Of a DNA stretch of 64,000 nt, positions 1-64,000 are shown piece by piece. Source of the DNA: Pseudomonas sp. SCA2728.1_7 (GTDB lineage Bacteria; Pseudomonadota; Gammaproteobacteria; Pseudomonadales; Pseudomonadaceae). The translations under genes were made by a program, and so were the position numbers. Numbering within the stretch: position 1 is the first letter of the stretch; every line of letters begins with the position of its first letter. The notes below the pieces were generated by a model. That model made no database searches. It saw only the letters and a program-made list of their open reading frames with translations, and was not told the origin of the DNA. The stretch spans positions 1,054,001 to 1,118,000 of the forward strand of contig NZ_CP073104.1 of NCBI RefSeq assembly GCF_018138145.1. Reading direction: 5' to 3'.

Positions 1-149
1 GCGTGCGCCACCAGATAACGCGCAACGCTATCAGCCGTCGCCGGCAGAAACCCGCCCCACTTCACTTCGAAATGCTCAATAGCCGCGCGATAGCTACGGC
101 GGGTGTTGTCACGGGTGGCGGCTTGCAGATAGCGATCCAGATCGCTCAT
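1..149 (-). CDS. Site-specific tyrosine recombinase/integrase, N-terminal part only
   Basis: The gene runs off the left edge, so only about 49 residues are visible. It begins MSDLDRYLQAATRDNTRRSY and continues with a short helical segment typical of the SAM-like core-binding domain of phage-type integrases (recognition of TRRSY...FxxW spacing). The catalytic R-H-R-Y domain lies outside the window and cannot be checked. It is transcribed divergently from the KfrA-like gene, with about 180 bp between them. An integrase next to a KfrA-like protein suggests an old mobile or plasmid-derived pair, but this is inference. A different DNA-binding protein with the same fold is possible. Confidence 0.7.
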   Translation of the reverse strand, partial: MSDLDRYLQAATRDNTRRSYRAAIEHFEVKWGGFLPATADSVARYLVAH

Positions 150-246
150 GGGCTGTTTTCTCGCTGGCGTACTGAGACAGGGATGCAGAAACGCATTTTG
201 CCGTCTGACACTGGGTAATACCAGTATATCCCGTGTCTTTATTATC

Positions 247-308
247 AAAGGTTTACCTTTATTTTCTGAATGGTACACTGCGTACTTTAGTGGCATGTAC
301 CACAGTAC
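247..308. promoter_or_regulatory. Palindrome-rich control region between integrase and KfrA-like gene
   Basis: Four copies of GTAC occur within 36 bp, at 273, 282, 297 and 305, arranged as two pairs (GTAC-N5-GTAC and GTAC-N4-GTAC). Just upstream is the inverted repeat AAAGG-TTTA-CCTTT at 247-260. The cluster ends 18 bp before the KfrA-like start codon and lies between two divergent genes. KfrA proteins are known autorepressors that bind repeats in their own promoters, so this is a candidate operator. The role is inferred. Confidence 0.45.
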
Positions 309-326
309 GTAACCGTAGGAGTTCAC

Positions 327-1343
327 ATGGCCCGTGGCGGCATTACCAAAGCCCTGGTGCAGATCGCGCGCACAGCAATCCTCGCCCGTGGCGAACACCC
401 GAGCATCGATGCAGTACGCATTGAAATGGGCAACACCGGCTCGAAAACCACGATCCATCGCTATTTGAAAGAACTGGATGACGGCGCGCAGCCGGTTGAA
501 GCCTCGGCAGAGCCCATTGATGACGAGCTGAGCGCCCTCGTCTCGCGCCTCGCCCAACGCCTCAAAGAACAGGCGCAAGAGCCTATCGAGCAGGCCCGCG
601 AGCAGTTCGAGGAACAGCGCGAAGCACTGGAGTCGGAGCTGAAACAGACTCGCCAGGCGCTGGAAAAGCTCGAACACGATCACGACATTCAGGGCGCGGC
701 ACTGGCGCGTGAGTCCGAAGCGCTTGGCAACACACGGTCGATGCTGCAAACCGAACAGACCCGTAATGCCGGGCTGAATCAGGCACTGGCCGACTTTGAA
801 TTGCGCTTGCAGGACAAGGACGAGCAGATCCGCTCACTGGAAGAAAAACACCTGCACGCTCGCGATGCACTGGAGCACTATCGCAACGCCACCAAAGAGC
901 AGCGCGAGCAGGAACAGAGCCGTCACGAAGCACAGGTGCAGCAGATTCAGGCCGAGTTGCGTCAGGCGCAGCAAAGTGCGCTGGTCCGCCAGGACGAGAT
1001 CACGCAACTGCACCGCGACAACGAACGCCTGCTCACGGAAAACCGTGGCACGCAGCGTGAACTGAGCCTGATGCAGGACCAGCTCAAGCAGAGCAATCAG
1101 CGCCAGGATCAACTGCTCGAACAAGCGACCCGCGTCGACAGCGAACGCACCCTCCTCCAGGAACGCCTGCGAGTAGCGGCGCTGGAAAGCCAGACACTCA
1201 AACAGAGCGTCGAGGAGCAGACGCTGCTCAACCAGTCACTGGAGAAGGAATTGAACAAGGCTCAGGCAAGCCTGGAAGAAAGCCAGCGTCTGGCGGCTAC
1301 CGTTGCGGCAGCGCCAGACTCGGCCAAACCGAAAGACGCTTAA
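327..1343 (+). CDS. KfrA-like coiled-coil DNA-binding protein
   Basis: A 338-residue protein. Residues 1-60 ([20 protein letters not shown] onward, with a [11 protein letters not shown] recognition-helix-like stretch) match the KfrA N-terminal DNA-binding domain. Residues about 80-320 are almost entirely Glu/Gln/Arg/Leu heptads, which is a very long coiled coil. KfrA of plasmid R751/RK2 is a DNA-binding autorepressor with the same layout; this chromosomal homologue probably binds DNA and multimerises. The start is supported by AGGAG 5 bp upstream. Its 3' end overlaps the convergent gor gene by 4 bp. Its biological target is unknown. Confidence 0.85.
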
Positions 1344-2698
1344 GCGCCGACCGGCGTACGCATGGTGACAAACTCTTCGGCGGCCGTCGGGTGTACCCCG
1401 ATCGTGTCGTCGAAGTCACGCTTGGTCGCGCCAGCCTTCAACGCAATCGCCAAACCCTGAACGATCTCGCCAGCGTCCGGGCCGACCATGTGACAGCCGA
1501 GGACTTTGTCGGTCTTGCCGTCGACCACCAGCTTCATCAGGGTCTTCTCCTGACACTCGGTCAAAGTCAGCTTCATCGGTCGGAAACGGCTTTCGAAGAT
1601 CACTACATCGTGGCCAGCTTCGCGCGCTTCTTCTTCGGTCAAACCGACTGTGCCGATGTTTGGCAAGCTGAACACCGCCGTCGGGATCATCTTGTAATCC
1701 ACCGGACGGTATTGCTCAGGCTTGAACAGACGCCGCGCCACGGCCATGCCCTCCGCCAACGCCACGGGCGTCAGTTGCACACGACCGATGACATCGCCCA
1801 GCGCCAGAATCGATGGCTCGCTGGTCTGATACTGCTCGTCGACTTTGATGAAGCCTTTGTCAGTGAGCTGCACATCGGTGTTTTCCAGGCCCAGATTGTC
1901 GAGCATCGGACGCCGGCCAGTGGCGTAGAAAATGCAATCTGCCTCCAGCTCACGACCATCCTTGAGGGTGGCTTTCAAACTGCCGTCAGCCTGCTTGTCG
2001 ATACGCGCGATGTCGGCATTGAATTGCAGATCCAGACCACGCTTGGTCAGTTCTTCCTGCAAATGCTTGCGCACCGAACCATCGAAGCCGCGCAGGAACA
2101 GATCACCGCGATACAACAACGTCGTATTGGCGCCGAGGCCGTGGAAAATCCCGGCAAACTCGACCGCGATGTAACCGCCGCCAACCACCAGCACACGCTT
2201 TGGCAGCTCCTTGAGGAAGAACGCCTCATTCGAACCGATCGCGTGCTCGCGCCCCGGAATCTCCGGAATCTGCGGCCAACCACCGGTAGCAATCAGAATG
2301 TTTTTCGCGGTAAAGCGCTCGCCATTCACTTCGACTTCATGCGGACCAACGATTTTCGCGTGCGCCTCGTGCAAGGTCACGCCGCTGTTGACCAGCAGAT
2401 TGCGATAAATGCCGTTGAGGCGATTGATCTCGCGATCCTTGTTGGCGATCAAGGTCGCCCAGTCGAAATTCGCCTCACCCAGGCTCCAGCCAAAACCGGA
2501 CGCCTGCTCGAAGTCTTCGGCGAAATGCGCGCCGTACACCAGCAGCTTTTTCGGCACGCAGCCAACGTTGACACAGGTCCCGCCCAGATAACGGCTCTCC
2601 GCCACCGCCACTTTCGCACCAAAACCGGCCGCAAAACGCGCAGCGCGCACACCGCCGGAACCGGCACCAATCACATAAAGGTCAAAATCGTAGGCCAT
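1340..2698 (-). CDS. gor: Glutathione-disulfide reductase
   Basis: A 452-residue FAD/NAD(P)H-dependent disulfide reductase that keeps glutathione reduced in the cytoplasm. The N-terminal [10 protein letters not shown] is the FAD-binding loop, the redox pair sits in [13 protein letters not shown] (Cys42 and Cys47), a second dinucleotide fold [13 protein letters not shown] follows, and the C-terminal [10 protein letters not shown] holds the catalytic His-Glu pair. Length and motifs match glutathione reductase rather than lipoamide or mercuric reductase. It is convergent with the KfrA-like gene, and its start lies 80 bp beyond the galU terminator, so it probably has its own promoter. Confidence 0.95.
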
Positions 2699-2780
2699 TT
2701 CTATCTCCTCGGCAGGGGATCAGCATACCTGCAGACACCCATTGGGCAAGCACTGCCAGTCATATGGGGGCGTAAAATGA

Positions 2781-2804
2781 AAAAACCCGCCGAAGCGGGT
2801 TTTT
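2781..2804 (-). terminator. Rho-independent terminator of galU
   Basis: Perfect 10-bp stem AAAAACCCGC/GCGGGTTTTT with loop CGAA, 22 bp past the galU stop. Read on the minus strand the stem ends in a run of T, and the position between galU and gor fits termination of galU transcripts. Confidence 0.85.
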
Positions 2805-2826
2805 CTTGCAAACCAATCAAGCGCTC

Positions 2827-3666
2827 TTAGTAAGCCTTGCCAGTCTTGTAGAAGTTCTCGAAGCAGAAGTTCGTCGCTTCGATGTAGCCTTCAGCGCCAC
2901 CGCAGTCGAAACGCTTGCCTTTGAACTTGTAGGCCATGACGCAGCCGTTCTGGGCTTGTTTCATCAGGGCGTCGGTGATCTGGATTTCGCCGCCCTTGCC
3001 TGGCTCGGTCTGTTCGATCAGGTCGAAGATGTCCGGAGTCAGGATGTAACGACCGATGATCGCCAGGTTCGACGGCGCATCTTCCGGTTTTGGCTTCTCG
3101 ACCATGCTGTGCACGCGGTAGATGTCGTCGCGGATCATCTCGCCGGCGATCACGCCGTACTTGCTGGTTTCCTGCGGATCGACTTCCTGGATGGCGATGA
3201 TCGAGCAGCGGAACTGCTTGTACAGTTTGACCATCTGGGTCAGCACGCCGTCGCCTTCGAGGTTGACGCACAGGTCGTCCGCCAGGACCACGGCGAATGG
3301 TTCGTCACCGATCAGCGGGCGACCGGTCAGGATCGCGTGGCCCAGACCTTTCATTTCGGTCTGACGGGTGTAGGAGAACGAGCACTCGTCGAGCAGTTTG
3401 CGGATGCCGACCAGGTATTTCTCTTTGTCGGTGCCTTTGATCTGGTTTTCCAACTCGTAGCTGATATCGAAGTGGTCTTCCAGAGCACGTTTGCCACGAC
3501 CGGTGACGATGGAGATTTCCGTCAGGCCAGCGTCCAGAGCTTCTTCAACGCCGTACTGGATCAGTGGCTTGTTTACCACCGGCAGCATTTCTTTAGGCAT
3601 GGCTTTAGTCGCTGGCAGGAAGCGAGTACCGTAACCGGCTGCTGGGAACAAGCATTTCTTGATCAT
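2827..3666 (-). CDS. galU: UTP--glucose-1-phosphate uridylyltransferase
   Basis: A 279-residue sugar-nucleotide transferase making UDP-glucose from UTP and glucose-1-phosphate, the precursor for envelope polysaccharides. The N-terminus carries the nucleotidyltransferase signature PAAGYGTRFLPATKAMPKEM, followed by ADDLCVNLEG (metal-binding region) and VEKPKPEDAPSNLAIIGRYI typical of GalU. The length is normal for the family. AAGGA precedes the ATG by about 7 bp. The gene stands alone, with a terminator behind it and about 250 bp of non-coding DNA in front. Confidence 0.96.
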   Translation of the reverse strand: MIKKCLFPAAGYGTRFLPATKAMPKEMLPVVNKPLIQYGVEEALDAGLTEISIVTGRGKRALEDHFDISYELENQIKGTDKEKYLVGIRKLLDECSFSYTRQTEMKGLGHAILTGRPLIGDEPFAVVLADDLCVNLEGDGVLTQMVKLYKQFRCSIIAIQEVDPQETSKYGVIAGEMIRDDIYRVHSMVEKPKPEDAPSNLAIIGRYILTPDIFDLIEQTEPGKGGEIQITDALMKQAQNGCVMAYKFKGKRFDCGGAEGYIEATNFCFENFYKTGKAY

Positions 3667-3924
3667 ATAAGTCCTTGAAAGGGCTGTGTGTACGAGTTTC
3701 GGCGCAGTCTAATCAGGCGGCGTGCACCTTACAATGCCCCGCACTGGCTAACCGATGCCAACATAGAGAAATATTCTCGCCGATAGTTCCATCGACATCC
3801 GGGCGCAGCCAGATCAGCGTAGCTCAAAGCTGCCGGTAAACTGAATCACCATACGCTCATCGCCCCCCAATGCGAGCATTTGCCGGTATCATGGCGCCTT
3901 TGAACCAGCGAACGAGACAGATAG

Positions 3925-4110
3925 ATGGCCGCGGTAAAAATCATCAACGGGTATGTGATCGACAAGAAAGACGGCAAGTGGACCCTGACCACCACCAATG
4001 GCGAGCACATCGCCGGGCCTTTCGACAGCGAGCAAATGGCGACCGATGTTGCTTCCGTGTTCACCGACACTCCGGCATCGGCCAAGCGCCGTGGCAAAGA
4101 TCAGGACTGA
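3925..4110 (+). CDS. Small conserved-type hypothetical protein
   Basis: A 61-residue protein beginning MAAVKIINGYVIDKKDGKWT, with a Lys/Arg-rich tail (KRRGKDQD). No signal peptide or membrane segment is visible. The alternating strand-like pattern (VKIINGYVI, WTLTTTNGEHIAG) suggests a small beta fold. It is followed after 17 bp by a clear terminator, which supports it being a real monocistronic gene. Its function is not recognised. Confidence 0.6.
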   Translation: MAAVKIINGYVIDKKDGKWTLTTTNGEHIAGPFDSEQMATDVASVFTDTPASAKRRGKDQD

Positions 4111-4127
4111 TCTGCTGCGATATGCCT

Positions 4128-4154
4128 AGCCCTGCCTTTGAGCAGGGCTTTTTT
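4128..4154 (+). terminator. Rho-independent terminator
   Basis: Stem AGCCCTGC/GCAGGGCT with a 6-nt loop followed by TTTTTT, 17 bp behind the 61-residue hypothetical gene. Confidence 0.85.
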
Positions 4155-4239
4155 GTGCCCACGTACAAACAAGTGGCCAAACGCTATAACCTTTTCACAC
4201 CGGCGCTGTCAGAGCGTCTAGTCCCCCTCGCTGAAGACC

Positions 4240-4533
4240 ATGAACATGACCCTGAAAAAATTCCTGCCGCTGATTGCGGTATTGGCACTGGCCGGCTGTG
4301 CCACCTCTCAACCCACGTACCTGAACAACGGCGAACAGGGGCTGTCGATCGATTGCTCCGGCGAAGCCAACTCCTGGGCGACCTGCTATGAAAAAGCCGA
4401 TGCGTCCTGCGCGGGCACCGGTTATCGCATCGTTGGCACTGACGGCACGCCCCAGCCCAAAGAGAGCGACAAAACCTTGGGCGTCGATGTCGGCAATTAC
4501 AAGAACCGCAGCGTTGTCGTGGTCTGCAAATAG
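4240..4533 (+). CDS. Small lipoprotein of unknown function
   Basis: A 97-residue protein with a lipoprotein signal peptide (MNMTLKKFLPLIAVLALAGC, lipobox LAGC, lipidated Cys at 20). The mature part contains four further cysteines (DCSGEANSWATCYEKADASC and a C-terminal CK), which suggests disulfides in the periplasm. A second ATG two codons in (4246) is an equally possible start. It ends 3 bp from a convergent gene. The family is not recognised beyond being lipoprotein-like. Confidence 0.75.
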   Translation: MNMTLKKFLPLIAVLALAGCATSQPTYLNNGEQGLSIDCSGEANSWATCYEKADASCAGTGYRIVGTDGTPQPKESDKTLGVDVGNYKNRSVVVVCK

Positions 4534-4536
4534 ACC

Positions 4537-4767
4537 TTACATATGAATTTCGGCGAATTTGATCCCAAGTCCACGCACCACTTCGATCAGATCGTCGAGG
4601 CGGTTGAAGGATTCGACTTCGTCGTTATCGTCGACCAGAAAGTAACTGCGGCCGGCGCTCTTCTTGAAAAACACGATCCACTCACCCGGATTCGCCGGGT
4701 TCTGGATGACATGGGTGGCAGAGATCAGGCCCTCTACGTGGCGCTCCCGTACTTGCTCTCGCTTCAT
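4537..4767 (-). CDS. Small hypothetical protein
   Basis: A 76-residue protein starting MKREQVRERHVEGLISATHV. The frame stays open further upstream, but CTGGAG lies 6 bp before the ATG at 4767, so that start is chosen. It has a compact alpha/beta pattern (EWIVFFKKSAGRSYFLVDDN, then an acidic helix) and no export signal. It is probably cytosolic. No family is recognised. Confidence 0.6.
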   Translation of the reverse strand: MKREQVRERHVEGLISATHVIQNPANPGEWIVFFKKSAGRSYFLVDDNDEVESFNRLDDLIEVVRGLGIKFAEIHM

Positions 4768-4838
4768 CGCGACTCCAGAAATGAAAATGCCGTCACAGCA
4801 TGACTGCGACGGCATCGGTGCTGATGACTGCCAGTCTA

Positions 4839-5195
4839 TCAGCCGGAAATACACGCATTGGCGGCCTTTTGCACGTCACGCGGGCGAACCGGCACATTCG
4901 ACATGCGCTCATGCAGCTTGATGCTGCTGCCGCCGGAGCGATCTTCGATATCAAACACCGCTGCCGCACCGGTAGAAAGTTTCCCCGGCACGATGACCCG
5001 AACCCCGTCCTTGTGCGGCTGCACTTGCAGCGCGCCGCGGCTGTCTGCCAGTTTCTCGGCCAGACACTGGGCATATTCATGGGGTTTCTTGCCGGAGATC
5101 ACGCTCATGGTCGGCAGCGTTTCATTGATTTCGGAAACACTCGCACAACCAGCCACAGCCAGAACCAACGGCAGACACACCACACCCCACTTCAT
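4839..5195 (-). CDS. Small lipoprotein of unknown function
   Basis: A 118-residue protein with signal peptide MKWGVVCLPLVLAVAGC (lipobox VAGC). The mature part has an EINETLPTMSVISGK segment and a VRVIVPGKLSTGAAAVFDIE strand-rich core, ending in NACISG, so Cys pairs are possible. It follows the same orientation as the 76-residue hypothetical. It is probably anchored to the inner leaflet of the outer membrane. The function is unknown. Confidence 0.7.
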   Translation of the reverse strand: MKWGVVCLPLVLAVAGCASVSEINETLPTMSVISGKKPHEYAQCLAEKLADSRGALQVQPHKDGVRVIVPGKLSTGAAAVFDIEDRSGGSSIKLHERMSNVPVRPRDVQKAANACISG

Positions 5196-5405
5196 ACAAA
5201 ACCTCCGTTAAAGACCGTCCGACAGCACAAATGCCGTTTTTCTCCGGGGCCTTCTGCATTTAACCCGCATCCGATTGCGAATATCTGTTCAAAATTGTCA
5301 AACCAACGCCCGACGGCCAGATAATAACCCGTGCGGGCTGATAAACTGCGCGCAATTACAAGCTATCGTTTTGATTTTGTAGAAAAAGCCCTTCTGGAGG
5401 CGCCC

Positions 5406-5708
5406 ATGAAATACATTCACCAGCGCGAACACCTCAACGAAGACGACATCGTCGTCATCCAATGCTCGCAAATGTGCAACATCCGTCTGATGAACGACGC
5501 CAACTTCCGCAGCTTCAAGAATGGCGGCCGTCACACCTATCACGGCGGCGCCTTCGACACCTTCCCGGCCCGTATCACCGCGCCGAGCACCGGTTTCTGG
5601 AACATCACCATCGACACCGTCAACCGTCGGCCGATCAGCGTCACGCGCAAGCCGACGCTGACCCACTCGATCAAGATCATCCGTCGTTCCAGCACCAAAC
5701 TCAGCTGA
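5406..5708 (+). CDS. DUF1883-type domain protein
   Basis: A 100-residue protein beginning MKYIHQREHLNEDDIVVIQC and ending HSIKIIRRSSTKLS. The pattern of a Cys-rich start followed by YHGGAFDTFPARITAPSTGF and NITIDTV fits the DUF1883 family, small all-beta domains sometimes found beside TIR domains; here it is stand-alone. CTGGAGG 5 bp upstream fixes the start, 75 bp inside a longer open frame. It is followed after 28 bp by another small gene in the same direction. The role is unknown. Confidence 0.7.
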   Translation: MKYIHQREHLNEDDIVVIQCSQMCNIRLMNDANFRSFKNGGRHTYHGGAFDTFPARITAPSTGFWNITIDTVNRRPISVTRKPTLTHSIKIIRRSSTKLS

Positions 5709-5736
5709 GACACGCCGTCCAACCAGAAAGGAATGC

Positions 5737-5913
5737 ATGACCGTGGCCCAAACGACCAAATACGTCATCAAGTACAAACTCAACGGTGAACGCCGCTTCG
5801 AGTTCGCGCAACTGGAAAACGGCACTGAAGAAGAAGCCAAGGCTGCTCTGGATGCGCTTCACGGCTCGTCTGAAGACGTGATCAGCGACATCGCCGTCAG
5901 CAAAGCGCTGTAA
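5737..5913 (+). CDS. 58-residue hypothetical protein
   Basis: Reads MTVAQTTKYVIKYKLNGERR, then an acidic helix with EEEAKAALDALHG, ending ISDIAVSKAL. AGAAAGGA lies directly upstream of the ATG. It sits 28 bp after the DUF1883 gene and may be cotranscribed with it. The coding-like codon use and RBS support expression. No family is recognised, and an alternative ATG at 5733 is in another frame. Confidence 0.6.
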   Translation: MTVAQTTKYVIKYKLNGERRFEFAQLENGTEEEAKAALDALHGSSEDVISDIAVSKAL

Positions 5914-5924
5914 GTATCGACAGG

Positions 5925-5955
5925 AATTTGACCGCAAGCGGCGGAGTGTTCTGCC
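5925..5955 (+). promoter_or_regulatory. Ada-box-like element upstream of the 2OG-oxygenase/alkB operon
   Basis: The segment reads AAT-TTGACC-GCAA, fitting the E. coli Ada-box consensus AAT-N6-GCAA, inside a longer conserved block TTTGACCGCAAG-N3-CGGAGTGTT-N-TGCC (5927-5955). The same block recurs before ada at 7399-7427 with 25 of 29 bases identical, at nearly the same distance from the start codon (51 versus 48 bp). A common binding site for methylated Ada is the simplest reading. Confidence 0.7.
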
Positions 5956-6006
5956 GCGAGGCCCTGCCTAGACTGACTTTCTTCGACCATGAGTCAAGGA
6001 GTCAGC

Positions 6007-6717
6007 ATGTCGATGTCCCCTTCCCGGCTGGATTCACTCGACTGGGCAAGCCTTGAGCAGCAACTGGATCAGCACGGCTACGCGATCATCCGTTCGCTGC
6101 TGCTGGTCGAAACCTGTGATCAATTGAGTGCGCTGTATCCGCAGACCGAACCGTTTCGTTCGCAGGTCATCATGGCCCGCCACGGTTTCGGTCGCGGCGA
6201 GTACAAATATTTTCGTTACCCCCTGCCGACAGCGGTAGAACGCCTTCGCGGCGCGCTGTACCCGCGCCTGGTTACGTTGGCCAATCGCTGGTACGAACGC
6301 ATGAACCTGACCGAGCGTTTTCCGCTGGATCACGCCGAATTTCTACAGCGCTGTCATGCCGCCGGTCAGACCCGCCCGACTCCTCTGCTATTGCAGTACG
6401 GCCCGCAGGACTACAACTGCCTGCATCAGGACCTGTACGGCGAATCGGTTTTTCCGTTGCAAGTGGCGATTCTTCTGTCAGAACCCGGGCAAGACTTTAT
6501 CGGAGGAGAATTCGTGCTCACCGAACAACGCCCGCGCATGCAATCCCGACCTCACGTGCTGAACCTGACGAAAGGTGACGCAGTAATCTTTGCCGTCAAC
6601 CAGCGCCCGGTCAAAGGCGTGCGCGGTGATTATCGGGTGACGATGCGTCATGGCGTCAGTCGCCTGCACAGTGGAAAAAGGCATACCCTAGGCATCATCT
6701 TTCACGACGCCACCTGA
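6007..6717 (+). CDS. 2OG-Fe(II) oxygenase linked to alkylation repair
   Basis: A 236-residue oxygenase. The iron ligands are visible as CLHQDLYG (His140, Asp142) and RHGVSRL (His215), with Arg225 (KRHTLGIIFHD) as the likely 2-oxoglutarate anchor. The fold resembles prolyl-hydroxylase-type 2OG enzymes. An upstream ATG at 5989 exists, but AAGGAG lies 5 bp before the ATG at 6007. It is 5 bp ahead of alkB and behind an Ada-box-like element, so it is probably part of the methylation-damage response. Its substrate (DNA, RNA or protein) is unknown. Confidence 0.85.
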   Translation: MSMSPSRLDSLDWASLEQQLDQHGYAIIRSLLLVETCDQLSALYPQTEPFRSQVIMARHGFGRGEYKYFRYPLPTAVERLRGALYPRLVTLANRWYERMNLTERFPLDHAEFLQRCHAAGQTRPTPLLLQYGPQDYNCLHQDLYGESVFPLQVAILLSEPGQDFIGGEFVLTEQRPRMQSRPHVLNLTKGDAVIFAVNQRPVKGVRGDYRVTMRHGVSRLHSGKRHTLGIIFHDAT

Positions 6718-6722
6718 CCACC

Positions 6723-7388
6723 ATGCACCCGAACACTTTCGATCTGTTCGCCGATCATGAATCCGAGCAACGCCCCCGCACCGAACAGATTGGCGAGCAA
6801 TCGTCGGTGCTGCATGGTTTCGCCCTGCCGCTGATCGAGCAGATTCTGCCGGCGCTGGATGCGATTCTAGCCGCCGCGCCCTTGCGCCACATGGTTACGC
6901 CGGGTGGTTTCAGCATGTCGGTAGGCACCAGCAGTTGCGGCGCTCTGGGCTGGATCACTGATCGCCACGGTTATCGTTACTCAAGCGTCGATCCGCTCAG
7001 TGATTTGCCATGGCCAGCGATGCCGGAAGTATTCTCGGCGCTGGCAAACTCGGCAGCGGCGCAAGCCGGATTTGCTGACTTCAACGCTGATTCCTGCTTG
7101 ATCAACTGCTATGTCCCCGGCGCCAAGATGTCATTGCACCAGGACAAAGACGAAAAAGCCTACAGCGCGCCGATCGTTTCGCTGTCACTCGGGTTGCCGG
7201 CGATGTTCCTCTTTGGCAGCTTCAATCGCAGCGACAAGAGCCAGCGCATTGCCTTGCTGCATGGCGACATGGTGGTCTGGGGCGGCGTTGATCGCTTGCG
7301 TTATCACGGTGTGTTGCCGATCAAGCAGGGTCGGCATCCACGTCTGGGTGAACAGCGGATCAATCTGACCTTTCGCGTCGCCGGATAA
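6723..7388 (+). CDS. alkB: DNA oxidative demethylase AlkB
   Basis: A 221-residue 2OG-Fe(II) dioxygenase that repairs 1-methyladenine and 3-methylcytosine by oxidative demethylation. It has the full motif set: NCYVPGAKMSLHQDKDE (His139, Asp141), RYHGVLP (His195) and QRINLTFR (2OG-binding arginines). MSVGTSSCGALGW matches the AlkB nucleotide-recognition lid. It lies 5 bp after the oxygenase gene, so they form an operon, and ada follows 87 bp later with its own copy of the shared promoter box. Confidence 0.95.
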   Translation: MHPNTFDLFADHESEQRPRTEQIGEQSSVLHGFALPLIEQILPALDAILAAAPLRHMVTPGGFSMSVGTSSCGALGWITDRHGYRYSSVDPLSDLPWPAMPEVFSALANSAAAQAGFADFNADSCLINCYVPGAKMSLHQDKDEKAYSAPIVSLSLGLPAMFLFGSFNRSDKSQRIALLHGDMVVWGGVDRLRYHGVLPIKQGRHPRLGEQRINLTFRVAG

Positions 7389-7396
7389 CCTGCAAA

Positions 7397-7427
7397 AGTT
7401 TGACCGCAAGGCCCGGAGTGTTGTGCC
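7397..7427 (+). promoter_or_regulatory. Ada-box-like element upstream of ada
   Basis: Second copy of the conserved block TTTGACCGCAAG-N3-CGGAGTGTT-N-TGCC (7399-7427), here preceded by AGT rather than AAT before TTGACC-GCAA. It is located 48 bp before the ada start codon. The match to the copy at 5927 indicates co-regulation of ada and the oxygenase/alkB operon. Confidence 0.7.
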
Positions 7428-7475
7428 TTGCGACGCTGGTTAACCTGAATCAAACAGGTCAACGGATAACCCCTC

Positions 7476-8543
7476 ATGAAAACGCTTTCGACCACCTTCA
7501 ACACCGAAAACGATCCACGCTGGGCCGCCGTGGTTGCGCGAGATCCACAGGCGGACGGGCAATTTGTCTACGCGGTGAAAACCACTGGCATCTACTGCCG
7601 CCCGAGCAGCCTCTCGCGCTTGCCGAAACCGCAGAACGTGGAGTTTTTCGATACCGCTGAGCAGGCCGAAGCTGCCGGCTATCGTCCGAGCAAACGAACC
7701 AGCAAGGATCAGAGTGATGTCGCCGCGCAGCATGCCGCGACCGTCGCCATTGCCTGCCGCCATATCGAATCCGCCGAGACGTTGCCGGCGCTCAACGAAC
7801 TGGCAAAAACCGCCGGCCTGAGTCCGTTTCATTTCCATCGCGTATTCAAAGCCGCGACAGGGTTGACGCCCAAGGGCTACGCAACGGCCCATCGCTCGCG
7901 CAAAGTCCGTGAGCGCCTGGCAGACGGTGGTTCGGTGACGGATGCGCTGTACGACGCGGGCTTCAATTCCAACAGCCGTTTCTATGAATCAGCGGATCAT
8001 TTGCTGGGCATGAAACCGGGCGACTATCGCGATGCCGGAAAGAACAACGACATCCGCTTCGCCGTTGGCCAATGCTCGCTCGGCGCGATTCTGGTGGCGC
8101 AAAGCGAGCGCGGGGTGTGCGCGATTCTGTTGGGTGACGATCCGCATCAACTGGTGTGCGATCTGCAGGATCAGTTTCGCCAAGCCAACCTGATCGGCGC
8201 CGATGCCGGGTTCGAGCAATTGATCGCCAAGGTTGTGGGATTTATTGAAGCCCCGGCGCTTGGTCTCGATCTGCCACTGGACGTTCGCGGCACGGCGTTT
8301 CAGGAGCGCGTGTGGCAGGCGCTGCGGGAAATTCCGGCGGGCCACACGGCCAGTTACGCCGAAATTGCCCAGCGCATCGGCGCACCGACGTCCATGCGCG
8401 CGGTGGCGCAGGCTTGCGGGGCCAACCGTCTGGCGGTGGCGATCCCGTGCCACCGCGTGGTGCGCAGCGATGGCAATCTTTCGGGCTACCGCTGGGGGGT
8501 TGAGCGCAAGCGTCAGTTGCTGGAACGCGAGACCCAGGCTTAA
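7476..8543 (+). CDS. ada: Ada: methylation-responsive regulator / O6-methylguanine-DNA methyltransferase
   Basis: A 355-residue protein with the three Ada parts: N-terminal methylphosphotriester domain (1-80, VYAVKTTGIYCRPS), AraC-type helix-turn-helix (90-180, LSPFHFHRVFKAATGLTPK) and C-terminal methyltransferase with the acceptor cysteine in IPCHRVVRSDG. In E. coli Ada the N-terminal zinc site uses four cysteines (38, 42, 69, 72). Here only Cys41 remains, and the other three positions are Ser45, Ser72 and Thr75. The C-terminal repair activity should be intact, while the zinc site is in doubt. The end overlaps the convergent acuI-like gene by 4 bp. Confidence 0.92.
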   Translation: MKTLSTTFNTENDPRWAAVVARDPQADGQFVYAVKTTGIYCRPSSLSRLPKPQNVEFFDTAEQAEAAGYRPSKRTSKDQSDVAAQHAATVAIACRHIESAETLPALNELAKTAGLSPFHFHRVFKAATGLTPKGYATAHRSRKVRERLADGGSVTDALYDAGFNSNSRFYESADHLLGMKPGDYRDAGKNNDIRFAVGQCSLGAILVAQSERGVCAILLGDDPHQLVCDLQDQFRQANLIGADAGFEQLIAKVVGFIEAPALGLDLPLDVRGTAFQERVWQALREIPAGHTASYAEIAQRIGAPTSMRAVAQACGANRLAVAIPCHRVVRSDGNLSGYRWGVERKRQLLERETQA

Positions 8544-9523
8544 CGATTGACGTCCACCACAACCCGTCCGCGAAGTTGCCCGGCGAGCAATTTTGGCGCT
8601 GCATCGATGGCCTCACTCAGGCCGATTTCATGGCTGATCAAGGCCAACAAGGAGAAATCCAGATCCCTGGCCAAACGATCCCACGCCTCCAGACGACGAG
8701 CCTTGGGCTGGGTCACGCTGTTGATGCCGGCCAGGGTCACGCCACGCAAAATGAACGGTGCCACCGAAGCCGGGAAATCCATGCCTTGCGCCAGACCACA
8801 AGCGGCGACGGTGCCTTCCGATCGAGTGCTCGCGCAGGCATTGGCCAAAGTATGACTACCGACCGAATCGATCACCGCTGCCCAGCGCTCCTTGGCCAGT
8901 GGCTTGCCGGGCGCTGACAAGGTCGCGCGGTCGATGATTTCACCGGCGCCCAACTGCTTCAGATACTCATGCTCGGAAACACGGCCGGTGGATGCGACGA
9001 CGCGATAGCCGAGCTTGCTCAGCAAAGCGATGGCGAAACTGCCAACGCCACCATTGGCCCCCGTGACCAACACTTCACCCTGATCCGGCGTCACGCCATT
9101 ACGCTCAAGCGCGAGAATGCACAGCATCGCCGTATACCCAGCCGTACCGATGGCCATGGCTTGCGCCGCGGTAAAGGCTTTGGGCAACGGAATCAGCCAA
9201 TCGCCATTGAGTCGCGCCTTCTGCGCCAGACCGCCCCAGTGATTTTCGCCGACACCCCAGCCATTGAGCACCACCTGATCACCTACCTTATAGTCGGGAT
9301 GCGAACTGGCTTCTACAGTGCCCGCCAGGTCGATCCCCGGCACCATCGGAAACTTGTGCACCACCGGACTGCTGCCGGTAATCGCCAGACCATCCTTGAA
9401 GTTCAGCGTGCTATACGCAACAGCGACGGTGACATCGCCTTTGGGCAATTGCTCTTCGTTGATCTGCTGCAGGTTGGCGCGATAACCGCTGTCGTCTTTG
9501 TCGATCACAATGGCGTTGAACAT
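8540..9523 (-). CDS. acuI: Acrylyl-CoA reductase / YhdH-type quinone oxidoreductase
   Basis: A 327-residue zinc-independent medium-chain reductase. Recognisable blocks are NFKDGLAITG near the start, PGIDLAGTVEAS, LNGWGVGENHWGG and the NADPH-binding VTGANGGVGSFAIALLSKLG. These are typical of AcuI/YhdH, which reduces acryloyl-CoA to propionyl-CoA using NADPH and removes a toxic electrophile. It is convergent with ada, and no operon partner is visible. The physiological substrate in this organism is inferred from family membership. Confidence 0.88.
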   Translation of the reverse strand: MFNAIVIDKDDSGYRANLQQINEEQLPKGDVTVAVAYSTLNFKDGLAITGSSPVVHKFPMVPGIDLAGTVEASSHPDYKVGDQVVLNGWGVGENHWGGLAQKARLNGDWLIPLPKAFTAAQAMAIGTAGYTAMLCILALERNGVTPDQGEVLVTGANGGVGSFAIALLSKLGYRVVASTGRVSEHEYLKQLGAGEIIDRATLSAPGKPLAKERWAAVIDSVGSHTLANACASTRSEGTVAACGLAQGMDFPASVAPFILRGVTLAGINSVTQPKARRLEAWDRLARDLDFSLLALISHEIGLSEAIDAAPKLLAGQLRGRVVVDVNR

Positions 9524-9877
9524 GACTGCCTCGCATGACTGTTTTCAGAATGTCGTGCCTTGGAATACCACATCGCAACACCCTGCCACATTCGACTTTG
9601 CGCCAATCGCCGAATCCACCGAGTATTTCCATGGCGGGCGACTATGCTTTTTTGACGGTCGTGGTTTCGCCGAAATTTTTAAAGAGTCCGCCATTGCCGC
9701 GACCACCGGCGTACCAGCAATTTTCATCACGCTTCTTAAGGCCGGAGAACGGCGGATTTCATCGACGCTGAAAAACTGCACGGGTTGTTCTGAATTTCGA
9801 ACTGGCCCCGAATCCGGTTTTGCTGCTAAAAACCGGCTATGCCCCCTGCCCGCTACACCGTTCGGAGAACTTCCCTC
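9524..9877. other. Intergenic region, no gene seen
   Basis: This 354-bp gap between divergently oriented acuI and the nitronate monooxygenase gene must hold both promoters. I see no convincing coding frame, hairpin or repeat. Confidence 0.5.
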
Positions 9878-10942
9878 ATGAGCCAATGGCCAGACACGCG
9901 CATTCTCGACCTGCTCGGCATTCAACTGCCGATCATCCAGGGCCCGATGGCCGGTGCGACGAATTCGTCCATGGTCATCGCCGTCTGCAACGCCGGCGGC
10001 CTGGGTTCGATGCCGGCAGCCATGCTGAGCATCGAGCAATTGCGCGAAGAGCTGAAAACCATTCGCCAACACACCGACAAGCCATTCAACGTCAACTTCT
10101 TCTGCCACCAGCCACCGGCAGTCGATGAGCAACGTGCGCGTGACTGGAAGAGTTTGCTGGAACCGTATTACCGCGAACTGGGCGTGGATTTCGCTGCACC
10201 GACACCCGTGTCCAACCGGGCACCGTTCGATGCGGCAGCCTGCGAGGTGCTGGAAGAATTTCGACCTGAAGTCGTGAGTTTCCACTTCGGCCTGCCAGAG
10301 AAATCACTGCTGGATCGGGTCAAGGCAACCGGGGCGAAAATCCTCTCCTCGGCTACCACTGTCGATGAAGCGATCTGGCTGGAACAGCATGGCTGCGACG
10401 CGATTATTGCCATGGGCTACGAGGCCGGCGGCCATCGCGGCATGTTTCTCAGTGATGACCTGAGCAGTCAGGTCGGCACGTTCGCCTTGGTGCCTCAGAT
10501 AGTCGATGCGGTTAAAGTGCCGGTGATTGCCGCCGGGGCTATTGCCGATGCACGCGGCGTGGCGGCGGCGCTTGTATTGGGCGCATCGGCGGTTCAGGTC
10601 GGCACGGCCTATCTGTTCACGCCGGAAGCCAAAGTCAGCGCCGCTCACCACAAAGCGTTGCGCACCGCCAAGGAAAGCGAAACCGCGGTCACCAATATTT
10701 TCACCGGGCGGCCGGCGCGGGGCATTCTCAACCGCGTCATGCGTGAGCTGGGACCGATGTCGCCGAAAGCACCGGCGTTTCCTTTGGCCGGTGGTGCGCT
10801 GATGCCGTTGCGAGCGATCAACGAGGCAGAGTTTGCCAACCTCTGGGCCGGTCAGGCATTCACCTTGGGCAAAGACATTGGTAGCGCTGAACTGACCCGG
10901 CAACTGGCTGAAGGTGCGCTGGCAAAACTTACTCGTCATTGA
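9878..10942 (+). CDS. Nitronate monooxygenase
   Basis: A 354-residue FMN-dependent TIM-barrel enzyme of the 2-nitropropane dioxygenase family, which oxidises alkyl nitronates such as propionate-3-nitronate. The start MSQWPDTRILDLLGIQLPII is typical, with QGPMAGATN, the FMN/phosphate loops GYEAGGHRGMF and AAGAIADARGVAAALVLGAS, and the C-terminal NIFTGRPARGI. The frame is open 39 bp further upstream, but the chosen ATG matches where homology begins. It probably acts as a cytoplasmic detoxifying enzyme and is monocistronic. Confidence 0.92.
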   Translation: MSQWPDTRILDLLGIQLPIIQGPMAGATNSSMVIAVCNAGGLGSMPAAMLSIEQLREELKTIRQHTDKPFNVNFFCHQPPAVDEQRARDWKSLLEPYYRELGVDFAAPTPVSNRAPFDAAACEVLEEFRPEVVSFHFGLPEKSLLDRVKATGAKILSSATTVDEAIWLEQHGCDAIIAMGYEAGGHRGMFLSDDLSSQVGTFALVPQIVDAVKVPVIAAGAIADARGVAAALVLGASAVQVGTAYLFTPEAKVSAAHHKALRTAKESETAVTNIFTGRPARGILNRVMRELGPMSPKAPAFPLAGGALMPLRAINEAEFANLWAGQAFTLGKDIGSAELTRQLAEGALAKLTRH

Positions 10943-10957
10943 AGCTGCCCATTGTGA

Positions 10958-11881
<924 letters not shown>

Positions 11882-11882
11882 A

Positions 11883-12563
11883 ATGTCGCTGACGAGTGCC
11901 GATTTCGCGGCGATCTGGCTGACCCTGAAACTGGCGTCCCTGACCACCGTGATCCTGCTGGTTATCGGCACTCCGATTGCCCTGTGGTTGTCGCGCACCC
12001 GCTCGTGGCTGCGCGGCCCGATCGGGGCGATCGTCGCCCTGCCCCTCGTGTTGCCACCGACCGTGATCGGTTTCTATCTGTTATTGATGATGGGGCCGCA
12101 CGGCTTTCTCGGCCAATTTACCCAATGGCTGGGCATGGGCACTTTGACCTTCAGCTTCACCGGCCTGGTGATCGGTTCGGTGATCTATTCCATGCCGTTC
12201 GTGGTGCAGCCGTTGCAGAACGCGTTCTCGGCGATCGGCACCCGCCCACTGGAAGTCGCCGCGACCTTGCGCGCCAATCCGTGGGACACTTTTTTCAGCG
12301 TGATTTTGCCGCTGGCGCGCCCCGGTTTTATCACGGCGGCGATCCTCGGCTTCGCGCATACCGTCGGTGAATTCGGCGTGGTGCTGATGATTGGCGGCAA
12401 CATTCCCGACAAGACCCGCGTGGTTTCCGTGCAAATCTACGACCACGTCGAAGCGCTGGAATACGCACAGGCTCACTGGCTGGCCGGGGCGATGCTGGTG
12501 TTCTCGTTTCTGGTGTTGCTGGCGTTGTACTCCAGCCGCAAGACCCGCGCAGGCTGGAGCTGA
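11883..12563 (+). CDS. modB: Molybdate ABC transporter permease
   Basis: A 226-residue inner-membrane permease with about five membrane helices. The EAA loop is visible around residues 125-150 ([26 protein letters not shown]), and [14 protein letters not shown] is a ModB hallmark. It pairs with ModC on the cytoplasmic face. Tight spacing to modA (1 bp) and modC (3 bp) indicates one transcript. Confidence 0.96.
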
Positions 12564-12566
12564 TCG

Positions 12567-13646
12567 ATGATTGATGTACGTCTGAAACGGGCCTATACGG
12601 GCTTCAGCCTCGATGTCGACCTGAACTTGCCCGGCCGTGGCGTTACTGCGCTTTATGGGCACTCCGGCTCGGGTAAAACGACCTGCCTGCGCTGTATCGC
12701 CGGGCTTGAACGCGCTGAACATGGCTTCATCCAGATCAACGACGAAGTCTGGCAGGACAGCGACAACGGCATTTTCGTCCCGCCACACAAACGCGCGCTC
12801 GGTTATGTGTTTCAGGAAGCCAGCCTGTTTCCGCACCTGTCGGTGCTGGCCAATCTGCAGTTCGGCCTCAAGCGCATTGCCAAGTCACAGCGTCGGGTCG
12901 ACATGGCCCAGGCCACCGAACTTCTGGGCATCGGCCATTTGCTCGAACGTCATCCGCAGCATTTGTCCGGTGGCGAACGCCAGCGCGTCGGCATCGCCCG
13001 CGCACTGCTGACCAGCCCGAAACTGCTGCTGATGGACGAACCCCTGGCGGCCCTCGACAGTCAGCGCAAAAGTGAAATCCTGCCATACCTGCAACGCCTG
13101 CATGACGAGTTGGATATTCCGCTGCTGTACGTCAGCCATGCGCAGGACGAAGTCGCGCGGCTGGCTGACCATCTGGTGTTACTCAGCGAAGGTAAAGCGC
13201 TGGCCAGCGGCCCGATCGGTGAAACCCTCGCGCGTCTCGATCTGCCAATGGCGATGGGCGATGACGCCGGTGTGATCATTGAAGGCCAGGTCAGCGCTTA
13301 CGATGCGCAATATCAGTTGCTGAGCCTGCAATTACCAGCTACCGAGATGAGCATTCGCGTCACACATGCACCGATGAAGATCGGCCAGACACTGCGTTGC
13401 AAAGTACACGCCCGGGATATCAGCCTGACACTGCAGAACAGCGAGTTCAGCAGCATTCTCAATCGACTGCCGGTCACGGTGGTCAGCGAGCAGTCGGCAG
13501 ACAACGCCGCCCACGTGCTGATTCGTCTCGATGCTGGCGGCACCCCGTTAGTCGCGCGCATCACCCGCTATTCCAGAGATCAATTGGCCGTGCACCCGGG
13601 CCAGTTATTGTGGGCGCAGATCAAAGCGGTCGCGGTCCTCGCCTAA
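12567..13646 (+). CDS. modC: Molybdate ABC transporter ATP-binding protein
   Basis: A 359-residue ATPase. Walker [10 protein letters not shown], signature [16 protein letters not shown], Walker [13 protein letters not shown] and switch [11 protein letters not shown] are all intact. Residues about 230-359 form the C-terminal MOP/TOBE domain that senses molybdate ([20 protein letters not shown] region). The length and second domain are normal for ModC. It is the last gene of the operon. Confidence 0.96.
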
Positions 13647-13718
13647 ATCATTCGGCACCACGGCAGCGGTGTGCGGTCAATGGTTTTACAGACCGTCGCG
13701 CCACCGAAGGAAACCGCC

Positions 13719-14756
13719 ATGCCCGATACCGAGCTGATTGCCGAACTGCCATCCGACCTGCATTACGTCGATGACACCCAGCCCGGTATCACCCGCAAAA
13801 AACTGCGCGGCAAGTTCAGCTATTTCGAACCTTCAGGCCAACGCATCAACGATCCGGACGAAATCAAACGCATCAATGCCCTCGCGGTGCCGCCAGCCTA
13901 TACCGACGTGTGGATCTGCCCCGACCCGCGCGGTCATCTGCAAGCCACCGGCCGTGATGCCCGTGGCCGCAAGCAATATCGTTATCACGCGCGCTGGCGC
14001 GAAGTGCGCGATGCCGACAAGTATTCGCGACTGCGCGAGTTCGGTCTGACCTTGCCGAAACTGCGCAAGCAACTGGAAGCGTTGTTGGCGGCGCCCGGCT
14101 TCAGTCGCGACAAGGTCATGGCCACGGTGATCACCCTGCTCGACGCCACGCTGATTCGGGTCGGCAACACACAATACGCCCGAGATAACCGCTCCTATGG
14201 CCTGACCACCCTGCGCAGCCGACATGTCGAGGTCAACGGCAGCGCGATCCTGTTTCAGTTCCGCGGCAAGAGCGGCATCGAACACCAGATCACCGTCAAG
14301 GATCGACGCCTGGCGCGCATTATCAAGCGTTGTCTGGAAATTCCCGGGCAGAACCTCTTCCAGTATCTGGATGAAAACGGCGAGCGACACACCGTCAGTT
14401 CTTCCGACGTCAACGCCTACCTGCAAACCCTGACCGGCGCCGATTTCACCGCCAAGGATTACCGCACCTGGGCCGGTAGCGCTTTGGCTCTGGCGGTGTT
14501 GCGCGAGTTGCAATGGGAGTCCGAAACCGAGGCCAAACGGCATGTGGTGGAGATGGTCAAAGGCGTCGCCAAGCAGTTGGGCAACACCCCGGCGGTCTGC
14601 CGAAAATGCTACATCCACCCCGCCGTAGTGGAAAAATTCATGCTCGGCGCCCTCGCTGAACTGCCACGTCCGCGCGTGCGCAAGGGCTTGCGTGCCGAGG
14701 AAGTGGCGTTGGCGATGTTTCTTGAGCGAATGAGCGAAATGACCGACGTGCCTTGA
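13719..14756 (+). CDS. DNA topoisomerase IB (poxvirus-type)
   Basis: A 345-residue type IB topoisomerase that relaxes supercoils through a 3'-phosphotyrosyl link. Visible catalytic features are GRKQYRYHARWREVRDADKY (Arg-Lys active-site region), LIRVGNTQYARDNRSYGLTTL, FRGKSGIEHQITV, and the C-terminal CYIHPAVVEKF containing the likely nucleophilic tyrosine. AAGGAA about 8 bp upstream supports this ATG over one 48 bp earlier. Bacterial TopIB is accessory and scattered in distribution. The gene stands alone after modC. Confidence 0.93.
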   Translation: MPDTELIAELPSDLHYVDDTQPGITRKKLRGKFSYFEPSGQRINDPDEIKRINALAVPPAYTDVWICPDPRGHLQATGRDARGRKQYRYHARWREVRDADKYSRLREFGLTLPKLRKQLEALLAAPGFSRDKVMATVITLLDATLIRVGNTQYARDNRSYGLTTLRSRHVEVNGSAILFQFRGKSGIEHQITVKDRRLARIIKRCLEIPGQNLFQYLDENGERHTVSSSDVNAYLQTLTGADFTAKDYRTWAGSALALAVLRELQWESETEAKRHVVEMVKGVAKQLGNTPAVCRKCYIHPAVVEKFMLGALAELPRPRVRKGLRAEEVALAMFLERMSEMTDVP

Positions 14757-14900
14757 TCCGCTGCACAGCGTCGTCTAGGCTAGCCACCTTCTCACCCTCC
14801 GGACGACTGCAGAAGTGAACAATCCAGCCTTCTAAAAATGTAATCGCGACACGCCGCTTCAGGCGCTTGTCAGTTTTCACGACATTTTTTCGAGGTGCCG

Positions 14901-16538
14901 ATGACTCACGTCTCGCGTACACCCGCGCTCGTATCCCTGAATCAACTGGGTTTTCAGTTTGCCAACGGCGCAACACTGTTCGAAGCCCTGAACCTCAATT
15001 TTGATGGTCAACCGACCGCTATCGTCGGGCATAATGGTGTTGGCAAAAGTGTGCTCGCACGCTTGATCGCCGGGCATTTGCAGCCCACTTCCGGCAGCGT
15101 GGCACGCTCAGCTTCCGCGCATTACGTCGCGCAAACTTTCGTCACCACATCTGGGCAAACCGTAGCCGAGGCGACAGGAACGGCCACAGTTTTCAGCGCG
15201 CTGGAACGACTGAAACTCGGCTGTGCCATAACCGACGATTTCGACCTCATCGGCGAACGCTGGGATCTGGCGGAGCGCTTGCGGCAGATGCTTGATGAGG
15301 CCGGGCTAACCGATATCACCACTTCGGATCTCAGCGAAAATCTCAGCGGTGGTCAGCAGGCCAGAATTGCCTTGATCGGCGCACTGTTGAGTCAGGCGCA
15401 ATTGCTGGTACTCGACGAGCCGAGCAACCACCTCGACAACGCCGGTCGGCAATGGCTGAGGAGCGCGCTGGAACGCTGGCGTGGCGGACTGATCATCGTC
15501 AGTCACGATCGCCAATTACTCGAGCAGATGCAGCGAATCGTCGAACTTTCACCTACGGGGGCAAGCGTTTTCAGCGGAAGATTTTCGGAGTTTGCCGAGC
15601 AGCGCCGAATACATCGACAGGCAGCACAGGCGCAACTCGATCAGGCTCGCACCGAGCGTCAGCGCGAACGCACACGGTTACAACGCGAGCACGACACCAT
15701 CCAGCGCCACGCGGCGGGCAGCCGGCGCAATGCGCAAACCGCCAACGTCACGGGCTTCGAGCGGGCGGCGATGAAAGCGGCCGCGCGGGAAATCATGGGA
15801 CACGTAAAGGTCGGCCATCAGGCACGCAAATCCGATCTGGATGAACGCGTCCGTGAGGCGTACGCAAACGTCCAGCCGGACGACGGCGTGCTGATCAATC
15901 TACCGGGCAGTGCGGTTCCGAGTTACCGCCGTGTGTGCACGCTGATCGACGCCTGTTTGCCTTGGTTGTCAGCGGATGCGCCCAGCTCTCGGCTTGACCT
16001 CGCCATTCAAGGGCCGATGCGCATCGCTGTCAGCGGCCCCAACGGTTGTGGTAAATCGACGCTGTTGAAACTGCTGGCCGGCGAGTGGGCGCCTGTGGGT
16101 GGCGAGTGCATCACGCATGTGCCTTTCGCCTTTCTCGATCAACAGTTGAAACTGCTGGATCCCGGTACATCGATTGTCGATCAATTGCTGGCACAGCAAA
16201 CGCCCCTGAGCGAAGGCACGTTGCGCAGCTACCTCGCGCAACTGCAACTGGATGCGCAGCGTGTAACCCGGCCGTGCGCCTCACTCAGTGGCGGCGAACG
16301 CTTGAAGGCAGCCCTCGCGTTGGCGTTGTGGCGCCAGACGCCCGCGCAATTACTGCTGCTGGATGAACCGACCAATCATCTGGACCTGGCGTCGGTGGAA
16401 GCTTTCGAACAAGCCCTGCAGAACTTTCCCGGTGCGATTGTCGCGGTTTCCCACGATCAAGAGTTTCTTCATGCATTAAACCCGAGCCATCATTTGACCT
16501 GGCACCCTGAAGGCTGGCGATGGCAACCGACGAGCTGA
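14901..16538 (+). CDS. ABC-F family ATPase
   Basis: A 545-residue protein with two ABC ATPase domains and no membrane segment. Domain 1 has GHNGVGKS, LSGGQQARIAL and LVLDEPSNHLD; domain 2 has GPNGCGKST, LSGGERLKAAL and LLLDEPTNHLD. The basic, coiled linker between them (about 230-310, RTERQRERTRLQREHDTIQR) is the P-site tRNA interaction motif of ABC-F proteins, which act on ribosomes. The two-residue-earlier GTG at 14895 is possible, but GAGG precedes the ATG at 14901. It could be a housekeeping or an antibiotic-protection factor; sequence alone does not decide. Confidence 0.9.
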   Translation: MTHVSRTPALVSLNQLGFQFANGATLFEALNLNFDGQPTAIVGHNGVGKSVLARLIAGHLQPTSGSVARSASAHYVAQTFVTTSGQTVAEATGTATVFSALERLKLGCAITDDFDLIGERWDLAERLRQMLDEAGLTDITTSDLSENLSGGQQARIALIGALLSQAQLLVLDEPSNHLDNAGRQWLRSALERWRGGLIIVSHDRQLLEQMQRIVELSPTGASVFSGRFSEFAEQRRIHRQAAQAQLDQARTERQRERTRLQREHDTIQRHAAGSRRNAQTANVTGFERAAMKAAAREIMGHVKVGHQARKSDLDERVREAYANVQPDDGVLINLPGSAVPSYRRVCTLIDACLPWLSADAPSSRLDLAIQGPMRIAVSGPNGCGKSTLLKLLAGEWAPVGGECITHVPFAFLDQQLKLLDPGTSIVDQLLAQQTPLSEGTLRSYLAQLQLDAQRVTRPCASLSGGERLKAALALALWRQTPAQLLLLDEPTNHLDLASVEAFEQALQNFPGAIVAVSHDQEFLHALNPSHHLTWHPEGWRWQPTS

Positions 16539-16609
16539 GCTGTGTATTTTTTGCACGATTGCCGAGGGCTTCTATAGTTGATCTGACACGAATCAGCTGC
16601 GGTGACGCC

Positions 16610-16840
16610 ATGGAAGACATTTTCGTCGTGAAGCGTTGCAACAAGATCATTATTTACGGTCGACGCGCCGGTGACAGCCAGCATGATCCCGCCAAAGCGC
16701 AGAGCTGGTTTCGCATCTGCGACACGCGTACTGACGGTTTCATCGGCGATGGCTACGACGCGGAAGAGGACGCACGACGTGAATGCAAACGCCTCAACGC
16801 AGCCAGTTCCCCATCACCGGCCCGCCAGTCTTCAATCTGA
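16610..16840 (+). CDS. Small hypothetical protein
   Basis: A 76-residue protein starting MEDIFVVKRCNKIIIYGRRA. No signal peptide is present. A basic amphipathic start is followed by a charged helix (DAEEDARRECKRLNAA). The frame is open upstream to 16520, but that part overlaps the end of the ABC-F gene and looks non-coding. The RBS is weak (GGTGAC). The family is not recognised. Confidence 0.55.
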   Translation: MEDIFVVKRCNKIIIYGRRAGDSQHDPAKAQSWFRICDTRTDGFIGDGYDAEEDARRECKRLNAASSPSPARQSSI

Positions 16841-16958
16841 TGCCGATCGGAAGCGGGTCTATACTGAAACCAGCTGAAGGAGCAGCACCCCACGGCATAA
16901 GGCTCGCAACACGCGGGCTTTTTGCTGCAGCTCAGGTTTCATAGAACGGAGGTGTTCC

Positions 16959-17189
16959 ATGTCCGAAAAAGAGTCCATCACCACCCTCCTCACCCTGCTC
17001 GACGCTCGGCAAGCCCGCCTCGCGGCTGCCTGCAAAGAGATCGCCGACTGGGTCGACCACCAAGGCGGACACCCTACCGCCCTGCGCATCCGTGACCGGC
17101 TGAACGACATCGAGAAGGATGCTCCGCTGATTCGCAATACGCTGTCGGCGCTCAAGCCTGTCGATCGGCCACTGCCACGGTTCAGATGA
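16959..17189 (+). CDS. Small helical hypothetical protein
   Basis: A 76-residue mostly helical protein (MSEKESITTLLTLLDARQAR...RDRLNDIEKDAPLIRNTLSAL). A strong GGAGGTG lies 5 bp before the ATG, so translation is likely. It resembles small cytosolic coiled proteins of unknown function. A perfect hairpin GCGGTGAC-N6-GTCACCGC lies 39 bp after the stop (17228-17249) but has no T run. Confidence 0.6.
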   Translation: MSEKESITTLLTLLDARQARLAAACKEIADWVDHQGGHPTALRIRDRLNDIEKDAPLIRNTLSALKPVDRPLPRFR

Positions 17190-17358
17190 CAGCGACCTCG
17201 CCAAGGTCTCAGGAATTCGCCTCAGAAGCGGTGACACACAGGTCACCGCGCATTTGCCTGTCCGAGATGTTTATTTTCTTCCCGGGATTGCGCTTTTTCA
17301 CATAACGATCACATCTACGCGTCTACAGTGAAATCACTCCTTTGCAAAACACCCCTCT

Positions 17359-17386
17359 CACCCGCCCGCATGCGGGTGTTTTTTTG
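17359..17386 (+). terminator. Probable rho-independent terminator
   Basis: Stem ACCCGC/GCGGGT around CCGCAT, extended by flanking CAC/GTG, followed by seven T. It lies 170 bp behind the 76-residue gene and before the next gene. Confidence 0.7.
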
Positions 17387-17458
17387 CCTGCGCCCCATCG
17401 CCGAACGGCACAGTACGTGAGTTGTCAAAAGCAATACACGTCGCAAAGGAGACAGTTC

Positions 17459-17743
17459 ATGGTTATCCATTTCAACGTTGACGGGCATCTGGCCTGTGGT
17501 CACAAAGGCAAACAACTGTCGGCAAGCCGAGAACTCAATCGTGTGAAATGCCGCAGCTGCCGCAATACCGATGCCTACAAGCAGGCACGAAAAGATCAGC
17601 GCAATGCCGCCCGCAGAATGGCCCGCCAGACCAAAGCCACGCACAGCGAAGCAAACTGGCGCGCAGAATGGATCGAACGGCTGACAGCAATGGCCGGACT
17701 TCAGCGCTTGCCTCGGGGCTTTAGCGGGCAGACGTTCGTTTAG
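17459..17743 (+). CDS. Small protein with a zinc-ribbon-like Cys/His pattern
   Basis: A 94-residue basic protein starting MVIHFNVDGHLACGHKGKQL. CGH followed about 21 residues later by CRSC could bind zinc (C-x-H...C-x2-C). The rest is Arg/Lys/Ala-rich (ARKDQRNAARRMARQTKATH), suggesting nucleic-acid contact. AAAGGAG lies 6 bp before the ATG, which selects this start within a longer frame. No family is recognised; a phage or plasmid origin is possible but unproven. Confidence 0.6.
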   Translation: MVIHFNVDGHLACGHKGKQLSASRELNRVKCRSCRNTDAYKQARKDQRNAARRMARQTKATHSEANWRAEWIERLTAMAGLQRLPRGFSGQTFV

Positions 17744-17762
17744 CCCCTCATAAAAAAGGCAC

Positions 17763-17800
17763 AAAAAAAGGCCTGCATGAGAATACTCATGCAGGCCTTT
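17763..17800 (-). terminator. Terminator of tRNA-Leu
   Basis: Perfect 15-bp stem (17767-17781 with 17786-17800) and a 4-nt loop. On the minus strand it is followed by seven T, 8 bp behind the tRNA-Leu 3' end. Confidence 0.85.
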
Positions 17801-17808
17801 GATATTCA

Positions 17809-17895
17809 TGGTGCCCGAAGCCGGAATCGAACCGGCACGCCCTTACGAGCGGGGGATTTTAAGTCCCATGCGTCTACCAGTTTCGCCATTCGGGC
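17809..17895 (-). tRNA. tRNA-Leu (anticodon TAA)
   Basis: Read on the minus strand it begins GCCCGAATGGCGAAACTGG, with anticodon loop CTTAAAA (TAA), a variable arm CGCTCGTAAGGGCG typical of class II leucine tRNA, T-arm GGTTCGATTCC and an encoded CCA. It is 87 nt including CCA. All stems pair. Confidence 0.97.
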
Positions 17896-18090
17896 GGTAG
17901 CGCGGTGTTGCTTTCTGCGGCAAAGTCGCGATCCTGACAGGATCAACCTTGAACAGCAGTGCGGGAAATATATACATCACTTCCCGGTGAAGCAAGCTTG
18001 CAGTGGGCGTTTTTCAAATCTGAATCCTGCGAACACTGCAAATAAAAAGTGCTTTAAATCATGGTTCTACGGAGCTTGCTTGAAGTAACA

Positions 18091-18146
18091 GCCAAGGTCG
18101 GAAACCAAGGCGGCGAAGGTGGATTGCAAACCACCTATAAAGCTAC
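18091..18146 (-). pseudogene. Decayed tRNA-Cys copy
   Basis: The block from 18091 to 18134 aligns with the intact tRNA-Cys gene (20086-20129, same strand) at 37 of about 46 columns with two small indels. It keeps the T-arm side GGTCGGAA, the anticodon arm GGTGGATT-GCAA and the following CCAC. Weaker similarity (ATAA, then GCTAC) continues to 18146 with a gap of several bases. It cannot fold into a working tRNA. It probably marks an integration or duplication scar. Confidence 0.7.
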
Positions 18147-18594
18147 GTATTTCAATAGGTTAGCACTATACCCGCTTCGCAAGCTACTGATTTTTAACGC
18201 GCTGCGGGCGACGCAATACAACAGGGTATTTTTCGGGAAGTAATAGATCCTGCTTCGATCGAGAAATGCTATCTCTGCGGAGGTAGTCCGCTTAAAGACC
18301 GTATTTGTGATTTTCTCGAGGTTTTTTATTTGCCTGCCGTTCGCGGACCGAGCACGAGTCGCTTGTCCTACTCTACCTGCCGCTGCCATGGTCAGGTTAT
18401 TCGGGGCTTGCGCGCAGCCGAACCTGCTAGACGCTGATTGTCTCCAGGGTAAAAAGCCCCCCGCGACATGGAGGCCCTTGATAGAATCCAGACCAATCGC
18501 GGCCCTTCATGCACGTCAAAGATTCAGACGAATTACTTTGAAAACAGAATGGCCTATTGCTGAAAACACGAACCGTATGTTGAATGAGTCACCC
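18147..18594 (+). other. Non-coding or decayed stretch with a zinc-ribbon-like fragment
   Basis: This 448-bp stretch has no intact gene. One frame around 18228-18320 reads IFREVIDPASIEKCYLCGG and continues SPLKDRICDFLE. Its CYLCG start resembles the N-terminal Cys motif of some SAM-dependent methyltransferases found in polysaccharide clusters. The frame then loses any family look and stops. It may be a remnant gene, or chance. Confidence 0.3.
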
Positions 18595-19758
18595 ATGCAA
18601 ACAGCTCACACCACGCTCAGAAAGAATAGTGATATCGAAGCGCTCAGAACGCTCGCAATTATTCTTGTAATTTTCGCCCATATCTCTGCTTTGCTGTCTC
18701 CTGACTCTGTATACCGAGTAGTTCTCGCCTACTTTCGATTTGGTTACGGCGTTGACGTATTTTTTTGCATATCCGGATTTATCATCACCAAATCAATAAT
18801 CAACGAAATACCATCCTCAAGAAGCCTCAAATCGATTCTCGACTTCTCTATTCCGTTCTGGACTCGAAGATTCTGGCGCCTGATGCCATCCGCGTTCTTC
18901 TGGGTATTGATGGGTCTTTTGCTATCCGCATGGCATGGCGGCGAAGGGTATATCCCTAAACTGAAGGATTTCGCGTGGCCGGCGTTTGCAGCGGCTTTTC
19001 AGTTTTTTAACGTCATATTCCCAGCATGCCGGGACGCCAGTACTTGCGGCACTGTTGGTATATATTGGAGCCTCTCGCTTGAGAATCAGTTCTACTTGAT
19101 ATTACCTGTCATCGCTGTATTGGCCGGAACGCGGCGGATGGCGATGATCTTCGGTGCGGTCTTCCTTGCACAGTTTTTTTTATCAAGGCAATTGACCGAC
19201 CCAACCCCCTATTTGTGGGCATTTAGAACTGATGCCATTGCCCTCGGCGTCGTCCTGGCCATCTGGCAGAAACATGCTTCATATCAACGCGCAAGGCCAG
19301 ACTTCCTACGAAACGGCCCACTTTGCACTCTCCTGCTATTGCTGATGATCGCCGGATTGGGAGCCATAACGATTCCTGTGGCACCAATTCCGTTTGCTAT
19401 GGGGATTACTTCTGTCGGGGCGTTTTTACTCGTTTGGGCTGCTAGCTACAACGAAAATTACTTTACGCGCTGGAAACCAGTGGAGGTTTTCTGTGATTAC
19501 CTGGGCTCAAGATCTTATGCTATCTACCTGGTCCACTTTATAGTCCTGTTTACAGTTCGCCAGCTTATGTTCAGCCCCGCAGAAAGCTCAACAAATACTA
19601 ACTACGACACACTGAGCGTCGCGTCATACGTTTTCGTTTTTATATTCTTCACACTCGCTCTCTCTGAACTGAACTACAGATTCATTGAGACACCACTTAG
19701 GAAAAAAGGCGAAAAGATTTCAAAAGGTATGAAACTAAGAGTTATTCAACAACCTTAA
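18595..19758 (+). CDS. Acyltransferase-3 family membrane protein (O-acetyltransferase-like)
   Basis: A 387-residue integral membrane protein with about ten hydrophobic helices. It begins with the family pattern NSDIEALRTLAIILVIFAHI (conserved Arg and His), followed by FFCISGFIITKS, WSLSLENQFYLILPV (the SLE/EQFY motif) and C-terminal LNYRFIETPLRK. Such proteins acetylate O-antigen or other surface glycans at the inner membrane. ATG at 18577 is an alternative start, and neither has a strong RBS. Base composition is visibly AT-richer than neighbours, and the gene lies between a decayed and an intact tRNA-Cys, suggesting horizontal acquisition. Confidence 0.85.
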   Translation: MQTAHTTLRKNSDIEALRTLAIILVIFAHISALLSPDSVYRVVLAYFRFGYGVDVFFCISGFIITKSIINEIPSSRSLKSILDFSIPFWTRRFWRLMPSAFFWVLMGLLLSAWHGGEGYIPKLKDFAWPAFAAAFQFFNVIFPACRDASTCGTVGIYWSLSLENQFYLILPVIAVLAGTRRMAMIFGAVFLAQFFLSRQLTDPTPYLWAFRTDAIALGVVLAIWQKHASYQRARPDFLRNGPLCTLLLLLMIAGLGAITIPVAPIPFAMGITSVGAFLLVWAASYNENYFTRWKPVEVFCDYLGSRSYAIYLVHFIVLFTVRQLMFSPAESSTNTNYDTLSVASYVFVFIFFTLALSELNYRFIETPLRKKGEKISKGMKLRVIQQP

Positions 19759-20036
19759 ACGGATAGTCAGGATTTTTAGTCTATTCGAGCGATGGCAGCT
19801 CTTGCCACTCCGAGGGGATGCCCTTCCCCCCCGAGAAAGAGCTGCACCATCTTCAGCAGGCTCGTAGCCATGATCGGCGTTGACCGTTCGAGAAGGGCTA
19901 TTAAAACCAGAGCTGGTAATGCCTCTGCCAAGTAGGCAGGTTGAACCAGCACATGATGAACAATTCAGTACAAACAACTGGTTGTTTACGTGACGCCTAA
20001 GAAAATTTTTGGCGCAGACCACCTTTCCCGCAGGCA
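19759..20036. other. Intergenic stretch between acyltransferase gene and tRNA cluster
   Basis: About 280 bp with no supportable gene. Short open frames here lack ribosome-binding sites and coding character. No integrase or obvious att repeat is visible. Confidence 0.5.
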
Positions 20037-20069
20037 ATAAAAAACCCCGTAGATCACTGATCTACGGGG
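20037..20069 (-). terminator. Terminator of tRNA-Gly/tRNA-Cys transcript
   Basis: Stem CCCCGTAGATC/GATCTACGGGG (11 bp) with a 3-nt loop. On the minus strand it ends in six T, 10 bp past the tRNA-Cys. Confidence 0.88.
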
Positions 20070-20079
20070 CTTTTAAGAG

Positions 20080-20153
20080 TGGAGGCCGAGGTCGGAATCG
20101 AACCGGCGTAGGTGGATTTGCAATCCACTGCATAACCATTTTGCTACTCGGCC
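20080..20153 (-). tRNA. tRNA-Cys (anticodon GCA)
   Basis: Minus strand: acceptor GGCCGAG pairs with CTCGGCC, anticodon arm TGGATTGCAAATCCA (GCA), T-arm GGTTCGATTCC, discriminator T and encoded CCA. It is 74 nt. It lies 47 bp behind tRNA-Gly and is probably cotranscribed with it. Confidence 0.97.
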
Positions 20154-20200
20154 TCAAAACATTTGTTATCAGTAGCACAACAACAAATGCGTTTTAAACT

Positions 20201-20276
<76 letters not shown>

Positions 20277-20336
20277 TTGGTGATGCGCATTCTATAGAAT
20301 TAAGAAGCTCCGTCAACCCCTTGATTCAAAAAAGTT

Positions 20337-20903
20337 TTATTTCTTTTCAACATCGGTCTTCAGGTGCGGCCAGGCAGCGCGAAGGTATTGAACCATCGAC
20401 CACAATGTCAGGCCAGCAGAGACCATCAGCAAGGCATAACCCAGGATAACCCAGAAACTGAAGTCCTTTGGATTGGCCAGCAGGATCACCAGCGCGAGCA
20501 TCTGCGCGGCGGTTTTCCATTTGCCGAGATTTGAAACGGCTACGTGAGCACGGGCGCCGAGTTCGGCCATCCATTCGCGTAAGGCCGACACCACAATCTC
20601 GCGACCGATGATGACAGCAGCCGGCAGAGTGAGCCAGAGATTGCCGTGTTCCTGGACCAGCAGCACCAGAGCCACTGCAACCATGAGTTTATCGGCGACC
20701 GGATCGAGAAACGCACCGAACGGAGTGCTTTGCTCGAGACGACGGGCCAGATAACCGTCCAGCCAGTCCGTTGCTGCCGCAAAGGCAAACACCGAGGCGG
20801 AGGCCATGTAACTCCACTGGTAAGGGAGATAGAACAGCAAAATGAAGATCGGGATGAGCAGGACGCGTAGAACGGTAATCAGATTAGGGATATTCATCGG
20901 CAC
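20337..20903 (-). CDS. pgsA: CDP-diacylglycerol--glycerol-3-phosphate phosphatidyltransferase
   Basis: A 188-residue inner-membrane enzyme making phosphatidylglycerol phosphate, the committed step to phosphatidylglycerol and cardiolipin. The CDP-alcohol phosphotransferase motif is complete: [20 protein letters not shown] followed by LDPVADKLM. It has four to five membrane helices. It lies 26 bp downstream of uvrC in the same direction, the conserved gacA-uvrC-pgsA order. Confidence 0.96.
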
Positions 20904-20929
20904 AACTGGCTACGAGGTGAAGGGGCATT

Positions 20930-22753
20930 CTACTCGCTATGCAGGTTCGCATAAATCGACTCTGCGAGCTTTTTACTGATCCCCGGGGCTTTGGCGATCT
21001 CTTCGATGCTTGCACGAGTCAGCTCCTGCAATCCACCAAAATGTTTCAACAAATCGCGACGTCGGGTTGGCCCAACGCCCGCAACGCCTTCCAGCGTTGA
21101 CGTACGGCGGGTTTTGCCTCGGCGTGCGCGGTGTCCGGTAATTGCAAAACGGTGGGCCTCATCGCGGATCTGTTGAATCAAGTGCAGCGCCGGCGAGTCG
21201 CCACGCAAGGTGAACTCGTGCGCCGCATCATTCAGATACAACGTTTCGAAGCCCGCCTTGCGAGTAGCGCCTTTGGCGACGCCGAGCAGAATCAGATCCG
21301 GTACGGCCAACTCGTTGAGAACATCTCGAGCCATCGACAGCTGACCCTTGCCACCGTCCACCAGCAAGATGTCCGGCAACTTGCCCTCGCCTTCCTTGAG
21401 TTTGCTGAAGCGTCGCGTCAGGGCTTGGTGCATGGCGGCGTAGTCGTCACCCGCCGTGACGCCTTCGATGTTGTAGCGCCGATAGTCCGACTTGATCGCG
21501 CCTTCCGGGCCAAACACCACACAAGAAGCAACCGTGGCCTCACCACTGGAATGACTGATGTCATAGCATTCCAGACGCTGCGGCGGCTCATCCAGGTTCA
21601 ATACTTCGGCCAAGGCTTCAAACCGCGCTGCGGTGTGTTGACGATTGGCCAGGCGTGCGCCTAACGCCTGTTCTGCGTTGGTCACCGCCAGTTGCTGCCA
21701 GCGCGCACGCGTACCACGCACCCGATGGCTGATGGCCAATTCGCGCCCACGCAGTTCATGGATCGCTTCGATCAGCGTCGGAAAATCTTCGTGCACCACG
21801 TTGACGATCAGTTCGCTCGGCAAATCGCGCTCAGGGCTGCTGATGAAGTACTGGCCGAGAAACGCGGCCATGACTTCCGACACGTCTTCTTCGATCCCGA
21901 CTTGCGGGAAGAAATTCTTGCTGCCCAGCACGCGTCCGCCACGGACACTGATCAAATGCACGCAGGCACCACCCGGGTTGACGAATGCCGCGATGACATC
22001 GATATCTCCCGTGCCGCCTTCCATGCTTTGTTGATCCTGGACCCTGCGCAACAGCGCGATCTGATCGCGCAACTCGGCAGCTCGCTCGAACTCCAGGTTG
22101 ATTGCCGCCTCTTCCATCGCCGTCGACAACTCGTTGGTCAGCGCGTGACTACGCCCCTCAAGAAACATGACCGAGTGACGCACGTCTTCGGCATAGACCT
22201 CAGGCTCGACCAGCCCGACGCAAGGCGCTTTGCAGCGTTTGATCTGATATTGCAGACATGGCCGGGTACGGTTCTTGTAGTAGCTGTCTTCGCACTGGCG
22301 AACGAAGAAGGTCTTTTGCAGCAGGCTCAAGCTTTCGCGTATGGCGCCGGCGCTCGGATAGGGACCGAAGTATTTGCCTTTGGCTTTTTTCGCCCCGCGA
22401 TGAATGCTCAGGCGCGGGAATTGGCCGTCGGACAGAAACACATAGGGATAGGATTTGTCGTCGCGCAACAGAATGTTGTACGGCGGCCGCCACTCCTTGA
22501 TCAGCGTTTGCTCAAGCAGCAGCGCTTCGGTTTCGTTGGCGGTGATGGTCGTTTCGACCTGCGCAATGCGCCCAACCAACGCGGCAGTCTTGGGCGCCAG
22601 ACCGGTTTTGCGGAAGTAGCTGGCCAAGCGTTTTTTCAGGTTCTTGGCCTTGCCCACGTATAACAGGCGCGCATCGCTGTCGAACATGCGATAGACGCCC
22701 GGGCGCCCACTGACTGTCGACAGAAACGCGCCGGAATCGAATGTTTCAGTCAT
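20930..22753 (-). CDS. uvrC: UvrABC excinuclease subunit C
   Basis: A 607-residue nuclease making both incisions in nucleotide excision repair. The N-terminal GIY-YIG domain ([20 protein letters not shown]), the central UvrB-binding UVR motif (about 200-240), the RNase-H-like C-terminal nuclease ([30 protein letters not shown]) and the C-terminal helix-hairpin-helix pair ([20 protein letters not shown]) are all present. It starts 2 bp after the gacA stop, so it is in the gacA operon. Confidence 0.97.
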
Positions 22754-22755
22754 GG

Positions 22756-23397
22756 TCAGAGGCTGGCATCAACCATGCCGTGACGAACCGCCAACAGTGT
22801 CAACTCGACGTCGCTGCTGATCGAAAGCTTCTCGAAAATACGGTAGCGATAGGTGTTCACGGTTTTCGGCGACAGGCACAACTTGTCGGAAATGATCTGT
22901 ACCTTCTGACAGCCGACAATCATCAACGCGATTTGAATTTCCCGCTCGGACAAGGCATCGAAAGGCGAATCATTGGACGGCTGAAAGGACTTGATCGCCA
23001 ATTGCTGGGCAATCTGCGGACTGATATAGCGCTGGCCGGCAAACACCAGGCGAATGGCCTGAACCATTTCCGGCAAACCCGCGCCCTTGGTCAGATAACC
23101 CGCAGCACCAGCCTGCAGCAAGCGTGTCGGGAAAGGATCCTCTTCACACACCGTCACTGCGACCACCTTGATATCCGGATGACTGCGCAACAGTTTGCGC
23201 GTGGCTTCGAGGCCGCCGATGCCAGGCATCTTGACGTCCATCAGCACCACATCGGGCTTCAACTCTCGGGCCTTGATCAGGGACTCTTCCCCGGATTCGG
23301 CCTGGCCAACCACCTGCAAGCCATCGATATCGGCCAGCATACGTGTAATGCCTGTGCGAACGAGATCATGGTCATCGACCACTAGCACCCTAATCAA
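22756..23397 (-). CDS. gacA: GacA, response regulator of the Gac/Rsm system
   Basis: A 213-residue NarL-type response regulator. Receiver residues are visible (VVDDHDLVR, phospho-acceptor Asp in [11 protein letters not shown], Lys in YLTKGAG), then the LuxR-type helix-turn-helix [14 protein letters not shown] and [16 protein letters not shown]. With GacS it activates the small RNAs that titrate RsmA/RsmE and so controls secondary metabolism. The start is TTG at 23397, supported by GAGGTG 6 bp upstream and by the family start [10 protein letters not shown]; a longer ATG start at 23421 would add eight atypical residues. Confidence 0.96.
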
Positions 23398-23524
23398 GCA
23401 GACACCTCGCGATATGGTCATATTGGGATGCCGGACACCTTAGCAAAAAGTACCCCACAGACCTAGCGGAAAGCGTCATTTAAAAAGTTTCAATTCATCA
23501 TTGAGGGCTTGCCGGCCGTGGGTT

Positions 23525-23968
23525 TCAGAGCACATGTGTACTTATATCAAGCTGCATTCGCAGAAAACACTCGTCCGCGCCCTGAGCCTGTAGGCCTTTT
23601 CTTTCATACAAGTTTCTCGCCGGATTATTGTCGAATACGGTCAGGCGTAAAGCGGGGCGTCTTTCTTTGCGGGCCAGGTCGATAACCTGATCAATCACCC
23701 AGGAACCCGCGCCCCGCCCCTGAAACGCTTCAGCAATCTGCAGTTCACGAATGTACAGCGCGCGCATATCCCGACTGAGGCTGAGAAAACCCACCGGCAC
23801 ATCACCCTGCACTATCAGCCAGTTCTGCCGCCCCGGCCACGCCACGTCAAACGCCTCGTCCTGCCATAACAGGTCATGGTGAATGTAGTAGCGCAGCATG
23901 TTCTGACAGGTGAGATCGCGGGCAAATTCCAGGTCTTCTGGGGCCGCAGGACGTAAGTGGAATGTCAT
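23525..23968 (-). CDS. GNAT family N-acetyltransferase
   Basis: A 147-residue acetyltransferase. The acetyl-CoA loop is visible as IAEAFQGRGAGSWVIDQVI, preceded by the beta-4 strand ALYIRELQ and followed by LRLTVFDNNPARNLYERKGL, the usual C-terminal half. The chosen ATG overlaps the stop of the upstream nitrilase-family gene (ATGA), implying translational coupling. The substrate is unknown. Confidence 0.85.
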   Translation of the reverse strand: MTFHLRPAAPEDLEFARDLTCQNMLRYYIHHDLLWQDEAFDVAWPGRQNWLIVQGDVPVGFLSLSRDMRALYIRELQIAEAFQGRGAGSWVIDQVIDLARKERRPALRLTVFDNNPARNLYERKGLQAQGADECFLRMQLDISTHVL

Positions 23969-24726
23969 CAGGCTTGCGTAACAGGAACAACCCGTCCCTG
24001 CCATACACCGTTGTTACGTTGAGCGACGACCAGAAAATCGCCCGTTCCCAGCGCAGCAACGATCAGCGAACCGTCTTCAGACCAGACGCAACTGCGCCCG
24101 GCGGATTGCCAACCGCCGGTCAGCCCACCGTGATTGGCCATCAGCACAGCCATCGAGTGTTGCCGGGCGTAGCCTTGAAGTATCGCTGTGTCGGCCGCGT
24201 AGCCTTTCTCGCTGATCAAGACACCGGCGGCGTATAAGCCAGCGCCCTGACCTGCAGCCGCCAAGGCATGACTGGAATGAGAGAAATCGGCACATACCGC
24301 CAATGCGACCACTTCCTCGCCAATGTTCAGGGTTGGCCCGCCAGAACCGGGTGCAAAAACGAGGTCCTCGCCTGTGTGCAGATGCTGTTTGCTGTAAACA
24401 CCGAGAGAGCCGTCAGCGCCCAGAACCAGAGCACCGATCAGCACCGAAACACTGCCCTCCAACCGGATAGGCATACCGACAACGGCAGTCACCTTAAGCT
24501 CTCGGGCCAAATCCCTCAGGGGACGTAGCACAGCATCTTGCGGGTCGATCGCCAATGCTGCCGCATCCTGCCCTTCATAGCCCGTCAGCGACAACTCGGG
24601 AAAAACCAGCAACTCGACACCCTGCTCCGCTGCTGCCTCAATAAAGCGGCAATGTCGGGCAATGTTCCCGGGAAGGTCCCCGGCAAGGGAGAGGCTTTGG
24701 GCAGCGGCAATGGTCAGTGTCGACAC
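23968..24726 (-). CDS. Carbon-nitrogen hydrolase (nitrilase superfamily amidase)
   Basis: A 252-residue hydrolase with the Glu-Lys-Cys triad in FPELSLTGYEG (Glu44), YSKQHLHTGEDLVF (Lys) and LAVCADFSHSS (Cys). The family cleaves amides or N-carbamoyl groups; the substrate cannot be told from the sequence. CAD rather than the common C(Y/W)D after the nucleophile is a small deviation. It is coupled to the GNAT gene. The next 150 bp upstream hold the promoter region facing the DAHP leader. Confidence 0.85.
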   Translation of the reverse strand: MSTLTIAAAQSLSLAGDLPGNIARHCRFIEAAAEQGVELLVFPELSLTGYEGQDAAALAIDPQDAVLRPLRDLARELKVTAVVGMPIRLEGSVSVLIGALVLGADGSLGVYSKQHLHTGEDLVFAPGSGGPTLNIGEEVVALAVCADFSHSSHALAAAGQGAGLYAAGVLISEKGYAADTAILQGYARQHSMAVLMANHGGLTGGWQSAGRSCVWSEDGSLIVAALGTGDFLVVAQRNNGVWQGRVVPVTQA

Positions 24727-24877
24727 GGTTCATCCTTGGCAATCATGCGAAATGCTGAGTGTCACCACTCTTGGCCAAATCAGGCAATAGGCATTTTGTT
24801 GATAATGCGATAGCAATTTCTGATTGCTGAGGCGTATCGGCCTCTAGTAAGCTCGGCCCATTCATTGGAGACAGACC

Positions 24878-25006
24878 ATGTTCATCGCCCTCTCACAGCT
24901 TCCTACCACCAGCGCCCTGCGCTCGGTTGCGGCTGCCCGGGTGAATGACGTTTGCGCTCCGGTCAGCTTTTATTTTGGGTATTGGTTTAGCCACTGGCGC
25001 GCCTGA
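24878..25006 (+). CDS. Aromatic-rich leader peptide 1 of DAHP synthase gene
   Basis: A 42-residue ORF with TGGAG 7 bp before the ATG. Residues 31-40 read FYFGYWFSHW, seven aromatic residues in ten, just before the stop. The aromatic codons (TTTGGGTAT, 24974-24982) are complementary to ATACCCAAA straight after the stop (25006-25014), and a strong terminator follows 50 bp on. This is the arrangement of an attenuator leader that senses charged Phe/Tyr/Trp tRNA. The role is inferred; the reading frame, RBS and pairing are seen. Confidence 0.75.
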   Translation: MFIALSQLPTTSALRSVAAARVNDVCAPVSFYFGYWFSHWRA

Positions 25007-25055
25007 TACCCAAACGGCGCCCATGACAACGGGTCGCCTACCAGAGAATTCTCAA

Positions 25056-25092
25056 CCCCCGGTCGGCCTCCCGACCGGGGGTTTTGTTTTTT
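25056..25092 (+). terminator. Attenuator-type terminator before DAHP synthase
   Basis: Perfect 11-bp stem CCCCCGGTCGG/CCGACCGGGGG with a 4-nt loop, followed by TTTTGTTTTTT. It lies between leader peptide 1 and the DAHP synthase gene, so it must be bypassed for full expression unless another promoter exists downstream. Confidence 0.85.
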
Positions 25093-25141
25093 CAGCCCCA
25101 ACTTTTTCAGCAGCACACCAGACACTTTGAGGAATCACGAA

Positions 25142-25294
25142 ATGAACTACGCCACTTATTACCGTTACGACAGCTTTAGCGCCTGGCGATTTACCAGCCT
25201 CCGCTCGGGACAGCCTGCCGCCTCCGATCGGTCACCTTCAGGTGGCAAGCACACACACGTAGCCAATACGGCCAACTGTCGAACACCCCAGTAG
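25142..25294 (+). CDS. Aromatic-rich leader peptide 2 of DAHP synthase gene
   Basis: A 50-residue ORF with TGAGGA 8 bp before the ATG. It begins MNYATYYRYDSFSAWRF, seven aromatic residues in the first 17, then becomes ordinary (TSLRSGQPAASDRSPSGGKH). It lies after the terminator and 47 bp before the DAHP synthase ATG. It has a similar FS-x-W-R motif to leader 1 (FSHWR, FSAWR), suggesting duplication. It may be a second sensing peptide or a translated coupling ORF. No T-tract hairpin follows it. Confidence 0.6.
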   Translation: MNYATYYRYDSFSAWRFTSLRSGQPAASDRSPSGGKHTHVANTANCRTPQ

Positions 25295-25341
25295 GGCCGA
25301 GCGAGCGGGAAGCACCCGCCGCCAGCCCAGGAAAACCGAAT

Positions 25342-26418
25342 ATGAACTCGTCCGTTTCTGCTCTGCCACTGTCCACTCTGAACTCTGCCAACGAAGCATT
25401 GACCCTGCGTCTGCCCAGCTCGTTGCAACTCAAACAGCAATTGCCTCTGAGCAATCCCTTGAGCCTGCAAGTCGCCGCCCATCGCCAAGCGGTTCGCGCC
25501 ATTCTCAATGGCCAGGATCAGCGTCTGCTGGTCATCGTCGGTCCCTGCTCTATCCACGACCCCCAATCCGCACTCGAGTACGCCGGCAAGCTCGCTCGAC
25601 TGGCTGAAGAAGTCAGCAGCGAAATGCTTTTGGTGATGCGCGCCTATGTCGAAAAACCGCGTACCACGGTCGGCTGGAAAGGCCTGGCGTATGACCCGCA
25701 TCTGGACGGCAGTGATGACATGGCTGGCGGTCTTACCCTCTCGCGGGAACTCATGCTGGAAATGATCCGCCTCGGCTTGCCGGTGGCCACCGAATTACTG
25801 CAACCGATGGCGGCCGGGTACTTCGATGACCTGTTGAGCTGGGTGGCCATTGGCGCGCGTACCACTGAATCGCAGATCCACCGTGAAATGGCCAGTGGAC
25901 TGAGCATGCCGGTAGGCTTCAAGAACGGCACTGACGGTGGCGCAGCCATTGCCGTTGACGCGATGCGTTCGGCAGCCCATCCGCACCGACATTTCGGCGT
26001 CGATAGCCAAGGGCATCCGGCCGTCATTCAAACGCCTGGCAACCCCGATACTCATCTGGTCCTGCGCGGGGGCCATAAAGGGCCGAACCATGATCGCGAG
26101 AGCGTGGCAAAAATCCACGCGGACCTGGACAGGCTGAAGATTCCGAGCCGAATCATGGTCGACTGCAGCCACGCCAACAGTGGCAAGGATCCATTGCGTC
26201 AGCCAGGCGTCTTCAACGAAGTGCTTGAGCAACGCTTGCAAGGTGATCGCGCGCTGATCGGCATGATGATTGAATCTCACCTGTTCGAAGGCTGCCAACC
26301 GCTGACCCAATCCCTGCGCTACGGGGTTTCAATCACCGATGGCTGCCTCGGTTTCAGCGCAACAGAACACTTGCTGCGTGCCGCCGCTCAGCGCCTCGCC
26401 GAACACGCCAAAGACTGA
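25342..26418 (+). CDS. 3-deoxy-7-phosphoheptulonate (DAHP) synthase, class I
   Basis: A 358-residue enzyme condensing phosphoenolpyruvate and erythrose-4-phosphate, the first step to chorismate and aromatic amino acids. Family signatures are VIVGPCSIHDPQSALEYA, MRAYVEKPRTTVGWKGL, PVGFKNGTDGG, LRGGHKGPNHD and IMVDCSHANSGKDP. It is the AroF/G/H type. Which amino acid feeds back cannot be decided by eye. Two aromatic-rich leader peptides and an attenuator-like terminator precede it, so expression is probably set by aromatic tRNA charging. Confidence 0.95.
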   Translation: MNSSVSALPLSTLNSANEALTLRLPSSLQLKQQLPLSNPLSLQVAAHRQAVRAILNGQDQRLLVIVGPCSIHDPQSALEYAGKLARLAEEVSSEMLLVMRAYVEKPRTTVGWKGLAYDPHLDGSDDMAGGLTLSRELMLEMIRLGLPVATELLQPMAAGYFDDLLSWVAIGARTTESQIHREMASGLSMPVGFKNGTDGGAAIAVDAMRSAAHPHRHFGVDSQGHPAVIQTPGNPDTHLVLRGGHKGPNHDRESVAKIHADLDRLKIPSRIMVDCSHANSGKDPLRQPGVFNEVLEQRLQGDRALIGMMIESHLFEGCQPLTQSLRYGVSITDGCLGFSATEHLLRAAAQRLAEHAKD

Positions 26419-26424
26419 CTTGCA

Positions 26425-26464
26425 GACCATCCCTCCGGACTTATGGCAAGCCGGAGGGATGGTC
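26425..26464. terminator. Strong hairpin between convergent genes
   Basis: Perfect 14-bp stem (GACCATCCCTCCGG with its complement) and a 12-nt loop, located between the DAHP synthase stop and the end of the convergent three-repeat gene. There is no T run on either strand, so termination is possible but not assured. Confidence 0.5.
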
Positions 26465-26471
26465 GGTCCCG

Positions 26472-27551
26472 CTACGCCTCTACTCGGACCGGTGTGGCAG
26501 CAGATTCCTGACTGACATCGTCCAGACGCTCGACTGTGTAGGCTACCCGCACGGTCGTGCCATCGTGCTCACGCCAGAATCGGTGCGGCACGATAAAGAT
26601 CAGCGGCTTTCCCGCCGTTTCCCGCGTGATTTCGCGGTCATCCCGGTGATTGAAAAGATCTCCGTCGCACTTGAGATACACCAGCTCACCTTCATGCGTC
26701 TGTGCATTACCAATCACGATGGTCACCCCGTCGATCGAATCCTCTTTCAGCAACACGCCATCTTCAGCTTCAAGCACGTCGGGAGCGTCCAGCTCACCAC
26801 GAAGGAACGGCGTGACGAGGATTCTTGCCGACTCGGATTCTCGAACCGCGCCACCGGACTGTTCCACTCGATAGCGCACCGACACCTCACCACCGAGATG
26901 TGCAGCGATGTGCGCCCCGTCAACCCAAAATGACAGCACGTCAGCGACAGCAAAGGTTTCGACCTTCAGGCTGTCGCTGAACGTTGCCGGCATTGCTTCA
27001 GCGCCCCACAGCAATGTGACCCGATCCCCCGCCGCCATTCGGGCATAAGGCTGAAGCACGACAAGCGTGCCGTCCGCCACTCGCTCCGGATCCAGTGTTC
27101 CCCTTATCGCTCCCTCGACAATTGGTGCAAGCAACTGCGGCCGTGTATCTCCCACCGACAATTGCACGCGTGCAGATAACGCTGGGACTGACGAGCTCGC
27201 ACTGAGCAGTTTCCAGTAAACCTCCAGCGAACCGCCATCCAGTGCGGCGATGTGCATGCCTTTGATAACGAAAACGACATCCTTGCCGACCTGGGCTTCG
27301 CTGACATAGCGCACCATTTCATGCTGATAGACGAAGCCTTCTATATCCAGCCCCTCCCAACTCAACAGCAACTGGTCGCCACAGGTCATGTTTGCATAAG
27401 GCGCGATACGCACAACAACCTTGCACAGCGAAGGATCAAGCACCGTCCCCCCCGGATAATCAAGGGTCGCCGCGGGCAGTAGTTCGCTCGAAACACAGGG
27501 AGTGACGGGGTGGCGCATCCGGTAGCAAAACTCGACTTCGTGCGTGTTCAT
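26472..27551 (-). CDS. Three-repeat protein, probably beta-sandwich modules
   Basis: A 359-residue protein of unknown function. After about 30 residues it contains three related units of about 110 residues, each with a start like LDP-x-L/V...VVxxxPYAxMxxGDxxxLxW and an end like F-x-V-x-G-x-H-I-A-A-x-x-G-G-x-x-x-V-x-Y. Units begin near residues 37, 148 and 265, and the third is the most divergent. The pattern suggests tandem Ig-like or similar beta domains. No signal peptide is clear. The start MNTHEVEFCY is chosen because GGAG lies 6 bp before it; the frame is open for 180 bp upstream. It may be a surface or toxin-associated protein, which is a guess. Confidence 0.65.
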   Translation of the reverse strand: MNTHEVEFCYRMRHPVTPCVSSELLPAATLDYPGGTVLDPSLCKVVVRIAPYANMTCGDQLLLSWEGLDIEGFVYQHEMVRYVSEAQVGKDVVFVIKGMHIAALDGGSLEVYWKLLSASSSVPALSARVQLSVGDTRPQLLAPIVEGAIRGTLDPERVADGTLVVLQPYARMAAGDRVTLLWGAEAMPATFSDSLKVETFAVADVLSFWVDGAHIAAHLGGEVSVRYRVEQSGGAVRESESARILVTPFLRGELDAPDVLEAEDGVLLKEDSIDGVTIVIGNAQTHEGELVYLKCDGDLFNHRDDREITRETAGKPLIFIVPHRFWREHDGTTVRVAYTVERLDDVSQESAATPVRVEA

Positions 27552-27887
27552 TAGTGGCTCCATTCCTTGGAAAAACGCCGCATTCATGGACGGCGTCGAC
27601 AGCCAACATTTAACGCGCTTCCCGATATTTTCGATGTCAGCCCGATCCGCCGCAGACACCCGGCAAACGCCTCCAGCGGGGTAGGCAAAAGTGAGCAAAA
27701 CCGCCCTCAACCAAGCGAAAGATGTCCTCAACTTCCGATTCGGATCTCACAAGTATCTGAAAATTCGTACAGCCCCTAGTCCAGATTCAACGGCCAAGAG
27801 AAGCCTCTTCTTACTTCTTCAACGGGATGAGTGTTTTAGAGTGGCCTCCGGATTCCCCCGATGAACTTCTGTGAAAAAGGTAAGAAC
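27552..27887. other. Divergent promoter region, no gene seen
   Basis: 336 bp between the three-repeat gene and the lipase gene, transcribed away from each other. I see no conserved motif, hairpin or coding frame with an RBS. Confidence 0.5.
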
Positions 27888-28757
27888 ATGCAACGGAATG
27901 CTTCAACTCGCTATCCCATCCTGCTGGTACACGGTCTGTTCGGATTCGAGCGCATCGGTCATTTCGAGCTGTTCCATGAAGTAAAGGACGCTCTGAAGAT
28001 GGCCGGCAGCCGAGTGTTTGTTCCCCACCTTTCCGCCACTCATAAAAACGAAACAAGGGGTGAACAACTGCTTGCACAGATTGATCGTGTTCTGCGAGGC
28101 ACAGGTGCCGACAAAGTCAACCTCATCGGCCACAGTCAAGGAGCACTGGCTGCCCGATACGCTGCGGCGCTCGCGCCACACGCCGTAGCTTCGGTGACTT
28201 CCGTCAGCGGCCCGAATCACGGTTCGGAGCTGGCCGATTTTCTGCGCAAGGCATTAGTGCCTGGACGACTGCCAGAGGCGGTCGCCCAGAATGTGGCGAC
28301 ACTGTTTGGCAATTTTCTTTCGTTGCTCAGTGGCAGTGTGACGCTGCCGCAAAACGCTTTGGCGGCGCTGAATGCGCTGACGACCGAAGGCGTGGGCGAT
28401 TTCAACGACAGGTTTCCGCAGGGGTTGCCCAGCACCTGGGGCGGGCACGGCGCGGAACAGGTCAACGGTGTGCGCTATTACTCCTGGAGCGGCGTCCTGC
28501 CCGCCGACAGTCCGTCGACACTCGATCCGACCCGAAACGTATGCCATGCGCTGTCGCAATATTTCATGACCGAGACCGAACAGAATGATGGTTTCGTCGG
28601 CCGTTTCAGCTCTCACCTGGGGCAAGTGATCCGCTCCGACTATCCGCTGGACCACTTGAACAGTCTGCGTCGCTCGGCCGGCCCCGTGACTGCGCTGCCC
28701 GACCCGATTGAACTGTACGTTGAACACGCCGAACGTCTGCGTGCCGCGAATCTCTGA
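27888..28757 (+). CDS. Triacylglycerol lipase, P. fragi type (family I.1)
   Basis: A 289-residue alpha/beta hydrolase lacking a signal peptide. It reads TRYPILLVHGLFGFERIG at the start (oxyanion region), NLIGHSQGALAARY (nucleophile Ser83), ETEQNDGFVGRFSSHLG (Asp234) and DYPLDHLNSL (His256). This closely follows the known P. fragi lipase. Such enzymes are made without a classical leader and need no Lif chaperone gene nearby, and none is present. AAGGTAAG precedes the ATG at 27888; an ATG 27 bp earlier is less likely. Confidence 0.92.
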   Translation: MQRNASTRYPILLVHGLFGFERIGHFELFHEVKDALKMAGSRVFVPHLSATHKNETRGEQLLAQIDRVLRGTGADKVNLIGHSQGALAARYAAALAPHAVASVTSVSGPNHGSELADFLRKALVPGRLPEAVAQNVATLFGNFLSLLSGSVTLPQNALAALNALTTEGVGDFNDRFPQGLPSTWGGHGAEQVNGVRYYSWSGVLPADSPSTLDPTRNVCHALSQYFMTETEQNDGFVGRFSSHLGQVIRSDYPLDHLNSLRRSAGPVTALPDPIELYVEHAERLRAANL

Positions 28758-28854
28758 CCAAAGCCACGGACAACCGAACGGAACTTTGCCGAGAATTCGC
28801 CCACTGAATCCGGTAGGCTCCACACTTTACTGAAATAGATTGGAGAGTTTCCCC

Positions 28855-29136
28855 ATGGCTAAAGCCACTGCCCGCCACATCCTGGTTTCCAGCGAAGACA
28901 AGTGCAACGAACTCAAGGCCCAGATCGAAGGCGGCGCCGATTTCGCCGAAGTCGCAAAGGCCAACTCCACCTGCCCGTCCAGCCGTCAGGGCGGTGATCT
29001 GGGTTCGTTCGGTCCTGGCCAGATGGTCAAGGAATTCGACACCGTGGTCTTCAGCGCGCCAATCAATGTCGTGCAAGGTCCGGTGAAGACTCAGTTCGGT
29101 TATCACCTGCTGGAAGTCACCAGCCGTCAGGACTGA
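28855..29136 (+). CDS. Parvulin-type peptidyl-prolyl isomerase
   Basis: A 93-residue stand-alone parvulin domain (PpiC type) that speeds cis-trans proline isomerisation in the cytoplasm. ARHILVSSEDKCNELKAQIE, STCPSSRQGGDLGSFGPGQM and TQFGYHLLEV are the signature segments. TTGGAGAG about 8 bp upstream supports the ATG at 28855 rather than one 15 bp earlier. It is monocistronic with a terminator behind it. A paralogue lies at 48781-49056. Confidence 0.93.
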   Translation: MAKATARHILVSSEDKCNELKAQIEGGADFAEVAKANSTCPSSRQGGDLGSFGPGQMVKEFDTVVFSAPINVVQGPVKTQFGYHLLEVTSRQD

Positions 29137-29157
29137 TCCGTCGCCTGATTGCTCACC

Positions 29158-29186
29158 AACGGCCCGCCTTCTGGTGGGCCGTTGTG
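29158..29186 (+). terminator. Terminator of the parvulin gene
   Basis: Stem AACGGCCCGCC/GGTGGGCCGTT with loop TTCT, followed by TGTGTTT, 22 bp after the stop. Confidence 0.7.
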
Positions 29187-29269
29187 TTTCAGTTACATAT
29201 ACGGCTGGCGACTGACGCGCCTCTCGCGTACAACTTGCGCTTATCGATTTCCCGGTTCCAAGGCTGACA

Positions 29270-31138
29270 ATGCGACTGGTTTTCCCCACATTGATGCTCA
29301 CCGCCCTCGCCCTGCTGACGGGCACCGCCGGCGCGAACGCTGCACCGCAACACGCGTTGACCGTTTATGGCGAACCCGCCAAGTACCCTGCCGGTTTCAG
29401 CCACTTCGACTACACCAACCTGCAAGCGCCCAAGGGCGGGACGATGCGCCGTTCGGCCATCGAGATCGGCCACTTCGACCACATCCTTCCTTATATAGAC
29501 AAAGGCATCGGCGTCACGCAGATCGATGGTTTGCTCTATTCGCCGTTGGCTCAGCGTTCGCTGGACGAGCCTTACACGGTTTACGGACTGGTCGCGCAAA
29601 AGATGGAGCGCTCGGACGATGGTCTGTCGCTGCGGTTCTTCATCAATCCCAAGGCACGTTTTGCTGATGGCAAGCCGATTACCGCCGAAGACGTACGCTA
29701 CACCTACGATTTATTGATGACCCAGGGCAGCCTGCGTTATCGCACCCAGTTTGCTGACGTCAAAGGCGTCGAAGTGGAAGGCCCGTTGACCGTGCGTTTC
29801 GACTTCAAGAGCAATGAAAACCGCACCCTGCCACTGGACATCGCGACCCTGCCGGTATTCCCCGAGCATTGGTGGAAGAGCCGCGATTTCGCCGGGGGGG
29901 GCGGCTATGAACCACCACTGGGCAGCGGCCCTTATCGAGTCGGAAAAGTCGATTCAGGGCGCAGCATCACCTTTGAACGCAACGCTGACTGGTGGGGCAA
30001 GGATTTGCCGGTCAGTCGCGGTCTCTACAACTTCGATCATTTCAGCATCGAGTACTTCGGCGATACCGATGTCGCCCGGCAAGTGCTGCGCGGTGGCGCC
30101 TACGACTACAACCGCGAGTTCTCGGCCACCGGCTATTCAATCGGCTACGACAGCCCGGCGCTGAGCGACGGACGCCTGCAAAAGGCGCATCTGGCCACCG
30201 AGGCGCCCCAGTCGGCCCAAGGCTTTGTGTTCAATCTGCAAAAACCCATGTTCGCCGATCGCCGCGTGCGCCAGGCACTGGCCATGCTCTGGGACTTCGA
30301 GTGGAGCAACCGGCAGATGATGCGCGGTATGTATATCCGCCAGCAGAGCTACTTTTCCAACACGCCACTGGCGGCAAGCGAACTGCCCGATGCGCAGGAA
30401 CTGAAAATCCTCGAACCGCTGCGCGACCAGGTTCCCGACGAAGTCTTTAGCAAAGTCTTCGAGGCGCCGAAAACCGACGGCAGCGGCCTGATCCGCGATA
30501 AACAGTTGCAAGCCCTCGAACTGCTCGAACAGGCCGGCTGGAAACCGGATGGCGATCAACTGGTGAATGCGCAAGGCGAGCCGCTGAGCTTCACCTTCCT
30601 GGTCAGCCAGAACGGTATGGATCGCTTGCTGCTGCCGTACAAACGCACGCTGAAACAGATCGGTATCGACCTGAACATCCGCCGTATCGACTCCTCGCAA
30701 TACGTCAACCGGCTGATGAGCCGTGACTACGACATGATCGTCACCGGCTACCCGGTCAGCACTTCGCCGGGAGGCGAGCTGCTCAATTACTTTGCTTCCG
30801 CGTCGGCCAACGACCCGGGCGCGAACAACTACATGGTGTTGAAAAACCCGGCGGTGGATACGTTGATCAACGGTCTGATTCGCGCATCCACGCAGTCCGA
30901 CATGCTGCATTACGCCCATGCCCTGGACCGGGTGCTGCAATGGAATTACTACTGGATTCCCAACTACTATCCGCCGGGCACGTCGACGGTGTGGTGGAAC
31001 CGCTTCGGCATACCCTCAGTGCAAGCCAGCAATGACGAAGCCATCGAGAGCTGGTGGGAAATCAGCAGCACGCCGCTGACCAATCAGCAGATGACCGCCG
31101 AGAAAATCGCCCGTGGCAGACCCGGAGGACCGCACTGA
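29270..31138 (+). CDS. yejA: Peptide ABC transporter substrate-binding protein (YejA-like)
   Basis: A 622-residue periplasmic SBP_bac_5 protein with a signal peptide ending AGANA/AP (about residue 25). The mature start [20 protein letters not shown] and the [10 protein letters not shown] segment are typical of YejA. It should capture short peptides (E. coli YejABEF also imports microcin C-type compounds). It is first of a four-gene operon; its stop overlaps the yejB start (TGATG). Confidence 0.93.
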
Positions 31139-32199
31139 TGTGGGGTTACATACTGCGGCGCCTGCTGCTGATCATCCCGACGCTGGTGATCATCCTGCTG
31201 GTCAATTTCGTGATCATTCAGGCCGCACCCGGCGGTCCGGTAGAACAGGCCATCGCCCACCTGCAAGGTATCGGCGGCGCCAGTGTCGGTGGCGGCGCCA
31301 GCGAAACCATGAGCGGCACCTCCCGTGCCAGTCGCGGCCTCGATCCGCAACTGATCAAGGACATCGAAAAACAGTACGGCTTCGACAAACCGGCTCACGA
31401 ACGCTTGTGGCTGATGTTGAAGAACTACGCGCAACTGGATTTCGGCAAGAGCTTCTTCCGTGGCGCGACAGTCACCGACCTGATCCTGGAAAAAATGCCG
31501 GTGACCATTTCCCTCGGGCTGTGGGCGACGCTGATCACTTATCTGGTGTCGATCCCGCTGGGGATCCGCAAGGCTGTGCACCATGGCAGTCATTTCGATA
31601 TCTGGAGCAGCACGGCGATCATCATCGGTTACGCGATGCCAGCGTTTCTGTTTGCGATGTTCCTGATCGTGGTGTTTGCCGGCGGCACGTCGCTGAACTG
31701 GTTTCCGGTGCGCGGTCTGGTGTCGGACAACTTCGAATCGCTGTCGACCCTCGGTAAAATCGCTGATTATTTCTGGCACCTGGTGCTGCCGGTCACGGCG
31801 CTGGTGATCGGTGGTTTCGCCACACTGACCATCCTGACGAAAAACTCGTTTCTCAATGAAATCACGCGCCAGTACGTGGTGACCGCGCGGGCCAAAGGCC
31901 TGAGCGAGCGCCGCGTGCTCTACGGGCATGTGTTCCGCAACGCGATGCTGCTGGTGGTGTCCGGCATCCCGCAGGCATTCATCAGCGTGTTCTTCGCCGG
32001 TTCCTTGCTGATTGAAGTGATCTTCTCCCTCGACGGTCTCGGGCGCATGAGCTACGAAGCTGCGGTTTCGCGGGACTACCCGGTGGTGTTCGGCTCACTG
32101 TTCATCTTCACCCTCTTCGGCCTGCTGATAAAACTGGTCGGCGACCTGTGTTACACGCTGGTCGATCCGCGTATCGACTTCGCCGCGAGGAACGCCTGA
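31138..32199 (+). CDS. yejB: Peptide ABC transporter permease (YejB-like)
   Basis: A 353-residue inner-membrane permease of the DppB/OppB class. One N-terminal helix ([20 protein letters not shown]) precedes a longer periplasmic insertion than in DppB, a YejB trait, then five helices with the EAA loop [20 protein letters not shown]. Translation is coupled to yejA and yejE through TGATG overlaps at both ends. Confidence 0.94.
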
Positions 32200-33221
32200 T
32201 GTTCAAGCTCTCGCCTATGGGCCGTCGGCGCTTCGAGCGCTTCAAGAAAAACCGCCGTGGCTGGTGGTCGTTATGGCTGTTTATCGGCCTGTTTGTGCTG
32301 ACACTGGGTGGCGAGTTGATCGCCAATGACAAGCCATTGGTCGTCAGCTATCAGGACCAATGGTACTTCCCGGTCTTCAAGCGCCACACCGAGCAGGAGT
32401 TCGGCGGGCAACTGCCGTTCCAGGCGGATTATCGCAGCGACTATGTGCAGCACCTGATTCGCAAGGACGGTGGCTGGCTGCTGTTCCCACCGATTCCGTT
32501 CAGTGACGACACACCGAATTACGACCTCAACAAACCGGCGCCGAGTCCGCCGACGTCGGTCAACTGGCTGGGCACGGACGATCAATCGCGCGATGTGTTG
32601 GCGCGGGTGATTTTCGGCGCACGGGTATCGATTCTGTTTGCCCTGATGCTGACCTTTGTCAGTGCCCTGATCGGCATCGCCGCCGGTGCATTGCAGGGCT
32701 ACTACGGAGGCTGGGTCGATTTGCTCGGGCAACGCGTGCTGGAAGTCTGGTCGGGGCTGCCAGTGCTGTACCTGTTGATCATTCTCTCCGGTTTTGTCGA
32801 ACCGAACTTCTGGTGGCTGCTGGGGATCATGGCGCTGTTTTCATGGCTGGCACTGGTGGATGTGGTGCGCGCCGAGTTCCTGCGCGGACGCAATCTGGAG
32901 TACGTCAAAGCCGCCCGCGCGCTGGGCCTGAGTGATCGCAAGGTGATCTTCCGGCACATTCTGCCCAATGCGATGAACGCGACACTGAGTTACCTGCCGT
33001 TCATTCTGACCGGGGCGATTTCCACCCTTACTGCGTTGGATTTTCTCGGCTTCGGCATGCCCGCCGGCAGTGCCTCGCTGGGTGAGTTGATCGGTCAGGG
33101 CAAACAGAACCTGCAAGCTCCGTGGCTCGGGTTGACGGCGTTTTTCACCCTGGCGCTGATCCTTTCTTTATTGGTGTTCATCGGCGAAGCGTTGCGTGAC
33201 GCGTTCGACCCTCGATCCTGA
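32199..33221 (+). CDS. yejE: Peptide ABC transporter permease (YejE-like)
   Basis: A 340-residue DppC/OppC-type permease. The N-terminal segment RFERFKKNRRGWWSLWLFIG is the usual cytosolic lead and first helix. A long periplasmic loop and the segment VNWLGTDDQSRDVLARVIFG follow, then the EAA loop EYVKAARALGLSDRKVIFRH. It is coupled to yejB by TGATG and precedes yejF by 9 bp. Confidence 0.94.
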   Translation: MFKLSPMGRRRFERFKKNRRGWWSLWLFIGLFVLTLGGELIANDKPLVVSYQDQWYFPVFKRHTEQEFGGQLPFQADYRSDYVQHLIRKDGGWLLFPPIPFSDDTPNYDLNKPAPSPPTSVNWLGTDDQSRDVLARVIFGARVSILFALMLTFVSALIGIAAGALQGYYGGWVDLLGQRVLEVWSGLPVLYLLIILSGFVEPNFWWLLGIMALFSWLALVDVVRAEFLRGRNLEYVKAARALGLSDRKVIFRHILPNAMNATLSYLPFILTGAISTLTALDFLGFGMPAGSASLGELIGQGKQNLQAPWLGLTAFFTLALILSLLVFIGEALRDAFDPRS

Positions 33222-33230
33222 AGCGTGGCC

Positions 33231-34805
33231 ATGACTGACAACCTGATTGAAATCCGTAACCTCAACGTCGCCTTCCATAGCCAGAGCGTGGTGCGCGACC
33301 TGTGTCTGGACATTCGTCCTGGTGAGTGCCTGGCGTTGGTGGGCGAATCGGGCTCGGGCAAATCGGTGACCGCCCATTCGATTCTGCAGTTGCTGCCCGA
33401 AAGCGAAGCGCAAACCACTGGCAGCATTCGCTATCGCGGACAGGAACTGATCGGCGCAGATCCCAAGGTTTTGCGCGAGTTGCGCGGCAACCGCATCGCG
33501 ATGATCTTCCAGGAGCCGATGACCTCGCTGAATCCGCTGCACACCATCGAAAAACAGATTGGCGAAACGCTGCTGTTGCACCGTGGCCTCGGTGGCAAAG
33601 CAGCACAGGCACGGATCCTCGAACTGCTCGGTCTGGTGGGCATCCAGAAACCCAAGGAACGCCTCAAGGCTTACCCGCATCAACTCTCTGGCGGACAACG
33701 GCAACGGGTGATGATCGCCATGGCCCTGGCCTGCGAACCGGAGCTGTTGATCGCCGACGAACCGACCACGGCGCTCGACGTGACGGTACAGCGCAAGATC
33801 CTGCTGCTGCTCAAATCCCTGCAACAACGCTTGGGCATGTCGCTGCTGCTGATCAGCCACGACCTCAATCTGGTGCGCAGTATTGCCCAGCGCGTGTGCG
33901 TGATGAAGGCCGGGGAAATCGTCGAACAGGCGCCCTGCGAAACCCTGTTTACCGAGCCGAAGCATCCTTACAGCTGCGTGCTGCTCAACGCCGAACCCGA
34001 CGGCGAAGCCCTGCCCCGCGATGAGCGCGAGAACGTACTGGAAGTCGACGACCTGAAGGTTGAGTTCGTCGTCGGCGGCGGTCTGTTCCAGCGCAAGCAA
34101 CTCCTGCGGGCGGTGGACGGCATCAGTCTGAGCATCCAGCGTGGCAAGACGTTGGGTATCGTCGGCGAATCCGGTTCCGGCAAGTCGACATTGGGCCAGG
34201 CGATCCTGCGTTTGCTCGACTCCGAGGGCGGTATCCGCTTTCAGGGTCAGGCGCTCGACGGTCTCAATCAGAAACAGATGCGCCCATGGCGTCGACAGAT
34301 GCAGGTGGTGTTTCAGGATCCGTTCGGCAGCCTCAGCCCGCGCATGTCAGTGGCGCAGATCATCAGCGAAGGCCTGGAAGTGCATTGCGAGTCGACGGCT
34401 GATGAATGCGACGAGCAAGTCATCCGTGTGCTTAAAGAAGTCGGCCTCGACCCCGAGAGTCGCCATCGCTATCCCCACGAGTTCTCCGGTGGCCAGCGCC
34501 AACGCATCGCTATTGCGCGGGCACTGGTGCTGAAACCGGCGCTGATCCTGCTCGACGAGCCGACCTCGGCACTCGATCGCACGGTGCAGAAACAAGTGGT
34601 CGCCCTGCTCCGCCAGCTTCAGGAAAAACACGGTCTGACCTATCTGTTCATCAGCCACGATCTGGCGGTTGTGCGCGCCCTGGCCCACGACATGATCGTG
34701 ATCAAGGACGGCAAAGTGGTCGAGCGTGGCGCCAGTCATGAGGTGTTTGATGCGCCGCAGCATCCGTATACCAAAGAGCTGTTGGCGGCGGCGCATCCGC
34801 AGTAG
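33231..34805 (+). CDS. yejF: Peptide ABC transporter ATP-binding protein, two ATPase domains (YejF-like)
   Basis: A 524-residue fusion of two OppD/OppF-type ATPases. Domain 1: [42 protein letters not shown]. Domain 2: [42 protein letters not shown]. Each ends with the oligopeptide-transporter tail ([22 protein letters not shown]). A GTG six bases upstream is an alternative start. It is the last gene of yejABEF. Confidence 0.94.
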
Positions 34806-34841
34806 GCATCATATGCGTTCGGCTTGAAACCGGGTCGCGGC

Positions 34842-34934
34842 TTTCGCGAGCAGGCTCGCTCCCACAAGATTCACGGTCGTTTACAAAATTTGTGAACACC
34901 CCGGCCCGCTGTGGGAGCGAGCCTGCTCGCGAAA
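34842..34934. repeat. Inverted REP pair
   Basis: Two 25-bp REP units in opposite orientation, TTTCGCGAGCAGGCTCGCTC-CCACA and its exact complement at 34910-34934, separated by 43 bp. This is the common P. fluorescens-group REP doublet. It lies between yejF and the sigma-54 regulator gene. Confidence 0.9.
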
Positions 34935-34972
34935 GGGCCGGCGCAGGCAACAAACAATCAGGATCAGCCTCC

Positions 34973-36379
34973 ATGAACACCACCGAAAGCCTCAAGGACT
35001 ACCAACGGGTCCGCACCCTGGCGATCCGTTCGCTGTTCGAGATCATCGAGCAATCCAGCGAAGGCACGGTGATCGTCGATCGCGATGCCAACATCGTCTG
35101 GATGAACGAGCGTTACGCCCGGCGTTTCGGTCTCGAATCGGCTGAAGGCGCCATCGGCAAACCCTGTGAAAGCGTGATCCCAGGCAGTCTGTTGCGCGAA
35201 GTCGTGCGCACCGGGCGCCCTATCCTGCTGGATATGCAGGACACCCCGAAAGAGCCGTTGGTGGTGATGCGCCTGCCGATCCATGACGACGCCGGCACGG
35301 TGATCGGCGCGATCGGCTTTGCCCTGTTCGACGAGCTGCGCACCCTGTCGCCAATGCTCAAACGGTATTTGAGCATGCAGGAAGAACTGGCTTCGACCCG
35401 CTCCCTGCTGCGCGCCCGGCAGACCAAATACAACTTCGCCCACTTTATCGGCACCAGCGCCGCCAGCCTCGAAGTCAAACGCCGTGCCCGACGCAGTGCC
35501 AGCGCCGAGTCGCCGGTGTTGCTGCTCGGCGAGACCGGCACCGGCAAAGAGTTGCTGGCCCAGGCCATTCATGGCGCCTCGCCACGAGCACACAAGGCCT
35601 TCGTCAGCATCAACAGCGCGGCGATTCCCGAGGCGTTGCTGGAAGCGGAGTTTTTCGGCACCGCACCCGGCGCGTTCACCGGCGCCGACCGCAAGGGCCG
35701 CACCGGCAAGTTGCAGATCGCCCAGGGCGGCACATTGTTTCTCGACGAGATTGGCGACATGCCGCTGCCCCTGCAAAGCAAACTGCTGCGTGTGTTGCAG
35801 GAAAAGGAATTCGAGCCGGTCGGTTCCAACGAGGTGATTCAGAGCGACGTGCGAGTGATTGCCGCCACTTCGACCGATCTGCAAGCGGCGATCAAACGCG
35901 GTGAATTCCGCGCCGATTTGTACTATCGCCTCAACGTATTGCCGATTCAGGTGCCACCATTGCGTGAACGTCTCGATGATCTGCCGGCGCTTAGCGAAGC
36001 GATTCTGGAAGAGCTGCGCAGTCAGCACGAGTTGCACGGTGATGCGCTGGCGTTGCTTGGTCAGCACGCCTGGCCTGGGAATATTCGCGAGCTGCGCAAT
36101 GTACTGGAGCGGGCAGCGTTGCTCAGTGATGACTTGATGCTGAGCGAGCAGGATATTCGTGCGGCGATTGGTACGTTGACGCCGGTTGAGCGTGCCTCGG
36201 TGCCGACGATGGAGACGCTGGCTGACGAGACTTTTGCTCAGGCGCGGGAGCGGTTTGATCGGCAGTTGATTCAGGCAGCCCTAGCGCAATGTGCGGGGAA
36301 CGTACCGGAGGCAGCGGCTCGACTGGGGCTGGGGCGGTCGACGCTGTACAAGAAGATGGTGGCGTTGGGAATCGCTTGA
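34973..36379 (+). CDS. hbcR: Sigma-54-dependent regulator of 3-hydroxybutyrate catabolism (HbcR-like)
   Basis: A 468-residue enhancer-binding protein. An N-terminal PAS domain (about 15-130, [20 protein letters not shown]), the AAA+ domain with Walker A GETGTGKE, the sigma-54 contact loop GAFTGA, Walker [12 protein letters not shown] and arginine-finger region, and a C-terminal Fis-type helix-turn-helix ([20 protein letters not shown]) are visible. The next genes are a permease, 3-hydroxybutyrate dehydrogenase and acetoacetyl-CoA ligase, the same set controlled by PA2005/HbcR in P. aeruginosa, and a -24/-12 promoter precedes them. The symbol is assigned from this context. Confidence 0.88.
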
Positions 36380-36440
36380 GTCTCCATACAGAGATATAGA
36401 TCTCCACATAGAGACAGACACACAGGAGTGCTTCGCACTC

Positions 36441-36513
36441 ATCGCGAGCAGGCTCACTCCTACATTTTTACAGGTGTGCACATCCCCCCTGTAGGAGTGA
36501 GCCTGCTCGCTAT
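36441..36513. repeat. Inverted REP pair
   Basis: Units ATCGCGAGCAGGCTCACTCC-TACA and its near-complement at 36490-36513, 25 bp apart. This is a variant with TAGGAGTGAG instead of GGGAGCGAG. It lies between hbcR and the sigma-54 promoter. Confidence 0.85.
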
Positions 36514-36613
36514 GACGCCAAATCGATCAACACCATCTCAAAACAGAGACAAACAACTCATTTGCGATTCAATCATTCAGATTAACTTCATATATTTCAG
36601 CAACTTACATATC

Positions 36614-36629
36614 TGGCACAGTTCTCGCT
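36614..36629 (+). promoter_or_regulatory. Sigma-54 (-24/-12) promoter
   Basis: TGGCACAGTTCTCGCT matches the consensus TGGCAC-G-N4-TTGCW except at two positions and keeps the GG and GC pairs at exactly the right spacing. It lies 58 bp before the permease ATG, behind a sigma-54 activator gene, as expected for the hydroxybutyrate operon. Confidence 0.85.
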
Positions 36630-36686
36630 AACGTCTCTCCCACACCCGTTCCACCCACAAAAATAACAATTCTGGAGAGACACACC

Positions 36687-38078
36687 ATGAGTGTGATCAT
36701 TGCCTTGGCAGCCCTGGCGCTGCTGATGCTGGCTGCCTACCGTGGCTACAGCGTTATCCTCTTCGCGCCGATTGCCGCCCTCGGTGCGGTCCTGCTCACC
36801 GACCCTTCTGCCGTTGCCCCTGCGTTCACCGGGGTGTTCATGGAGAAAATGGTCGGCTTCATCAAACTGTATTTCCCGGTTTTCCTGCTCGGTGCCGTGT
36901 TCGGCAAGTTGATCGAACTGTCGGGGTTCTCCCGCTCGATCGTTGCCGCGGCCATTCGCTTGCTCGGCACCAAACAAGCGATGCTGGTGATCGTGCTGGT
37001 CTGCGCCCTGCTCACTTACGGTGGCGTGTCGCTGTTCGTGGTGGTCTTTGCGGTGTATCCGTTTGCCGCCGAGATGTTTCGCCAGAGCAATATCCCCAAA
37101 CGGTTGATCCCGGCCACCATCGCCCTCGGCGCGTTCTCGTTCACCATGGACGCCCTGCCCGGCACGCCGCAGATCCAGAACATCATCCCCAGCACGTTCT
37201 TCAATACCACCGCGTGGGCGGCGCCGTGGCTGGGCGTGATCGGCACGATTTTCGTGTTCTGCACCGGCATGCTGTTTCTGCAGCGGCAACGCAACAAGGC
37301 GCAACGCGCCGGCGAAGGCTACGGCACCGAACTGCGCAACGAGCCGGAAACCGCTGAAGACCTGAAATTGCCAAACCCATGGATTGCGCTTTCGCCGTTG
37401 CTGGCAGTGGGCATCATGAACCTGCTGTTCACCCAATGGATTCCACAGTGGTACGGCAAGACCCACAGCCTCGCACTGCCGGGCATGGCCACGCCGGTCA
37501 CCACCGAGATCGCCAAACTGACGGCGATCTGGGCGGTGCAGGCGGCGTTGCTGGTCGGCATTCTGATGGTGCTCGCGTTCGGCTTTCAGGCGATTCGCAG
37601 CAAGCTCGCCGAAGGCAGCAAAAGCGCGGTCAGCGGTGCGTTGCTGGCTGCGATGAACACTGCTTCCGAGTACGGGTTCGGCGCGGTGATCGCGTCGCTG
37701 CCGGGCTTTCTGGTGCTGGCGGACTGGCTCAAGCAAATCCCCAATCCACTGGTCAACGAAGCCATCACCGTTACGCTGCTGGCCGGTATCACCGGTTCCG
37801 CATCGGGTGGCATGAGCATTGCGCTGGCGGCGATGTCCGAGCAGTTCATCAGCGCAGCCCACGCGGCGAACATCCCGCTGGAGGTGCTGCACCGCGTGGC
37901 CGCGATGGCCAGTGGCGGCATGGACACCCTGCCGCACAACGGCGCAGTCATCACCCTGTTGGCGGTCACCGGTCTGACCCACCGTGAAGCCTATAAAGAC
38001 ATTTTCTGTATTACGCTGATCAAGACCCTGGCGGTTTTCGTAGTGATCGGCACTTTCTACGCCACTGGCATTGTGTGA
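36687..38078 (+). CDS. GntP-family permease, probably for 3-hydroxybutyrate
   Basis: A 463-residue membrane protein with about 12 hydrophobic helices. It has the family look of GntP/citrate-type transporters (VGFIKLYFPVFLLGAVFGKL, FTMDALPGTPQIQNIIPSTF, ASGGMSIALAAMSEQF). TCTGGAGAG precedes the ATG. It lies directly behind the sigma-54 promoter and 7 bp ahead of the 3-hydroxybutyrate dehydrogenase gene, so it probably imports (R)-3-hydroxybutyrate. Substrate assignment is by context. Confidence 0.85.
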   Translation: MSVIIALAALALLMLAAYRGYSVILFAPIAALGAVLLTDPSAVAPAFTGVFMEKMVGFIKLYFPVFLLGAVFGKLIELSGFSRSIVAAAIRLLGTKQAMLVIVLVCALLTYGGVSLFVVVFAVYPFAAEMFRQSNIPKRLIPATIALGAFSFTMDALPGTPQIQNIIPSTFFNTTAWAAPWLGVIGTIFVFCTGMLFLQRQRNKAQRAGEGYGTELRNEPETAEDLKLPNPWIALSPLLAVGIMNLLFTQWIPQWYGKTHSLALPGMATPVTTEIAKLTAIWAVQAALLVGILMVLAFGFQAIRSKLAEGSKSAVSGALLAAMNTASEYGFGAVIASLPGFLVLADWLKQIPNPLVNEAITVTLLAGITGSASGGMSIALAAMSEQFISAAHAANIPLEVLHRVAAMASGGMDTLPHNGAVITLLAVTGLTHREAYKDIFCITLIKTLAVFVVIGTFYATGIV

Positions 38079-38085
38079 GGTATTC

Positions 38086-38859
38086 ATGACCACTCTTTCC
38101 GGCAAGACTGCACTGGTAACCGGTTCCACCAGCGGCATCGGCCTGGGCATCGCACTGAGCCTGGCCAAGGCTGGGGCGAATCTGATTCTCAACGGCTTTG
38201 GTGATGCGTCCAAAGTCATCGCCGAGGTCGGGCAATTCGGCGGCAAAGTCGGCCATCATCCGGCCGATGTCAGTGACCCGGCGCAGATTGCCGACATGAT
38301 CAATTACGCCGAGCGCGAGTTCGGCGGCGTCGACATTCTCGTCAACAACGCCGGCATCCAGCATGTGGCGGCGGTGGAAGATTTTCCCGTCGAACGCTGG
38401 GATTCGATCATCGCCATCAACCTGTCTTCGGTGTTTCACAGCACACGTTTGAGTCTGCCGGGGATGCGCGCCAAAGGTTGGGGGCGAATCATCAATATCG
38501 CCTCGGTGCATGGCCAGGTCGGCTCGACCGGCAAAGCGGCTTATGTGGCCGCCAAGCACGGCGTGATCGGTTTGACCAAAGTGGTTGGCCTGGAAACCGC
38601 CACCAGCAACGTCACTTGCAATGCGATCTGCCCGGGTTGGGTGCTGACGCCGCTGGTGCAGAAGCAGATCGATGATCGAGCGGCCAAGGGTGTCGATCCG
38701 CAGCAGGCGCAACATGATCTGCTCGCCGAGAAACAGCCATCGCTGGAATTCGTCACGCCGCAGCATCTGGGCGAACTGGTGTTGTTTTTGTGCAGCGAGG
38801 CTGGCAGCCAGGTACGCGGGGCGGCGTGGAATATTGATGGTGGCTGGCTCGCCCAATAG
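38086..38859 (+). CDS. hbdH: 3-hydroxybutyrate dehydrogenase
   Basis: A 257-residue short-chain dehydrogenase oxidising (R)-3-hydroxybutyrate to acetoacetate with NAD. The cofactor motif TGSTSGIGLGIA, NNAGIQHVA, the active-site YVAAKHG (Tyr-x3-Lys) and the C-terminal GAAWNIDGGW are all present. GTGAGG precedes the ATG at 38086, and an in-frame ATG 15 bp upstream overlaps the permease end. It feeds acetoacetate to the acetoacetyl-CoA ligase downstream. Confidence 0.92.
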   Translation: MTTLSGKTALVTGSTSGIGLGIALSLAKAGANLILNGFGDASKVIAEVGQFGGKVGHHPADVSDPAQIADMINYAEREFGGVDILVNNAGIQHVAAVEDFPVERWDSIIAINLSSVFHSTRLSLPGMRAKGWGRIINIASVHGQVGSTGKAAYVAAKHGVIGLTKVVGLETATSNVTCNAICPGWVLTPLVQKQIDDRAAKGVDPQQAQHDLLAEKQPSLEFVTPQHLGELVLFLCSEAGSQVRGAAWNIDGGWLAQ

Positions 38860-38875
38860 CACAGCCATCCCCCTT

Positions 38876-38967
38876 CTGTGGGAGCGAGCCTGCTCGCGAA
38901 AGCGGTGGGTCAGCCAATGAAGTCGTTGGGTGCACGGACGTCTTCGCGAGCAGGCTCGCTCCCACAG
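38876..38967. repeat. Inverted REP pair inside the hydroxybutyrate operon
   Basis: CTGTGGGAGCGAGCCTGCTC-GCGAA at 38876-38900 and its complement at 38943-38967, 42 bp apart. It sits between hbdH and the acetoacetyl-CoA ligase gene and could reduce or shape downstream expression. Confidence 0.9.
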
Positions 38968-39017
38968 GTGTCATGTGTGCGCTCGACCTTGTGCATGAAT
39001 AAAACAAGAGGCAACCA

Positions 39018-40973
<1,956 letters not shown>

Positions 40974-40996
40974 TACAAGAGGTTTGAGCCCGATAA

Positions 40997-43900
40997 CTAC
41001 ACCGCTCTGGTCCAGCCTTCTTCCAGGGGCGGATCAGTCAAGTCGTGTGTTGCTGCGGCGTTCAGCTTGATCACGACGGGGCCGATAACCGTGCCACTGA
41101 CTTTTTTGTCAATGGCTGCGCGAAGTACACTCAGATTGCTTTCGAACGTCACTGTATCGGTGTTCATCTGGCTGAGGAGCGATGTGAGCACTGCCAAAGA
41201 ATCAGCGTTCTCAAAGGCTTTGGTGCTCGAGTGGAAGACGTCGCTGGAGTCAGCAACTGCCAGTCGGCCCAAGGCCAGATTAAGCAGTGCGGTCACGTCC
41301 AGCTGTTGACCACCCTTGGCAACACCATCGACATCCAGGGCATAGGCGACATCGCTGTGCTGTACGACCCCGTGAAATAACTCGTGGATCACGTCATCCG
41401 CCACCACGTCATGGTTCATGCCCTTGTCGATGAACTGGCGATTGATATTGGGAGTATTGATCTGGATGAACGGAATCGGGCTCTGCCCACCGGCGCGCTT
41501 CCATTGCGTGTAGGCCTCCACATCAAACTCAGCGATGCTGTTCGTCTCCTTGAGCGGATCGAGAAAGAAGTTGCTCATGGAAACGCCGGCGAAATCCGCC
41601 CTGACCAGCCGCAGATAATCCAAGACTCGATGCGCCGCATCGCTGGACGTCTGGCCCATCAATATTTTAATCAGGGCATCGCGCTCCACCCGATAGTCAT
41701 GGTTCGTCAACACACTGATAGCACTTTCTATTTTTGCCCGCGCGCGCGGCAGGCTTTGCTCAATGAACAGTCGCGTGTAACTGACGGGCAACGTGCGATT
41801 GGCCCGCGGCAAGCGAAGTGAGGCCGTAAAGTTGAAGTGTCCCAATGCCGGCCCCCAAGGCTTGCCCAAACGATCCAGTGCGTACCACTTGAAGTTATTG
41901 CGCGCAGCCAGCACCGTAAGCGTGTCGGAAGCTGAAGCATTCGGCCGCCATGTACCATGCGCTGCTGAAGCATTATCCGCTGAGCGGATCAGGTTCTTGC
42001 CTTTATTGCTGCCGTGCAACGTGGTCAATTGAGATTTGGCCAGCCCCAGCAGTTCCAGCGTTGGTTTGCTGAATCGCAGAAATCCCTTGTGAACGAGTTT
42101 ACCGACGCCGTACACCGCCGTGGGCACCCCATCCACCGGATTGAAAGCAGACACGGAGCTCGCCACGACAAGTTTGGTGACACGCGCAGCTTTGCTCGCC
42201 GCAGAGATTGTCTTGGCAGAAATGCTCAAGGCTTTGACGCCGGCGCCATAGAATGCGCCTCCCAGAGCAATGGCATCCATGAGGCAACCGTAGATCCCGT
42301 CTACGACTCGATTGTGCTCACCACTCGAGATGTCCTCGATACATTTTTTGAAGGGCACGGCCAGATCAACAAAATAAGTGGCGATTTTTTCGCCTTTTGT
42401 CCGCTCATTTTCCAGTTCGGTTGGCTCTGTAGCAGCCGCTACCAGTTCGTCAAACCTGATCACAGGATGATGATTGATGATGAACTCGGCGAGGCGCACA
42501 AGCTGTGGATTACTGAAGTTCTTGTAAACACTCCTTTCCAGCTTGATCGGGTTGGCAGCGGCGCTTAGCACGCCCAGCTTCTCCGCGATTGCCCGATCGG
42601 ATCCTGCAAAATATTCCGGAGATTCGCCATGCATGTACTTGGAGAAATCAATATTGAATGAGGTTTTAGCGATGGGCTCATCGTGTTTTTTAAGATCGCC
42701 ATCAAAATCCAGTCTGGCGGGTTTCTGAAACAAGCCTCTCTTGACCAGCTCATTACCGAGCTGATTGTTTTTGATCAGCTCACCCCGCAACGTAAACAGC
42801 TCATAGGCTGTAAGCTCGGCGCCATTTGACACGCACATCAACAGGCCGAAGCGTCCAGTAGCGGCATCCTTGCCTTGCCGCGTTTCATAATCGACTTCAT
42901 AAGTGAAAGGTCCGGCAATGCGAAATGAAGACGTTTCAATCGCATGGTCGCGGAAGGTAAAGAAAGTCACTGCGCCTGTCAGAAAAGCCTGCAGATCTGC
43001 ATGAGCCATGTTGGAAAGCGCGAGTTTCACCGTGGCAGTCAACGAGCGATTGAGGTTGGTCAGGTAGAGCCGTAGCTGGCGATGAAATTCCTCGTCGTTC
43101 GGGCGCAGGCGACGCAGTCGGGGAAACTCTTAGTGGATACTCGCAACCGCAGGGTCATGTCGTTTTGGCCTCTGGTAATTGGTCACACCACCATGCAAGG
43201 AAGGAATATTGGAATAGACATTATCCGGGAATATTTCCGGCCGATCCCACACCCCGCCCGACAGATCGCCGGACATATGCAAATCGATCATGCAGGCTGC
43301 CGTCGGAGACGCCCCCAGTCCCGGATGCTGGTAAAGCACTTTATCTTCCAGAAAGTCACACAGCGGCGCGGCATCTTCCAACGCCTCTTTGGCGATCATG
43401 CGCCTGTCGGGCAGCCTGCCGAAGCGCGGTACAAAGTTATCGGCATACTCCTGAAATGCTGACAGGGCACGTTCTGTGGTTTCCTTTTCCTTGCTCGCCA
43501 GTTCAGCTGAAGTCACCACACCATTGATCAATGCCCAATCGACCATCGGGCCGATCATGGCCATGTCACGCAGATGCACCTGCGCTTCGCTCAAGGGTTC
43601 CAGTTCTGCGTAAGCGACGATTTGCGCATAATTCATCACACGAGAAGCGCCCTTTCGTACCGACTCGGCCAGGACCACGGCTCGGCAAAAACTCATCCAC
43701 TCCACAGAGCCCATCAGTAACGAGGACGGAACGCCCTTGACCGTGAACTCCGGAGCAATGCCTGCTAGCAACAAGTGCGCGGCCACTGGCGCCAAACCGG
43801 CAGTAGTCATTTGTTTGGTGACCAGAAAAGCCTGCAACTCCTGGCAAATAACAGCTGACTCGCGCCCGACATTGCTCGGCGCATAAAGCTCCAGGCGGGC

Positions 43901-44845
43901 GATGGACTTGCGAACAGCTGGGCTGCCAATCGATGGGTCGATATCCAGCAGCAGTGCAGTCACCAATAACTGGGCGAGACCACGATTTGATGGTGTCTCT
44001 CCCGGTTGAGAACCAAACCACTGGAGTGCTTTCAGATAAGCCATCGCCATATCACGTGCATAGGTATGGCGGAGTACACGGACAATCCACTCAGCAGCGT
44101 TTTCGTCGGTGACGTTTACCTGTCCGGTATTGCGGTGCAGGACGTCCAATAGCTTCTGGCCAGCACCCACTTGTTGGGTTGTAACCGAACGTATGGCACG
44201 ACATTGTTCCGCAGACAGCACAATCAGCGAATGATCTTCCGCATCCAGCTGCCCCCAGAAATTGCCGAGCGAATCCACTTGCGGATTAAATTCAAAGTAC
44301 CCGATCAGATTTTTTGTTTGCGTCAAGGTTTGCGGAACGGGCAAACCATGAAACTTCAGCCATTGGTCAATATCGACATAATCGGCGTCATAGATATAGC
44401 CACAAGCCTGTTTGGCAATATCACCAACGCGCAGAACATTCTGATAAGTTTGAGTGCGATCCGGGATATTATCGAGGTCCACTTCATGCCACTTCTCAGT
44501 GTCCTTGCGAAAGACTTCGACCCTTCCGCGCTCATTGACCCTGACCAATTCATTACTCAACGCGCGATGGCGGCGAAGCTCACTCATGATTCGACTATTG
44601 TTGGTCAATTTGCCCCAGAACACACGTCCGGGATTAAAAACCTCATGAAAAGACGAGCCCTCCTGCACGTCAACGGTATAACCCTGCCAGCTATAAACGG
44701 GATCTACCCCTTGCTCTTTGACTCCATCCCGCAACTGAGCAAGTACAGCAGCTCTTTCCTCAGCATCAAACGCTTCGCGGCGTTGTTGCTCCTGATGGGC
44801 AAGACTGTAAGATTTGAACAACTTCCCTGTAGCTTCAGACGACAT
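40997..44845 (-). pseudogene. Toxin-like metallopeptidase gene interrupted by one in-frame TAA
   Basis: One reading frame of 1283 codons is cut by a single TAA at 43130-43132. The 5' part (43130-44845, 571 residues, start MSSEATGKLFKSYSLAHQEQ with AAGGAA 6 bp upstream) is cytosolic-looking. The 3' part continues in the same frame directly after the stop (EFPRLRRLRPNDEEFHRQLR...) with no ATG or RBS before residue 40, so it does not look like a separate gene. The 3' part has a small-residue-rich hydrophobic middle (GGAFYGAGVKALSISAKTIS) and a zinc-metallopeptidase motif VIHELFHGV. Base composition is somewhat AT-richer than neighbours. It is probably a contact or secreted toxin; whether it is truly dead is uncertain. 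Confidence 0.65.
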
Positions 44846-44971
44846 GACGGTTTCCTTATAAATATTCAAGCGCTCAAGTTGAGCAGGCAAAGTTAAACCC
44901 GCCGACCACGAGAGAAGCCATCACATATTTATAAGTTAATATTTAAACACTCGCAAAACACCAAGCCAGAA

Positions 44972-46078
44972 CTACTCCAGCAACCCCCAGCCACCACTTT
45001 CTCCTCCTACACCACTTCCACTTTCAACCCGCAACTTTACCCGCAACTTCAGATTAGTTGCAGAATCAGCATGCTTTAACATTTCCTCCTCGCTCACGAC
45101 ATGCGCCTCAAACAATTTGAACAGTGATTGATCAAACGTTTGCATGCCCTCATCGGACTTCTCCATGATCGTTTTAAGTTCACCCAATTCATTACGGCGT
45201 ATCAGATCGCTGATGGTCGGTGTTCCCAGCATTACTTCCACAGCAGCCCTGCGTTGCCCGTCGACAGTGCGCACCAACCGCTGCGAGATAAATGCTTTCA
45301 GGTTATTGCCCAGCGTCTGCAACAACTGCGGCCGACGCTCTTCCGGGAACATATTGATGATCCGGTCCAGCGCCTGATTGGCGTTGGTGGCATGCAACGT
45401 CGACAACACCAGATGCCCGGTATCGGCAAATGCCAACGCATGTTCCATGGTTTCGCGGTCACGGATTTCGCCGATCAGCACCACGTCCGGGGCTTGGCGC
45501 AGGGTGTTTTTCAACGCGGCGTGAAAGCTGCGTGTATCGACTCCGACTTCACGTTGGTTAATGATCGAACGCTGATGCCGATGGATGTACTCGATCGGGT
45601 CCTCAATAGTGATGATGTGCCCGCTGCTGTGCCGGTTGCGATGATCGATCAGCGCAGCCAGCGAAGTCGATTTCCCGGAATCGGTGGCACCGACGAACAG
45701 GATCAACCCTTGCTTGAGCATGACGGTGTCGAGCAGTACCGCCGGCAGTTTCAGATCGGCGAAACGCGGTATGTCGAGTTTGACGTTACGAATCACGATC
45801 GACACATCGTTGCGCTGCTTGAAGATGTTCACGCGAAAGCGACCAATGCCCGCTCGCGAAATCGCCAGATTCATTTCCAGATCCCGGTCGAACTCCCGTC
45901 GTTGCTCGACGTCCATCAGTGAGGCGGCGATGGCAGCGGTCTCACCGTTCTTGAAAGGCTGTTCGCTCAACGCCGTGAGCACGCCATCGATACGCGCACT
46001 GGGCGGTGCTCCTGTAGACAGGAACAGATCCGAACCGTTTTTATTGGACAAAACTGACAACAGTGCATCGATTTCCAT
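44972..46078 (-). CDS. PilT/PilU-family twitching ATPase
   Basis: A 368-residue hexameric secretion ATPase of the pilus-retraction group. Walker A reads GATDSGKST, the Asp box TIEDPIEYIHR, Walker B VLIGEIRDRETME and His box HLVLSTLHATNANQALDRI. It is closest in look to PilU/PilT. The unusual Asp in the Walker A loop keeps the GxxxxGKS pattern. No other pilus gene is nearby, so it is an orphan copy, divergent from a hybrid kinase. The RBS at the chosen ATG is weak; the C-terminal tail is Gly/Ser-rich. Confidence 0.88.
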   Translation of the reverse strand: MEIDALLSVLSNKNGSDLFLSTGAPPSARIDGVLTALSEQPFKNGETAAIAASLMDVEQRREFDRDLEMNLAISRAGIGRFRVNIFKQRNDVSIVIRNVKLDIPRFADLKLPAVLLDTVMLKQGLILFVGATDSGKSTSLAALIDHRNRHSSGHIITIEDPIEYIHRHQRSIINQREVGVDTRSFHAALKNTLRQAPDVVLIGEIRDRETMEHALAFADTGHLVLSTLHATNANQALDRIINMFPEERRPQLLQTLGNNLKAFISQRLVRTVDGQRRAAVEVMLGTPTISDLIRRNELGELKTIMEKSDEGMQTFDQSLFKLFEAHVVSEEEMLKHADSATNLKLRVKLRVESGSGVGGESGGWGLLE

Positions 46079-46191
46079 GGCAAAAAGCACCCGCGAAGCA
46101 TTCAATGAACAGAAAATGGCCTGCACCTGGCGCAGATCAACTGCAACAATGATAGACGTCGCCTCACCGAACCACGCTCAGGACTGATGTA

Positions 46192-48729
46192 ATGAATGCT
46201 GTACCGAACACCGACGACGCTCAGGCACTGATCGCCCGCACCGACTGGAGCCGTGGCCCGCTGGGTGCTGCCGGCAACTGGCCGCAGAGCTTGCGTACCG
46301 CGGTGGACATCGTGATTCACTCGCCCATGCCGATGCTGCTGTTGTGGGGGCCGCAACTCACGCAGATCTACAACAACGGCTTCGCTCTGCTCGCCGGCCA
46401 CAAGCATCCGCACGCTTTCGGACAGCCTGCGCACCAGATCTGGCCGGAACTTCGCGACTTTACCGACCCGATTTACAGCGCCGTCCTACAAGGCCAGGTA
46501 CGCACCTACAGCGAAAGACGTTTCACCCTGCAACGGGACGGCAAAGAATCCGACTTCTGGCTGGATCTGACCTACAGCCCGATCCGTGATGAAACCGCGC
46601 AAGTCGCCGGAATTCTGGTCACCGCCATCGAAACCAACGAACGCCGGCGCATCGCGCTGGAACTGCAACGACGCTCCGAAGAAAGCCTCAAGGCGCAACG
46701 CGAAACCGAGGAGCGTCTGCAACTGGCCTTGGCCGCGACCGATGCCGTCGGCACCTGGGATTGGGACATCGGCGAAGATCGCTTTATCGCTGATGCGCAT
46801 TTCGCACAACTGCACGGCGTTGATCCCGGCCTGTCCGGTCGATTGCCGATCAGCGATTACCTGCAAGGCGTGCACCCTGAAGACCGCGCAATGGTCGCGC
46901 GCAGCATCAAACACTGCATCACCTACGGCACCGAATACGCTGAGGAATATCGCTTGCTGCAAGCCGATGGCGAGGTGCGCTGGGTATTCGCTCGCGGACG
47001 CTGCTACAAGGATCATCATGGCCGGCCCACGCGTTTCCTCGGGGCGGCGCTGGATCTGACCGAGCGCAAACACACCGAACAGGCGCTACGCCAGAGTCAG
47101 ACCGAACTGCAGTTGATCATCAACGCCATGCCGATCCTGATCAGTTATGTCGACCGTGAAGAACGCTTCCGCCTGAACAACGCGGCCTATCTGGACTGGT
47201 ACGGGCTAACACCGCAGGAGCTCTACGGACGCACGATTCGCGAAGTCATCGGTGAAGAGGCGTATTTCCTGCGCCTGCCTTACATTGCCGAGGCGCTGGC
47301 CGGCAGGCCGTGTTCGTTCAGCCTGTACACCCCGCATCGCGATGGCAGCAGTCGTCACGCACTGATGAATTACCTGCCACGTTACGGGGCGGACGGCGCC
47401 GTCAACGGCTTCTATATCTTTGTGATCGACGAGACCGAGCGCAAGAAAACCGAAGAAGCCTTGCGCAATCTCAACGAAACTCTCGAAGAGCGGGTCAGCG
47501 CCCGCACCGAGCAATTGGCCCAGGCCAACCAGCGTTTGCAGAACGAGATGTTCGAACGCGAGCGTGCCGAAGATGCCTTGCGCCATGCGCAGAAGATGGA
47601 GGCTGTCGGTCAGCTCACCGGCGGTATCGCCCACGACTTCAACAACATGCTCACCGGGATCATCGGCAGTCTCGATTTGATGCAGCGCTACATTGCCAAT
47701 GGCCGGGCCGACGAAATTGGTCGTTTTACCGAAGCTGCCGTGTCATCGGCCAACCGTGCGGCAGCGTTGACACATCGTCTGTTGGCGTTTTCGCGGCGCC
47801 AATCGCTGGATCGCAAGACCCTCAATGTCAATGAGCTGGTGCATTCGCTGGAAGATCTGATCCGGCGAACCAAGGGCGATCCGATCGAACTCACTCTGCG
47901 TCTGGCTGAGCATGTGTGGCCGGTCAGCACCGACGTCAGCCAACTGGAAAACGCCCTGCTCAATCTGGTCATCAATGCCCGCGACGCGATGCCTGATGGC
48001 GGCGAGTTGTTGATCGAGACCGCTAACGTCTATCTCGACGGCAGCGATATCACCACGCTCGAACCGGTCAAGGCCGGCGATTACCTGATGCTGGCGGTCA
48101 GCGACAACGGCACCGGCATGACGCCCTCGGTGCGGTCCAAGGCCTTCGATCCGTTCTTCACCACCAAGCCTATTGGCCAGGGCACCGGGTTGGGGCTGTC
48201 GATGATTTATGGTTTTGCACAGCAATCGGGTGGCCACGTCAGCCTCGACAGCCTGCCGGGCCAGGGCACGTGTGTGCGCTTGTACTTGCCGCGCTTGTAC
48301 GGCATCGAGCCGGAACGGCCGGCAATCGCGCCCATTGAACAAGCGCCGGCGACGGCGACTGGCGAAACCGTGATGGTCGTCGAAGATGACCCGGCGGTGC
48401 GCATGCTGGTGCTCGATCTGCTCCGGGAGTTGGGTTACCAAGCCTACGAAGCCGAAGATGCCAAGGCCGCTCTGCCCCTGCTGGAATCCGATCTGCGCGT
48501 GGATCTGCTGGTCACCGACGTCGGTCTGCCCGGCATGAATGGCCGGCAACTGGCGGAAATCGCCCGTCAGCATCGGCCGGGTCTCAAGGTGTTGTTCATG
48601 ACCGGTTATGCGCAGAAAGCCGCCGAGCGTCAGGGTTTTCTCGAGGACGGCATGGACATGGTCGCCAAACCATTTGCCATTGAGCTGCTGGCCAGCAAGA
48701 TCCGCACCATGATCAGCCAAACCCCGTGA
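46192..48729 (+). CDS. Hybrid sensor histidine kinase with C-terminal receiver
   Basis: An 845-residue soluble-looking sensor without membrane helices. An N-terminal PAS/GAF-like region (1-150), PAS_3 domain (about 180-300, GEDRFIADAHFAQLHGVDPG), third PAS (about 305-425), coiled linker, HisKA (MEAVGQLTGGIAHDFNNMLT, phospho-acceptor His), HATPase (AVSDNGTGM, GTGLGLSMIYGFA) and receiver domain (VVEDDPAVRML, LLVTDVGLPGMNG) are visible. It ends the phosphorelay on itself; an output partner is not in the window. It is divergent from the PilT/PilU-type gene. Confidence 0.92.
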   Translation: MNAVPNTDDAQALIARTDWSRGPLGAAGNWPQSLRTAVDIVIHSPMPMLLLWGPQLTQIYNNGFALLAGHKHPHAFGQPAHQIWPELRDFTDPIYSAVLQGQVRTYSERRFTLQRDGKESDFWLDLTYSPIRDETAQVAGILVTAIETNERRRIALELQRRSEESLKAQRETEERLQLALAATDAVGTWDWDIGEDRFIADAHFAQLHGVDPGLSGRLPISDYLQGVHPEDRAMVARSIKHCITYGTEYAEEYRLLQADGEVRWVFARGRCYKDHHGRPTRFLGAALDLTERKHTEQALRQSQTELQLIINAMPILISYVDREERFRLNNAAYLDWYGLTPQELYGRTIREVIGEEAYFLRLPYIAEALAGRPCSFSLYTPHRDGSSRHALMNYLPRYGADGAVNGFYIFVIDETERKKTEEALRNLNETLEERVSARTEQLAQANQRLQNEMFERERAEDALRHAQKMEAVGQLTGGIAHDFNNMLTGIIGSLDLMQRYIANGRADEIGRFTEAAVSSANRAAALTHRLLAFSRRQSLDRKTLNVNELVHSLEDLIRRTKGDPIELTLRLAEHVWPVSTDVSQLENALLNLVINARDAMPDGGELLIETANVYLDGSDITTLEPVKAGDYLMLAVSDNGTGMTPSVRSKAFDPFFTTKPIGQGTGLGLSMIYGFAQQSGGHVSLDSLPGQGTCVRLYLPRLYGIEPERPAIAPIEQAPATATGETVMVVEDDPAVRMLVLDLLRELGYQAYEAEDAKAALPLLESDLRVDLLVTDVGLPGMNGRQLAEIARQHRPGLKVLFMTGYAQKAAERQGFLEDGMDMVAKPFAIELLASKIRTMISQTP

Positions 48730-48780
48730 CTTGAGGCATAATCCGCGCCCCGCCGTCACCCCGTTATCAGGTACCGCACG

Positions 48781-49056
48781 ATGAAAGCCCAAGCCCGCCA
48801 CATTCTGGTGAAAACCGCCGAAGAGGCCGAACAACTCAAACAACGCATCGCCAAGGGCGAAGCGTTCGATGTGCTGGCGAAGAAATTTTCGACCTGCCCG
48901 TCCGGCAAACGCGGCGGCGATCTGGGTGAAGTGCGGCCGGGGCAGATGGTCGGGGCGATTGATGCGGTGATTTTCAAAAAGCCGTTGCGCACCGTGCATG
49001 GGCCGATCAAGAGCAAGTTCGGGTATCACCTGGTGCAGGTGTTTTACCGCGATTGA
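48781..49056 (+). CDS. Second parvulin-type peptidyl-prolyl isomerase
   Basis: A 91-residue stand-alone parvulin, paralogous to the gene at 28855-29136 (shared ARHILV, STCPS, GGDLG, PGQMV and FGYHL). Cytosolic. It is located 51 bp after the hybrid kinase but probably has its own promoter. A REP pair follows 20 bp after its stop. Confidence 0.92.
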   Translation: MKAQARHILVKTAEEAEQLKQRIAKGEAFDVLAKKFSTCPSGKRGGDLGEVRPGQMVGAIDAVIFKKPLRTVHGPIKSKFGYHLVQVFYRD

Positions 49057-49076
49057 GTGGTTGGCTTCAGGGCCCT

Positions 49077-49141
49077 TTCGCGAGCAGGCTCGCTCCCACA
49101 TTTGGAATGCATTCTCCTGTGGGAGCGAGCCTGCTCGCGAA
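49077..49141. repeat. Inverted REP pair
   Basis: TTCGCGAGCAGGCTCGCTCC-CACA, spacer containing TTTGGAATGCATTC, then the complementary unit to 49141. The spacer is shared with the elements at 50147 and 61900, so whole doublets, not single units, are being copied. Confidence 0.9.
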
Positions 49142-49164
49142 CCGATTGCGCAGCAAGCGGCCAT

Positions 49165-50103
49165 TCAAGCCTGTTTCGGAATCAATGCCCCCGGCACCTG
49201 AATCACTCGGCTGGCCAGCAAGTGCCCGGCCTCGGCGGCCTCCTCCGGACTGCCCCCCAGCAAGCGACTGGCCAGATACGCCGCACTGAACGAATCCCCC
49301 GCCGCCGTGGTGTCCACCACTTTCTCGACCTTCTGCGCCGGCACTTCAAATGTCTCGCCATCACAACGAATCAGACACGCCTCGGCGCCACGCTTGAGCA
49401 CCACTTCCGGCGTGCCGAACTGCGCATACGCCGCAAACACCGCTTCGCAATCGGCGAAACCGAACAGCGCCTGTTCGTCATCCACCGTCAACAACGCCAG
49501 ATCAACGTAGGGCAACACACTTCGATAGGCCGCCCGCGCATCTTCGACAGAGGCCCACAAGCGTGGCCGGTAGTTGTTATCGAAGACGATGCGCGCATCA
49601 CGCTGGCGCGCTTCGATCAGCGTCTGGATCAGTTTTTCCCGGCCCAGCGCACCGAGTACAGCGAGGGTAATGCCGCTGAAATACAGCACATCGTAGTCTG
49701 GCAATGCCGCCAGAATCGGCTCGGCGGCGGGCGTGGTGAAGCAGTCGCGAACCGCCGCTTCGTTGCGCCAATAGAGAAAACGCCGCTCGCCGCTGGCATC
49801 GGTCTGGATGCAATACAGTCCCGGCAGGCGACCCGGTAGACGTTGCACCAGCTCGAGGCCAATGCCTTCATCGGACCAGATCTGGCACATGGCGTCGCTG
49901 AAGCTGTCATCGCCCAATGCGGTGACGTAATCGACCTGCGCCTTGTCGCCCATGGCGCGGGACAGATACACCGCGGTGTTCAGGGTGTCGCCGCCGAAGC
50001 TTTGCTGCAGGCTGCCGTCGGCGCGCTGCTGAAGTTCGATCATGCATTCGCCGATCAGGGCGATACGCGGGGTGTTCGGGCCCAGGGGGCTGAGGGTGTT
50101 CAT
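49165..50103 (-). CDS. kdgK: 2-dehydro-3-deoxygluconokinase (PfkB family)
   Basis: A 312-residue sugar kinase. The start PRIALIGECMIELQQRADGS, GGDTLNTAVYLSR and the C-terminal anion hole VVDTTAAGDSFSAAYLASRL are the PfkB signatures; the overall look fits KdgK, which makes KDPG from 2-keto-3-deoxygluconate. The start is at ATG 50103; a longer frame reaches into a REP unit and is rejected. It follows the PLP enzyme gene in the same direction with a REP pair between. Confidence 0.85.
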   Translation of the reverse strand: MNTLSPLGPNTPRIALIGECMIELQQRADGSLQQSFGGDTLNTAVYLSRAMGDKAQVDYVTALGDDSFSDAMCQIWSDEGIGLELVQRLPGRLPGLYCIQTDASGERRFLYWRNEAAVRDCFTTPAAEPILAALPDYDVLYFSGITLAVLGALGREKLIQTLIEARQRDARIVFDNNYRPRLWASVEDARAAYRSVLPYVDLALLTVDDEQALFGFADCEAVFAAYAQFGTPEVVLKRGAEACLIRCDGETFEVPAQKVEKVVDTTAAGDSFSAAYLASRLLGGSPEEAAEAGHLLASRVIQVPGALIPKQA

Positions 50104-50146
50104 CTTGTGCTGTCTCTGGTTGATCGATGGTGTCTGGACTGGCGCC

Positions 50147-50212
50147 TTCGCGAGCAGGCTCGCTCCCACAATTTGGAATGCGTTCCCCTGTGGGAGCGAG
50201 CCTGCTCGCGAA
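50147..50212. repeat. Inverted REP pair
   Basis: TTCGCGAGCAGGCTCGCTCC-CACA, spacer ATTTGGAATGCGTTCCC, then the complementary unit. It is nearly identical to the element at 49077. It separates kdgK from the PLP enzyme gene. Confidence 0.9.
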
Positions 50213-50234
50213 GGCCGCGACTCGGTTTCAAGTC

Positions 50235-51449
50235 TTAGAAACAGGTTTCCATGCGCTCGATCACCGACAACTGCTCATCCACCAACAACCCCACACGCCA
50301 CTTGTCGAACGTCAGGCACGGGTGCGAAGTACCAAAGGAAATGATGTCACCTACGCGCAATTCAACGCCCGGCGCCACCGTCATGAACGCGTGCTGATCC
50401 ATCACCGCTGTAACTTTGCAGGCACCGACGTCATCGCCCAGCGCCGGCACCACACCTGCCTTGTAGCGCAGCAACGGCACCGGCAACCCGGCATCGTACG
50501 CCACGTCGCGCTTGCCCAAGGCGATCACCGCAAAACCCGGCTCCGGCAGCGACTGCACGTGCGCCCAGACTTCCAGCGCCGGGCGCAGTCCTTCGTGCAA
50601 ATCGCTGCGGCGGTCGAGCACGCAGCACTGCGCCTCTTTGTAGATACCGTGGTCATGCGCGACGTAACTGCCCGGACGCAACACGCTGAGGAAACGCCCG
50701 GCGGCGTTCTGCGCTTCGAACGATTCGGCGATCAGGTCGTACCACGCCGAACCCGAGGCGGTGATGATCGGCTTGGCGATCGCGAACGCGCCGCTGTTCT
50801 GCAACTGCACCGCCAGACGCACCAGGGATGCAGCAAACTCACGAATCCCGCTGACCGCGTGATCGCCGTGAATCACCCCTTCGTAACCTTCGATGCCAGT
50901 CAGGGCCAGCGCCGGTTGCGCGTTGATCGCCTTGGCCAGTTCGATGACTTCCTGCTCGCCGCGGCAACCGCAACGCCCGCCGACCACGCCGTATTCGATC
51001 ATTACGTTGAGCTTCACTCCACGCGAGGCGAAGTACGCACCGAGATCGGCGACGTTGTCCGGGTGATCGACCATGCAATAGAAATCGAACGACGGATCGG
51101 CGAGCAGATCGGCGATCAATGCCATGTTTGGCGTGCCGACCAATTGGTTGGCCATCAGCACACGGCGCACGCCATGGGCGTAAGCAGCCTGGGTCTGGGT
51201 CGCGCTGGCGAGGGTGATGCCCCACGCGCCGGCGTCGAGCTGACGCTTGAACAGTGCCGGGGTCATGCTGGTTTTGCCGTGGGGCGCGAGTTCCGCGCCG
51301 CTGTCGCTGACAAACTTCTGCATCCAGCGGATGTTGTGCTCCAGCGCTTCGCGGTGCAGCACCAGCGCCGGCAGGCTGACGTCACGCGTCAGGTGCGCGC
51401 CAATGGCCGCGTCGCCCTTTTCTCCAGCAGTATTGATGGCAGTCGTCAT
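50235..51449 (-). CDS. D-threonine aldolase/D-serine dehydratase-fold PLP enzyme
   Basis: A 404-residue PLP enzyme with the alanine-racemase-type barrel. The lysine-bearing segment is probably ELAPHGKTSMTPALFKRQLD, and the C-terminal metal-site region has SFGTSHPCLTFDKW (His-x-Cys). The family includes D-threonine aldolase, D-serine dehydratase (DSD1) and related D-amino-acid lyases that use PLP plus a divalent metal. AGGAG lies 7 bp before the ATG at 51449. Neighbours KdgK, RidA and an amino-acid importer point to a hydroxylated D-amino acid as substrate; D-glucosaminate would fit. Confidence 0.8.
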   Translation of the reverse strand: MTTAINTAGEKGDAAIGAHLTRDVSLPALVLHREALEHNIRWMQKFVSDSGAELAPHGKTSMTPALFKRQLDAGAWGITLASATQTQAAYAHGVRRVLMANQLVGTPNMALIADLLADPSFDFYCMVDHPDNVADLGAYFASRGVKLNVMIEYGVVGGRCGCRGEQEVIELAKAINAQPALALTGIEGYEGVIHGDHAVSGIREFAASLVRLAVQLQNSGAFAIAKPIITASGSAWYDLIAESFEAQNAAGRFLSVLRPGSYVAHDHGIYKEAQCCVLDRRSDLHEGLRPALEVWAHVQSLPEPGFAVIALGKRDVAYDAGLPVPLLRYKAGVVPALGDDVGACKVTAVMDQHAFMTVAPGVELRVGDIISFGTSHPCLTFDKWRVGLLVDEQLSVIERMETCF

Positions 51450-51491
51450 GGTCGAACTCCTCACTTGGTCCACGGCCGCAGGCAGCCGCAG

Positions 51492-52256
51492 TTATTCGTT
51501 GATGCGCCGGGCGAGGCTGTTGGCGCTCTCGATCAGCACCCGGCGATAGTCGTTGTAATTGTTCTTCGCATCGGCCCGCGGGGCGACGATGCACAAGGTG
51601 CAAATCGCGATGCCATTGCGGTCTTTGACCGGCGCGGCGAAGCAATGGGTAAAGGTGTCGGCGACGCTGTCGAAGGAGAAAAATCCATCGATGCCGGCCT
51701 GACGGATTTCCGCGAGAAAACGCTCCAGTGGCAAACGCTCGCCGTCGGGCAGGATGTAATCATCTTCGTCGATCAGGTCGATGATCTGTTGATCGCTCAG
51801 GTGTGCGAGCAACAGGCGTCCGGAAGCCGTCCACGGGATCGGCGCGTTTTCGCCGATGTCGGAGGAAATACGGAAATGCCGTTCACCCTCCTTCATTAGC
51901 GCCACCGTGTATTTGCGCCCGTTGAGCAGGCACATCTGCGCGGTTTCATGGGTCTGGCTGACGATCTCCTGCAAGGCGTGATCGGCCTCGCGGCTGAGAT
52001 CGAAGTGACGCAAATGCGCCTGACCGAGAAAGTACAACTGCCGGCCCAGATAGACATGACCGTCCTTGCCCACCGGCTCCAGAATCCGTCGTTCGAGCAG
52101 CGAAGCGACCAGTTCGTAGACCGTGGATTTCGGGCTGCCGATGCCGTTGGCGATGTCGTTGGGGCGCAGCGGCTGGCCGATCTCCTTGAGGAAATCGAGG
52201 ATATCGAACGCCCGGTCCAGACCGCGTGCCCGGCGTTTGATGGTGTCTTCGGTCAT
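51492..52256 (-). CDS. IclR-family transcriptional regulator
   Basis: A 254-residue regulator. The winged helix-turn-helix is at 12-75 (AFDILDFLKEIGQPLRPNDI, GSPKSTVYELVASLLERRIL) and the effector-binding IclR domain at about 85-250 (FAAPVKDRNGIAICTLCIVA). An in-frame ATG 15 bp upstream (52271) is possible; GGGAA precedes the chosen one. It lies directly ahead of the PLP enzyme gene with a 42-bp gap, so it probably controls that enzyme and perhaps the importer. Confidence 0.88.
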   Translation of the reverse strand: MTEDTIKRRARGLDRAFDILDFLKEIGQPLRPNDIANGIGSPKSTVYELVASLLERRILEPVGKDGHVYLGRQLYFLGQAHLRHFDLSREADHALQEIVSQTHETAQMCLLNGRKYTVALMKEGERHFRISSDIGENAPIPWTASGRLLLAHLSDQQIIDLIDEDDYILPDGERLPLERFLAEIRQAGIDGFFSFDSVADTFTHCFAAPVKDRNGIAICTLCIVAPRADAKNNYNDYRRVLIESANSLARRINE

Positions 52257-52324
52257 TTCAGTGGTTCCCATTCAAAGTCGCCGGATGGTAACTGGCCCTT
52301 GGTGTTGTGTCAGTCGGATTGCTG

Positions 52325-52623
52325 CCCTCACCCCCCGCCCTCTCCCAGAGGGAGAGGGAGCCTGACCGTATCGATGTAAATGTATGCGTCATACGCAAAA
52401 TCCGCATCGATACAGATCAGTCCCCTCTCCCAGAGAGATAGACCCTGACTGTATCGATGCACATGTTGTGATCAGCCGCCAAAAGCTGCATCGATAGAGA
52501 TCGGTCCCCTCTCCCAGACAGATAGAGCCTGACTGTATCGATGCACATGTTGTGATCAGCCGCCAAAAGCTGCATCGATAGAGATCGGTCCCCTCTCCCT
52601 CCGGGAGAGGGTTAGGGTGAGGG
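52325..52623. repeat. Inverted-end element with three 84-bp tandem units
   Basis: The ends CCCTCACCCC...CCCTCTCCC-AGAGGGAGAGGG (from 52325) and their near-complement (to 52623) match the ends of the element at 63718-63865. Inside, an 84-bp unit occurs at 52425-52508 and 52509-52592 with 2 differences, and a diverged 85-bp copy precedes at 52340-52424. Each unit holds the inverted repeat TATCGATGCA...TGCATCGATA. It fills most of the gap between the IclR gene and ridA. Confidence 0.85.
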
Positions 52624-52634
52624 AAAGCCGTCAC

Positions 52635-53024
52635 TCAGGCCTTTTTCTTGTACGCGATGCAGTCGATCTCGACCTTGCAATCGACCATCATGCTCGCCTG
52701 CACACAGGCCCGCGCCGGTGCGTGTTCAGGCTTGAAGTACTCGCCGAAAACCTTGTTGAAACTGCTGAAATCCCGTGGATCGTCCAGCCACACGCCAGCA
52801 CGCACGACATCTTCCAGGCCATAACCGGCCTCTTCGAGAATCGCGATCAGGTTCTTCATGGTCTGATGGGTCTGCTCGACGATACCGCCAACGATAATCT
52901 CGCCATCCACCGCCGGCACCTGGCCGGATACGTGCAGCCAGCCATCCGCTTCAACAGCGCGAGCGAAGGGACGTGGCTGGCCGCCAGCGGCGGTGCTGCC
53001 GGTGCCATATCGAGTAATGCTCAT
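52635..53024 (-). CDS. RidA-family enamine/imine deaminase
   Basis: A 129-residue YjgF/RidA protein. YGTGSTAAGGQPRPFARAVE, WLHVSGQVPAVDGEI and C-terminal APARACVQASMMVDCKVEID (with the substrate-binding Arg) are the family marks. RidA hydrolyses reactive 2-aminoacrylate and related enamines released by PLP dehydratases, which fits the nearby D-amino-acid PLP enzyme. AGGAG precedes the ATG. It lies 30 bp behind the ABC ATPase gene, so it is the last gene of the importer operon. Confidence 0.92.
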   Translation of the reverse strand: MSITRYGTGSTAAGGQPRPFARAVEADGWLHVSGQVPAVDGEIIVGGIVEQTHQTMKNLIAILEEAGYGLEDVVRAGVWLDDPRDFSSFNKVFGEYFKPEHAPARACVQASMMVDCKVEIDCIAYKKKA

Positions 53025-53054
53025 GGGTGTTTCTCCTGATTACAAACCGAAAAA

Positions 53055-53846
53055 TTAAAACCGCGTGCTTTTCAGAAACTCAGCCAGACGCGGCGATTGC
53101 GGGCGTTCGAACAGCTCCTTGGGAGGCCCCTGCTCTTCGATCCGCCCCTGATTCATGAAAACGATCTTGTCCGAGACCTCGAAGGCAAAACGCATTTCGT
53201 GGGTCACCAGCAACATGGTCATGCCGTCCTCGGCCAGGCCCTTGATCACGTTGAGCACTTCGCCAACCAGTTCCGGATCGAGCGCCGAGGTGACTTCGTC
53301 GAACAGCATCAAACTCGGGTTCATCGCAATCGCCCGGGCGATCGCCACGCGCTGTTGCTGGCCGCCGGACAACTGACCGGGAAAGTGATTGCGCCGCTCC
53401 AGCAGGCCCACACGCTCGAGCCATTTCTCGGCGAGGACCACGGCTTCGTCCTTGTGCATTTTCTTCACCTTGAGCAGGCCCAGGGTGACGTTCTGCAACG
53501 CGGTCAGATGCGGGAACAGGTTGAATTGCTGGAACGCCATGCCGGTCATCGCGCGATGGCGGGCGATGACTTTTTCTGCATGCCGCACATGCTTGCCGTT
53601 GACCTCGTCATAGCCGATGGATTCGCCGTCGAGCAGGATCTGCCCGCCCTGGAATTCTTCGAGCATGTTCACGCAACGCAGCAGCGTGGTCTTGCCCGAA
53701 CCGCTGGAGCCGATCAGCGTCACCACGTTGCCGCGCTGCATGCTCAGGTCGACACCCTTGAGCACTTCGACTGCGCCGTACTGTTTGTGCAGGCCACGGA
53801 TGTCCAGCAACGCCTGATTCTCTGGGGAAACTTGAGCTTGAGTCAT
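53055..53846 (-). CDS. Polar amino-acid ABC transporter ATP-binding protein
   Basis: A 263-residue GlnQ/HisP-type ATPase: [18 protein letters not shown] (Walker A), [15 protein letters not shown] (signature), [14 protein letters not shown] (Walker B) and [13 protein letters not shown] (switch His). It overlaps the upstream permease stop by 4 bp (ATGA). It energises uptake by the two permeases. Confidence 0.93.
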
Positions 53847-54505
53847 GGCAGGGCCACCCGTTTTTCAATGTGCCGGCCGAGTAACTCGATGCCGTAGTTG
53901 ATGACGAAGAACAGAAAACCGGCGAACAGGTAGAACTCCAGGGTCATGAAGTTCCGGGCGATGATCTGTTGGGTGCTGAGCAACAATTCGGCGACGCCGA
54001 TCACCGACAGCAAGGTCGAAGCCTTGACGATTTCGGTGGACGAGTTGACCCAGGTCGGCAGGATCTGCCGCAGCGCCTGAGGCAACAATACGTAGCCAAG
54101 GGATTGATAGAACGTCAGGCCGATGGCCTGGCTCGCTTCCATCTGCCCGCGCGGCAAGGCTTGCAGCGCACCACGGACAATCTCAGCCACATGAGAACCG
54201 CAAAACAAGGTCAGACCCAAGGCGCCGGCCTGGAACGCGCTGATCTGCCAGCCCAGCGCCGGTGCCATATAGAAGCAGGCCAGTACCAGCACAAATACCG
54301 GTGTGCCGCGAATCAGGTCGACGTAGAAACGAAACGGCGCGCGCATCCAGAATTTGCCGTAGGTCAGCACCAGACCGGTGACCACGCCGAGCATCGTGCC
54401 GAGCAGAATCGCCAGTGCCGACACTTGCACGCTGGTCAGAAAGCCCTGCCACAACGGCTCACGCGCGACCCACAATTCATGTAACCAACTCGGAGATTCG
54501 TACAT
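53843..54505 (-). CDS. Polar amino-acid ABC transporter permease
   Basis: A 220-residue HisM/GlnP-type permease. Helices start at [20 protein letters not shown], and the EAA loop [20 protein letters not shown] and [20 protein letters not shown] are typical. GGAGG precedes the ATG. It is the second of two unequal permeases that form a heterodimer. Confidence 0.93.
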
Positions 54506-54514
54506 CGCAGCCTC

Positions 54515-55177
54515 CTATCGGCGGATCGCCAGACGCTGCTCGAGATAGCGCAGCAGCATGGCAATGAGGTAACAGGCCGCGACATACAACGCCGTGGTCA
54601 CCAGCCAGGTTTCGATCACCCGGTAGCTTTCGACGTTGATCTTGCGCGCGTAATAGGTCAGCTCCGGCACCGCAATCGCGGCCGCCAGCGAGGTGTCCTT
54701 GAACAGCGATATGAAGTTGTTCGACAGCGCCGGCAACACATTGCGCAGCATCACCGGAACGGTGACATAAGCTTTGACCTGCCACTCGCCGAGGCCGATG
54801 GCCAGTCCCGCTTCGCGCTGGCCCTTGGGAATGCTCAGCAAACCGCCACGGAACACTTCGGTCAGGTACGCCCCGGCATACAACGACAGGGTGATGATGA
54901 ACGATGGAATCTTGTCCATCCGAATGCCGAGGCTCGGCAAGGCAAAGTAGATCAACAGAATCAACACCAGAATCGGCGTGTTACGCACCACTGTGACGTA
55001 CACCGAAGCCAGCCCCCGCAAGGCGCGATGCCTGGAAAGCAAGGCAAACGCCATCAGCAGGCCGATCACGCAGCCGATGGCGATCGACACCAGCGCCAGC
55101 TCAAGACCCAGACCGAGCCCCGCCAGCAAGGTGTCGAAATCGCGCCACACGGCGGCAAAGTTCAACTGATAGTTCAT
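54515..55177 (-). CDS. Polar amino-acid ABC transporter permease
   Basis: A 220-residue HisQ-type permease: LELALVSIAIGCVIGLLMAF, VTVVRNTPILVLILLIYFAL, EAA loop IPKGQREAGLAIGLGEWQVK and VPVMLRNVLPALSNNFISLF. It follows the binding-protein gene by 51 bp and precedes the second permease by 9 bp. Confidence 0.93.
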   Translation of the reverse strand: MNYQLNFAAVWRDFDTLLAGLGLGLELALVSIAIGCVIGLLMAFALLSRHRALRGLASVYVTVVRNTPILVLILLIYFALPSLGIRMDKIPSFIITLSLYAGAYLTEVFRGGLLSIPKGQREAGLAIGLGEWQVKAYVTVPVMLRNVLPALSNNFISLFKDTSLAAAIAVPELTYYARKINVESYRVIETWLVTTALYVAACYLIAMLLRYLEQRLAIRR

Positions 55178-55228
55178 GGTCAGCAGTACCTTGAGCGGGG
55201 CGACGGGAATCGCCCCACTCTCACGGGA

Positions 55229-56077
55229 TCATTTGAATTCGACTGGGAAACCGATCGCTGGCGACGGCAGATCTACACCGAACCATTGTTTGAACGAGGC
55301 GGCGTAGGTCGGGAATTCAACGCCGGTCATCGCTTCATGCAATGCGGTGTTGACGAAGTTCAGCCAGTCCTGATCGCCGCGTTTCACCGCACACGCGTAG
55401 GTTTGCGGGCTCCACGCATAGCTTGGGCTACGGTAGCGGCCAGGGTTCTGCACCATCAGGTATTTGACCGAAGACTGGTCGGTGGCGGCGGCGTCGGCGC
55501 GACCGGAGTTAACGGCCTGATACATCAGATCGACGCTGTCGTACTGATCGACCTTGGCCTTCGGCAAGGCCTGATGCACCAGTTCTTCGGCGTAGACGTT
55601 TTGCAGCACGGCCACGGTAACGCTGTCGCCGGCGGCTTGCAGGTCTTCGATTTCCTTGTACTTGCTGTTGTTCGGCAACAGCAGGCCAACGCCTTCGCGG
55701 TAGTACGGCAGCGTGAACGCCACTTGCTGCGCGCGGCTGGCGGTAACGGTGATGAACTGGCAGCTCATGTCGACTTTGTCGGTGAGCAGATTGGGAATCC
55801 GCGCATCGGACGACTGCACCACGAACTCGACTTTGCTCGGGTCGTTGAACAGACCCTTGGCGACGATTCTGGCGATGTCGATATCAAAACCCTGCAACTT
55901 GCCGTCCGCGCCCTGAAAGTGCCACGGCGCATTGGTGCTGCCGGTACCCACGATCAACTTGCCACGGGCCAGAACACTGTCGAGCTTGCTGTCGGCTGCC
56001 TGGGCCATACCCATGACAGCGGACGAAGCCGCAAGAACAAAAACACACGCTTTGAACAACGAAGGACGGCGATGCAT
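55229..56077 (-). CDS. Amino-acid ABC transporter substrate-binding protein
   Basis: A 282-residue SBP_bac_3 protein with a signal peptide ending MAQA/AD. The mature part has KLIVGTGSTNAPWHFQGADG, the family motif GFDIDIARIVAKGLF and a YYREGVGLLLPN hinge region. ATG at 56077 is chosen because GGAG lies 8 bp before it; a GTG at 56086 is upstream. It is first gene of the importer operon, with inverted repeats in its promoter. The ligand is unknown, and a hydroxylated or D-amino acid is suggested by the cluster. Confidence 0.9.
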   Translation of the reverse strand: MHRRPSLFKACVFVLAASSAVMGMAQAADSKLDSVLARGKLIVGTGSTNAPWHFQGADGKLQGFDIDIARIVAKGLFNDPSKVEFVVQSSDARIPNLLTDKVDMSCQFITVTASRAQQVAFTLPYYREGVGLLLPNNSKYKEIEDLQAAGDSVTVAVLQNVYAEELVHQALPKAKVDQYDSVDLMYQAVNSGRADAAATDQSSVKYLMVQNPGRYRSPSYAWSPQTYACAVKRGDQDWLNFVNTALHEAMTGVEFPTYAASFKQWFGVDLPSPAIGFPVEFK

Positions 56078-56100
56078 GGCAAGCACTCCAGGATGGTGTT

Positions 56101-56140
56101 TATTCCGCTATACCGGAACACGGTTTGTTACTACGGAATA
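56101..56140 (-). promoter_or_regulatory. Candidate operator before the importer operon
   Basis: TTCCG-N6-CGGAA (56103-56118) is a perfect palindrome, and TATTCCG (56101) pairs with CGGAATA (56134-56140). Sites of this half-site type suit IclR-family dimers, and an IclR gene lies in the same cluster. The link is inferred. Confidence 0.4.
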
Positions 56141-56365
56141 GACAGCAGAAAGTGTGCCACAGGAATCGTTGTAAATCGTGTGAGTTTTGAAAATTCATTG
56201 AATTCATTGAGTTAAGAGAGATGAACGCAGCCTCCTTCCGCGCTCGGCTTTTTCGGCTGCGCTACGGAACGCTACCTTTCTGGGAAGGAATGCCACATCG
56301 GAGTGCGCCGCTTGATGTTTGCCCTCCGGCATCACAGCTACCGTTCATCGGATTTAGCGCTCCAC

Positions 56366-56381
56366 CTGTCAGATCTGACAG
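56366..56381 (+). promoter_or_regulatory. Perfect 16-bp palindrome CTGTCAGATCTGACAG
   Basis: It lies 90 bp before the start codon of the 133-residue carbohydrate-binding-like gene, in the only plausible promoter region for it. It reads like a dimeric repressor or activator site. The regulator is unknown. Confidence 0.45.
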
Positions 56382-56471
56382 TTGCCGACTCGGGATGCAA
56401 GTCGCCTAATCGCTCAGTGCGCCCATTTGGCGCAGCGCCAACTCACTCTGCTATCAGAAAGGAACTTTGAA

Positions 56472-56873
56472 ATGGATAACTTGATCAAGAACGGCGACTT
56501 TTCCCAAGAAGGCAATGAATGGACAGCGTCCAATCCCGACAATGTGGTTTATGAGGAGGGCTACTGCCTGATCGGTTCGTGGGACTCCATCAGTCAGGAC
56601 GTCATCATCGGTAATGGCGGGACGTTCAAGCTGAGCGCGAAGTTGAAAACCGAGGGTGGTTTCGGTAGTAAAGTTTCGGTGGAGACGGTTCCCAGTGGGG
56701 AGAAGTTTGATCTTCTTCACGCCAGCGGTGGGCAAGATTGGTTCCAGGATGAGAAAAACTTCACGGTACAAGCAAGCACTCTCAAACTTATCGTCACGTT
56801 GCAGGCGGCCGATGGGCTGAGCGGCGGGAAAGGTTGTTACTTCGACGACCTGGAGCTATCGCGCGAATCCTGA
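56472..56873 (+). CDS. Carbohydrate-binding-module-like protein
   Basis: A 133-residue protein beginning MDNLIKNGDFSQEGNEWTAS, a start typical of CBM4/9-like jelly-roll domains (N-L-x-x-N-G-x-F-x-x-G...W), and ending CYFDDLELSRES, also typical of such folds. No signal peptide is present, so it may be cytosolic or exported by another route. AAAGGAAC precedes the ATG. The preceding 330 bp are non-coding except for the palindrome. Ligand and role are unknown. Confidence 0.7.
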   Translation: MDNLIKNGDFSQEGNEWTASNPDNVVYEEGYCLIGSWDSISQDVIIGNGGTFKLSAKLKTEGGFGSKVSVETVPSGEKFDLLHASGGQDWFQDEKNFTVQASTLKLIVTLQAADGLSGGKGCYFDDLELSRES

Positions 56874-56956
56874 GTGAAGACTTGATACCTGAAAGCGGAT
56901 TGCTATCCATTAGTGATCCGCTTCCATTTCCATATATGAACACGAGAAGGTTTTCC

Positions 56957-57388
56957 ATGGACGCGATGGCCGACTGCTCCAAGTTACCCTCCACTTACCG
57001 CAAAGCGCTGAAAACCTGGCGCCCGGTAATCCTGTATTTCGCCAACGAACACTGCCCCGCCTGCGAATGGGCCGGGCCGATTTTTCGCCAGACTGCTGAG
57101 CCGTACCGGCATCGCGCCAATATCTACATGCTCAATACCAGAGAATGCCCGCGCCATCCGCAGGTCTCCGGGACGCCCACCGTGCTGTTCTTCCAGAACG
57201 GCAAACTGGTGAAAAAACTCAAAGGCATCGGCACCGAAGAAACCCTCGCACGAGATTTCGCCGAGCATATAGGCAAGACCAAAGCGCCCGTTGCCGTCCG
57301 CAAACAAACGCATGATCTGCCTTGGCTGCGTCATACGCTTCGCACTTTGCGCACCGTTGCACGTGCGCGCCTGCGGAGTCAGTGCTGA
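56957..57388 (+). CDS. Thioredoxin-like protein
   Basis: A 143-residue protein with a thioredoxin fold: VILYFANEHCPACEWAGPIF holds the redox pair Cys-Pro-Ala-Cys, and the cis-proline segment VSGTPTVLFFQNGKLVKKLK follows. CPAC instead of CGPC suggests a different redox potential. A basic tail of about 35 residues (LRHTLRTLRTVARARLRSQC) extends beyond the fold. AGAAGG 6 bp upstream supports the ATG at 56957; 56936 is possible. No signal peptide is present. Confidence 0.8.
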   Translation: MDAMADCSKLPSTYRKALKTWRPVILYFANEHCPACEWAGPIFRQTAEPYRHRANIYMLNTRECPRHPQVSGTPTVLFFQNGKLVKKLKGIGTEETLARDFAEHIGKTKAPVAVRKQTHDLPWLRHTLRTLRTVARARLRSQC

Positions 57389-57416
57389 ATGTGTTGAAGG
57401 TTCCGAAGCACGTATT

Positions 57417-57698
57417 TCAGCGCTTGGCAGCCTCTGTATATATTTGGCCTCGCGCTCGCTTGCCAACGGCTATCACCGTGACAACCAATACTTCATCCTT
57501 GACGCGATACACCATGCGATACCCGGCGCTTCGCAGCTTAATTTTGTATGCATTACCAAGGCCTTTGAGTCGATCCCCCGGTACATGTGGATTAAGCAGC
57601 CGCTCCGCTAGTTTTTTCTTGAACTGATCTCGTAGACCTGCGCCCAGCTTCTCCCATTCTTTCCAGGCCTTTTCAGAAAACTCAAGCTCATAGGTCAT
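57417..57698 (-). CDS. RelE/ParE-family toxin
   Basis: A 93-residue basic RelE-type mRNA interferase or relative: YELEFSEKAWKEWEKLGAGL, RLKGLGNAYKIKLRSAGYRM (basic catalytic region) and YRVKDEVLVVTVIAVGKR. It overlaps the antitoxin gene by 11 bp, the usual toxin-second order. Toxicity is expected from the family. Confidence 0.9.
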   Translation of the reverse strand: MTYELEFSEKAWKEWEKLGAGLRDQFKKKLAERLLNPHVPGDRLKGLGNAYKIKLRSAGYRMVYRVKDEVLVVTVIAVGKRARGQIYTEAAKR

Positions 57699-57936
57699 CT
57701 ATCGAGACCTTGATGGTGGGGTCGTTTTCTCGCTCCTTGCAAAGCGCGATCAACTCCAGATCATCAAGACGCGTCATCATTGCCTCGTACTCTTTGGCAG
57801 GTACGCAATAAAACGCTGGTTCATTTCGGTTGAGAATCGCTACAGAGCGTCCACCTCCAGCAGCCACGGTGCCCATCGGATTTTTTTTCAATTCGGAAAT
57901 ACTCGCTACTACGTGGGAAAGAACGATGTGTGCCAT
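57688..57936 (-). CDS. Phd/YefM-family antitoxin
   Basis: An 82-residue antitoxin. The N-terminal part MAHIVLSHVVASISELKKNP with SVAILNRNEPAFYCVP is the Phd/YefM DNA-binding fold, and the acidic C-terminus (NDPTIKVSIDDL) should neutralise the toxin. It is first gene of the module and probably autorepresses through the repeated AGCACC sites upstream. Confidence 0.9.
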   Translation of the reverse strand: MAHIVLSHVVASISELKKNPMGTVAAGGGRSVAILNRNEPAFYCVPAKEYEAMMTRLDDLELIALCKERENDPTIKVSIDDL

Positions 57937-57939
57937 TAA

Positions 57940-57981
57940 GGTGCTTCCTGAAGTACTTTTAGTAGCACCTAAAATAGCACC
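57940..57981 (-). promoter_or_regulatory. Probable operator of the toxin-antitoxin module
   Basis: TAGCACC occurs twice 12 bp apart (57963 and 57975), and the inverse GGTGCT at 57940, all within 45 bp of the antitoxin start. Repeated half-sites like this fit autorepression by a Phd/YefM antitoxin. Confidence 0.5.
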
Positions 57982-58174
57982 CCTGAAGTTCTTAACTTCG
58001 ATCCATTTGACGATACCACGTGATTTCCAGCGACGTTTCTGCGTTGTCCGTCAGACGTTTCTCGCACTTGGGTGGGAACAGGAAGGATCGCTACACTTTT
58101 CATCAGTGAATAGTGCGGTGCCTGAACCCAAGCATTCACGAGCAGCTATCTCCCGCATTTGAAACGCGTTCCAA

Positions 58175-58198
58175 TGTGGGAGCGAGCTTGCTCGCGAA
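58175..58198. repeat. Single REP unit
   Basis: TGTGGGAGCGAGCTTGCTCG-CGAA, one unit with one base change from the consensus of the pairs elsewhere. It lies 33 bp past the end of the TerC-CBS gene. Confidence 0.8.
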
Positions 58199-58230
58199 GA
58201 GGCCGGCCCAGTTAGTAGAGAACTCAAGTA

Positions 58231-59790
58231 TTACGCGGCAGCGCGCACCAGCAACACCCGCGTCACCCGCCGCTCTTCCACCGCTTTGACCGTCATCTGC
58301 CAGCCTTCAAGCTCCAGACGGTCACCGATCACCGGCAATCGATCCAGCAGGCTCATCACCAACCCGGCCATGGTCTGATAATCCTCGGTCGGCTGCGCAC
58401 CAAACCCGGTGCGTTGGCGCACACGCGCCAGGTTCAACGCGCCGCTGACGATAAACCCGCCCTGCTCCTCAACCACGTCCGGGCCTTCGATTTCGCTGGC
58501 ATCGGGCAACTCACCGGCAATCGATTCGAGGATGTCGGTCATGGTCAACACGCCGACGAAGTCACCGAATTCGTTGACCACAAAAGCAATGTGAGTCGAG
58601 GCTGCGCGCATCTGCTCCAGCGCGTTGAGGATCGAATAACTGTCGAGCAGGTTGATGGTCTTGCGCGCCAGGTGCTCCAGATTCGGCTCGGTGCCGGCCA
58701 GGTATTCCTTGAGCAGTTCCTTCTTGTGCACGAAGCCCAAAGGCTCATCCACCGCACCGTTGCGAATCAACGGCAGACGCGAATAGGACGAGTGCATCAA
58801 GCGGGTACGAATCGCCTCGCGATCATCGGCCAGATCAATTGTGTCGACATCGGCGCGCACGGTCATCAGCCCGCGGATCGGGCGCTCGGCCAGTTGCAGC
58901 ACGCCGCTGATCATCACCCGTTCGCGACGGTCGAATAGTTCGGCACTTGGCGCGTCACCGTCGTCGAGCAGATCGGAAATCTCCTCGCCAACCTCTTCCA
59001 CCGCCAGCTTGCGCCCGCCCAGCAAGCGCAGGACCGCATGAGCCGTGCGCTCGCGCATCGGTCGCAGGCCTTGCATCGAGCGCTTGCGGCGGGCCCGGGC
59101 GATCTGGTTGAACACCTCGATCAGGATCGAGAAACCAATGGCGGCGTACAGATAGCCTTTCGGAATATGGAAGCCCAGACCTTCGGCGGTCAGGGCAAAA
59201 CCGATCATCATCAGGAAGCCCAGACACAGCATGATTACCGTCGGGTGCGCGTTGACGAAGCGCGTCAGCGGCTTGCTGGCAACGATCATCAAGCCAATCG
59301 AGATGATCACCGCGATCATCATCACCGCCAGTTCATCGACCATGCCCACGGCGGTAATCACCGCATCCAGCGAGAACACCGCGTCGAGTACCACGATCTG
59401 CGCAACGATCGGCCAGAACATGGCATAAGCGGCGTTGGTCGTGCGTTCGCCGACGTGGCCTTCCAGGCGCTCGTGCAATTCCATGGTGGCTTTGAACAAC
59501 AGGAACACACCACCGAACAGCATGATCAGGTCACGGCCGGAGAAGCTCTTGTCGAACACCTCGAACAACGGCTGCGTAAGGGTCACCAGCCAGGAAATAC
59601 TCGCCAACAGGCCAAGGCGCATGATCAGCGCCAGCGACAGGCCAATGATCCGCGCGCGGTCACGCTGATGCGGTGGCAGTTTATCCGCCAGAATTGCGAT
59701 GAACACCAGGTTGTCGATACCCAGCACCAGTTCCAGCACGATCAAAGTCAACAAGCCTAACCAGGCCGTGGGATCCGCTAACCATTCCAT
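58231..59790 (-). CDS. TerC-type membrane protein with CBS and transporter-associated domains
   Basis: A 519-residue protein. Residues 1-230 are a TerC domain with seven helices and acidic membrane residues ([40 protein letters not shown]). Then come two CBS domains (about 300-430) and a C-terminal CorC/HlyC-type domain (about 440-519, [20 protein letters not shown]). This is the YegH/YoaE architecture, implicated in metal homeostasis. It is monocistronic. The exact ion is unknown. Confidence 0.9.
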
Positions 59791-60073
59791 AAAACGTCTC
59801 TATCTCTCTCGGTTAATTCAGGCTGCCGGACACGGCAAAGCGCAACGCGAAGGCTCTGGAGCCGCGTTAACAACGATAGTCGGATGTCGGAAAACTGGAT
59901 GCTGCGAGTGCGTCAAGACCGCGCCATGGCGCGAGGGGAAGGTGCGACTGGGAGGCTCCGAGAGGGTGTTCATGTAGATCCTGAATGAAAAATGGCCTTG
60001 GAGCGTACAGGCTTTGGGAACATTTCCTACAGCGGCAAATCATTTCAAAATCTGTAATCAGCACCGAATACCT
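59791..60073. other. Intergenic region, no gene seen
   Basis: About 280 bp upstream of the TerC-CBS gene, running into the large inverted repeat at 60074. I see no supportable coding frame. Confidence 0.5.
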
Positions 60074-60160
60074 CTGTAGGAGCTGCCGCAGGCTGCGATC
60101 TTTTGATCTTGTTTTTTACAATTAAAATCAAAAGATCGCAGCCTGCGGCAGCTCCTACAG
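60074..60160. repeat. Large perfect inverted repeat (34-bp arms)
   Basis: CTGTAGGAGCTGCCGCAGGC and the next 14 bases (60074-60107) are repeated as exact complement at 60127-60160, with a 19-nt AT-rich loop. It is a second Pseudomonas REP-type family, distinct in sequence from the GCGAGC-type units. It lies 7 bp past the phospholipase D-like gene and could serve as a transcript end. Confidence 0.9.
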
Positions 60161-60167
60161 TACGGTG

Positions 60168-61814
60168 TCAACGTCCGGCAAAACGCAAACGCGACAGCTG
60201 GCGCAAATCCCCTTCGATGTAGTAATCGTTGGTCCAACTGTCGCCTGCCGCCAATGGACTCACCTGTTTCAACGCCAGTTTCTTCGCGAAATAACGGAAG
60301 CGGTAATGCTCGTAGAACCGCAGCAATTCCAGACCATAGCGGTCGGCCAGATCGGTATCGCCGCGAATGATCAGGTAGTTTTCATCATTGCCGTTACTGG
60401 CCGAAGCGCTGAGGTTGTGGCTGCCGCTGATGATCGTCGGCGTGTCCGTGGTGAAGTCGGTAACCACCGCTTTGGTGTGCACCAGCAGATTGCCTTTCTG
60501 ACCTTTCATGTTCTCGCGCAACCAGCCTTCCAGCCCAGTGTTGAGCAACGCGGTGGCGGCGAATTCGGCGCTGCGGTCGGCATGGAAACCGGTGATGCGG
60601 CTGGCAGTGTTTTGCAGGCCATAACGCAAAATGTCGTCGTGGGGCTGGCCGAGTAGCGCGTTGAGAATCGCATCCGGCAGCGAAAACGCCGTGACGAACA
60701 GCACGTCCTTCTTTGCCGCGCTGATGATGCTCTCGAACGCCTGCAGGTCAGCCCCGCCAGTACGCGGTGAAAACCCGACAAACAGCGGCTGCTGCGGGTT
60801 CATCGGGTTGTGTTCGGTGATCCAGTCGCGGGTGACACCGACATCATCCGGCTGTACCCAGATCTGCTCGAACGTTTGCAGATAACTGGCAGCAACCGAT
60901 TCGTCGTCCAGCACATGCACCACGTTGGCCTGCCGATAAACTCCGTTGGCGGTGAAATTGGTGCTGCCACACAGAACCGCTTCAGGCTGCTGCTCCCCAC
61001 TGGCGTCGGCGCGGCTGAGAACGATGAATTTGTTGTGAAAGATGTTGTGGGTCATTCGCCCGCGTTTGCTCGCAGGAGGCAGCGCCGCCAGGCTTGCTTC
61101 GTTGATCGTAGTGTCTTCGTCATCCGGCCGGGCGTGATACAGCACCCGCACCTGCACACCCCGCACGAACGCCGCGTTCACCGCATCGATGATCGCCTGT
61201 AACTGGTATTCGTAGATGGCAATGTCCAGCGCCCATTGGCCATCGACGGCGCGCTCGATAAAACCCAGCAAGCGCCCGAGCAAGCCGTTTTCCAGCCACT
61301 GGCGGGCCGCATCGGGCCAGGCTTCGATGGGCATGTTTTTGTTGGCGCTGATCTGTGCGTCGAGATCGGGAAACCTGCGCTGGAATGCCTGACTGGCGGC
61401 AACGGCGCGATTGAATATCACGCTCTGGTTGCTCGGGTGACCGTCATCGGAAGTGATCGTCAGCTCCAGCGATTCGCCCAACTGCACGGCATCGGCAGTG
61501 CCGTAGGCCAGGTGCACGCGATAGTGAAGGGTCATGCCCGGATTGACCGCGTAATCGGCCCAGCGAAATTTCTGCAGCGGCGCGATATAGCTCGGTGTGG
61601 CGTGGAACTGGGGAAAGGTGTGCGCCTTGCCAGGGAATGTCAGGCTGTTGAACAGGAACAACCAGGGTTTGGCGCCCTGCTGCTTTTCGATGGCGAAACC
61701 CAGCAGGCCCTGGCGCCGTGGTTCGGCCAGATCCATGGCCAGCAGCACGCCGTTGGTGCCGGCGTAGGCTTTGACGCGGAAATCGTCCGCGGGATTTTTG
61801 ACCAGTACGCGCAT
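60168..61814 (-). CDS. Phospholipase D-like protein
   Basis: A 548-residue protein with two PLD-type half sites: THNIFHNKFIVL with CGSTNFT, and LLVHTKAVVTDF with SGSHNLSASAS (HxK plus the downstream Ser/Asn). The second half has the Asp expected in HKD, the first does not obviously. The first 120 residues look like a separate beta domain. No signal peptide is present. AAGGAG precedes the ATG. The role (lipase, nuclease or effector) cannot be decided. Confidence 0.82.
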   Translation of the reverse strand: MRVLVKNPADDFRVKAYAGTNGVLLAMDLAEPRRQGLLGFAIEKQQGAKPWLFLFNSLTFPGKAHTFPQFHATPSYIAPLQKFRWADYAVNPGMTLHYRVHLAYGTADAVQLGESLELTITSDDGHPSNQSVIFNRAVAASQAFQRRFPDLDAQISANKNMPIEAWPDAARQWLENGLLGRLLGFIERAVDGQWALDIAIYEYQLQAIIDAVNAAFVRGVQVRVLYHARPDDEDTTINEASLAALPPASKRGRMTHNIFHNKFIVLSRADASGEQQPEAVLCGSTNFTANGVYRQANVVHVLDDESVAASYLQTFEQIWVQPDDVGVTRDWITEHNPMNPQQPLFVGFSPRTGGADLQAFESIISAAKKDVLFVTAFSLPDAILNALLGQPHDDILRYGLQNTASRITGFHADRSAEFAATALLNTGLEGWLRENMKGQKGNLLVHTKAVVTDFTTDTPTIISGSHNLSASASNGNDENYLIIRGDTDLADRYGLELLRFYEHYRFRYFAKKLALKQVSPLAAGDSWTNDYYIEGDLRQLSRLRFAGR

Positions 61815-61899
61815 CGCTCACTCCTTGTGATTGGGCTGGGGGGCAGCATAGAGCAGGGATGCGGGTTTTGGTTGTTCGGCTCAAGACCGGGTCGATGCA

Positions 61900-61964
61900 A
61901 TCGCGAGCAGGCTCACTCCTACAGGGGAACGCATTCCAAATGTAGGAGTGAGCCTGCTCGCGAT
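61900..61964. repeat. Inverted REP pair
   Basis: ATCGCGAGCAGGCTCACTCC-TACA and its complement to 61964, with a spacer that is the complement of the TTTGGAATGCGTTCCCC spacer at 50147. Confidence 0.88.
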
Positions 61965-61989
61965 GAGGCCCGACCAGACACAGAAGGTA

Positions 61990-62660
61990 TCAGAGAGAAT
62001 TCAGCTCATCGATATGTCGATACTCTGCACTCAACGCTGAAGCCAGATCCCGCGCCCGCCCCAACCGGATCGGTCCTCGCTCGATATCGATCAACAAGCC
62101 CGGGCATTCCAGCGCCGGCAATCCTGACCACTGTTTCAAACGCCCATCGGTCACCACCAGCAAACGTTGCTGTTCAGCGGGAAAGCGCTTGCGCCGCACT
62201 GCCAGCCATTGCTCCGCCTGCATCAGTGCCGCCATTAACGGCGTGCCGCCGCCAGCTCCCAAGGCTTCCAGCCAGACGCGCAAGCCGCTCGACGCCTTCA
62301 ACCCTTGCACCTGCCATCGCGGCGCCGAACCACTGGCGGTCAGCAATGCCAGCCGCGCACGCTGGCGATAGGCATCATCGAACAGTTGCGCGAGCAGGCC
62401 TTTGGCATCGCTCAAGGCGTGATGACGCCGCGTCGAGCCTGAGGCATCGACGATGACCAGCCACAGTTCATGCGGCGAGCGTGTGCGCAGTTGGAACAGC
62501 AGATCTTCACGTACTCGAGGACGTCCGTTGAGCAGCGTGCCCGGCCAGTTCACTGTACCGCCACGAGCGGCATGACGCTTGCCTTGGCGTCCACTGTCCA
62601 GCCGTCCAGCGCGGGGTCTGGCATTCGCCCCCGCTTCGGATCGGGGGCGAATGCCTAAGG
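61990..62660 (-). CDS. chlD: VWA domain of cobaltochelatase ChlD, read by -1 frameshift from the ChlI-like gene
   Basis: The open frame encodes a von Willebrand A domain with the MIDAS motif VIVDASGSTRRH, then GGTPLMAAL (MIDAS Thr) and LLVVTDGR. A GTG at 62553 could start a 187-residue protein, but the frame is coding-like and open before it back to the frameshift site (KALGIRPRSEAGANARPRAG, then GRLDSGRQGKRHAARGGTVN), with no start codon except CTG and no RBS. This upstream Arg/Gly-rich linker is the usual ChlI-ChlD connector. A -1 shift at 62661-62667 would fuse it to the ATPase, giving a product of about 555 residues. Separate translation from GTG remains possible. Confidence 0.8.
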
Positions 62661-62667
62661 CTTTTTT
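62620..62667 (-). promoter_or_regulatory. Programmed -1 ribosomal frameshift site
   Basis: On the minus strand the ATPase frame reads CCA AAA AAG CCT TAG, so the slippery heptamer A AAA AAG (62667-62661) is in exact phase, two codons before the stop. After a 5-nt spacer comes a 14-bp perfect stem GGCATTCGCCCCCG/CGGGGGCGAATGCC with an 8-nt loop (62655-62620). A -1 slip enters the VWA frame. This is the layout of the E. coli dnaX signal, and chlD frameshifting has been described. Confidence 0.85.
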
Positions 62668-63656
62668 GGCCAGCTCGGCACTTCACGACGGGCGCCTGTG
62701 GCAAGCCCGGGCGCCGGCAGGTCGCCCCACTGGCCCTGCCCTTCACTCGGCGAGGCTTGAGTTTCGGCCGGCGACTGCGCCGGTTGTTGCGGACTCGATG
62801 GTGGATGCTCACAGCGACGATGGCGCAGGGCAAACTCGGCCACGGCGTCGATGTCTTCTTCGCTAATCTCCTCAGCTCCGCGCCATGCCGCGTGGGCCCG
62901 AGCGGCGCGCAACCAGACCAGGTCGGCACGCAGACCATCGACCCCGGCGGCGAAACAACGTTCGGTGATCTGCGCCAGTGCGGCGTCGTCCAGCGCAATA
63001 TTGGCCAAGGCTTCGCGGGCGTTTTCGCAACGTTCGCGCAACGCTTGTTGCTGTGTTTCCCACTGTGCGCAGAACGCTTGCGGATCGCTGTCGAAATCCA
63101 GACGTCTACGGATGATCTGACCGCGTTCGGTCGGTGCGGTGTGGCCACTGAGGGCGACATTCAAGCCGAAGCGGTCGAGCAGTTGCGGGCGTAATTCGCC
63201 CTCTTCCGGGTTCATGGTGCCGATCAGCACGAACTTCGCCGAATGCCGATGGGAGATACCGTCACGCTCGATCAGGTTGGTACCGCTGGCGGCAACGTCG
63301 AGCAGCAGATCCACCAGGTGATCAGGCAGCAGATTGACTTCATCGACGTAGAGCACACCGCCGTCAGCCTTGGCCAGCACGCCCGGTGAGAATTGCGCGC
63401 GGCCCTCGCTGAGCGCGGCGTCGAGGTCGAGGGTGCCGACCAGACGTTCTTCGGTGGCGCCCAGCGGCAAGGTGACGAACTGGCCACTGGCGAGCAGATC
63501 GGCCAGGCCACGGGCCAGAGTCGATTTGGCCATGCCACGCGGCCCTTCGATCAGCACGCCGCCGATTTTCGGGTCGATGGCGGTGAGGCACAGGGCGAGT
63601 TTCAGGTCATCGGCACCGACCACGGCGGAGAGCGGGAAATGCGGGGTGTCGGTCAT
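62655..63656 (-). CDS. chlI: ChlI-like AAA+ ATPase of cobaltochelatase (zero-frame product)
   Basis: A 333-residue magnesium/cobalt-chelatase ATPase: GPRGMAKSTLARGLADLLAS (Walker A), GVLYVDEVNLLPDHLVDLLL (Walker B), LIGTMNPEEGELRPQLLDRF (sensor 1 and chelatase signature). Residues about 190-290 are the helical lid, and a Pro/Gln-rich tail (PSSPQQPAQSPAETQASPSE) follows. It supplies ATP-driven insertion of cobalt into hydrogenobyrinate diamide with CobN. Its 3' end carries the frameshift signal that joins it to the VWA frame. RBS at the ATG is weak. Confidence 0.92.
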   Translation of the reverse strand: MTDTPHFPLSAVVGADDLKLALCLTAIDPKIGGVLIEGPRGMAKSTLARGLADLLASGQFVTLPLGATEERLVGTLDLDAALSEGRAQFSPGVLAKADGGVLYVDEVNLLPDHLVDLLLDVAASGTNLIERDGISHRHSAKFVLIGTMNPEEGELRPQLLDRFGLNVALSGHTAPTERGQIIRRRLDFDSDPQAFCAQWETQQQALRERCENAREALANIALDDAALAQITERCFAAGVDGLRADLVWLRAARAHAAWRGAEEISEEDIDAVAEFALRHRRCEHPPSSPQQPAQSPAETQASPSEGQGQWGDLPAPGLATGARREVPSWPKKP

Positions 63657-63717
63657 TTGGGTTTTCTCTGTCGTGGTCGTGGGTGTACTTGGTGTGGTGG
63701 TGTGTCAGTCGGGGTAG

Positions 63718-63865
63718 CCCTCACCCTAGCCCTCTCCCGGAGGGAGAGGGAACTGACCGAGGTGTTCTGGCGAGTTACGCCGACTTGGCATATCGAGTTG
63801 AACTTAAGTTTTGAACGCCCCATAGATCGGCCCCCTCTCCCTCCGGGAGAGGGCTGGGGTGAGGG
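63718..63865. repeat. 148-bp element with 33-bp inverted ends
   Basis: The left end (63718-63750) and right end (63833-63865) are complementary except one base. Each end itself contains CCCTCTCCC facing GGGAGAGGG. The interior (CTGACCG... AGATCGG) resembles the element at 52325-52623. This is a MITE-like or REP-derived element between cobN and the chelatase genes. Confidence 0.85.
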
Positions 63866-63879
63866 TAGCTTTTGAGCGG

Positions 63880-64000
63880 CTACATATCTTCCTCAATATC
63901 CAGCAGCAGATTCTCCAGCGCCTCTTTATAAGCCCCCGGCTCCTGCCACATCCCCCGCTGCTGCGCTTCCAGCATCCGCTCGGTCATATCCCGCAGCGCG
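63880..64000 (-). CDS. cobN: Cobaltochelatase large subunit CobN, C-terminal end
   Basis: The gene runs off the right edge; only the last 40 codons are visible, ending MTERMLEAQQRGMWQEPGAY and an acidic tail EEDM. This matches the C-terminus of CobN, the subunit that binds the corrin ring and cobalt. It lies in the same direction as chlI/chlD, 223 bp upstream of them with the 148-bp element between. The identity rests on a short piece plus context. Confidence 0.75.
   Translation of the reverse strand, partial: ALRDMTERMLEAQQRGMWQEPGAYKEALENLLLDIEEDM

Follow-up and report, generated by a model that had tools for sequence, protein, structure and literature searches.

The literature on the fs-chlD, or 'magnesium chelatase', frameshift cluster includes the work of Antonov et al. 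2020, which lies behind PMC9227772. For the genus Pseudomonas, one report describes this gene with purifying selection on its slip site A_AAA_AAR and shows a stem from P. protegens that is nearly identical to the one described below; in the same report, the sequence of the stem is said not to be strongly conserved, and the formation of triplexes is suggested (PMC5009743). Another report places Pseudomonas in a cluster of 23 genes from six genera. Three cassettes were measured there in E. coli, and frameshifting was 63% with 11 As, 40% with 9, and 10% with 7, the efficiency rising with the number of As (PMC3711429). P. aeruginosa has also been listed at the stage at which a frameshifted chlD yields both subunits (PMC9227772).

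The signal examined in the present study is known in kind and in genus and is not new, because it was published for Pseudomonas along with the near-identical stem of P. protegens (PMC5009743, PMC3711429, and PMC9227772). The sequence-only reading from which we started had attributed reports of chlD frameshifting to other bacteria; the mechanism is indeed known, but from Pseudomonas itself and not from other bacteria alone. A literature search for PA2942 found no paper. The present study confirms the signal with 161 distinct loci and adds evidence from covariation and synonymous constraint to the published case.

The cassette and its setting

The window, i.e., the whole stretch of 64 kb that was analyzed, is part of a 6.78-Mb genome in a single contig, and the chelatase gene lies on its minus strand. 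The zero-frame product, which was recognized from the list of open reading frames (ORFs) and from profile matches, is a ChlI-type AAA+ ATPase of 333 aa (62655..63656, minus strand), the 3' end of which reads ...TGG CCA AAA AAG CCT TAG, with the stop codon TAG at 62657-62655. The heptamer A AAA AAG that had been proposed in the phase of the ATPase near its stop was found at 62667-62661, directly before CCT and TAG, and is followed by the 5-nt spacer CCTTA (62660-62656) and a predicted stimulatory hairpin (62655-62620), the arms of which (62655-62642 and 62633-62620) form 14 perfect pairs around an 8-nt loop, as had also been described. The first base of the stem is the last base of the ATPase stop codon. 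The positions of all parts of the cassette were confirmed on the minus strand, exact to the base.

Upstream of the heptamer, the -1 frame has a TGA whose end is 15 nt away, and from there the frame is open down to the stop at 61990, which agrees with the earlier proposal of a slip into an open VWA frame and with its lengths of 555 and 333 residues. The fusion would consist of the first 330 residues of the ATPase and the -1 frame part, a linker and VWA domain at 61990..62667 (minus strand) that was assigned from its frame, its length, and matches to the C-part of TIGR02442 and to PF13519; after the slip, it would read ...PKKALGIRPRSEAGANAR... and continue to the stop at 61990. The first ATG, GTG, or TTG of the VWA frame is a GTG (62551..62553, minus strand), the codon that had been named as its first plausible start.

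The predicted fold of the hairpin has an energy of -34.8 kcal/mol against -17.65 +/- 2.82 for 200 shuffled sequences (z -6.08), none of which was as low, and perfect hairpins with a stem of at least 11 pairs and a loop of 3-10 nt occur at five places in the whole window. When a covariance model of the cassette was searched against the whole genome, with 150 of 5136 first-look candidates scored, the window site reached 81.4 bits (E 1.6e-17), the same hairpin on the opposite strand came next with 31.6 bits, and unrelated sites among the scored candidates reached at most 22 bits.

The ATPase matched TIGR02442 (putative cobaltochelatase, E 1.6e-124) and TIGR02030 (ChlI, E 2.3e-103), and the GTG-started VWA piece matched the C-part of TIGR02442 (E 3.4e-22); the VWA ORF also matched PF13519. 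The NCBIfam scores fall short of the curated cut-offs, which is to be expected of half-proteins. Directly upstream of the chelatase gene lies cobN (TIGR02257, 1733 bits, genome position 1117892-1121728), the 3' end of which is at 63881..64000 on the minus strand and which runs beyond the end of the window. Profile searches of this genome gave no match to CobT or CobS, and a search with TIGR02442 gave other ATPase-part hits of at most 38 bits and one other VWA-part hit of 54 bits.

Repeats are also present around the gene. The palindrome CCCTCTCCC-N3-GGGAGAGGG occurs in four copies in the window, with 0.04 expected by chance; two of these (63730-63750 and 63833-63853) are between the end of cobN and the start of the chelatase gene, and the others are at 52338-52358 and 52591-52611. 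Just downstream of the VWA stop, at about 61898-61965, is an inverted repeat (ATCGCGAGCAGGCTCACTCCTACA and its complement) of a kind that we take to be the REP elements of Pseudomonas.

We consider, with a probability of approximately 0.93, that the cassette is the signal for programmed -1 ribosomal frameshifting in an fs-chlD (cobaltochelatase I/D) gene. Ribosomes that do not slip would read CCA AAA AAG CCT and terminate at TAG, leaving the 333-aa ATPase; some of the ribosomes may be stalled by the 14-bp hairpin with two tRNA-Lys(UUU) on AAA AAG, and a back-slip by one base to AAA AAA would carry them into the VWA frame and yield the 555-aa ATPase-VWA fusion. A genome search in which 150 of 186 candidates were scored gave 68 tRNA places, and the stretches scanned with ARAGORN, which include all of these, contain two tRNA-Lys genes, both UUU; in E. 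coli dnaX, a sole tRNA-Lys likewise reads both codons, according to PMC5009743. The two products are probably the small (I) and medium (D) subunits, partners of CobN in aerobic cobalt insertion. What the analysis shows directly is the sequence, its conservation, selection on RNA structure, and the gene neighborhood; that ribosomes slip in this species, how often they do so, and what the two products do are inferred. The proposal that one gene could yield both the small ATPase and a fused I-D subunit gains support from the conservation of homologues. The observations that speak for this frameshift reading are the heptamer in phase with the VWA domain in -1, the frozen NCA-AAA-AAG, the ubiquity of the hairpin, its covariation, its folding beyond that of codon shuffles, the openness and codon periodicity of the -1 frame, the tRNA-Lys(UUU), the neighboring cobN, the lack of CobT and CobS matches in the genome, and the published frameshifting of cassettes from this gene cluster in E. 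coli. Against it stand the loci that do not stand out in the codon-shuffle test, the lack of a Shine-Dalgarno-like stimulator, and the GTG or TTG codons at which a weak internal start might lie.

Conservation of the slip site, frame, and hairpin

The named relatives of the chelatase gene are mostly from Pseudomonas. In a genus sample, the ATPase was found at E <= 1e-80 in 113 of 119 genomes, including that of the window, and all 113 loci were taken; one was cut by a contig end, leaving 112 assessable loci, 109 of which have the VWA domain in the -1 frame and AAAAAAG in phase. The remaining three (L135, L199, and L200) lack the heptamer and have further frame breaks inside the gene, and in two of their genomes (G052 and G034) cobN is also broken, whereas it is whole in the third (G080, 86% complete); these loci look like decayed genes or sequencing faults. 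The case that had been named as refuting the cassette, an ATG-started VWA gene without heptamer or stem, was thus not encountered among the assessable genus loci, the three heptamer-less ones having other frame breaks. A second relative set of 80 loci comprised 67 with the VWA domain in the -1 frame (AAAAAAG in 62 and AAAAAAA in 5), eight in-frame fusions, and five that could not be judged, so that the heptamer in phase and the VWA domain in -1 were present at 67 of 75 assessable loci. Over all 194 loci, with the window included as a repeat of L008, 177 were of the -1 type, 11 were in frame 0, and six had no VWA domain. The 177 loci correspond to 168 distinct sequences, and the 161 with at least 70% identity to the ATPase of the window were used in the tests below; this set was selected by the VWA domain in -1, and each member also has the heptamer. 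Walker A and B motifs are kept in all 161. Two of these loci (L143 and L150) do not have the usual stop and terminate 18 nt later, and three loci (L017, L038, and L039) carry a natural spacer variant in which ATG and then TAG come directly after the heptamer.

Among the six genus genomes without an ATPase hit, a CobN match was absent in four and reached at most 227 bits in two (cut-off 822); a CobT-like match under the cut-off was present in three of the six, and of these three, two were searched for CobS, both giving matches of approximately 490-500 bits. Two genomes (G041 and G060) have CobS-like and CobT-like matches and no frameshift gene, with CobN absent in the former and partial in the latter.

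On a tree of the 161 loci, the third bases of NCA-AAA-AAG did not change at all, and the first base of NCA changed six times; in comparison, third-base changes numbered 26-38 at four conserved Lys columns, and their median over 110 conserved fourfold columns was 36 (range 2-64). In the chelatase gene, AAG is commoner than AAA among lysine codons (468 vs. 244), and CCA accounts for 12% of the proline codons. The spacer has 5 nt at 104 loci and 6 nt at 57. Past the slip, the -1 frame is open for 204 nt in 161 of 161 loci, whereas the frames offset by 1 and 2 hit a stop in 161 and 140 loci, respectively. The homologue check that had been proposed at the outset came out in favor of the cassette: heptamer, spacer of 5-6 nt, and hairpin are kept while neighboring third positions vary.

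An A run of this kind could also act at the level of transcription, with slippage of the polymerase changing the number of As in the mRNA and ordinary translation then giving the fusion. The run does exist, relatives outside the genus have longer ones, and the rise in efficiency with the number of As (PMC3711429) would be in keeping with such a mechanism. However, there are six As here against slippage runs of 9 (PMC5009743) or more than 7 (PMC3711429) in these reports, the sequence A6G is kept in 161 of 161 loci, and the pairing of the hairpin is under selection. We regard transcriptional slippage as highly improbable.

In another reading, the VWA protein is encoded by a separate gene and initiates alone, by reinitiation or coupling at a GTG or TTG or at a CTG immediately upstream of the slip site. 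Two genes are annotated in database records; at L252 (4953-5646 of NZ_CP010421.1), an Azotobacter plasmid locus with the same cassette, the VWA start is placed at a CTG two codons before the heptamer. A search for plasmid copies gave no near match, and of its distant matches, this one was used as a relative. A weak internal start is compatible with the sequence because some GTG or TTG precedes the MIDAS motif in all 161 loci, that of the window being the GTG at 62553. On the other hand, an ATG is missing from the stretch that separates heptamer and MIDAS in 139 of 161 loci (in three loci, the MIDAS pattern matched at an unusual position), and a Shine-Dalgarno sequence plus start is no commoner in the VWA frame (11 of 161) than in a control frame (12 of 161). 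The -1 frame ahead of the GTG, moreover, shows codon periodicity, with on average 15.2, 14.8, and 40.5 changes at codon positions 1, 2, and 3 (146 loci in register), and a start model leaves the frozen heptamer and hairpin unexplained. Two independent genes are, therefore, very unlikely in our view. Since annotated records can split a recoding signal into two genes, proteome searches may miss a 555-aa medium subunit.

Downstream of the heptamer, at a distance of 5-6 nt, each of the 161 loci has a hairpin of 9-16 pairs. The cassette had been called unusually complete; with heptamer and hairpin present at every one of these distinct loci, it is rather the norm. Two-sided changes occurred at 10 of the 14 pairs (144 distinct cassettes, ungapped in most rows), and the cells with such changes numbered 66 against 28.2 +/- 4.2 in shuffles, none of 500 being as high, and against 17-43 when the partner was slid. 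On the tree, we counted 9.4 double pair-preserving changes and 0-4.5 in slid versions, the count being made over 148 of the 161 loci with a predicted hairpin spanning 34 or 36 nt, a choice that favors pairing. Codon shuffles that keep the protein gave a mean z of -2.53 for the 161 loci and -0.21 for 483 control segments; 104 of the loci, but not the other 57, reached z < -2, and the value of the window itself was -3.85. None of seven more distant loci reached z < -2 in the 45-nt stretch used.

This fixed arrangement bears on a further possibility, namely that the hairpin represents a terminator, a small RNA, or a mobile palindrome and that its place at the gene junction is due to chance. Other palindromic repeats are nearby, and a match to the Pseudomonas sRNA P17 in Rfam overlaps the hairpin below threshold (17.5 bits; gathering 45), whereas the hairpin is single copy in the genome at a useful score, is absent from the terminator scan on either strand, and lies at a fixed distance from the heptamer at all 161 loci. 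The probability that we would give to such a coincidence is close to negligible. Readings of the cassette as a terminator or promoter were unsupported in the scans.

Two elaborations of the RNA structure were considered and rejected. A pseudoknot between the hairpin loop and downstream sequence was not apparent at the 103 loci with a 36-nt hairpin, at which the mean best complement was 4.48 against 4.44 +/- 0.07 with loops swapped among species (31 of 100 as high). As for triplexes, the longest pyrimidine run of the 5' arm was at least 5 at 110 of the 161 loci and at most 4 at 51, and for the purine run of the 3' arm the corresponding counts were 112 and 49, the arms being cut at fixed positions so that loci with shorter hairpins were measured out of register. 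A triplex is hardly a general requirement because the long purine or pyrimidine runs are missing in about one third of the loci. Compared with the view of stem and triplex in PMC5009743, it is the pairing that stays at these loci. Collectively, this evolutionary evidence supports a working -1 frameshift.

In-frame fusions in relatives

When the order was sampled, hits at E <= 1e-60 were obtained from 36 of the 155 genomes. All 31 hits outside the family were taken and comprised 21 in-frame fusions, eight loci with the VWA domain in -1 and an A-rich heptamer, and two with no VWA domain beside the ATPase; at these two, I and D appear to be separate genes, and approximately 1.2 kb separates the ATPase from the following VWA match. 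Regarding the eight fused genomes of the second relative set, the seven that were tested each have one such ATPase at E <= 1e-20, and CobN is present in all seven (in two pieces in G122). A strong CobS match of approximately 530 bits (below the cut-off of 558.55) was found in two, leaving five without a recognizable separate small subunit; among the fused genomes, the searches for CobN and CobS covered these seven.

The two-subunit rationale does not cover all relatives, because there are fusions with CobN but no recognizable small subunit, unless a remote one exists. The in-frame fusions weaken this rationale and not slippage itself. It is possible, and in our opinion rather doubtful, that the need for both free I and I-D, the usual rationale of the frameshift, is not general and that the fusion alone may suffice, with the frameshift tuning amount or assembly instead of supplying an obligatory second subunit. 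With these relatives, the requirement for the short product can be put to the test.

The fusion and frameshift states were clustered, with at least two changes, on a tree built from 58 selected rows, the deep forks of which are weak; one origin is possible, and the tree is compatible with either direction of change. In a test for reversed, dnaX-like signals inside the fusions, in-phase A6 heptamers in 29 fused loci occurred at 7 of 3530 linker codons and 12 of 13424 codons elsewhere (Fisher p 0.09), an enrichment short of significance. At codon 332 of one fused gene (L271, genome G271), an A-rich run is followed by a -1 stop three codons on and by a 10-bp hairpin just after, which is perhaps a reversed, dnaX-like signal giving a short product, in a single case.

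Comparison with known systems

The locus resembles the aerobic cobaltochelatase CobN-CobS-CobT in the adjoining CobN and in ATPase and VWA parts of the kind of the small and medium subunits. It differs in that these parts are ChlI/ChlD-type and come from one gene, whereas cobS and cobT are separate.

The cassette had been named dnaX-type. Slip site and spacing justify this, as it shares with E. coli dnaX the site A AAA AAG, a sole tRNA-Lys(UUU), and a downstream hairpin, which begins about 5 nt after the heptamer; the name does not hold for the rest. E. coli dnaX has an upstream Shine-Dalgarno stimulator and its slip leads to the shorter product, whereas no such stimulator was seen in the cassette and slipping into the -1 frame gives the longer product. 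The best match to AGGAGG within 25 nt upstream was 4/6 at 119 loci and 3/6 at 42 loci. In the reading frame of dnaX from this genome itself, no heptamer of the type X XXY YYZ (Y = A or T) stands in phase.

The features of the fs-chlD cluster that can be read from sequence were found at the locus: a VWA domain that follows a ChlI-type ATPase in the -1 frame, an A-rich heptamer that lies in phase where the ATPase ends and is kept by selection, RNA structure downstream, and CobN without a separate small-subunit gene, no other ATPase hit exceeding 38 bits. The window is another genome, and its A6G differs from the 11, 9, and 7 As of the cassettes with measured efficiencies in PMC3711429. Gene, genus, A_AAA_AAR site, -1 direction, and a stem near-identical to that of P. 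protegens are common to the published cases and to this locus.
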